Source: Candidatus Solincola daggyaiensis
GTDB taxonomy: Bacteria > Actinomycetota > Geothermincolia > Geothermincolales > RBG-13-55-18
Length of the DNA: 39,114 bases
Direction of reading: 5' to 3'
NCBI GenBank assembly: GCA_015711825.1
Contig: JACVJD010000020.1
Coordinates: forward strand, 1-39,114
In this document: one piece after another, positions 1 to 39,114 of the stretch
Layout of the letters: each line of letters begins with the position of its first letter
Position numbering within the stretch: position 1 is the first letter of the stretch
Notes under the pieces: model-generated
Told to the model about the DNA's origin: nothing
The model's database searches: none
The model's input: only the letters and a program-made list of their open reading frames with translations
Position numbers and translations under genes: made by a program

Positions 1-1
1 A

Positions 2-808
2 CGCTTCTTCGACGTGGGCATAGCGGAGCAGCACGCGGTGACCCTGGCGGCGGGGCTGGCCCTGGGGGGATACCGCCCGGTGGTCTCCATCTACTCCACC
101 TTCCTGCAAAGGGCCGTCGACCAGATCTCCCAGGAGGTGTGCCTACAGAACCTGCCGGTGATATTCACCCTCGACCGCGCGGGCCTGGTGGGAGAGGACG
201 GCCCGACCCACCACGGGGTTTTCGACCTGACCTACTTGCGCATGCTCCCCAACATGACCGTTATGGCGCCGGCCGACCAGGAGGAGCTGAGGGATATGCT
301 CTGGGCGGCGCTGGATCTGGACGGCCCGGTGGCGGTCAGATACCCGAGGGGATCCGGGCCCTTGCGCGAGCTGGGCCGGCGTCCGCGGGCCTTGCAGGTG
401 GGCAGAGCGGAGGCGTTGCGGGAGGGAAAGGACGCCTGCCTGCTGGCGGTGGGGAGGATGGTGGGCGTGGCGTTGGAGGCGGCGGAGCTTCTTTCCGCCG
501 AGGGCATAGAGGCCTCGGTGTTGAACGCCCGCAGCGTGAAGCCCGTGGACGAGGTGGCGGTGGTGACTTGGGGAAGGCGCTGCTCCCTTCTGGTGACCAT
601 GGAGGAGAACGTGCTGACGGGAGGGTTCGGCGAGGGCATCGCCTCCCTGGCGCAAAAGCACTGCCTGCCTTGCCGGGTGGTCAACGTCGGCTTGCCCGAC
701 GCCTATGTGGGGCACGGCAAGGTGGAGGAGCTTTTCCGCCGCCATGGCATGGACCCCATCTCGGTGGCGGAGACGGTGGCGCAGGCGCTGAGGGAAAGCG
801 GGCGCTGA
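2..808 (+). CDS. dxs: 1-deoxy-D-xylulose-5-phosphate synthase, C-terminal part (5' truncated by window edge)
   Basis: RFFDVGIAEQHAVTLAAGLALGG...YSTFLQRAVDQ...DRAGLVGEDGPTHHGVFDL...PNMTVMAPADQ is characteristic of the DXS transketolase-type C-terminal half; frame is open to the window start. Confidence 0.95.
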   Translation, partial: RFFDVGIAEQHAVTLAAGLALGGYRPVVSIYSTFLQRAVDQISQEVCLQNLPVIFTLDRAGLVGEDGPTHHGVFDLTYLRMLPNMTVMAPADQEELRDMLWAALDLDGPVAVRYPRGSGPLRELGRRPRALQVGRAEALREGKDACLLAVGRMVGVALEAAELLSAEGIEASVLNARSVKPVDEVAVVTWGRRCSLLVTMEENVLTGGFGEGIASLAQKHCLPCRVVNVGLPDAYVGHGKVEELFRRHGMDPISVAETVAQALRESGR

Positions 809-882
809 TCCGCGCCGCGACCGAACCGTGGAGGCGATGCATATATGCCATATATTGCCATATTATCCGTCGAGGCCCGGGG

Positions 883-1683
883 ATGAAGCGACTGGACCAG
901 TGGCTGGTGGACGAGGGTTACTTCCCCTCCCGTGAGCGCGCCAGGCTCGCCATCATGGCGGGGGAGGTGAGCATAGAGGGCCGGGGCGAGGTGTTGAAAG
1001 CCGGCACGAGGATCGGGCTCGGAGATCGCGTGATGGTGGCCGCGAGGCCGCGGTTCGTGTCACGTGGCGGTGATAAACTGGAAGGAGCGCTGGAGCGCTG
1101 GGGAATAGAGGTGGACGGCCGCCTGGCCATGGACGTGGGAGCCTCCACGGGAGGCTTCACGCACTGCCTTCTCCTTAGGGGAGCGGCACGCGTGATATCC
1201 CTGGACGTAGGCAGGGGCCAGCTTGACTGGGAACTCCGCAAAGACCCCAGGGTGACGGTTATGGAGAGGGTCAACGTGCGTCACGTACGCCGGGAGGACC
1301 TTCCCTTTACGCCGGAATTGGTGGTGGCGGACCTTTCCTTTATCTCACTGCGGCTGGTGCTGCCGGTGCTGCGGGGGATCATGGGCGATGGCGCGGAGCT
1401 GATCGCGCTTATCAAGCCCCAGTTCGAGGCGGGCAAGGGCAAGGTGGGGAAAAAGGGCGTGGTGAGAGATCCCGGGGTGCACCGCGAGGTGCTTGAAAAG
1501 GTGACGGGAAAGGCGGCTGCCTGCGGCTTCGAGCTCCTCGGGCTGGCTCCGTCGCGGTTGCGGGGCGCGAAAGGAAACGTGGAATATTTCGGCTGGTGGC
1601 GGAAGGGCGGAGGGACGTGTCCCGTATCGGCGGCGGTGGAAAAAGCGGTGGAAGAGGCATGGGAAACGTTTTCAAGAGCATAG
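883..1683 (+). CDS. tlyA: TlyA-family rRNA (cytidine-2'-O)-methyltransferase / hemolysin-like protein
   Basis: N-terminal S4-like domain MKRLDQWLVDEGYFPSRERARLAIMAGEV, then RrmJ-like MDVGASTGGFTHCLLLRGAARVISLDVGRGQL; ATG at 883 inside the longer 139..1683 frame; followed by nadK and recN. Confidence 0.93.
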   Translation: MKRLDQWLVDEGYFPSRERARLAIMAGEVSIEGRGEVLKAGTRIGLGDRVMVAARPRFVSRGGDKLEGALERWGIEVDGRLAMDVGASTGGFTHCLLLRGAARVISLDVGRGQLDWELRKDPRVTVMERVNVRHVRREDLPFTPELVVADLSFISLRLVLPVLRGIMGDGAELIALIKPQFEAGKGKVGKKGVVRDPGVHREVLEKVTGKAAACGFELLGLAPSRLRGAKGNVEYFGWWRKGGGTCPVSAAVEKAVEEAWETFSRA

Positions 1684-2516
1684 CGTTGATGCCTCACGTG
1701 CACAAGGAAGAGGCGTTGCGGGCCGCGAGAAAGCTGGCTCGCTGGATGGAGGCGGCGGGGAGGTCGGTGCGCGTGTTGCGGGAGGACGCCGCTTACCTGG
1801 GAGAAGGCTTTACGGGCCTGGAGCTGGAGGAGCTGGCGCGCGGGCTGGACCTGGTCATATCCCTGGGGGGGGACGGGACCATGTTGAGGGCCGCGGCGGT
1901 GGCCTTCGTTGCCGACGTCCCGGTGGTGGGCGTGAACCTGGGCAAAAAGGGCTTTCTCACCGCCGTGGACGCCGGGGGCATGTTCGCGTGCATGGAGGAT
2001 ATCCTGGCCGGACGCTTTCTTCTCCAGGAGCGCATGATGCTGGAATGTTCCCTGCCCGGCGACGAAGCGCGCCATTACGCCCTCAACGAGGTGGTGGTGG
2101 GAAAGCGCGAGCTGCAGCGCATGATCCGCTTGGAGGTGGACATCGACGGCGAATATTACCATTATTACGCCGGTGACGGCATCATCTTCTCCACTCCCAC
2201 CGGGTCCACCGCCTACTCTCTCTCCTCGGGAGGCCCCATCGTGGATCCTCAACTGGACTGCATAATAATGACCCCCGTGTGCAGCCATTCCCTCATGGAC
2301 CGCTCCGTGGTGGTGTCCCCGGAGAGCGTGATAGAGGTGAGGGTGGAGTCGGGCAGGGTCATGCCCTCGGTTTCCCTGGACGGAAGGGAGGAAGTCGCTC
2401 TGCCCCAGGGAGGGAAGATAGCGGTGCGGCGTGCGGCCCGGCGCCTGAAGATGATCAAGAAGGCCGACTACTCTTTCTTTGCCCTTTTGCGGGAGAAGTT
2501 CGACTTCCCGTCCTGA
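1659..2516 (+). CDS. nadK: NAD kinase
   Basis: LVISLGGDGTMLRAA (GGDGT motif), VNLGKKGFLTAV, SLSSGGPIVDP; overlaps the end of tlyA by 25 bp. Confidence 0.93.
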   Translation: MGNVFKSIALMPHVHKEEALRAARKLARWMEAAGRSVRVLREDAAYLGEGFTGLELEELARGLDLVISLGGDGTMLRAAAVAFVADVPVVGVNLGKKGFLTAVDAGGMFACMEDILAGRFLLQERMMLECSLPGDEARHYALNEVVVGKRELQRMIRLEVDIDGEYYHYYAGDGIIFSTPTGSTAYSLSSGGPIVDPQLDCIIMTPVCSHSLMDRSVVVSPESVIEVRVESGRVMPSVSLDGREEVALPQGGKIAVRRAARRLKMIKKADYSFFALLREKFDFPS

Positions 2517-2552
2517 GAAAGACGGGCGCGTCGAGGGACCGGTAGGTGGGAG

Positions 2553-4247
2553 ATGCTCAGGGAACTTCGCGTGAGGAACCTCGCCCTTATCGAGAAGGCC
2601 GGCTTGCAGTTCGACCCCGGACTCAACGTCCTCACCGGCGAGACGGGCGCAGGGAAGACGGTGCTGGTGGAGGCGCTTTCCCTGCTGCTGGGGGGGCGAG
2701 GCGACAGCGGCATGGTGGCAGGAGGAGCGGAGAGGATGGAGCTGGAGGCCGCCTTCGATATCTCCGGCAACCGTCGCCTGCGCGAGCTCCTGGAGTCGGA
2801 GGACCTCGCCGCCGATGAGGGCGAGGAGCTGATACTGCGCCGGGTAATAGGCGCGGACGGGAAAAGCAGGTGTTACGTAAACGGCAGGTTGAGCACCGTG
2901 AGCACCCTGTCCCGCATAGGGGATCACCTGGTGGACATCCACGGTCAGCACGAGCACCAGAGGCTGCTGCGCCCGGCCACCCACCTGGAATACCTGGACG
3001 AGTACGGCGGACGGGAGCACTTGGAGCGCCTACGTTGTTACCGCTCCCGTTACGAGGCCTGGCGGGAGGCGGCGCAAGCCCTGGAGGTGGCGGAGATGGA
3101 CGAGGCGGAGAGGCTGCGGGAGATCGACCTCCTGCGCTTTCAGGTGAGGGAGATCGAGTCGGTGGGGCCGAGGGAGGGGGAGATGGAAGAGCTGCTCCGC
3201 GAGAGAAAGCGCATGCAGAACCGCGAGGAGCTCTTCTCGGCGGCCCGTATCGCCTATGACCTGCTGGCGGGGGACGGCGGAGAGGGAGTCATAGACCGGC
3301 TGGGCGAGGCGGAGTCGGCGCTTCAGAGGGCATCTTTCCTGGACGAGGAGCTGGCGCAATGGTGCGGGCGCCTGCGGGAGGCGCAGGAGTCGCTCTCGGA
3401 GCTGACGCGGGCCATGCACGCCTTCGCCGAGGGACTGGATTTCGATCCCGGACACCTGGAGGAGATGGAATCGCGCCTGCGCGCTCTCACGGACCTGGCG
3501 CGCAAGTACGGGGGAGAAACCGCGGCCATCCTGGAACATCTGGAGCGCTCGCGCAGGAGGCTGGAGGAGCTCGAGAACTTCGACGCGCGGAGAGAGGATC
3601 TGAGGAGAGAGGCCGAGTCCGCTCACGCCGCGGCCCGCAAGGCGGCGGACGAGCTCAGCTCGTCGCGACGGGAGCTGGCGCAAAGGCTCACCCATGAGAC
3701 CAACCGCGAGCTGGAGGAGCTCAACATGGCGGGCATGCGCTTCCGGGCACACTGCGAGGGGGGAGCGGAACTGGGGCCTTCGGGCGGGGACAGGGTCGAG
3801 TTCCAGGTAACGCCGGGAAAGGGGATGCCCTATCGCCCCCTGGCGCGCATCGCCTCCGGGGGCGAGCTCTCGCGCATCACCCTGGCGCTGAAGCTGGCCC
3901 TGGCGCGAGCCGATTTCGTGCCCACCCTGGTGTTCGACGAGGTGGACGCGGGGATAGGCGGCAACACCGCCGACGTCCTGGCGGAAAAGCTCGCCCGCAT
4001 CTCCTCCTACCATCAAGTGCTCTCCATAACCCACCTGCCGCAGATCGCCGCCCGCTCGCATAAGCACCTGGCGGTGAGCAAGCGGGAGAGCGGCGGGAGG
4101 ATGAGGACGGAGGTAAAACCGTTGGGGTCGGAGGAGCGCGTTGACGAGTTGGTGCGCATGCTGGGAGGGGAGGAGGCCACCGCGCGTCGCCATGCACGCG
4201 CGCTGCTGAAGGCGGGCGGGATAGGAGAGGCACGGCGCGCGAGGTAA
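2553..4247 (+). CDS. recN: DNA repair protein RecN
   Basis: MLRELRVRNLALIEKAGLQFDPGLNVLTGETGAGKTVLVEAL, VDIHGQHEHQ, FDEVDAGIGG, ITHLPQIAA: SMC-like ATPase motifs of RecN. Confidence 0.95.
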   Translation: MLRELRVRNLALIEKAGLQFDPGLNVLTGETGAGKTVLVEALSLLLGGRGDSGMVAGGAERMELEAAFDISGNRRLRELLESEDLAADEGEELILRRVIGADGKSRCYVNGRLSTVSTLSRIGDHLVDIHGQHEHQRLLRPATHLEYLDEYGGREHLERLRCYRSRYEAWREAAQALEVAEMDEAERLREIDLLRFQVREIESVGPREGEMEELLRERKRMQNREELFSAARIAYDLLAGDGGEGVIDRLGEAESALQRASFLDEELAQWCGRLREAQESLSELTRAMHAFAEGLDFDPGHLEEMESRLRALTDLARKYGGETAAILEHLERSRRRLEELENFDARREDLRREAESAHAAARKAADELSSSRRELAQRLTHETNRELEELNMAGMRFRAHCEGGAELGPSGGDRVEFQVTPGKGMPYRPLARIASGGELSRITLALKLALARADFVPTLVFDEVDAGIGGNTADVLAEKLARISSYHQVLSITHLPQIAARSHKHLAVSKRESGGRMRTEVKPLGSEERVDELVRMLGGEEATARRHARALLKAGGIGEARRAR

Positions 4248-4463
4248 AGGTTTTTCCGCCCGGGACGATCCTGCGTTACCTTGCAAGCGCGCTTTGTGAC
4301 CGCTCGAAATGAGGCAAATCGACCTCGCCATGGCGTCGATTCAGTTATCTTCCGGGTTGAGACGATGCGGTTAAGCGCCCCGCAATCCTTACCAAACAAA
4401 CGACGTTGCCACGGCGTTCACATAGTCGCCTTGCGGGTCGAAAAGCTCTGAGCGGCCACGCCG

Positions 4464-4508
4464 ACCCCAAAAAACCACCCCTGCGTTGCGCCGTGGGGCC
4501 TTTTGGGT
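4464..4508 (+). terminator. Imperfect hairpin, possible recN terminator
   Basis: ACCCCAAAAAACCACCCC...GTGGGGCCTTTTGGGT can fold with bulges (CCCC/GGGG, AAAA/TTTT, ACCC/GGGT) in the recN-zur gap; no clean T-run follows. Confidence 0.35.
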
Positions 4509-4525
4509 GTTTATAGTTGAAAATC

Positions 4526-4548
4526 TTATTGAAAATAGTTTTCAATAA
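4526..4548. promoter_or_regulatory. Perfect palindromic operator, probable Fur/Zur-family box
   Basis: TTATTGAAAA-TAG-TTTTCAATAA: 10-bp perfect arms, 3-bp centre, 5 bp upstream of the Fur-family ATG at 4554; AT-rich island in a GC-rich background; additional TTGAAAAT half-site at 4517-4524. Confidence 0.8.
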
Positions 4549-4553
4549 ATAGC

Positions 4554-5021
4554 ATGATAGATCTCGAGCAAAGGTTGAGGAGTCGCGGTTGCCGCCTTAC
4601 CTCCCAGAGGGAGGCGGTCCTCGAGGTGCTGGAGGAAAACCAGGGGCGACCCCTGAGACCGGAGGATATCCATGCCCTGGCGGCGAAAAGGTTGCCCGGC
4701 ATGGGACTGACCACCGTTTACCGCACCCTGGAGCTCTTCTGCGAGCTGGGCATAATCGCCCCCGTGCACCTAGCCTCCGGGCGCAACTATTTCGAAGTGG
4801 TGGCGGGGAAACACCGCCATTATATGGAATGCATATCCTGCGGGGGCGTGGAGACCATCGAGGTGTGCATGATAGAGGAGCTGGCGGACAAGGTAAGGAG
4901 TGGAAGCGATTTCCAGGTCACCTCCCACTGCCTGAGCCTTTTCGGGTATTGCGGCGAGTGCTCGAGGAAGGGTGTCGCGGAAGGGCATGCGCGGGCGGGG
5001 CGCGGCTGGGGCGCTGCATAA
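4554..5021 (+). CDS. Fur-family transcriptional regulator, likely Zur
   Basis: RGCRLTSQREAVLEVL...GLTTVYRTLELF winged helix; HRHYMECISCGG and GYCGEC CxxC pairs; directly upstream of znuA. Confidence 0.88.
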   Translation: MIDLEQRLRSRGCRLTSQREAVLEVLEENQGRPLRPEDIHALAAKRLPGMGLTTVYRTLELFCELGIIAPVHLASGRNYFEVVAGKHRHYMECISCGGVETIEVCMIEELADKVRSGSDFQVTSHCLSLFGYCGECSRKGVAEGHARAGRGWGAA

Positions 5022-5132
5022 GGGGGAGAATGAAGGTGGCTCCCGGGCCGGCGGAGGCGTCGGTTGCGATGCCAAGCGGTTGCGGTGCGGTAAAGCGGAT
5101 GCCGACACGGGGAAAGCGGGGATGGAAAGGTT

Positions 5133-6188
5133 ATGAAAAGGTTATCGCTTGCTTCACGAAACAAGGCCGTACTGTCACTGACCCTCCTTTTTTTGTTGTT
5201 GCACCTCTTCGTCCTCGCCATGGCGGGATGCCAGAGGGACGTGAGCGGGGAGGGACTGAAAGTGGCGGTGGACATAGCGCCGCTGGCCTATCTCTGCGAG
5301 GAGGTGGGAGGGGAGCGGGTCGAGGTGGAGGTGCTGTTGCCGCCGGGGTCGAGCCCTCATACCTACGAGCTCACCGCCGGGCAGATGAAGTTCCTCTCCC
5401 AGGCCGACTTGCTGGTCGCGGTGGGCTTGGGGCTGACCCCTTGGGCCGAGGACGTCTTCAGTCGCGTGGACAACCCGCGCCTGGAGACGGTGACGGCGGA
5501 AGAGGTTTTGCCGCCGCAGTTGTTGGTGCCGGCCTCGGAGGCGGTAACCGTGGACATCGCAGGACATGCGGGCGAGGAGGAGAGCGGAGAGCAGGGACAC
5601 GGGGAGGGCGAGGAGCACGGACACGGGGAGGAGGAAGAAGGCCATCACGAGCACGGGCACGAACACGGCGTATACGATCCCCACGTGTGGCTGGACCCGG
5701 AGCTCTGCCAATATCTGGTCTTGGCGGTGGAGGAGGCCTTTGCCCGCGCGGACCCCGACCACGCCTCTTATTATCATGACAGGGCGAGGGGGAGCGTGGA
5801 GGGCCTGCGCGCACTGGATGCGGAGATTGCGGGCGTTCTGTCGGAGATATCGTCGCGCCGTTTGGTGTCCTTTCACTCCTCCCTCACCTATTTCGCCCGA
5901 CGCTACGGGCTGGAGCAGGTGGGGGTGATCGAGGAGCTGCCGGGCAAGGAGCCCTCCGCGGGCGAGGTAGCGGACCTGGTGGACGCGGTAAAGGCCCTGG
6001 GCGTAAAGGCGATATTCGCGGAGAGGCAGTTCAGCCCCCGCGCCGCGCAGGCCATAGCCGAGGCCTCGGGAGGCGGGGTGGTGGTGGCGACCATCGATCC
6101 TCTGGAGGATCCCGGCGATCCCGCTTCGGGCACCTACGGGGGGTTGATGAGGGAGCTGGCGCGGACGGTGGCGGAGGCGCTGAGGTAG
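5133..6188 (+). CDS. znuA: Zinc ABC transporter substrate-binding lipoprotein
   Basis: Signal peptide with AMAGC lipobox; VAVDIAPLAYLCEEVGGERVEVEVLLPPGSSPHTYELT; His/Glu-rich loop GHGEGEEHGHGEEEEGHHEHGHEHGVYDPHVWLDP. Confidence 0.93.
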   Translation: MKRLSLASRNKAVLSLTLLFLLLHLFVLAMAGCQRDVSGEGLKVAVDIAPLAYLCEEVGGERVEVEVLLPPGSSPHTYELTAGQMKFLSQADLLVAVGLGLTPWAEDVFSRVDNPRLETVTAEEVLPPQLLVPASEAVTVDIAGHAGEEESGEQGHGEGEEHGHGEEEEGHHEHGHEHGVYDPHVWLDPELCQYLVLAVEEAFARADPDHASYYHDRARGSVEGLRALDAEIAGVLSEISSRRLVSFHSSLTYFARRYGLEQVGVIEELPGKEPSAGEVADLVDAVKALGVKAIFAERQFSPRAAQAIAEASGGGVVVATIDPLEDPGDPASGTYGGLMRELARTVAEALR

Positions 6189-6475
6189 GGGCGAACGATC
6201 ATCCCACATGCCCGCCGGAGAAATGGAGGCGTCACATCGATGATATCGCATCGGAGGCGCGCCGATATCGCGGCGAGGCGGCAGGTACAGCGGGAAAAGC
6301 CCGCATTGTGGGGGTGTGGGTCAAGCGCTCTTTTTCGGCCCCGGCTTGTATGGGGCACGACTTGTGAAGCCCGCCGGTGCGTGGCGCGGGGCTCTTTGGA
6401 CAAAGCACGCGCGAAAAAAGGCGCCTGAGCGCGTAGGCGGCGTTAGGTTCCGGGCGGCGGCTTAGGTAATACGGT

Positions 6476-6499
6476 TTTTTCCCGGAAGTGCGGGAAAAA
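6476..6499. repeat. Perfect inverted repeat in the znuA-znuC gap
   Basis: TTTTTCCCG-GAAGTG-CGGGAAAAA, 9-bp arms, 6-nt loop; T-run first and A-run last, so not a terminator on either strand. Confidence 0.7.
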
Positions 6500-6651
6500 T
6501 AAGGTGACGGTGGGAAAGCGGGCAGGTAAAGCTTGCGGTTATGGCCTTGGCGACACCTCCGGATGTTCGTTACGGCCGCAAACCCGCGTTATGAGGCCGA
6601 GAGCCGGTGAGGAAAAAGACCCGAGAGGCTTATTGAGCAAGGCAGGCTGAG

Positions 6652-7467
6652 ATGGGGGGCTGCAGGGTGGCGGAGTTTTTTTCCGCCCATGATGGCGCAA
6701 AGCCGGTGATCGACCTGGCAGGCGTGTGGGCGGAGCTGGACGGCCGCACCGTGCTGGAGGACATAACCTTCTCCTTGCGGTCCGGCATCTTCCTGGGGCT
6801 CATCGGGCCCAACGGGGCGGGAAAGACCACCCTCATCAAGGTCTTGCTGGGGCTGGTGAAGCACACCCGCGGAACGGTGAAGGTGATGGGTATGGACCCG
6901 CGGGAGCTCAGGCATGAGCTGCACCACATCGGCTACATGCCCCAGCAGGTGCTGTTCGACCCCTATTTCCCGCTTTCCGTATATGACGTGGTGATGATGG
7001 GGCGCATCTGCTGTATAGGAACTTTGCGCTTTCCCGGGCGCGGAGACAGGGAGGCGGTGCGGGAGAGCATCGAGGCGGTGGGGCTGGCGGGGCTGGAAAA
7101 GAGACCCATCGGGGAGCTCTCGGGAGGCCAGCAGAAAAAGGCCTTCCTGGCCAGGGCCTTGTGCCTGGAGACGCGCATCCTGCTCCTGGACGAGCCCACC
7201 GCCGGTCTGGATTTCGAGGCGCAGGAGAGTTTTATGGACCTCCTGGTGCGCCTGAGGGAGGAACGCGGGCTTTCGGTGGTCTTCGTTTCCCATGACGTCA
7301 ACGTGCTGGCGCGTTTCGCCGACGAGATCGTGTGCATCAACCGTACCATGCACATGCACGGAAGGCCCTCGGAGGTGCTGGGCAGCGAGAGGCTCAAAGA
7401 GGCATACAGGTGCGAGTTCGACTTCCTGGCGGGCACGCATGGGGAATCCTGGCCCAAGGAGGGTTGA
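6652..7467 (+). CDS. znuC: Zinc ABC transporter ATP-binding protein
   Basis: LIGPNGAGKTTLIKVLLGL (Walker A), LSGGQQKKAFLARAL (signature), LLLDEPTAGLD (Walker B). Confidence 0.92.
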   Translation: MGGCRVAEFFSAHDGAKPVIDLAGVWAELDGRTVLEDITFSLRSGIFLGLIGPNGAGKTTLIKVLLGLVKHTRGTVKVMGMDPRELRHELHHIGYMPQQVLFDPYFPLSVYDVVMMGRICCIGTLRFPGRGDREAVRESIEAVGLAGLEKRPIGELSGGQQKKAFLARALCLETRILLLDEPTAGLDFEAQESFMDLLVRLREERGLSVVFVSHDVNVLARFADEIVCINRTMHMHGRPSEVLGSERLKEAYRCEFDFLAGTHGESWPKEG

Positions 7468-7470
7468 GGC

Positions 7471-8292
7471 ATGCTGGCGTACGGGTTCGCGCAGCGGGCG
7501 CTGGTGGGCGGGGTGCTCATCGCCCTGGTGTGCTCGCTCATCTCCTTCTTCGTGGTGGTGAGGCGGCTGGCCTTCGTGGGCATGGGCATATCCCACGCCG
7601 CCTTCGGGGGAGTGGGCATCGGGCTAGCGGCGGGGATCGACCCCCTCCTGGCCGCCGGCTTGTTCTGCGCCGCCGTGTCCCTGGGCATAGGCTGGTTCAG
7701 CCGTCGGGGGAGGGTGCACGAGGACACGGTCATAGGCATCCTCTTCGCGGCGGCCATGGCCCTGGGAGTACTGCTGGTGCGCCTGGCCAAGGCCTACAAC
7801 CTGGACCTCATGAGCTACCTCTTCGGCAGCATCCTTGCCCTGAGCTGGAGCGACGTCTCGGTAATAGCGGTGGTCGCCGCCCTGGCCTCCGCGTTCGTGA
7901 TCCTCTTTTTCAAGGAGTTGCTCTTCATATCCTTCGACGAGGAGACGGCAGCGGCCAGCGGCCTGCCGGTGAGCTTCGTATATTACGGCCTGCTCGTGGT
8001 CATGGCCGTCACCATCGTGGTCTCCATCAAGTTGGTGGGAATAGTGCTGGTATCCGCGCTGCTGGTGATCCCGGGGGCGGCGGGGATGCAGGTGTCCCGC
8101 AACTACCGGGGGGTGCTGGCGGTCTCGCTGACGGTGGGGGTTTCCTGCGTGACGCTGGGTCTCTACCTCTCGTACTGGTTCGACGTGGCCTCGGGGGCGG
8201 CCATCGTTCTCACCCTCTTCGTCGCCTTTCTTGCATGCATGGCTTTTTCGCCCCGGAGGGCGTACATGAGGCGATGGAGGCGCGAAAGGTGA
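7471..8292 (+). CDS. znuB: Zinc ABC transporter permease
   Basis: Multi-TM ABC-3 family: RRLAFVGMGISHAAFGGVGIG, VVVSIKLVGIVLVSALLVIPGAAG; immediately follows znuC. Confidence 0.92.
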   Translation: MLAYGFAQRALVGGVLIALVCSLISFFVVVRRLAFVGMGISHAAFGGVGIGLAAGIDPLLAAGLFCAAVSLGIGWFSRRGRVHEDTVIGILFAAAMALGVLLVRLAKAYNLDLMSYLFGSILALSWSDVSVIAVVAALASAFVILFFKELLFISFDEETAAASGLPVSFVYYGLLVVMAVTIVVSIKLVGIVLVSALLVIPGAAGMQVSRNYRGVLAVSLTVGVSCVTLGLYLSYWFDVASGAAIVLTLFVAFLACMAFSPRRAYMRRWRRER

Positions 8293-8439
8293 CGCGGTAT
8301 CGGGGATGCGCGGCGGTCCCCAGGTGCTTTAACGTTTAGGATGGCGATTTTGAGGCGAAAAACATAGATATAACAACGCGTCGTCCAGGCAAAACGAGTG
8401 CAATCCATAAAGGGAAAGGCGCGCTCTCCATGATGTCCG

Positions 8440-8466
8440 AGGCGGCGAATACGCTGCCGCCTTTTG
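8440..8466 (+). terminator. Intrinsic terminator after znuB
   Basis: AGGCGGC-GAATACGCT-GCCGCCT followed by TTTT. Confidence 0.65.
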
Positions 8467-8479
8467 TCTCCGTGGCCCG

Positions 8480-8509
8480 TTGAAGGCGTCGCGCATCCTG
8501 GGCTATACT
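8480..8509 (+). promoter_or_regulatory. Sigma-A type promoter for pyrG
   Basis: TTGAAG (8480-8485), 18-bp spacer, TATACT (8504-8509); predicted start in GAGAGGGAAA near 8514-8516. Confidence 0.65.
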
Positions 8510-8593
8510 GAGAGGGAAATAAACGACGGCGACGACGAGGACGGGAGGTGACCGGCTATAGAAGGGCCGGAGGAATCCCGGGAAAACTCAACA

Positions 8594-8629
8594 CGGAATC
8601 CCTGACCGGTAGGGATTCCGTCTCTTTTT
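8594..8629 (+). terminator. Leader terminator upstream of pyrG (candidate attenuator)
   Basis: CGGAATCCCT-GACCGGT-AGGGATTCCG, perfect 10-bp stem followed by TCTCTTTTT; lies between the promoter and the pyrG start. Confidence 0.85.
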
Positions 8630-8784
8630 AGAGAATACAGCTTTGGGAATGTCGCCGCAGGCGGTCGGAGGAGGGGATACCGTGGGACGCCGCGCGTGCC
8701 CGCGCGAGGCGGGCGGTTCCCGAACAGGGTTCCCTTATCGGGCCGGGGATCGCAGGAAGCCGAGGAAAGGGGAGGTATGAGGAA

Positions 8785-10425
8785 ATGCCGGTAAAATATA
8801 TCTTCGTGACCGGAGGGGTGTCGTCCTCGCTGGGGAAGGGGATCACCGCGGCATCCATCGGAAGGCTCCTCAAGGCGCGCGGCCTCAAGGTGACCATGCA
8901 GAAGATGGACCCCTATATCAACGTGGACCCGGGGACCATGAACCCCTTCCAGCACGGAGAGGTGTTCGTCACCGACGACGGCACCGAGACCGACCTCGAC
9001 CTGGGCCACTACGAGCGCTTTGTCGACGAGCACCTGGGGAGGGAGAACAACGTCACCACCGGCAGCGTTTACTGGTCCATCATCTCACGCGAGCGCAAGG
9101 GGGAGTTTTTGGGGGGCACGGTGCAGGTGATCCCCCACGTAACCAACGAGATCAAGGAGCGTATCCTGCGCCTCACCCGCTCCAGCGAGGTGGACGTGGT
9201 GATCACCGAGATAGGGGGCACGGTGGGGGACATAGAGAGCCTGCCCTACCTGGAGGCGATCCGGCAGTTCAAGAAGGACGTCGGCCCTGAGAACGTCATG
9301 TATATTCACGTGAGCCTGGTGCCCTACCTCGAGACCACCAAGGAGATGAAGACCAAGCCCACCCAGCACAGCGTAAAGGAGCTGCGCTCCATGGGCATCC
9401 AGCCCGACGCCATCGTGTGCCGGTCCAAGGAGCCCATCGGAATGGACCTCAAGGACAAGATATCCCTGCTCTGCGACATCGACATCGAGGGCGTGATCTC
9501 CGCGCACACCGCGGACTGCATTTACGAGGTTCCTCTGCTCCTGCACGCGGAGGGGCTTGGCGACTACGTGGCCAGGCACCTGGGGCTGGAGGGACACGAG
9601 GAAGACCTCTCGGAGTGGGAGGAGATGGTGCGCAGGATAAAAGCCGCCTCCCAAAGGGTGAGCATCGGGGTGGTAGGGAAATACGTGGACCTCTCCGATG
9701 CCTACCTTTCCATCATCGAGAGCCTGCAGCACGGCGGCTACGCCCACGGCGCGCGCGTGGAGATCGCGTGGATAGCCTCCGACGATATCACCCGCGAGAA
9801 CGTGGGGGAGCTCCTGGCGGGGCTGGACGGCATCCTCATCCCGGGCGGCTTCGGGGTGCGAGGGGTGGACGGAAAAGTGGAGGCCATACGCTACGCGAGA
9901 GAGAGCCGCGTGCCCTTTTTCGGCATCTGCCTGGGGCTGCAGTGCGCGGTCATCGAGACGGCCAGGAACCTGTGCGGCCTGGAGAAGGCCAACAGCTCGG
10001 AGTTCGATCCCGCCACCCCCCACCCGGTCATCGACCTCCTGCCCAGCCAGCGCGACGTGGACGAGATGGGGGGGACCATGCGCCTGGGGCTCTATCCCTG
10101 CAAGCTTGAAGAGGGCTCCCTCGCCCATGCCTGCTACGGAGAGGAGGTTATCTACGAGCGTCACCGCCATCGCTATGAGGTGAACAACCACTATCGCAGC
10201 CAGCTCCAGGAGGCCGGCCTGGTCTTCTCCGGGCTCTCCCCCGACGGACGGCTGGTGGAGATAATCGAGCGCAGGGACCATCCCTGGTTCCTGGCCGGGC
10301 AGTTCCACCCCGAGTTCAAGTCCCGCCCCAACCGCCCCCATCCCCTCTTCCGGGATTTCGTCGCGGCGGCCCTGAGGCGCAGGGCGGGGCTGGAAGAAGC
10401 GCCCAATCTCAAGGTGGTGGGCTGA
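8785..10425 (+). CDS. pyrG: CTP synthase
   Basis: [64 protein letters not shown]-terminal GATase [15 protein letters not shown]. Confidence 0.98.
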
Positions 10426-10467
10426 GATATGCCCTGGCGACGCGGCTACTGAGGGACGGGAGCGTTT

Positions 10468-11592
10468 ATGGACAGGGTGCTCAGGACGTTCATGGAGTTG
10501 GCGGCCATCGCCAGCGAGACCTATCACGAAGGCGAGTTGGCGTCATACGTCATGAGGGCGGCCCGCGATGCCGGTTTCGACCCCTATATGGACAACGCGG
10601 GCAAGGCCATAGGAGGCGAGGCGGGGAACCTGTACATAAGCCTTCCGGCACGCGGCGTGGACGCGCCTCCCGTCGTCTTCTGCGCCCACATGGACACCGT
10701 ATCGCCGGGCAAAGGGGTGGAGCCGGTACTGAAAGACGATAGGGTGATATCTAGCGGCAAGACGGTGCTGGGGGCGGACTGCAAGGCGGGGGTAGCGGCC
10801 ATAGTGGAGCTCATGCTCCTGTCGGCGGAGGGCGATCTGCGGCACGGTCCCCTGGAGATGTTGCTCACGGTGGCGGAGGAGAAACAGCTGCAGGGGGTAC
10901 ACCGCCTGGAGCGCGAGAGGCTGAAGGCGCGTCACGCCTTCGTGCTCGACGGAGAGGGGGGAGTGGGGGCGATCATCAACGCCTCCCCCACCCAGGACAA
11001 CCTGGAGTTCGTCTTCCACGGCAAAGCGGCGCACGCGGGAGTGGAGCCCGAGAAGGGTAAAAACGCCATCTTCGGGGCCGCGTGGGCCATAAGCCTCATG
11101 CGGCTGGGTCGCATCGACAGCGAGACCACCGCCAATATCGGCATCATCCGGGGCGGCAGGGCGGTGAACATCGTGCCCGATCACGTGGTGGTGGAGGGGG
11201 AGGTCAGATCCCACGATCCCCGCAAGCTCGATGAGCAGAGGAAATCCATGGTGCGGGCGGCCCTCGAGGCCGAGGGGGCGGTGGGGGTGGGGGTGGAGGT
11301 GAAGGTGGAGCGGGCTTACGACGGCTACCGCATAGATAACGCCGATCCCCTGGTGCTTCTGGCCAAGGAGGCGGGGAAGGCCATGGGCATGAAGATGGAG
11401 CTCAAGTCCTCGGGAGGAGCCAGCGACGCCAACTTCCTCAACGCGGAGGGGATAAAAGCGCTCGTGTTGAGCATCGGCGCGAGGGAGCCCCATACCACCC
11501 ACGAGTACCTGGAGGCGCGCGACCTCACCAGGTTGGTGAGGCTGTGCGCGGAGATAGCGGCCTCCGCGGGTAGATTGAGGATGGCGAAATGA
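10468..11592 (+). CDS. M20 family metallopeptidase (PepT-like)
   Basis: VVFCAHMDTVSPGKG, VLGADCKAGVAAIVE, AEEKQLQGV, GKAAHAGVEPEKGKNAI. Confidence 0.88.
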   Translation: MDRVLRTFMELAAIASETYHEGELASYVMRAARDAGFDPYMDNAGKAIGGEAGNLYISLPARGVDAPPVVFCAHMDTVSPGKGVEPVLKDDRVISSGKTVLGADCKAGVAAIVELMLLSAEGDLRHGPLEMLLTVAEEKQLQGVHRLERERLKARHAFVLDGEGGVGAIINASPTQDNLEFVFHGKAAHAGVEPEKGKNAIFGAAWAISLMRLGRIDSETTANIGIIRGGRAVNIVPDHVVVEGEVRSHDPRKLDEQRKSMVRAALEAEGAVGVGVEVKVERAYDGYRIDNADPLVLLAKEAGKAMGMKMELKSSGGASDANFLNAEGIKALVLSIGAREPHTTHEYLEARDLTRLVRLCAEIAASAGRLRMAK

Positions 11593-12164
11593 GGGACGGA
11601 CGGGACGAGACGCTGGAAAGGAAGACCATCTTCGAGGGCAAGGTGGTGAGGCTTTACCTGGACCGCGTGCGCCTGCCGGACGGCAAGGAGGCGGAGAGGG
11701 AGGTGGTGTTGCATCGGGGTGCGGTGGGCATGGTGGCGCTTGACCATGAGGGTGGGGTTTTTCTGGTCAGGCAATACCGCCACGCCACCGGCGAGCATTT
11801 GGTGGAGATCCCCGCCGGAAAGCTCGACGCCGATGAGGATCCCATGGAGTGCGCGCGTCGTGAGCTCATGGAGGAAATAGGCTGTGCGGCGCGAAGCTGG
11901 CACCGCTTGGCTTCCTTCTACACCTCGCCGGGTTTCAGCGACGAGGTGCTGCACCTTTACCTGGCGCGTGGCCTGGTGCAGGGAGACGCCTCTCCGGACG
12001 AGGACGAGTTCCTGGAGGTTATGCGCGTTTCCCTGCACGAGGCCCTTTCCATGGTGGCGAGGGGGGAGATCAAGGACTCCAAGACGGTGGCGGGACTGGC
12101 GCTGGCGTCGCTATACCTGGCGGGTGCTTATCCCCTACAGGACCAAGGCGGTGAGGAAGCGTGA
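11589..12164 (+). CDS. NUDIX hydrolase (ADP-ribose pyrophosphatase-like)
   Basis: Nudix box GKLDADEDPMECARRELMEEIGC; ATGA overlap with the upstream gene. Confidence 0.9.
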   Translation: MRDGRDETLERKTIFEGKVVRLYLDRVRLPDGKEAEREVVLHRGAVGMVALDHEGGVFLVRQYRHATGEHLVEIPAGKLDADEDPMECARRELMEEIGCAARSWHRLASFYTSPGFSDEVLHLYLARGLVQGDASPDEDEFLEVMRVSLHEALSMVARGEIKDSKTVAGLALASLYLAGAYPLQDQGGEEA

Positions 12165-13309
12165 ACGTCGGCGTGCCCCGCGAGATACTGGACCAGGAAT
12201 ACCGCGTCGCGCTCACGCCGCAAGGGGCGCATGAGCTGGTGGCGGAAGGGCACAAGGTGCTGGTGGAGGAGGGAGCCGGGGAGGGCTCCAGCATCTCCGA
12301 CCATGATTACCGCAGGGCGGGGGCCTTGCTGGTGCGGGGGCCGGATGAGGTTTACGCTGAAAGCGATCTCATCCTGAAGGTAAAGGAGCCGCAGCCACAG
12401 GAATACCCCATGCTGAAGGCGGGGCTCATCATCTTCACCTACCTGCACCTGGCGGCCCATCGCGAGCTGACCGAGGAGCTCATGCGCCGCAGGGTGGCGG
12501 CCGTCGCCTACGAGACCGTGCAACGCCGTGACGGGAGCCTGCCTCTGCTGGCGCCCATGAGCGAGGTGGCGGGGCGTATGGCACCCCAAGTGGGAGCGCA
12601 TTATCTGGAGAAGATGAACGGGGGCAGGGGGATGCTGCTCGGCGGGGCCACGGGAGTCCCCCCCGCCAACGTGGTGATCCTGGGAGCGGGCATCGTGGGC
12701 TCACATTCCGCCATCCTGGCTACGGGCATGGACGCCCACGTCATCGTGATGGACAAGGCCCTGGACCGCCTGCGTTATCTAGAGCACATCCTGCACGGCC
12801 GCATTACCACCATGGTGTCCAACAAGATGAACGTGAGGGAGATGGTGAGGGACGCGGATCTGGTGATAGGAGCGGTGCTCATTCCCGGGGCCAGGGTCCC
12901 GGTGCTGGTGGACGAGGAGACGGTGCGGGAGATGCGGCCAGGATCGGTGGTGGTGGACATCGATATAGACCAGGGGGGGTGCATCACCACCGCGCGACCT
13001 ACCACCCACTCCAGCCCGGTGTATGTGGAACATGACGTATTGCATTACTGCGTGGGAAACATCCCGGGCATCGTCCCCCGCACCTCCACCTTCGCTCTCA
13101 CCAACGTGACCCTTCCCTACGCACAGGAGATCGCGTCCCTGGGGTTGACGGAGGCGGCGAGGAGGGATCCCAGCCTGGCCGCGGGCATCAACGTCATCGA
13201 GGGGAGAGTTACCTCAAGGCCGGTGGCCGAGGCCCATGGGCTGGAATACAAAAGGCTGGAACACGTTCTACCCATCGGCCTTCCCGGGGACCGCTTTTTC
13301 GGCGTCTGA
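12161..13309 (+). CDS. ald: Alanine dehydrogenase
   Basis: MNVGVPREILDQEYRVALTPQGAHELVAEGHKVLVEEGAGEGS; GGATGVPPANVVILGAGIVG; GTG start overlapping the NUDIX stop. Confidence 0.93.
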   Translation: MNVGVPREILDQEYRVALTPQGAHELVAEGHKVLVEEGAGEGSSISDHDYRRAGALLVRGPDEVYAESDLILKVKEPQPQEYPMLKAGLIIFTYLHLAAHRELTEELMRRRVAAVAYETVQRRDGSLPLLAPMSEVAGRMAPQVGAHYLEKMNGGRGMLLGGATGVPPANVVILGAGIVGSHSAILATGMDAHVIVMDKALDRLRYLEHILHGRITTMVSNKMNVREMVRDADLVIGAVLIPGARVPVLVDEETVREMRPGSVVVDIDIDQGGCITTARPTTHSSPVYVEHDVLHYCVGNIPGIVPRTSTFALTNVTLPYAQEIASLGLTEAARRDPSLAAGINVIEGRVTSRPVAEAHGLEYKRLEHVLPIGLPGDRFFGV

Positions 13310-13313
13310 GATC

Positions 13314-14255
13314 ATGGGGAGAGGAAGCCTGGGCGGGGAAAGCGGCGGGGTCGCGGTGAAGGGAGCCTGGAAAGAGCCGCTGGCCGAGTACCTGGTGTTT
13401 CTAGGGGTGCAGAGAGGGCTGTCGCCTCACACCGTGGAGGCCTACCGCAGGGACCTTGAAAGGTGGATCGCCTTCGCCCGGGGGCGCGGGAGGGAATCGC
13501 CGGGGGAAGTGGAAAGGGACGATCTAACCGCCTTCCTGGAGTACCTACGCGCTCAAGGATTGTCCGCGAGGTCGGTGGCGAGGGCGGTGGCGAGCCTGCG
13601 GGGTTTCCAGCGCTTTATGCTCGAGGAAGGCTTGTCGCCGGGATTTCCGGTGGCGGATCTCGCGACCCCAAGGCATACCCGTCCCCTGCCCCGCGTGCTC
13701 TCCAGGGACGAGGTAAGCAGGCTGCTGGATCAGCCCATCCCCCGGGATCCCCTCGGGCTGCGCGACAAGGCCATCCTGGAGACCCTTTACAGCACGGGCA
13801 TGCGCATCTCCGAGCTCACCGGGCTGGACCTGGAGGATATGGACCTGCGGGAGATGGAGGTGCGCGTGTTGGGCAAGGGGGCGAAGGAGCGGTTGGTGCC
13901 GGTGGGGCAGCCCGCCGCCGCCGCCCTAGGGGATTACCTCGCCTTCGGGCGGCCCAAGCTCTCTGCCCGCCCCGGACAGAGAGCGCTGTTCCTCAATGCC
14001 AGGGGGGGGAGACTGACGCGCCAGGGCGCCTGGGGGGTGGTGAGAAAATACGCCGCAAGAGTGGGGCTTTGCGAGCGCATGACCCCACACACCCTTCGCC
14101 ACAGCTACGCCACCCACCTCCTGGAAAGCGGCGCCGACCTCCGACATATCCAGGAGCTGCTCGGGCATGCCAGCGTGAGCACCACCCAGGTCTATACCCA
14201 CGTGACCAGGGCCAGGCTCCGGGAGGTTTATCTCAGGGCCCACCCCCGCGCCTGA
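13314..14255 (+). CDS. xerD: Tyrosine recombinase XerD-like
   Basis: ETLYSTGMRISELTGLDLEDMDL, TPHTLRHSYATHLLESGADLRHIQELLGHASVSTTQVYTHV (RHRH..Y catalytic set). Confidence 0.92.
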   Translation: MGRGSLGGESGGVAVKGAWKEPLAEYLVFLGVQRGLSPHTVEAYRRDLERWIAFARGRGRESPGEVERDDLTAFLEYLRAQGLSARSVARAVASLRGFQRFMLEEGLSPGFPVADLATPRHTRPLPRVLSRDEVSRLLDQPIPRDPLGLRDKAILETLYSTGMRISELTGLDLEDMDLREMEVRVLGKGAKERLVPVGQPAAAALGDYLAFGRPKLSARPGQRALFLNARGGRLTRQGAWGVVRKYAARVGLCERMTPHTLRHSYATHLLESGADLRHIQELLGHASVSTTQVYTHVTRARLREVYLRAHPRA

Positions 14256-14610
14256 GGAATCGCCGATTCATGCACCACCCGGAGCGTCGCGCCTCCTCGC
14301 TCCTCTGCAACGCGCGCAGATCCCGATTCTCTCGCGGGTTGCCGTAATCCTGTCGCGGGGAATGTTCGGAATGCGGGCGCGGTTTGTGTTATGAATATAA
14401 GCGGCAGGGAAGCAAGTAAGAAGCCGGCGGGTTACATCGCCCCGGTAGCGATGGTTTCTAAAAGAAGGAATATGGGAATATTGCGAGTAAGCAATGGCAG
14501 GGATCAAGGATGCGGTTGCGGAAGGAATGTGCGATTGAGGGATTGTCGCAAGGGAGGTGATGCGAGGGATAGATGTTTGCACGACATGGAAGGAAAGGAG
14601 GTGAACATCG

Positions 14611-15963
14611 ATGCCGGATGTGTCCGTGATAAGGGACTACGCCATCAAGAAGACCATCAACGGCTTAATCTTCGTTCTTCCCAATATCCCCGACGACAAG
14701 CTGCTCTCCTTCGCGGAGAAGTTCCTGGGGACGGTAAAATGGCCCGACGGGCAGGAGTTCCTGCGCTCGCTCATCCTGCAGGTGAAGAACCGCCTGCCGG
14801 AACTGCACCGTAACGTGCGCCGGGGGGCCATCAACTTTCTCACCGACGCTCTCTTCTACAAGGCCAGGGTGAGGGAGGCCTACGAGCGGGAGCACGGCTA
14901 CAGCCCTCCGCTGTTGCTGGTGATCAGCCCCACCATGCGCTGCAACCTCAAGTGCGTGGGTTGCTATGCGGGCATGTATTCCAAGAAAGACGACTTGCCG
15001 CCGGAGGTGCTGGACCGCGTGCTTAGCGAGGCCAAGGAGATGGGCATCTACTTCATCGTCATCTCCGGTGGCGAGCCCTTCTCTTATAAGCCCCTGTTGG
15101 GCATGTTCGAGAAGCACCACGATATTACCTTCCAGGTCTACACCAACGGCACCCTCATCGACCGCGAGCTGGCGGGGAGGATCGCGGAACTGGGCAACGT
15201 CATCCCCTGTATCTCCGTGGAGGGGTACGGGGAGGAGACCGACGCGCGTCGGGGCAAGGGAGTGTACGACAAGGTGCTCCAGGCCATGGACAACCTCAAG
15301 CAGGCCAGGGCCCTTTTCGGTTTCTCGGCCACCGTGACCCGCTTCAATTCCGACCTGCTCACCAGCGAGGACTTCGTGGACTACTACATGGACGAGAAGG
15401 GTTGCTTCATAGGCTGGTACTTCCAGTATATGCCCATCGGGACCCGGCCCTCCCTTGAGCTCATGACCACCCCCGAGCAGCGCATACAGCGTCTGGAGCG
15501 CGTCACGCGCATGCGCAGGGAGAAAAGGGCGCTCATCTCCGATTTCTGGTGCGACGGGCCTCTCGTGGGGGGGTGCCTGGCGGCGGGTCGGCAGTACCTG
15601 CACATCAACCAGAACGGGGACGTGGAGCCCTGCGTGTTCGTGCACTTCGCGGTGGACAACATCAAGGAGAAGTCCCTGTCGGAGGTGCTGGAATCGGATT
15701 TCTTCCGCTCCATACGCGAGCGCGCGCCCTACCACCCCAATCTCCTCCGCCCATGCATGGTCATCGACCACCCCTACGTGCTCAGGGAGTGCGTGGAGAA
15801 GTGCGGGGCAAGGCCCACCCACCCCGAGGCGGAGGGCATCATCAACGACCTCGCGCCCGACCTCGACCGTTACGGAGAGGAGTACGGGCGACTGGCCGAT
15901 CCCATCTGGGAGGAGCGCTACCAGGAGACGGCGGTGGAGGTGAGGCGCCTCCACACCGCCTGA
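14611..15963 (+). CDS. Radical SAM protein with SPASM-like C-terminal region
   Basis: SPTMRCNLKCVGCYAG (CxxxCxxC), VISGGEPFSYKPLL, C-terminal GGCLAAGRQYLHINQNGDVEPC and further Cys; SD AGGAAAGGAGGTG. Confidence 0.88.
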   Translation: MPDVSVIRDYAIKKTINGLIFVLPNIPDDKLLSFAEKFLGTVKWPDGQEFLRSLILQVKNRLPELHRNVRRGAINFLTDALFYKARVREAYEREHGYSPPLLLVISPTMRCNLKCVGCYAGMYSKKDDLPPEVLDRVLSEAKEMGIYFIVISGGEPFSYKPLLGMFEKHHDITFQVYTNGTLIDRELAGRIAELGNVIPCISVEGYGEETDARRGKGVYDKVLQAMDNLKQARALFGFSATVTRFNSDLLTSEDFVDYYMDEKGCFIGWYFQYMPIGTRPSLELMTTPEQRIQRLERVTRMRREKRALISDFWCDGPLVGGCLAAGRQYLHINQNGDVEPCVFVHFAVDNIKEKSLSEVLESDFFRSIRERAPYHPNLLRPCMVIDHPYVLRECVEKCGARPTHPEAEGIINDLAPDLDRYGEEYGRLADPIWEERYQETAVEVRRLHTA

Positions 15964-15982
15964 CCACCGAAAGCGGGAAGAT

Positions 15983-16014
15983 GGCGGGCCGCCCAAGGGC
16001 GGCCCGCCTTTTTT
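15983..16014 (+). terminator. Strong intrinsic terminator after the radical SAM gene
   Basis: GGCGGGCCGCCC-AA-GGGCGGCCCGCC followed by TTTTTT. Confidence 0.92.
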
Positions 16015-16376
16015 ACGTCCCTGGCGTTGCTCATGGTCCCCTTCTCGTACGGCCATGGACCGGGAGTCGCCGCCAGGGTAGGGGTTTTTCCTCCGCAGTT
16101 CGGGATCTCCTTCCGGCGCCACCCCGGCACGCCTGGTCCTCCCCGCTCCCACCCTTTATGCGGCTATAGGGAGCAGCGTCGCTTCCGGGTGCTGCCCTCC
16201 GCAGGCGATGCGGCGACGGCACCGTCGGCGTTACGCGACTCCGGGCTGCCGGATGGCGGGGTTGGTGCGTGAATTGCCGGGTGATATGCCGGGCGGCGGA
16301 GATCATGGTACGGGCATGGCGATATGCCGGGCCTTTGGGCCCCGCAGAGGCATCAATGCAACCTTTGTCACCTGGC

Positions 16377-16396
16377 CATCAACCGAATGGTTGATG
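16377..16396 (+). repeat. Perfect hairpin CATCAACC-GAAT-GGTTGATG
   Basis: 8-bp perfect arms, 4-nt loop; related hairpins at 35949-35964 and 37739-37758. Confidence 0.7.
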
Positions 16397-16488
16397 CCCG
16401 GTACGGTTCGAGGCGGACAAACTGACATTGCCTCCAAAAACATGCCGAACAGGCGGGTTCGCGTCTCGAGCGGGAAAGGGGATAGGGC

Positions 16489-16713
16489 ATGATGAACACC
16501 GACTGCCGTCGCTGCGGAAGCGCAGGATCCGTGGAGTTCGGGATGTGCCAGGTGTGCTACTGCGACCACTCGCGTATCGACAAGGCGCCTTGCGGGACGG
16601 GCGCTGCGCCCGCCCTCGAGGGAGGCGCGGCAGGGGCGGAGAACATGCTGCTCGGCAGGGCTCGGACGTCCCCCGTCGCGTACGAGCGGGAGGCGGAGGC
16701 GGTCACCGCATAA
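16489..16713 (+). CDS. Small putative zinc-ribbon protein
   Basis: MMNTDCRRCGSAGSVEFGMCQVCYCDH: paired CxxC motifs; 3' end overlaps the convergent TIG gene by 11 bp. Confidence 0.5.
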   Translation: MMNTDCRRCGSAGSVEFGMCQVCYCDHSRIDKAPCGTGAAPALEGGAAGAENMLLGRARTSPVAYEREAEAVTA

Positions 16714-19621
16714 GGCCACGCCGCGACCTCGCTACCCTCGCCGCGGAGAGCAGTCCCATGAGCGCGCCGAGCAGAAGCGCCGCCGCGCCCGACCCCTGGC
16801 CGCAAGCGGGGCTGACCTGGAAGGCCTCACGCATGCGCGCACCCACCCCGTCGGGGTTGATGACCACCACGTCGTAGCTTCCCGGCTCGGCCCCGAATAC
16901 CAGGAAGGTGCATCTCAGGAGATCCGGAGAGGGAACGCCGACCCCGAGGCCGTCCATTTGCTTGTCTCCCTTCCTGAGTTTAACCGCCGCGCCGGGCTTG
17001 AACCCGTTCCCGCGCAGCTCCACGGCGACGAAACCCGCGAACTGCGTGACCTGGTTGGGAGCAACGCTCAAGAGGTAAAGAGGGCTGGGGTTGGGGGTGA
17101 CCGAGAACCCTCCGGCCAGGAGCGACACGTTGCCGCCGGTATCGGTGACCACCACGTGGTAGACGCCTTCCCAGGCGTCGTAGAGCTCAAAGGAGCAGGT
17201 CATGTGCTGCGCAGAATCGACGGTGGTGGAAGCGGCGTCCAGAGCGTATCCCGACGTCGCCTCTCGCAGGGAGGCCTTCATGCCCGGCTGGAAGCCGCTT
17301 CCATGTATGCCCACGGTGACCGTCGTTCCCTGCCTCCCCTCTCGGGGTTCGACCGCGTCCACGCGTACGGGGTTCTCGAGCACCGTGAAGCCTGCGGGCA
17401 GCCTGGCCTCCTCCCCGCCGGGGTTGGCGAGCACCACGTCATAGGTTCCCGGAGGCGCTTCAACCAGGTCCAGCAGGCAGTGCACGCGGTCGTCGCCGTC
17501 GGGCCAGGCGGAGACGGGAAGGCTCGAGCTATCGTTTTCCAGCCTGACCGACAAACCCTCGCGGAAGCCGGCGCAGAAGATATCCGCCTCCACAAGGCCC
17601 CGGTTAAAAGCGCATTCAGGGGCGATGGAGAAGAGGGTCAGCGGCTCGGGTGTGTAAAGCTCCATGCCCCCTTCGAGCACGCAACGCTGCCAGTCGTAGG
17701 TGTTGGTCACCACCACGTCGTAGAGTCCCGCGTCGTACTTGGGGAAGTCGCTGAGATCCAGCCTGAATTCGATGCGGGTGGGGGAGACTATGGTGTAGTC
17801 GTCGATGGGCACGCTGCGATGATCCCCCCACAGCTCCACGATGCAGGAATCGCTGAAATGGGAGCCGGTGAGGGCGATGTCGGTGGTCTCCTTGATGAGG
17901 GCGCGCGAGGGCTCCACGGCGGCTATCTCCGGGGGCCACAGGTCGAGCCAGGCATCGAGCTTTATGCGGTTGCCGGGTTTGGGATAGACGACATCTGCGG
18001 AGGCGAAATCCGGCTTGTCCGCGTGCCATTCCGTGCGGTACACGTCCCCGGGGTCGAAGAACTCCACTTTGCATCGGTAGATCGCCGATTCCGACTCCAA
18101 GCGGTATTCTCCGTTCTCGTCCGTAAAGGCGGTTTCCAGGAGATCGCCCTCAAGGTCGAATAGGGAAACCCTTATGCCTTCGCTGTGGGTGACGTACCCG
18201 GCGTGCGCCACGGTGCCCTCGATCACCGTCGTCTCCTCGACGCAAAAGGTCGCGGGGTTGGAGACGCCGCCGCCGGTGACCACCGTCACCTCCAGCGGTC
18301 CGGGGGCGACGCCGTCCGGCACCACACACACTATCTCCTCTTCCGACCAGGAAACTACGGGCGCGCTGAGCTCCCCGAAGCGAACGGCGCAGAAGGGTTG
18401 GCGTTCGCCGAAATCGCTCCCCGCAATGGTAGCGGTGTCTCCGGCCATCCCCGAGGAGGGGGAGAGGGCCTCGATATGCGGCGCGCGTTCCCATCCTCCG
18501 TTGGCGGTATGCATGACGTAGCCGTGCCCGTACTGTCCGAGGTTGGTGGGGTCGCATCCGCTCGCCCATGCCGCCAGCGCGCCGGCGGCGGAGATGTCGG
18601 TAAGGGTAGCGGGCGCCTCCGCCTGCGCCGTCCAAGAGGCCCCGCCGTCGTCGCTCCTGTATATACCGTTAAAACCATGCAAGGGATAAGCCGCCAGCCA
18701 CGCGGTTTCGCCGTCGATGGCTTCGATGCTCCCGCTTGAGTAATTCCAGGGCCCCAGGGAGGTGGGGTGGACGATCCAGCTTTCTCCCCCGTCTGGGGAG
18801 CGGCGGATCTCGGTGCGGGACTCAAGGGGCGCGGAGAGGTCGGCGCGCAGAGAGGCCACCCACAGGTTAAGGGAATCGGGCGCGGACAACTTGTAATAAG
18901 CGTATCCATCCTCGCCGTATTCCTGCCAGTTGCTTCCGCCGTCCACGGTTTTCATGAGCCGCCCCGCCACCGCGGCAGGAACCGGAGGCCAGACCATCCC
19001 GGGGGAGAAGAAACCCCCCGACGCCCAGCAGGTCCGCTCGTCCACGGCGGATACGTCGGTCATGGGGCAGGGGATGCCCGAGGCCTGCGCTTCCCAGCTT
19101 GCGCCTCCGTCTCCGGTCTTCACGATGAAGCCGTTAAAGCTCGTTCCCGATGTGGTGGAATAGCCCACCGCCCAGCAGGTCCGCTCGTCCACGGCGGAGA
19201 TGCCCGTGACGTAATAGCCGTCGGCGGCGATCTTCACCTCCCAGGAGGAGCCCCCGTTTTCCGTTTTGAGGATGCAGCCGTATCCGCCGGCCCAGCACAC
19301 CTCGTCGCTTATGGCGGAGGCGCAGGTGAGGATGGTGGGGAACTCCGGGTAGGAAGGCGTCCAGGACTCGCCCCCGTCCGTGGTCCTGAGCGCGAGGGCC
19401 CGCGGGGCATCTCCCGTCGTCCGCCCCACCGCCCAGCAGGTCCGCTCATCCACGGCCGAGACTGCGAAGACGCTGACCTCGTCGTCCTGGTACTGCACAT
19501 ACCATCCCCGCGCGCCGCCGGCTCGCGCCTTCTCCGGTGCCCGTAAGGAAAGCGGCAACAAGGCGACCAGAAGCGACACCAGAAGAACCGACGAGGTCAG
19601 AAAGGCCCCTTTCCTCACCAT
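16703..19621 (-). CDS. Secreted Ycf48/BNR-like beta-propeller protein with multiple IPT/TIG-like domains and a C-terminal Cys-Gly/TM/basic tail
   Basis: Signal peptide MVRKGAFLTSSVLLVSLLVALLPLSLRAPEKARA; repeated (I/V)SAVDERTCWAxG...KTxDGGxSW units; repeated V.P..G..G..V.I.GxGFxxG modules; C-terminus SPACGQGSGAAALLLGALMGLLSAARVARSRRGLMR. ATG at 19621 preferred over the ORF-track start. Confidence 0.82.
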   Translation of the reverse strand: MVRKGAFLTSSVLLVSLLVALLPLSLRAPEKARAGGARGWYVQYQDDEVSVFAVSAVDERTCWAVGRTTGDAPRALALRTTDGGESWTPSYPEFPTILTCASAISDEVCWAGGYGCILKTENGGSSWEVKIAADGYYVTGISAVDERTCWAVGYSTTSGTSFNGFIVKTGDGGASWEAQASGIPCPMTDVSAVDERTCWASGGFFSPGMVWPPVPAAVAGRLMKTVDGGSNWQEYGEDGYAYYKLSAPDSLNLWVASLRADLSAPLESRTEIRRSPDGGESWIVHPTSLGPWNYSSGSIEAIDGETAWLAAYPLHGFNGIYRSDDGGASWTAQAEAPATLTDISAAGALAAWASGCDPTNLGQYGHGYVMHTANGGWERAPHIEALSPSSGMAGDTATIAGSDFGERQPFCAVRFGELSAPVVSWSEEEIVCVVPDGVAPGPLEVTVVTGGGVSNPATFCVEETTVIEGTVAHAGYVTHSEGIRVSLFDLEGDLLETAFTDENGEYRLESESAIYRCKVEFFDPGDVYRTEWHADKPDFASADVVYPKPGNRIKLDAWLDLWPPEIAAVEPSRALIKETTDIALTGSHFSDSCIVELWGDHRSVPIDDYTIVSPTRIEFRLDLSDFPKYDAGLYDVVVTNTYDWQRCVLEGGMELYTPEPLTLFSIAPECAFNRGLVEADIFCAGFREGLSVRLENDSSSLPVSAWPDGDDRVHCLLDLVEAPPGTYDVVLANPGGEEARLPAGFTVLENPVRVDAVEPREGRQGTTVTVGIHGSGFQPGMKASLREATSGYALDAASTTVDSAQHMTCSFELYDAWEGVYHVVVTDTGGNVSLLAGGFSVTPNPSPLYLLSVAPNQVTQFAGFVAVELRGNGFKPGAAVKLRKGDKQMDGLGVGVPSPDLLRCTFLVFGAEPGSYDVVVINPDGVGARMREAFQVSPACGQGSGAAALLLGALMGLLSAARVARSRRGLMR

Positions 19622-19692
19622 CTCATGCCACCCCCCTATCTCTGCCACACATTTGCACTTACGAAAAACGCGAAGGCGCACGCGTCTTGAAC

Positions 19693-19839
19693 CGCGCCTC
19701 ATACCCTCTGGCCCTCGGGACGCAATCCGCCCGTTCCCTTCGGCCTTCCCCGAAGCCGATCTCCGTGCGCCTGCGGCCGCGCGCCTCGAATCCTCTTGCC
19801 CTCGGGACGCAATCCGCCCTCTCCCGTCGGCCTTCCCCG
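19693..19839. repeat. Pair of 60-bp direct repeats
   Basis: 19693-19752 and 19780-19839, about 53/60 identical by eye, sharing the perfect core GCCCTCGGGACGCAATCCGCCC; 27-bp spacer. Confidence 0.85.
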
Positions 19840-20049
19840 GGTGCCGAGAAGATGTGGCATAAGAGCGCGAGAAAGGCAACCGGCGTATTGAAGGCCGCTA
19901 TCATCCCACGCGGCGTTCGCCCCCCTTTATCCGCCCGGTATCCGGAAAGCGCTTGACTGGCGCAAAACGGCGATGAGGCATATAAAGCTGAAAGCCCCAT
20001 AACCCCGCACCATGAAAACGTGAGCACGAACATACCGGCAATTTGTATA

Positions 20050-20077
20050 TACCGAACGGTAGCATACGGTTGACCGT
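20050..20077. promoter_or_regulatory. Two adjacent palindromes, candidate TetR-type operator pair
   Basis: TACCG-AA-CGGTA (20050-20061) and ACGGT-TG-ACCGT (20066-20077), centres 16 bp apart, in an AT-richer intergenic stretch. Confidence 0.5.
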
Positions 20078-20306
20078 GAGTCAAACGCGGCCTTTTCTCC
20101 CTTGCCGTCTGGAAAGAGAGGGCACGACACTAGGCTTCCGCTAAAGGTGATAAAGGGGATAAAGGGGATGGTGGCGAGGTCGCCGTGGCGGAGGAAGGCG
20201 TCCTGCCGGGTCGAGAACCGTCCCGGGGGCTACGGGAAGGCCAAGTGGCGAGGTAGAGCGAATGATAGAATGGTCATAAAAAGCCGGCGGACTTATCGGG
20301 GGCGCA

Positions 20307-21269
20307 GTGGAATACATGGTCTTCGGAGACGGATGGCTGGGCGAGGTGATAAGCGCCGCGGGGGTGTCCCGAGAGATCAGGGAGAAGGTGCGCTCCCGTA
20401 TGTCATCCCTGGATAAAAAGGGAAAAGGGGGCCTGGCGGCGGAATGGAGAGGCATCGACGGTATGCTGCGAGAGGGGAGGACGGGAGAGGCGCTGGAACG
20501 GGCCCTGGGCAGCGTGGCCAGAGTGGCGGAAGGGCTGCGGGAAGTGCTTGGCGACGACGCGGCGGCGCTGGAGCGGCCGTTCAGCCCCTTTCTCATAAGG
20601 GGCAGGGAGGTGAGGGCGGTGCTTTACCCTCCCAAAGACCTGCGCGAGCTGACGCGGTCACGTGACGAGCTGGAGGAAATGCGCGCCCTGGAGCTCATAA
20701 ACGACGCCCGGCGCCTGCTGGCGAGCTGGGAGGCGGAGGCATGGGGGGAGAAAGCGCGCGCGCTCATACCCCGCCTGGAGGTCGACGCGGAGGGTTTGCG
20801 CAGAACCTATGCGGAGCTGCCGGGAGAGGACGGCCTCGAGGGGGAGGATTTCGAGAAGGAGATGGAGCTGGCGGACCGCTTCGCCACCATGGCCACGCGC
20901 TTTGCCCGCGACCTCATGAAGCTGCACTCCCTCAACGCCTGCAATCCCGAGGTGCGCCGGCGCTTCGAGATCCTCTGGGGCAACGTCGTCCGGCTGGAGG
21001 AGGACGGCGAGGTGCAAGCGGCGGCCCTGGAGGCTCTGCAGGTGCTGGAGGAGGCATTGGAGCTGGCGGGCATGGGGGGCGGCGAGACCCTGGAGAAGAT
21101 CGACATGCTCAATGACTTCTTCGGCGAGGTGGATGATTTAAGGGGCGCCGTCTACCGGCTAACCGACGTTTCCCGCGATGCGGGGGAGAGCGTCGGCATG
21201 GAGGAGGGGCGCGGCTATATCGAGGCCATCCGCCGGGCGCTGTCGGACATGGATCTCAACCCGGCATGA
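20307..21269 (+). CDS. Hypothetical helical protein of unknown family
   Basis: Long ORF without an opposing stronger ORF; amphipathic Leu/Glu/Arg-rich sequence; GTG 20307 or ATG 20316 start. Confidence 0.7.
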   Translation: MEYMVFGDGWLGEVISAAGVSREIREKVRSRMSSLDKKGKGGLAAEWRGIDGMLREGRTGEALERALGSVARVAEGLREVLGDDAAALERPFSPFLIRGREVRAVLYPPKDLRELTRSRDELEEMRALELINDARRLLASWEAEAWGEKARALIPRLEVDAEGLRRTYAELPGEDGLEGEDFEKEMELADRFATMATRFARDLMKLHSLNACNPEVRRRFEILWGNVVRLEEDGEVQAAALEALQVLEEALELAGMGGGETLEKIDMLNDFFGEVDDLRGAVYRLTDVSRDAGESVGMEEGRGYIEAIRRALSDMDLNPA

Positions 21270-21609
21270 AAAACGCTTTACATCAAAGCCCCTGACGCTT
21301 TAGGCGCCTTAGGCACCGTCCCCGATGCGGTCCGCATGGCATGGTATGTGACTTGGCGATGAGGAGCAGGGGCATTGCCTCCCGCCAGGCCCGAGGGCGG
21401 ACGCGAGGCGGAGGCCGCGCTCCGCTGGTGGTTCGGCAGGGCTGCTTCAAAGCAAGAGCGAGACGGAACGGCGGAGCGTCGGGGCGGGGAAACGCGATGA
21501 TGAACGCGCCGCCCGTAGGCGCTTCCGCGCCTCGCAGCGAGCCCGGCGAGCAAAAGCGGCGCACGGCAGGTGGGCCTGGTGGGGAAACCGCACGCGCTGG
21601 AGGAAGCGG

Positions 21610-24315
21610 TTGGAAGTGATACTCGGGCACGTGAACGTGGATTTCGACGCCTTCGCCTCCATGGTGGCGGCGAAGAAGCTCTATCCCGAGGCGGTGATGG
21701 TCTTCGCGGGATCGGTGAACCGCAACGTGCGCGAGTTCATCTCCCTCCACGGCGACGTGCTGGAGTTCAAGGACCCCCGCGCCCTGGACGCCGAGGCCAT
21801 AGAGCGTCTCATCGTGGTGGACAACCGCATCGCCGAACGCCTGGGGGAGTTCAAGGACCTCCCGGGGCGCCCCGGCGTGGAGGTCTTCGTTTATGACCAT
21901 CATCCCCCCTCCGAAAAGGACATGCGTGGGGTGAAGGACTACAGCGAGGAGACGGGCGCCACCACCACCGTGCTCTTAAAGATAATCAGGCGCAAAGGCC
22001 TGGCCCTGACCCCCTTCGAGGCCACCCTGTTCGCCCTGGGCATCCACGAGGACACCGGTTCCCTCACCTTCGCGGGGACCACCTACGACGACGCCGAGGC
22101 CCTGGCCTATCTCATGCGCGAGGGCGCCAACCTCAACGTCATCACCCATTTCCTCGGCCCTGCCCTCACCCCCGCCCAGCACGAGCTGATGAAAAGGCTC
22201 CTCGCGGGTCTGGAGACGCGCCGCGTGCGCGGCATACTGGTGGCGCTGGCGAAGGCGAGGATGGAGGAGTACGTGGAGGGGGCATCGGTGGTCGCCGGCA
22301 AGCTCGCGGAGCTTGAGAACCTGGACGTGGTCTTCACCATCAGCGAGATGGCGGGGCGGGTGGTGGTGGTAGGGCTTTCCAGGTTGAACCAGGTGGACGT
22401 GCACGAGGTGCTCTCCGGCCTCGGGGGCGGAGGCCACTCCAAGGCCGGCTCCGCAGTGCTGAAGGGCGCGACCCTTAGGCAGGCCGAGAGGAGACTCCAG
22501 GCCCTCCTGGAGGAGAAGGTGAGGCCCTTGGTCACCGCGGGGGAGATCATGAGCGGCCCCGTGAGGACCATCGGCGAGGACACCCCCATCGCCGAGGCCT
22601 CGCGGCGTATGCAGCGCACCGGCCATACCGCTTTTCCGGTGGTGGACGCCGAAGGCGACCTGGTGGGGATCATCTCCCGCAAGGACCTGGACAAGGCGGG
22701 CCACCACGGACTGGGGCATGCTCCCGTCAAGGGTTTCATGACCCGCGAGCTGGTGAGCGTGGACGAGGGCGCCTCGCTGCTGGAGATACAGGAACTCATG
22801 ACCACCAACGCCATCGGGAGGTTGCCGGTGGTGAGGGGGCGCAAGGTCGTGGGCATAGTGACCCGCAAGGACGTCCTGAGGGCGTTGCACGGCAAGGATT
22901 ATCTGCGCGGGTTCACCGTCCCGGGGCGGGCGGCCGGATTCACCCGCTCGGAGATGATCGAGCTTATGGAGCGGGGACTCCCGGGCGAGGCGCAGAGACT
23001 GCTGCGGGCGATGTCGCGGGTGGCGGAGGAGGAGGGCTTCGAGATATTCCTGGTGGGCGGGGTGGTTAGGGACCTCCTGCTCGGCTATCCCAACCTGGAT
23101 CTCGACGTGGTGGTGGAGGGGGACGGCATAGCCTTCGCGCGCCTCCTGGCGGCGGCGCTCAAGGCCAGGGTCAGGAGCCATCGCAAGTTCGGCACCGCGG
23201 TGGTCATCTTGCCCACGGGACGCAGGATAGACGTGGCCTCGGCGCGCACGGAGTTCTACGAGCGCCCGGCCGCGCTGCCCACGGTGGAGATGTCCTCCAT
23301 CAGGCAGGACCTCTATCGCAGGGATTTCACCATCAACACCATGGCGGTGGCTCTGACCGGAGACCGCTTCGGCGAGCTGCTGGATTATTTCGGGGGGATG
23401 CGCGATCTGGAGAGGCGGCAGGTGCGCATCCTCCACAACCTCAGTTTCGTCGAGGATCCCACGCGCATCTTCCGCGCCGTGCGTTTTGAGCAGCGATACG
23501 GCTTCCAGCTCGAGCGGCAGACGGAGATGCTGGCGCGACGCGCGGTGGAGATGGAGATCGTGGGAGAGCTCACCAACGCCAGGGTGCGCGACGAGCTCAT
23601 CGACATCTTCTCCGAACCCTGCCCCCTGCCCTACCGGGCCGTGGAACGCCTGCGCGACCTTGGGGCGCTCAGGGTCCTGCACCCGGACCTCGAGGTGACC
23701 AGGGCGATGGGAGAGCGATTCCGCCGCCTCGAAAAGCACCTCTCTGAGGCCATGGAGCTGGCGGGAGAGGGGGCGAAGAAATGGATCCCCTCCCTGGCGG
23801 CTATGCTGGGAGAGCTTCCCGCACGCGAGGCGGAGAAATGGTGCCATCAAATGCGCTTCCGGCGCGAGGACGCGGAAGCCATCATGCAGTGCCTGGAAAG
23901 GGTGCCCGGCGCAATCGAGGCGCTGAGGGAAGGCAAGGCGGCGCCCAGCGAGGCGGCGCATCTCCTTGACCCCATGAGCGGCGAGGCCGTAGCATATCTC
24001 TATGTGCTCGGAGGCCCGGGCGTGCGTAAAAGCGTGGAGATGTACGTGAATATATGGAAGAATATTCCATTAGAGATAAGCGGGCATGACCTCTCGGCCA
24101 TGGGCCTGAAGCCCTCGCGGGCGTATGGCGCCATCCTGGCGCGGGTGCGGGACGAGAAGCTGGACGGCAGGGTGAGGGGCAGGGACGAGGAGCTGGCCCT
24201 GGCGCGACGGCTGGCATTCGGGAGTCGGGATAACGGCGCCGCCGGCCTCGCGGGGGAAGGCGGCGAAGGGCCGACGCGGGGCCGCGGGGCGGATGACGGG
24301 AGCCGAGAGCGATGA
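21610..24315 (+). CDS. DHH-CBS-tRNA nucleotidyltransferase (poly(A) polymerase family) fusion, likely A-adding enzyme
   Basis: DHH-like GHVNVDFDAFAS, VYDHHPPS and GGGGHSKAGSAV; two CBS units (MSGPVRTIGEDTPIAEA..., MTRELVSVDEGASLLE...); class II NTase FLVGGVVRDLLLGYPNLDLDVVVEGDG. Confidence 0.92.
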   Translation: MEVILGHVNVDFDAFASMVAAKKLYPEAVMVFAGSVNRNVREFISLHGDVLEFKDPRALDAEAIERLIVVDNRIAERLGEFKDLPGRPGVEVFVYDHHPPSEKDMRGVKDYSEETGATTTVLLKIIRRKGLALTPFEATLFALGIHEDTGSLTFAGTTYDDAEALAYLMREGANLNVITHFLGPALTPAQHELMKRLLAGLETRRVRGILVALAKARMEEYVEGASVVAGKLAELENLDVVFTISEMAGRVVVVGLSRLNQVDVHEVLSGLGGGGHSKAGSAVLKGATLRQAERRLQALLEEKVRPLVTAGEIMSGPVRTIGEDTPIAEASRRMQRTGHTAFPVVDAEGDLVGIISRKDLDKAGHHGLGHAPVKGFMTRELVSVDEGASLLEIQELMTTNAIGRLPVVRGRKVVGIVTRKDVLRALHGKDYLRGFTVPGRAAGFTRSEMIELMERGLPGEAQRLLRAMSRVAEEEGFEIFLVGGVVRDLLLGYPNLDLDVVVEGDGIAFARLLAAALKARVRSHRKFGTAVVILPTGRRIDVASARTEFYERPAALPTVEMSSIRQDLYRRDFTINTMAVALTGDRFGELLDYFGGMRDLERRQVRILHNLSFVEDPTRIFRAVRFEQRYGFQLERQTEMLARRAVEMEIVGELTNARVRDELIDIFSEPCPLPYRAVERLRDLGALRVLHPDLEVTRAMGERFRRLEKHLSEAMELAGEGAKKWIPSLAAMLGELPAREAEKWCHQMRFRREDAEAIMQCLERVPGAIEALREGKAAPSEAAHLLDPMSGEAVAYLYVLGGPGVRKSVEMYVNIWKNIPLEISGHDLSAMGLKPSRAYGAILARVRDEKLDGRVRGRDEELALARRLAFGSRDNGAAGLAGEGGEGPTRGRGADDGSRER

Positions 24316-24968
24316 GCGATCTGGAGCGCGCCGTTTACATGCTGGTGGGCCTGATCATCGGGGTCATCGTGCACGAATACATGCACGGCTACGTGGCCTA
24401 CCGCATGGGGGACACCACGGCGAAGCGGGCGGGGCGCCTGACCCTGGATCCCCTGGCGCATATCGACCCCTTCGGCACGGTCATCCTTCCGGGCATACTC
24501 CTGCTCATGAGCATCATGGGCTACGGCACCTTTATCATCGGCTACGCCAAGCCGGTGCCCATCAATCCCTTTCTCTTCCGCAAGCCCAGGGGGATCATCT
24601 GGGTATCGCTGGCGGGCCCTTTGTCCAATCTCGCCCTGGGAGTGCTCTTCATAGGGGTCATACGCCTGCTGGTCGCCTTCGAAGGCGGCGCGGTCCTGGA
24701 CAAGATCATCTACACCTGCCTTTTCATCTCCTACATCAATATCCTCCTCTTCGTCTTCAACCTCGTTCCCATACCTCCCCTGGACGGCTCACGGGTGGTG
24801 GGGTATTTCCTGCGCGGCGACGCCAGGCGCTTCTACCAGTCCATGGAGCCCTACGGGTTCTTTATCGTGCTCCTGCTGGTGATGGCCTTCGGTTTCCTGC
24901 TCTCGCGGGCGGTGGGCGGGGTGGCCAACCTCATCATGCGCGCCTTCGGCCTGGGGAGCGTCTTCTGA
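24312..24968 (+). CDS. Site-2 protease family (M50, Rip-like) membrane metalloprotease
   Basis: VHEYMHGYVAYRMGD (HExxH), LVPIPPLDGSRVVGYFL (NPDG-like), multiple TM helices. Confidence 0.9.
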   Translation: MSDLERAVYMLVGLIIGVIVHEYMHGYVAYRMGDTTAKRAGRLTLDPLAHIDPFGTVILPGILLLMSIMGYGTFIIGYAKPVPINPFLFRKPRGIIWVSLAGPLSNLALGVLFIGVIRLLVAFEGGAVLDKIIYTCLFISYINILLFVFNLVPIPPLDGSRVVGYFLRGDARRFYQSMEPYGFFIVLLLVMAFGFLLSRAVGGVANLIMRAFGLGSVF

Positions 24969-24984
24969 GCGGGGGCCTCGGGAC

Positions 24985-25527
24985 ATGAACACCTGGCGCA
25001 ACCTGCCGGGGAAGGCACTGGTGACCGCGTACGCGCTGCGCCCGCGCCTGCGCTTAAGGGCCGGAGAGGCGGCGGCGGTTCTTTCGCAGGGCGAAAGGGA
25101 GCTCTTTCTGGGCATGAAACGCTATGACCTCGCCCATTCCCTGGCGGTGGCAGACCGCCTGCGAGACGACCCCCCCTTATACCGCGCCGCCCTGCTGCAT
25201 GACGCCGGCAAGCTCCCGTCGGAACTGGGGCTGTCCACCCGCTGGCTCTACACCGCCCTGGAGCTGACGGCGCCACGCTTTCTACGGCGGCTATGCGGCA
25301 GGGCGGAGCGAAAGGCCGAGGGCGAGGGGGCGGTGGAGCGCATGCGCAGCCTGCCGCGCGGCCTCTGGAGGGGTCTCTACGTGCAGTCCCATCACGGGGA
25401 GATAGCCGCGGAGTTGTTACGGGGGCTGGGAAGCGAGGAGGAGCTGGTGCGCCTCGTGGGGGGTCACCAGGGAAGGCCGGCGGACGTACGGGCCGCCCGG
25501 CTGCGAGAGGCCGACGATTCCCGTTGA
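24985..25527 (+). CDS. HD-domain protein
   Basis: KRYDLAHSLAVADRLRDDPPLYRAALLHDAGKLPSE (HD motif), SHHGEIAAELLRGLG. Confidence 0.75.
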   Translation: MNTWRNLPGKALVTAYALRPRLRLRAGEAAAVLSQGERELFLGMKRYDLAHSLAVADRLRDDPPLYRAALLHDAGKLPSELGLSTRWLYTALELTAPRFLRRLCGRAERKAEGEGAVERMRSLPRGLWRGLYVQSHHGEIAAELLRGLGSEEELVRLVGGHQGRPADVRAARLREADDSR

Positions 25528-25835
25528 CGCCCTTTCAAGCAGGCGGTGGAGACCATCGGGGCAAGGCCCTTTTCCCTATGAGCCGCGCTCGCCACCCGTG
25601 ATCATGTCCTTCCTCCCCGGCCGGTGCCCCTTCCCGTAAGAGAAAAGAGGTCCATCACGTCCCCGGGAGTCTGGCGCGGATCCTCATACCCTGCCGAGAC
25701 ACCGGGCCGGGACGCCGTGCAGGCGGAGTTCGCGGGGATGTAGAATAATGAAACCGGGGCGGGGGAGCGGCAGGATGGCGCGAGGAGGGGGGAAAGGCGC
25801 AGGGAAGAGACGGGAGTGACAGGAGAGGAGAAGGG

Positions 25836-26816
25836 TTGAGCAAAAGGATTCTTACCGGATACCGGCCGACGGGAAAGCTGCACCTGGGGAACCTGCACGG
25901 CAACCTCAAGCGCATGATAGAGCTGCAGGAGGAGGCGGAGTGCTATTTCTTCATCGCCGACTGGCACGCCCTGACCACCGATTACCAGGACCCCTCGCGC
26001 CTGCGCGCCTACACCGAGGACATGGTGCTGGACTGGCTGGCGGCGGGCATAGACCCCGCGAAGGCGGTGGTATACCGCCAGTCCGACCTGCCGGAGGTGG
26101 CGGAGTTCCACCTCTACCTCTCCCTCATCACCCCCCTGGGGTGGCTGGAAAGGGTGCCCTCCTTCAAGGAGCAGCAGGAGCAACTTCGCGGCAGGGATAT
26201 CTCCACCCACGGCTTCCTGGGATACCCCGTGCTCCAGGCGGCCGACATCCTCATCGTGCGCGCCGACGGGGTGCCGGTGGGCGAGGATCAGCTCCCTCAC
26301 CTGGAGCTCACGCGGGAGATCGTGCGCCGGTTCAACTTCCTTTACGGAGAGACCTTCGGGGAGCCGCAATCGCTGCTCTCTCCCAGCCCCCGCATCCCGG
26401 GAACCGACGGGCGCAAGATGAGCAAGAGCTACGGCAACTACATCTCCCTGACCGACCCTCCCGAGGAGGTGAGGAAAAAGGCGCTCTCCATGATCACCGA
26501 CCCCGCCCGGCGCACCCGCAAGGACCCCGGAGACCCCGAGAAATGCAGCGCCTTCCAGCTCCACAAGGCCTACAGCGTGAAAGAGCTGGACGACATCGCG
26601 GAGAGATGCCGCACCGCCGCCAGGGGCTGCGTGGAGTGCAAGACCATGCTGGCGGAGAGGATCGTGGAATCCCTGTTGCCCTTCCAGGAGCGGCGCGGGG
26701 AGATGGAGAGCCGGCCCGGGTACGCGTGGGAGGTATTGCGCGAGGGAGTGGAGAAGGTAAGGCCCGTGGCGCGCGAGGTGGTGCGCGAGGTTAGGGAACG
26801 CATGGGCATCGACTGA
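25836..26816 (+). CDS. trpS: Tryptophanyl-tRNA synthetase
   Basis: LTGYRPTGKLHLGNLHGNL, ADWHALTTDY, GRKMSKSYGNYISL; TTG start. Confidence 0.95.
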   Translation: MSKRILTGYRPTGKLHLGNLHGNLKRMIELQEEAECYFFIADWHALTTDYQDPSRLRAYTEDMVLDWLAAGIDPAKAVVYRQSDLPEVAEFHLYLSLITPLGWLERVPSFKEQQEQLRGRDISTHGFLGYPVLQAADILIVRADGVPVGEDQLPHLELTREIVRRFNFLYGETFGEPQSLLSPSPRIPGTDGRKMSKSYGNYISLTDPPEEVRKKALSMITDPARRTRKDPGDPEKCSAFQLHKAYSVKELDDIAERCRTAARGCVECKTMLAERIVESLLPFQERRGEMESRPGYAWEVLREGVEKVRPVAREVVREVRERMGID

Positions 26817-26819
26817 GGG

Positions 26820-27560
26820 GTGAGATTGCCTTTCCAGGTAAAGCTTGAGGTCTTCGAGGGGCCCTTCGATCTTCTGCTGCACCTTATCGGGCGCAAGGAG
26901 ATAGACATCTACGAGGTCTCCATCGCGGAGATCACCGACGAGTACCTGGCCTATATAGAGGGAATGCGGGAGCTGGACCTCGAGGTGGCCACGGAGTTTC
27001 TCCTCATTGCGGCGACGCTGTTGAAGCTGAAATCGGACGCCCTTCTGCCGGCGCCGGAGAAGGAGACGGAGGAGCTCGCTCCCCAGGAGCTGCGGGAGGA
27101 GCTGTTGTGGCGGTTGGTGGAGTACCAGAAATTCCGCAACGCGGCGGCGGAGCTCGCGGCCAGGCTGGAGCGCGAGGAGAGGTACTATTACCGCCAGGTG
27201 GACCTCGAGGAGCCCTTCCGCGATCTCATGCCCGACGCCTTGCGGGGGCTGACCCTGGAGATGCTGGTGGCCAGGGCAAAGGAGCTGGTGGAGACCGAGG
27301 ACGAGGTCGACGTGGGCTACATAGCGCCAATCCGGGTGAAGGTGGAGGACTTCATGCAGCGGGTGAGGAGCGCGCTGCGGGGACGCGGTCGCACCACCTT
27401 CCGCGAACTGACCCGGGATTGCGCGCTGCGCATAGAGGTCATCGCCTTCTTCGTCGCCCTGCTGGAGCTCTTCAAGCGCGAGGAGATAGACCTTCGGCAG
27501 GCGGCGCGTTTCGGCGATATCGAGGTTTACGCATTGGGGGAGGACGGGGATGGAGATTAA
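26820..27560 (+). CDS. scpA: Segregation and condensation protein A
   Basis: QVKLEVFEGPFDLLLHLIGRKEIDIYEVSIAEITDEYLAYI. Confidence 0.95.
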   Translation: MRLPFQVKLEVFEGPFDLLLHLIGRKEIDIYEVSIAEITDEYLAYIEGMRELDLEVATEFLLIAATLLKLKSDALLPAPEKETEELAPQELREELLWRLVEYQKFRNAAAELAARLEREERYYYRQVDLEEPFRDLMPDALRGLTLEMLVARAKELVETEDEVDVGYIAPIRVKVEDFMQRVRSALRGRGRTTFRELTRDCALRIEVIAFFVALLELFKREEIDLRQAARFGDIEVYALGEDGDGD

Positions 27561-28251
27561 ACCCATAGGAGGCGCCATCTGGAGGACCGGCGCCGGCAGG
27601 GAGGACGTGCGGGAGATGGAGGAGGTGAAGGGAGCCCTGGAGGCCGTGCTCTTCGTGGCCGACGAGCCCCTCACCCCCCGTAGGCTGGCGGAGGCCCTGG
27701 AGTGCGACGAGGGCAAGGTCCTGTCCGCCTTGCAGGAGCTGCGGGACGAGTACGTGCGCTACAACCGCGGCATGCAGCTTCGCGAATTGGGGGGAGGATG
27801 GCGTATGCACACCCATCCCGCATATGCCGCGCAGATCGAGCGACTGCTGCTCTCCTCTCGCCGCACCAGGCTGACCCGGGCCGCGGTGGAGACGCTGGCC
27901 GTCATCGCCTACATGCAGCCCATCACCCGGACCCAGGTGGCCAATATCAGGGGAGTGCAGTCGGAGAACATGGTCAAGGCGCTGGAGGAGATGGGCCTGG
28001 TGGCGGAGGTAGGGAAGGAGAGGGCGCCGGGAGGACCGGCCCTTTACGTCACCACCGAGAAGTTCCTGGAGCGCTTCGGCCTTGAAAGCCTCGAGGATTT
28101 GCCGCCCCTGGAGGATTTCCAACCCGACGCGGAGACGGTGGAGCGCATCGCGCGTTCCCTCTCCGGTCAGGCCGAGCGAGGCGCGGAGGAAGGGGAGGAA
28201 GCCGGAGACGGCGGGGGGCGCGGGGCGGTGGAGGAAACGGACGGGGTTTGA
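27550..28251 (+). CDS. scpB: Segregation and condensation protein B
   Basis: VKGALEAVLFVADEPLTPRRLAEAL...AAVETLAVIAYMQPITRTQVANIRGV. Confidence 0.95.
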   Translation: MEIKPIGGAIWRTGAGREDVREMEEVKGALEAVLFVADEPLTPRRLAEALECDEGKVLSALQELRDEYVRYNRGMQLRELGGGWRMHTHPAYAAQIERLLLSSRRTRLTRAAVETLAVIAYMQPITRTQVANIRGVQSENMVKALEEMGLVAEVGKERAPGGPALYVTTEKFLERFGLESLEDLPPLEDFQPDAETVERIARSLSGQAERGAEEGEEAGDGGGRGAVEETDGV

Positions 28252-28270
28252 GGAGGCGGCGGCATACGGC

Positions 28271-28987
28271 ATGACTCCCGAGGAGAGGCTGCAGAAAGTG
28301 CTGGCGGCGGCGGGGTTGGGGTCGCGCCGCCGCTGCGAGGAGATCATCGCCGCGGGGAGGGTGAGCGTAAACGGTCGCCAGGCTGTCCTGGGGGACCGCG
28401 TGGACCCGGAGCGCGACGAGATCAGCGTTGACGGGGTCCCCATCGACCCCAGGGTGGAGAAAAAATACCTCCTCCTCAACAAGCCCGCGGGATACGTGAC
28501 CACCGTAAGGGATACCCGCGGTAGGCCCACGGTGATGGACCTGGTGAGGGGCGAGGGCAGGGTTTTCCCGGTGGGGCGCCTGGACATGGATACCCGGGGG
28601 CTCCTCCTGCTCACCAACGACGGCTACTTCGCCCACCGCGTCATGCATCCCAGCCACGCCGTGGAGAAGACTTACCTGGTCACGGCGGAGGGGCGGCTGG
28701 GACGCCGGGGATTGTCGCGGCTGCGGGGAGGGGTGGAGCTCGAGGAAGGGGTCACCGCTCCGGCCAGGGTGCGGGTGCTGGAGAACGAGGGCGAACGCTG
28801 TGTGCTGGAGATCGCCATCCATGAGGGGCGCAAGCGCCAGGTGCGCAGGATGTGCGCCTCCGTGGGCCTAAAGGTCGTCGACCTGGTGCGCATACGGCTC
28901 GGGCACCTGGACCTGAAAGGCTTGGAGGAGGGGAGCTATCGCGTGCTCTCGCGCCAGGAGGTGGAACCCTTTCTCGGCGACAGCTAG
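28271..28987 (+). CDS. rluB: Pseudouridine synthase RluB-like
   Basis: S4 domain plus LLNKPAGYVTTVRDTRGRPTVMDLV, VGRLDMDTRGLLLLTNDG, EGRKRQVRRM. Confidence 0.92.
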   Translation: MTPEERLQKVLAAAGLGSRRRCEEIIAAGRVSVNGRQAVLGDRVDPERDEISVDGVPIDPRVEKKYLLLNKPAGYVTTVRDTRGRPTVMDLVRGEGRVFPVGRLDMDTRGLLLLTNDGYFAHRVMHPSHAVEKTYLVTAEGRLGRRGLSRLRGGVELEEGVTAPARVRVLENEGERCVLEIAIHEGRKRQVRRMCASVGLKVVDLVRIRLGHLDLKGLEEGSYRVLSRQEVEPFLGDS

Positions 28988-29119
28988 CCTCTGCGACCCG
29001 GCGGTCACCCCGCCGGCGTGAACAGGTGGAGAAGGGCGGCCTTTCCTTTACGGAAGAATAAAAAGAAGATTGCCCCGCGGCGCCTATATGGTAAACTTTT
29101 ATCCTGACAAGGAGGCTGA

Positions 29120-29485
29120 ATGATGCAGTTGAGGGCTTTGCGCGGCGCGATCCTCTGCAGGGACGACACCAAGGAGGAGATCACCGAGAAGACGGCGGAG
29201 CTTTTGCGGGAGATGCTGCAGCGCAACGACATCCGTCCCGAGGATATCGTGGACATCATCTTCACCGCCACCGAGGACCTCACGGCGGAGTTTCCCGCCG
29301 CGGCGGCTCGTCATATCGGACTGACCCACGTGCCGCTGCTCTGCGCGCGCGAGCTGTCCATAGAGGACTCGCCGCAGAGATGCATAAGAGTGCTCATGCA
29401 TTTCTACACCCGAAAACATCCCCATGAGCTGCGCCACCCCTATCTGGAGGGGGCGCGCCAGCTGAGGACGGACCTCCCCGAATGA
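29120..29485 (+). CDS. aroH: Chorismate mutase, AroH type
   Basis: LRALRGAILCRDDTKEEITEKTAELLREMLQRNDI...VDIIFTATEDLTAEFPAAAAR. Confidence 0.93.
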   Translation: MMQLRALRGAILCRDDTKEEITEKTAELLREMLQRNDIRPEDIVDIIFTATEDLTAEFPAAAARHIGLTHVPLLCARELSIEDSPQRCIRVLMHFYTRKHPHELRHPYLEGARQLRTDLPE

Positions 29486-29725
29486 GCAGGCAGCGCCTCA
29501 CAACCGCATAAGGAAGGTGGAGCCCAAGGGAAAAGTAATGTCACCGGGTGAGATGGGGGAGCTCGGGCCGGGGCTCGGGCTTTTTTGTTTACGCTCGTAT
29601 CGGCATATGGCGGTGGTAAGCACCGCTTTGGACGGGCGACGGCCAAGGCGCGCGAAAGCGGAGATGCAGGCCGATGGATGCAGGCAGGCGAGGCGGCGTC
29701 CTGCCGGGGGTCATGGAAGGATGTG

Positions 29726-30748
29726 ATGAGAATGGTCATCGTCATGCGCGAGGGCGCGAGGGAGGAGGAGATCGCGGAGATCGTGGACCTGCTGCACAAG
29801 GTGGGAGCGGAGGCCCACGTCTCGCGAGGCGAGTACCGCACCGTGATCGGGGTGATCGGGGACCGCGAGATGGTCATGCAGATGCCCTTCGAGGCCTACC
29901 CCGCGGTGGAGCGGGTGGTCCCGATCATGAAACCCTACAAGCTGGTGAGCCGCGAGTTCCAGGACGCGCCCACGGTCATCAGGGTGGGAGGGGCCGAGAT
30001 AGGAGGAGGTACCTTCACGGTCATCGCGGGTCCCTGCTCGGTGGAAAGCGAAGAGCAGGTGGTGGAGGCGGCCCGCGCCGCCGGGGAGGCGGGCGCGTCC
30101 CTGTTCAGGGGCGGGGCCTTCAAGCCGCGCACCTCTCCCTACAGCTTCCAGGGCCTGGGTGAGGAGGGACTGGCCATGCTGGCCAGGGCGCGCGAGGTCA
30201 CCGGCCTGCCGGTGGTCACCGAGGTGCTGGACGTGAGGGACATCGAGCTGGTGGGCAGGTACGCGGACGTGCTGCAGGTGGGCGCGCGCAACATGCAGAA
30301 CTTCCTCATGCTCAAGGAGCTGGGGCGCCAGGATAAGCCGGTGCTTCTCAAGCGCGGCATGAGCTCGACGGTGGAGGAATGGCTGATGGCGGCGGAGTAC
30401 ATCCTCAAGGAGGGAAACCACCGCGTGGTCCTCTGCGAGCGCGGCATACGCACCTTCGAGACCTCCACCCGCAACACCCTGGACATTGCCGCCATACCGG
30501 CGGTGAAAAGGGCCTCTCACCTGCCGGTGATCGTGGATCCCAGCCATGCCACCGGGGTGCGCGAGCTGGTGCCCCCCCTGTGCATGGCGGCCCTGGCCGC
30601 CGGAGCGGACGGGGTGATGGTGGAGATGCACCCACGGCCGAAGGAAGCCCTGTGCGACGGCTCGCAGTCCTTGACCGTCGAAGGCTTCAGGGCGATGATG
30701 GATGAGCTGAGGTCCCTGGCCTCCTTCATGGGCAGGAAACAAGCGTAA
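29726..30748 (+). CDS. aroF: 3-deoxy-7-phosphoheptulonate synthase (class I-beta, with N-terminal ferredoxin-like domain)
   Basis: MVIVMREGAREEEIAEIVDLL...PYKLVSREFQ then VIAGPCSVESEEQVVEAARA, FRGGAFKPRTSPYSFQG, VDPSHATG. Confidence 0.93.
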   Translation: MRMVIVMREGAREEEIAEIVDLLHKVGAEAHVSRGEYRTVIGVIGDREMVMQMPFEAYPAVERVVPIMKPYKLVSREFQDAPTVIRVGGAEIGGGTFTVIAGPCSVESEEQVVEAARAAGEAGASLFRGGAFKPRTSPYSFQGLGEEGLAMLARAREVTGLPVVTEVLDVRDIELVGRYADVLQVGARNMQNFLMLKELGRQDKPVLLKRGMSSTVEEWLMAAEYILKEGNHRVVLCERGIRTFETSTRNTLDIAAIPAVKRASHLPVIVDPSHATGVRELVPPLCMAALAAGADGVMVEMHPRPKEALCDGSQSLTVEGFRAMMDELRSLASFMGRKQA

Positions 30749-30763
30749 GGAAGGGAGCTCGCC

Positions 30764-31888
30764 TTGGGGGAGCGCTTTTTTCGCCGCGTGGGCATCCTGG
30801 GGACCGGACTTATCGGCGGTTCCCTGGGGATGGCGTTGAGGAAACACGGCCTGGCGGACGAGGTGCTGGGCTGCGATCGCGACCCCTCCATGTTGGAGAT
30901 GGCGAGGAACTGCGGCGCGGTGGACGTCGCCGTTTCCCGCTTGGAGGAGTTCGCGAGCGCGTGCGACCTTGTCTTCGTCGCCGTGCCGGTGAGATCCATC
31001 CCCGGCGCTCTGCAGAAGCTGGCGCCGCACCTCGGGGAGGGAGCTTTGGTCAGCGACGTGGGCTCGGTGAAGAGCACGGTGGTGACGGCGGCCAGGCGGA
31101 CCCTGGGCCGCGGGCGGCTTTTCATCGGCGGACATCCCCTGACGGGATCGGAACAGAGGGGGGTGGAGTTCGCCGACCCCGACCTTTTCCGTGACGCCTA
31201 CTATGTGCTCACCCCCGGAAGCGATTGCGACGCGGAGGCCTATTCCAGGCTGAACGCCCTGCTGGGAGCCTTGGGGGCGCGCGTGGTGGCCATGGACCCC
31301 GATGTGCACGACCGGGCGGTGTCGGTGATAAGCCACCTCCCGCACGTGCTCGCGGCCGCCCTCATGAACATCGCCCTGGACCGCGCGGAAGAGTATCCTC
31401 TGCTGCGGCTGGCCGCAGGGGGCTTCCGGGACATGACCCGCATCGCAGCTTCCCAGGCGGGGCTATGGCTGGATATCCTCATGGAGAACCGCGAGGCGGT
31501 GGGGGAGATGTTGCAGGAGTGCGTGGCGGCGTTGCGGAGGGTTGAGGATATGCTGCGCGCTTCGCAGGAAGGCGAGCTCGCCGCCTGGCTGGAGCGCGCC
31601 CGCAGCGGGAGGCAGAACCTGGCGCCCGCGCTTCGCGAATCGTTGCGGGAGCTGTACAGCCTGGTGTTGCCGGTGGAGGACCGTCCGGGCGTCATCAGCG
31701 ACATCACCCTGGCGGTGGGCGAGAAGGGCATAAACATCGACGACATCGAGCTGGTGCACCCCCTGGAGAGCGGTCAGGGGCTGTTGCGGCTCTCCGTCAG
31801 AGGCGAGGAGGCGGCGACGCGCGCGGCCATGGCGCTGCGTCAGAAAGGCTACCGCGTGAGCATGGCAAAGGCCCTGGGAGAGGAGTGA
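30764..31888 (+). CDS. tyrA: Prephenate dehydrogenase with C-terminal ACT domain
   Basis: VGILGTGLIGGSLGMALRK, GGHPLTGSEQRGVEFADP; ACT region VLPVEDRPGVISDITLAVGEKGINIDDI; TTG start. Confidence 0.93.
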   Translation: MGERFFRRVGILGTGLIGGSLGMALRKHGLADEVLGCDRDPSMLEMARNCGAVDVAVSRLEEFASACDLVFVAVPVRSIPGALQKLAPHLGEGALVSDVGSVKSTVVTAARRTLGRGRLFIGGHPLTGSEQRGVEFADPDLFRDAYYVLTPGSDCDAEAYSRLNALLGALGARVVAMDPDVHDRAVSVISHLPHVLAAALMNIALDRAEEYPLLRLAAGGFRDMTRIAASQAGLWLDILMENREAVGEMLQECVAALRRVEDMLRASQEGELAAWLERARSGRQNLAPALRESLRELYSLVLPVEDRPGVISDITLAVGEKGINIDDIELVHPLESGQGLLRLSVRGEEAATRAAMALRQKGYRVSMAKALGEE

Positions 31889-32154
31889 TCTCCCCGTCCT
31901 TTCTCATACCGGGGTGGCCGGGGCTCAGCGGGGCCGGGGTGGTTTCGGAGGCGGAGGCTGGAGGTATCGCCGGAGGTCCGGCGGCGAGAACGCTTTGAGC
32001 GGCGACCGTGCGCTCAGGAGCGGCAGGCGTGGCGGCATGGTTCCGTTGAGCGCCGGGCGCAGGCGGGGTTTCGACCTGTGATGGGGGCGGCGGATGATGG
32101 TCTATGGGGATAATAGGTATATTTTGACAATATGGCATTGATAACCAGGAGGAT

Positions 32155-33441
32155 TTGGGCGTGGACATGGTCATAAACGGCGTGACGCGCGGGATGCGGG
32201 GAGAGGTACGCGTCCCCCCCGACAAGTCGATATCCCACCGCGCCGCCATCCTGGGGGCGCTGGCGGAGGGCGTCACCACCGCGCGGCCCTTCCTGCGCTC
32301 GGCGGATTGCCTGTCCACCCTGGCCTGCCTCAGATCCCTGGGGGTGGAGCTGGGCCTGGAGGGCGAGGCCCTGCGCGTGGAGGGCAGGGGTCCCGGGGGG
32401 TGGCGCGAGCCGCAAGGGCCGCTCGACGCCGGCAACTCCGCCACCACCATGCGACTGCTCGCCGGCGCGCTGGCCGCTATGCCCTTCCGCTGCGAGATAA
32501 GGGGCGACTCCTCGCTGTCGCGGCGCCCCATGGCCCGCATCGTGGAGCCGCTGCGCGACATGGGGGCGGAGGTGGAGGCGCTGGGAGAGGGATCGCGACC
32601 GCCGCTGGTCATTCGCGGGGGACGGTTGAGGGGCATCGACTACGAGATGCCGGTGGACAGCGCGCAACTGAAATCCGCGCTGCTCATGGCGGGGCTGCAG
32701 GCGGAGGGAGAGACGCGGGTGCGAGGAGGAAAGGCCTCCCGCGACCACACCGAGAGGATGCTCGCCCTCATGGAGGCGGACATCTCCTTCCAGGAGGACG
32801 CGGTGGTGGTCAGGCGCTCCTCTCTGCGGGGCCGCGAGGTCGCGGTCCCGGGGGACATCTCCAGCGCCTCCTTCCTGCTGGCGGCGGCGGCTTTGCTGCC
32901 CGGGTCGCGCCTGGTGCTGCGAGAGGTGGGGCTTAACCCCACCCGCGCCGGCTTTCTCTCCGTGCTCAACTCCATGGGGGCGCTGGTCATGGAGTCCTCT
33001 TACCGCGAGAGCGCCAACGAGCCTCGGGGAGACCTGGAGGTGGGATCAGCCGTTCTATCTGGGGTGGAGGTGGAGGGGTGGCGCATCCCGGCCATGATCG
33101 ACGAGGTGCCCCTGCTGGCGGTGCTCGGCTGCCGCGCCAAGGGGGAGACGGTGGTAAGGGGAGCGGGGGAGCTGCGCGTCAAGGAGAGCGACCGCATCGC
33201 GGCCATGTGCGCCGAGCTGGCCAGGATGGGGGGGCGGCTGGAGGAGCTGGAGGACGGGTTCGTGGCCTACGGGCCCACGCCCTTGAAGGGGGCCCGCGTG
33301 GACTCCCATGGCGACCACCGCATCGCCATGTCCCTGGCGGTGGCCGCCCTTTGCGCCGAGGGGGAGACGGTGATCTCGGGCTGGGAGTGCGTGGACATCT
33401 CCTTCCCGGGCTTCGCCGAGCTTCTGCGCTCGATTCTCTGA
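32155..33441 (+). CDS. aroA: 3-phosphoshikimate 1-carboxyvinyltransferase (EPSP synthase)
   Basis: VPPDKSISHRAAILGALAEG, LDAGNSATTMRLLAG, KESDRIAAMCAELARMGG, DHRIAMSLAVAAL. Confidence 0.96.
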   Translation: MGVDMVINGVTRGMRGEVRVPPDKSISHRAAILGALAEGVTTARPFLRSADCLSTLACLRSLGVELGLEGEALRVEGRGPGGWREPQGPLDAGNSATTMRLLAGALAAMPFRCEIRGDSSLSRRPMARIVEPLRDMGAEVEALGEGSRPPLVIRGGRLRGIDYEMPVDSAQLKSALLMAGLQAEGETRVRGGKASRDHTERMLALMEADISFQEDAVVVRRSSLRGREVAVPGDISSASFLLAAAALLPGSRLVLREVGLNPTRAGFLSVLNSMGALVMESSYRESANEPRGDLEVGSAVLSGVEVEGWRIPAMIDEVPLLAVLGCRAKGETVVRGAGELRVKESDRIAAMCAELARMGGRLEELEDGFVAYGPTPLKGARVDSHGDHRIAMSLAVAALCAEGETVISGWECVDISFPGFAELLRSIL

Positions 33442-33547
33442 GGGTGTGCGAATAGAAAAACGGCTCACTTCGTTTGAGGACATACTATTTTCGATCAACC
33501 CTCTGTGCATGGGCGCGAAGAAGGACGTGACGGCGTTTTTTATGACG

Positions 33548-33661
33548 GATTCTCTCCCGGGATATGCAGGCTCCTCCATGCATGTTTGTTTTGTGGTATT
33601 GATGCGGTCAAGTTGTTGGAAAGAGATTCTCTCACGGCTCATGCAGGCTCCTCCATGCATG
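33548..33661. repeat. Two 37-bp near-identical direct repeats, 77-bp period
   Basis: 33548-33584 and 33625-33661: GATTCTCTC(C/A)CGG...ATGCAGGCTCCTCCATGCATG, 33/37 identical with a perfect 21-bp 3' part; each copy is internally palindromic (CATGCATGG-AGGAG-CCTGCAT on the minus strand). Confidence 0.88.
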
Positions 33662-33701
33662 GGCGAATGGGAGAATAGCGCTTTTATGTAACCTATCGCA
33701 T

Positions 33702-33733
33702 CCTCGTTTTTGCGCCCCGTCCACTGAACGAGG
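33702..33733. terminator. Hairpin between convergent aroA and histidine kinase genes
   Basis: CCTCGTT (33702-33708) / AACGAGG (33727-33733), perfect 7-bp arms with longer imperfect extension. Confidence 0.4.
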
Positions 33734-33764
33734 GATGGTTGTAGCGGGCCGGCCGCCGGTGGCG

Positions 33765-35660
33765 TCACAGCGGGATGGCGAAGCGGAAGGCGGACCCTCC
33801 CCCCTCCCTCTCGGCGCACCAGATCCTGCCCCCGTGCCCCTCCACGATCTCGCGCGCGATGAAAAGCCCCAGGCCGATGCCCGGCAGGGAATGGTGGTCG
33901 GCGTCCTCGATCTGGTAAAAGCGATCGAAGACGCGGGTCCTCTCCTCCACCGGCACCCCCGGGCCGCGGTCGAGAACGGAGACCAGGAACTCGTCCTCGT
34001 TCGCCTCCGCCTCCAACTCGATGGGGGATGCGGGGGGTGAGTACTTGGCGGCGTTCTCGAGCAGTATGAGCAAGACCTCCAGAAGCCTTTCCGGGTCCGC
34101 GTGTATCGGGCCGTCCAGCCGGTGGGAGAGCTCGAAGGGGTTGCGCGCGAAGCGCATGCGCATCTCCTCCACCGCGCGCTCCAGCAGAGGGACGGGGTCG
34201 AAGTCCCTTTTCAGCACCGAGAGATGGGCGCGGTCGATCTTGGACACGTCCACCAGCTCCGATACCAGTTTTTCCATGCGCGCCACCGCGTTGGGTATGT
34301 TTTCCAGAATCTCCGCCTCCAGCTCCGGGTCGAGGCGGTCGCGATAGGTGCAGAGGAGCTGGGAGTAGCCGCGCAGGATGGTCATGGGGTGGCGGATCTC
34401 GTGCGACACGATGTCCACGAAATCCTTGAGGTTGCGCTGGCGGGAGAAGCGCTCCTCCTCCACCGCGAGGGCGCGGGCGAGCATGCCGGACACCTCCACC
34501 TCGCGCCGCTTGAAATGGCGGGGATGCGGCGCGAGAAAGCAAAGCGCCCCCACCACCTCGTCCCCGGCGGCCACGGAGCGGCCCAGCAGCGACCTTATCC
34601 CCAGCTCCAGGAGGCGCTCGCCTCCGCCCGGCGGGGGGGCGCGGTCGCAGAGGTCGCCCATGATGAGGGGCTCCTCGGGGTCCCTGGCCAGGAGCCTGAG
34701 CAGGGGCTCGCAGCGCGGAGGGTCGAGGAGCGACCACAGGGCGGCGTCGGGGAAGGCGTGGTGCCGCACCTCACGCCCCTCCATGCGCAGGTAAACCGCG
34801 AAGGGCATGTCCAGTATCTTAGTGCCCGCGCGAAGGATGTGGATGATGTTCTCCTCCCCGTCCGCCCCCAGTCCGAGGAAGAGGCGCACCACCCGCTCCA
34901 GGGCCTCGCGCGCTTTTTCCCTCTCCGTGACGTCGGACATGACCACCATGGCCGCCGGCTCTCCCTTTAATTGCACGGTCTTGGAGAAGATCTCCACGTG
35001 CCTGGTCTCGCCGCTCTTGTGCACCAGGCGCGCGGTGTAGCGCGGCACCTGGGGGTGGAGGCCGGACTGCTTCAGCCTCGCCTGCTCGAGGGCGAAGGGG
35101 CGGTCCTCCGAGAACACCAGGTCGGCGTATCCGCCCCTGGGCATGGAGAGGATCTCCTGCACGGAATAGCCGGTGATCTCCGCTACCGCCCGGTTCGCGA
35201 AGATCACCCGGTGGTCCTTGAGGATGAAAAACCCCACCACCGATTGCTCGGTGAACAGCCGTAAATGCTCAACGCTTTCCCGCAAGGCAAGTTCGGCCTC
35301 GGCGCGCTCGGTGACGTCGTGGAAGTTGACCACGATGCCGCCCACCTCGGGGTCATGCAGGAGGTTCCTTCCCGTGGCCTCCGCGCGGCGGTAGCCGCCG
35401 AGCTTGTGGCGGAAGCGGAAGGAGTGGGCGTAGGTCTCTCCCGGCAGGGCGACCAGCTCGGTGAACTTGGCCGCGAGGGACTCCAGGTCGTCGGGGTGGA
35501 CGTACTCCAGGGCGCTTTTTCCGACCAGCTCCTCGGGCGCGAAGCCGGTCATGCGTTGGAAGGAGGGGCTGGCGTAGAGGATGGTGGCGTCTCCTCCCAG
35601 CACCGCCACCGCTTCATACAACCCCTCGATGAGGGCGGAAAAGAACCTCTCGCTGTTCAC
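33765..35660 (-). CDS. PAS-PAS-GAF sensor histidine kinase
   Basis: ASPSFQRMTGFAPEELVGKSALEYVHPDD; FANRAVAEITGYSVQEIL; DIVSHEIRHPMTILRGYSQLL (H box); LLENAAKYSPP (N); GIGLGLFIAREIVEGHGGRIW (G). Confidence 0.94.
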   Translation of the reverse strand: MNSERFFSALIEGLYEAVAVLGGDATILYASPSFQRMTGFAPEELVGKSALEYVHPDDLESLAAKFTELVALPGETYAHSFRFRHKLGGYRRAEATGRNLLHDPEVGGIVVNFHDVTERAEAELALRESVEHLRLFTEQSVVGFFILKDHRVIFANRAVAEITGYSVQEILSMPRGGYADLVFSEDRPFALEQARLKQSGLHPQVPRYTARLVHKSGETRHVEIFSKTVQLKGEPAAMVVMSDVTEREKAREALERVVRLFLGLGADGEENIIHILRAGTKILDMPFAVYLRMEGREVRHHAFPDAALWSLLDPPRCEPLLRLLARDPEEPLIMGDLCDRAPPPGGGERLLELGIRSLLGRSVAAGDEVVGALCFLAPHPRHFKRREVEVSGMLARALAVEEERFSRQRNLKDFVDIVSHEIRHPMTILRGYSQLLCTYRDRLDPELEAEILENIPNAVARMEKLVSELVDVSKIDRAHLSVLKRDFDPVPLLERAVEEMRMRFARNPFELSHRLDGPIHADPERLLEVLLILLENAAKYSPPASPIELEAEANEDEFLVSVLDRGPGVPVEERTRVFDRFYQIEDADHHSLPGIGLGLFIAREIVEGHGGRIWCAEREGGGSAFRFAIPL

Positions 35661-35938
35661 CGATCCTCCGCCTCGACCTGGCGCCCTGAGCGGTCAACCG
35701 CCCCGGGCCTTTCTTTTGCCATGACGCCATCACCACTGCAGAAGGGTTCTCAAGGCCGCATTACGGCTCTGCGGACATCGACGCCTACATATTATATGAC
35801 AGGCCGTGGGCGGGCGCTAACGCCATGGAGCGCATAGCCTCAAAGAAGAAAACCTCTATATTTGAGTTATAAAAAGATTTTAAGCGTAACAAGCTAAATG
35901 GGCCATGCGCTGGAGTTGCCGGATATCAACCGCTTGCC

Positions 35939-36052
35939 GGCGTCTTTTTCAACCATTGGGTTGAGACGCCGATATGGCAGTGGCGGTTCTCGATCATGGG
36001 ATCGAGCCGCGAGGAGGGGAGCGGGCGGTTTTCGTCCATAGGGTCGAGACGC
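35939..36052. repeat. Tandem array of three bulged hairpins, period about 42 bp
   Basis: Plus strand: GGCGTC-TTTT-TCAACC-ATTG-GGTTGA-GACGCC; GCGG-TT-CTCGATC-ATGG-GATCGAG-CCGC; TCGTCC-ATAG-GGTCGA-GACGC (one mismatch). Confidence 0.8.
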
Positions 36053-36477
36053 AAGCGGGGTAAACGGATATATGCCTTGGTTATGACGCGCTACCACGCT
36101 CAGGGTCAGGGCATGCCATGCGGCTAAATCAACCGTATTCACGGCGCGCGACCACCGTTTGGAGGGTCTTGGGGCCCTTGGCTTTTCGTAACCTCGAGCC
36201 TGGGAGCGAGAGGCGGCCGACGACGAGGCGCGCTCACGAAGGTCATGGAATACATGGCATGAGCGCCCCGAAAGCGACCGCGATGTCACGGGTGGGAGGA
36301 GGAGTCTCGCCGTGGGCAGAAACCGCGGCGTGAGGCAATCGTGGTAAATCATGGCAGGTGAACGCTTGTTTCAACGGGCGACATTCGGGTGCCGACTGGG
36401 GATGACGCCGTGCGGCGGAGTACGGTAGGCGGCCCGGCTCTGCGTTCCGGGCCGGCGGGTTAGAAACGGGAGGCGAA

Positions 36478-37089
36478 GTGCTCGAGGAAGGGCAGGTGCT
36501 GGAGAGCGAACTGGACGTCCTCCGCGAGGTCGCCAACATAGGTTCAGGGCATGCCGCCGCCTCCATGGAGAAGTGGCTGGGCAAGGAGATGGCCCTCAAG
36601 GTCCCCGTGGCCGCCATGGTGCCCCTGGAGGACGTGGCGGAGACCATCGGGGATCCCATGGAGACGGTGATGGGCGTCTATTCACGCGTGATGGGAGACA
36701 TGGAGGGGCACATCCTCTACCTCATCTCCCTCGAGGACGCGCGCGAGCTGCTGGACATCATCCTGGACCCCGAGGACCGCGGGCAGGGTTTTTCCCCCAA
36801 CAACCTCTCCGCCATCGCGGAGACCGGAAACATCCTCTTCAACGCCTACCTGGGGGCGGTGTCCGAGTTGTGCGGGCTCGAGCTGTGCCCGGCTCCGCCG
36901 ACCTGCACCGCGGACATGCTGGCGGCCATAGTCAACACCATTCTGCTGGAGGTGAGCGACTCCGGCGACCTCGCCCTTTACCTGAAGACGGAATTCGAGG
37001 AGGAGGACTTCAGCTCCACCGGGAACGTCCTCTTCGTCACCGATTTCTCCAACCTGGCTCGCATGGTGGATATCCTCGAGGAGGAATAG
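36478..37089 (+). CDS. cheC: CheC-family CheY-P phosphatase
   Basis: DVLREVANIGSGHAAASMEKWLG and SAIAETGNILFNAYLGA: two (D/S)xxxExxN active-site helices. Confidence 0.9.
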   Translation: MLEEGQVLESELDVLREVANIGSGHAAASMEKWLGKEMALKVPVAAMVPLEDVAETIGDPMETVMGVYSRVMGDMEGHILYLISLEDARELLDIILDPEDRGQGFSPNNLSAIAETGNILFNAYLGAVSELCGLELCPAPPTCTADMLAAIVNTILLEVSDSGDLALYLKTEFEEEDFSSTGNVLFVTDFSNLARMVDILEEE

Positions 37090-37229
37090 GGAAGGCGAGG
37101 GAAGAGGCGGCTTCAGGAGCGCGGACTCGGGGCCCGCGGCGCCGGTGGGACCGCGCCGCGGGGGGAGAGGGACGGCGGAGGCGACGCACAGGGCAACAGC
37201 GCGACCGGTATCAAGGACGAGGACGGGAG

Positions 37230-37706
37230 ATGACAAGGATCGTCGTGAAGATGGGGGATCTCGAGGTGAGCGACCGCCCGGGAGACGTGCTCACCGCCAT
37301 CCTGGGCTCATGTGTGGGGGTGTTGATCTTCGACGCGGCGGCGGGCCGGGCGGGAATGGCGCACGTGATGTTGCCGGAACGCATCGACCCCAACGCCAGC
37401 ATGGACAAGCGGGGCAAGTACGCGATACCGGCGGTCAAAGCCCTGTATAAAGAGATGTTGGAGCTGGGCTCAAGGCCTTCCTCCCTCGCCGCCAAGCTCA
37501 GCGGGGGCGCGAGGATGTTCAGCGACAACAACCTCCAGAACATCGGGGAACGCAACCTGGAGAGGGTACGCTACGCCCTCGGGAGGTTGGGCGTACCGGT
37601 GGTGGCGGAGAGGACGGGAGGTTTCAAGGGGCGCAACGTCAGCGTGGACGTGGCCACGGGGCGCATGAAGGTGAGGGACGCCGACGGCCAGGAGGAGATG
37701 ATATGA
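37230..37706 (+). CDS. cheD: Chemoreceptor glutamine deamidase CheD
   Basis: TAILGSCVGVLIFD (catalytic Cys), GMAHVMLPE, KLSGGARMF, NIGERNLE. Confidence 0.95.
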   Translation: MTRIVVKMGDLEVSDRPGDVLTAILGSCVGVLIFDAAAGRAGMAHVMLPERIDPNASMDKRGKYAIPAVKALYKEMLELGSRPSSLAAKLSGGARMFSDNNLQNIGERNLERVRYALGRLGVPVVAERTGGFKGRNVSVDVATGRMKVRDADGQEEMI

Positions 37707-37738
37707 GCGCGGGGAGAATCAATCGTATAGAGCCATGG

Positions 37739-37758
37739 CGTTAACCGAAAGGTTGATG
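37739..37758 (+). repeat. Hairpin GCGUUAACC-GAAA-GGUUGAUGG-type upstream of cheY
   Basis: Pairs as RNA on the plus strand with two G-U wobbles; 3' arm GGTTGATG identical to that of the 16377-16396 hairpin. Confidence 0.5.
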
Positions 37759-37819
37759 GTGCTCCGGGTGCGGCGGATAGACTGAAAGGCGGGAAGAGGC
37801 CGGCGATACGGAGGTCAAA

Positions 37820-38209
37820 GTGTCAGCCAGGATAATGATCGTGGACGATGCGGCTTTCATGCGCAAGCGCATCCGCAACATCCTCGTGAAGGAGGGATAC
37901 GAGGTGGTGGCGGAGAGCGCCAACGGCCGCGAGGCGGTGGAGAACTACCAGGAGCACAAGCCCGAGCTGGTGACCATGGACATCACCATGCCGGAGATGG
38001 ACGGCATCACCGCGTTGCAGGAGATACGCAGCATCGATCCCATGGCCCTGGTGGTGATGGTCACGGCCATGGGCCAGCAGTCCATGGTCATCAAGGCGAT
38101 AAAGGCGGGGGCGAAGGATTTCATCGTCAAGCCCTTCGAGCCGGAGAGGGTGCTCCAAACCATCAAGAACGCCCTCAAGTCGAGGGAGGGGGAGACGGCC
38201 ACGGCTTGA
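37820..38209 (+). CDS. cheY: Chemotaxis response regulator CheY
   Basis: RIMIVDDAAFMRKRIRNIL, MDITMPEMDGITAL, VTAMGQQSMV, FIVKPFEPERV. Confidence 0.93.
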   Translation: MSARIMIVDDAAFMRKRIRNILVKEGYEVVAESANGREAVENYQEHKPELVTMDITMPEMDGITALQEIRSIDPMALVVMVTAMGQQSMVIKAIKAGAKDFIVKPFEPERVLQTIKNALKSREGETATA

Positions 38210-38358
38210 GGGCGAGGGCCGGCACGACCCGGCCAGGCACCTTGAAAGAGTGCGCATATTTCAGGGAGAGGGGTCGCCGTATATAGAGCCAGGGGCCGCA
38301 GGAAGGGGCGGCGCCCGAGTGGCGGCGCTGCGGGGGCAGCCGGCGCGGTTCTCTCCCG

Positions 38359-38379
38359 GGCGGTTAAGGAATAACCGCC
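38359..38379 (+). repeat. Perfect hairpin with AGGAA loop in the fliY leader
   Basis: GGCGGTTA-AGGAA-TAACCGCC, 8-bp perfect stem; no T-run follows. Confidence 0.75.
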
Positions 38380-38500
38380 GAGGCAGTGAGCCCGATATCC
38401 TTATCGTTCTTCTCAACTGCTGGATACGGATCCATGGAGGGCGATACGCGATGTGCGGGCTCATTGGTTTTTCATCGGGAAAAGCGTGAGGAGGAAGGAC

Positions 38501-39114
38501 ATGGCGGACGAGAGCCTCTCCCAGGAGGAGATAGACAGGCTGCTGCGCGAATCGCGCGAGGGCGGGGACGCGGTCGGCGGCGAAACCGCTGCGGACACGG
38601 ACGAGGTCACGGCGGAGGGCGCCGTCCCCGATCAGGAGGTGCCGCATGTCTCCGAGGTCCTCAGCGCCGACCAGATGGACGCCCTGGGGGAGTTCTACAA
38701 CATCGCCATGGGCAAGGCGGCCACCGTTCTTTCCTCCATTTTGGGCCGGGCGGTGGATATCACCACCCCGGTGGTAAGCGTGGAGACCTGGGAAGGGGTG
38801 AGGGACAAGCACCCCGTGCCCAGCCTGCTGGTGATGATCGAGTACACGGAGGGCCTGGAGGGCACCAACGTGCTGGTGGTCACCCAGAGGGACGCCAACA
38901 TCATCGCCAACGTCATGGACGAGGAGGAGCAGGGAGACCTGGACCAGCCCCTGGACGAGTACCGCCAGGGGGTGGTGGGCGAGGCCATGAACCAGATGAT
39001 AGGGGGAGCGGTGGTCTCCATCGCCGAGATGCTGGGCAGGGAGGTGGCCATCTCCCCGCCCACCCTGTTCCTTCTGGACCTCCGAGAGGACGCGGCGGCC
39101 TTGAAGAGTCCCTT
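38501..39114 (+). CDS. fliY: FliY/FliN-type flagellar switch phosphatase (3' truncated by window edge)
   Basis: MADESLSQEEIDRLLRES (CheY-P-binding EIDxLL motif) and DALGEFYNIAMGKAATVLSSILGRAVDITTP (DxxxExxN CheC-like site); SD GAGGAGGAAGGAC; frame open to the window end. Confidence 0.9.
   Translation, partial: MADESLSQEEIDRLLRESREGGDAVGGETAADTDEVTAEGAVPDQEVPHVSEVLSADQMDALGEFYNIAMGKAATVLSSILGRAVDITTPVVSVETWEGVRDKHPVPSLLVMIEYTEGLEGTNVLVVTQRDANIIANVMDEEEQGDLDQPLDEYRQGVVGEAMNQMIGGAVVSIAEMLGREVAISPPTLFLLDLREDAAALKSP

Follow-up and report, generated by a model that had tools for sequence, protein, structure and literature searches.

Attenuation of the CTP synthase gene pyrG has been described in Bacillus subtilis, where the leader carries an intrinsic terminator and a GGGC start at which transcription slips (Meng et al. 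2004, as cited in PMC4448216). Another pyrimidine gene attenuator, that of Escherichia coli pyrBI, works through UTP-sensitive coupling between transcription and translation of the pyrL leader (PMC5021804), and it is known from experiments that ribosomes near a terminator suppress termination (PMC4824070; PMC5021804). The pyrG leader of Candidatus Solincola daggyaiensis belongs to the same gene as the B. subtilis attenuator and has an intrinsic leader terminator as well, but it has no GGGC at the predicted transcription start and no conserved run of G, and carries a leader ORF instead. With pyrBI it shares a pyrimidine gene and an ORF led by a strong Shine-Dalgarno (SD) sequence into an intrinsic terminator, an arrangement that is present, at the level of sequence, in 13 of 13 related leaders; in both, translation itself, and not particular codons, would prevent termination. 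It differs from pyrBI in serving a CTP synthase gene, in its AUA, AUC or AUU start, in the shortness of its ORF and in a fold that covers the SD in one group of leaders (class A), and also because a U-tract precedes the pyrBI hairpin, whereas the pyrG leader has no U-rich pause tract. Since none of the 13 leaders has, ahead of its terminator, a tract at which the polymerase would pause for one particular nucleotide, we regard the pyrG leader as one that would work like pyrBI, and not as a member of that system. Our preferred reading, to which we give a probability of about 0.6, is that it is a translation-coupled transcription attenuator in the pyrBI manner, with a short leader ORF that has a weak start.

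The window, which is the whole stretch of 39,114 nucleotides analysed here, contains pyrG on the forward strand (8785–10425, ATG at 8785; Pfam CTP_synth_N, E 4e-128, plus GATase), with an SD sequence GGAGG (8771–8775) located 9 nt ahead of the start. All other features of the leader are on the same strand. The promoter, TTGAAG-18-TATACT (8480–8509), comprises TTGAAG at 8480–8485, an 18-nt spacer and TATACT at 8504–8509, and was both read directly and identified by a promoter scan as the sole plus-strand promoter-like site near pyrG. The scan found no such site on this strand between 8630 and 8784, the interval in which, according to the earlier note, a promoter driving pyrG would speak against attenuation. 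The predicted +1 lies at about 8514–8516, a position that was deduced from the -10 box and may be off by a few bases, at the beginning of a purine-rich, T-poor segment (8514–8543) that opens with GGGAAA (8514–8519). From promoter to terminator the leader measures about 80 nt, and its folding z-score is -2.2. The intrinsic terminator (8593–8629) is formed by a 12-pair stem (8593–8621) followed by CUCUUUUU, with GGAATCCC (8595–8602) as 5' arm, GGGATTCC (8612–8619) as 3' arm and a T-run at 8625–8629; the terminator scan gives the tail of this stem as CTCTTTTT. The perfect hairpin and T-run of the earlier note are real, the stem reaching one base further at both ends than the 8594–8620 it had given, and direct reading also located its promoter, GGGAAA, CCGGC hairpin (8552–8570) and two copies of GGAATCCC where it had placed them.

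The 1 kb scanned holds three terminator-like sites, where shuffled sequence would give 0.6, and the decisive test of whether the element could be due to chance is its conservation in the family. We compared the leaders of 13 members of one family of the class Geothermincolia (Actinomycetota), consisting of Ca. Solincola and relatives from genera g1, g2, g4, g5 and g6, with the genome studied here included and Candidatus Solincola MAGs among the named members. All 13 retain the promoter, the terminator and a similar leader length: the relatives, too, have a TTGAA-like/TATACT pair ahead of the leader, and the arms and T-run recur ahead of pyrG, with GGAATCCC and GGGATTCC invariant in the 13 leaders and nearly so in a genome of a second family (L017). 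The invariant blocks of the alignment are GG-GUGA-CGG--AU, GGAAUCCC, AGGGAUUCC and a CUC-U tail, and the conservation of the terminator arms exceeds what a plain terminator would require. In every one of these genomes, a covariance model built from the 13 leaders recovers the copy at pyrG; beyond pyrG it gave no convincing match in them, except a degraded remnant in one (G014). Judged from this layout common to 13 family members and from an essentially pyrG-only covariance model, the leader is a real attenuator, as had been proposed from the single sequence. The family also conserves the bases after the terminator U-run (8622–8636, AGAGAAUA), which are able to pair with the preceding UCUCU. 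A helix between the SD and the CUC tail, proposed by RNAalifold, was rejected, as it shows no covariation.

Downstream of the promoter, and leading into the terminator, there is a ribosome-binding site followed by an open frame; the earlier note mentions neither. The SD sequence GGAGGUGA (8544–8551) pairs perfectly, 8 of 8, with UCACCUCC at the 3' end of the genome's own 16S rRNA; its GGUGA is invariant in the 13 leaders, and the variant GGGGUGA of three g4 leaders makes one G-U pair with the anti-SD. The AUA codon at 8558–8560 follows GGAGG by 9 nt, a spacing identical to that of pyrG's own ATG, and would open a putative ORF (8558–8605) encoding I(M)EGPEESRENSTRNP, whose UGA stop (8603–8605) stands immediately 3' of the terminator 5' arm. 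The start codon is AUA in 11 leaders, AUC in one (L007) and AUU in one (L008), and in none is it AUG. Entry into the AUA frame from upstream is blocked by a UGA within GGAGGUGA that is in frame with AUA. A GUG frame inside GGAGGUGA was also considered and discarded, as a proper SD is missing ahead of it and stops close it early in eight leaders.

The AUH frame is free of stops up to the terminator 5' arm in 13/13 leaders, and the remaining two frames are closed in 14/26 (a Fisher test, run with 13/26, gives p = 0.0013). Shuffling of the spacer gives a probability of 0.002 that all would be open, provided that the leaders are independent, and the AUH frame stays open even though, owing to indels, all three phases between start and arm occur among the leaders; some leaders have two open frames. 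In the first eight codons of class A, about 9 of 13 minimal changes fall at third positions (binomial p = 0.009), a figure that comes from a hand count on the codon table and is confounded by structure. The leader peptide is not conserved past the first codons, and the leader codon lists have no shared repeated codon of the kind that forms the run of one amino acid's codons in trp-type attenuators. Genome-wide, the combination of SD and AUA is not enriched (40; reversed control, 57). Because the AUA frame drew attention only once the data had been inspected, and because related leaders cannot count as independent observations, the frame statistics are suggestive rather than overwhelming.

The best-known case of IF3-sensitive start codons is infC, which in E. 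coli starts with AUU. In the genome studied here infC reads AAGGAGG-GATGCCAG-ATA-GAA-AAG at the expected start of the protein (L122, minus strand, about 2003–2020; G000:C2), and in the other family members with a readable start it has AUA behind GGAGG, or AUC in g3. The start codon of infC is followed by GA, likewise in the class A leaders. It therefore seems that this family does use AUA, preceded by a strong SD, to start at least one protein-coding gene. In Staphylococcus aureus, ribosome profiling has assigned AUA or AUU starts with strong SD sequences to infC, ccpN and cvfC1, and reporters of ccpN, cvfC1 and citZ reach about 10–30% of the efficiency of AUG (PMC13009471). The pyrG leader has the same features at sequence level, namely an AUA, AUC or AUU start that is conserved as non-AUG and a strong SD, and the family's own infC begins with AUA or AUC; however, in infC the codon opens the regulator's own gene, whereas here it opens an ORF before a terminator.

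From the promoter, terminator, SD, conserved open frame and conserved non-AUG start, which the sequences show, we infer translation of the ORF, an effect of the ribosome on the hairpin and a signal. Transcription from 8480–8509 would yield an RNA with a strong ribosome site (8544–8551) and a weak start codon (8558–8560). A ribosome starting at AUA close behind RNA polymerase would cover the 5' arm (8595–8602) as the 3' arm emerges, the hairpin would not form and the polymerase would proceed into pyrG. Without initiation, or with a lagging ribosome, the hairpin would form and transcription would stop near 8629. In this genome, a ribosome terminating at the stop codon 8603–8605 would sit on the 5' arm and the loop, and in this genus the SD-covering fold could reduce initiation further.

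The likeliest signal is a low level of CTP that slows the polymerase and lets the ribosome catch up, which is physiologically sensible for pyrG. The 13 leaders contain no U- or C-rich pause tract ahead of the hairpin, the only C-run common to them being the CCC of the 5' arm, a weak pause tract for the sensing of CTP that might explain the strong conservation of the arms; their T content is 7–18%, and T-runs are absent in nearly all. The second candidate signal is initiation capacity or IF3, to which AUA, AUC and AUU starts are sensitive. Such a start may tie readthrough into pyrG to IF3 or to free initiating ribosomes, and hence CTP synthesis to translation capacity, a suggestion that we make tentatively and hold to be doubtful. 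If true, the attenuator would read start-codon fidelity, the check used by infC, and not a nucleotide or an amino acid. In the literature covered, with many subscription journals outside its scope, neither control of pyrG through translation of a leader ORF nor an attenuator whose leader ORF has a conserved start other than AUG was described. If the translation-coupled reading is correct, CTP control has been solved with different attenuators in different lineages, slippage in Bacillus and ribosome coupling here, and leader ORFs are overlooked wherever only ATG, GTG and TTG count as starts.

In class A (7 of 13 leaders) the ribosome-binding site lies within a local fold. Helix P1 (8542–8580) joins CGGGA (8542–8546) to UCCCG (8576–8580), covers part of the SD and encloses hairpin P2 (8552–8570), which pairs CCGGCU with GGCCGG, reads CCGGC-TATAGAAGG-GCCGG and has the AUA in its loop. 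The 39-nt P1/P2 block is very similar in g1, g2 and g6, so that P1, P2 and their internal loops could be taken for a riboswitch or a protein-binding RNA, an aptamer for CTP or another ligand to which the SD and the AUA would be incidental. The strong local fold of class A agrees with such an aptamer, as do terminator arms conserved in sequence in the way of a recognised RNA. We consider it unlikely, since the leaders of g4 and g5 are without P1/P2 yet have the SD, the AUH codon and the terminator, and the bases of the internal loops are variable (GGA, UGA, GUC). A search with Rfam covariance models (PyrR, T-box, riboswitch) returned no match at the gathering score and none that is relevant at E up to 10. 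Folding is stronger than in shuffled sequences only in the class A leaders, and a start-codon hairpin was for this reason rejected as a family-wide feature.

The extra copy of GGAATCCC (8572–8579) had led the earlier note to an antiterminator, in which this copy pairs with the 3' arm (8612–8619). Such a pairing would let the polymerase pass, under the control of some ligand or of P1. The 8-nt copy is indeed exact in this sequence, and the predicted fold has it paired with the 3' arm when the 5' arm is blocked, as a ribosome might do. Nevertheless, while the terminator is kept in 13/13 leaders, the duplicated arm is not general: it is exact in three (L002, L003, L013), imperfect in four (7/8 in L004, L007 and L009, 5/8 in L014) and absent from the other six, and it is not conserved outside class A. 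The antiterminator pairs can form in only 7–11 of 13 leaders and there is no compensatory change; the covariation between 8572–8579 and 8612–8619 that was looked for in the aligned leaders is absent because the 3' arm never changes. For this sequence the antiterminator alone is also much weaker than the terminator in predicted energy (-12.6 against -19.1 kcal/mol), and P2 with the antiterminator reaches -20.7, against -39.0 kcal/mol for P1, P2 and the terminator. In the class A copies the first three bases vary and AUCCC is constant, which includes the bases that pair with the CGGGA of P1. With these constant bases and with energies that favour P1, P2 and the terminator, the extra copy is most simply read as the 3' strand of P1, its 3' half forming with CGGGA a local helix (CGGGA/UCCCG) that closes over the ribosome-binding site, and an antiterminator becomes a poor candidate. 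Under the translation-coupled reading, folding predictions would allow the copy a possible accessory role once a ribosome covers the 5' arm, which is not general, because six leaders do not have it.

A plain terminator of the upstream ABC-transporter operon, with no regulatory role, is very improbable. The transporter gene does end upstream, at 8292, but it has a terminator-like site of its own at 8441–8458, and for this reason the 8593–8621 hairpin is assigned to the pyrG transcript; moreover, a conserved promoter lies in between, and L009, L014 and L017, with a different upstream sequence, keep the hairpin in front of pyrG. CTP-sensitive reiterative transcription in the B. subtilis manner, which the earlier note had already set apart from this leader, is scarcely credible in spite of the shared gene, the leader terminator and the one G-run near +1 (8514–8516), as this run is followed by A and not C and neither GGGC nor a conserved G-run is found at the predicted +1 of the 13 leaders.

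L017, the one genome of the second family, has an AUG-start leader ORF that runs through its nearly identical terminator, and L018, the one genome of a third family, has a related terminator; in the more distant class-level relatives (f4–f7) no such leader precedes pyrG. Two g3 leaders (L015, L016) have a different hairpin instead of the family terminator, and the leader frames of these two and of L018 are comparable to those of the family. Regarding second matches of the covariance model, the one in G014 (G014:C95, L132:217–333) consists of a degraded terminator that lies ahead of an alpha/beta hydrolase gene and lacks the SD/AUA element, and the others that were inspected were rejected as chance. 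The gene preceding the G014 site resembles the one that precedes pyrG in that bin (L009), and the degraded copy may be a remnant or come from a contaminating strain. In one g4 genome (L006) a near-tandem repeat, CTTTTAAAGAAT/CTTTTAAAGGAT, lies directly 3' of the terminator, before pyrG. In L015 and L016, from which the family element is missing, an ATG is found 8 bases past the -10 box and about 143 bases before pyrG, and possibly begins a leaderless ORF; this ORF runs into a strong hairpin, distinct from the family terminator, whose loop contains an SD-like run of purines.
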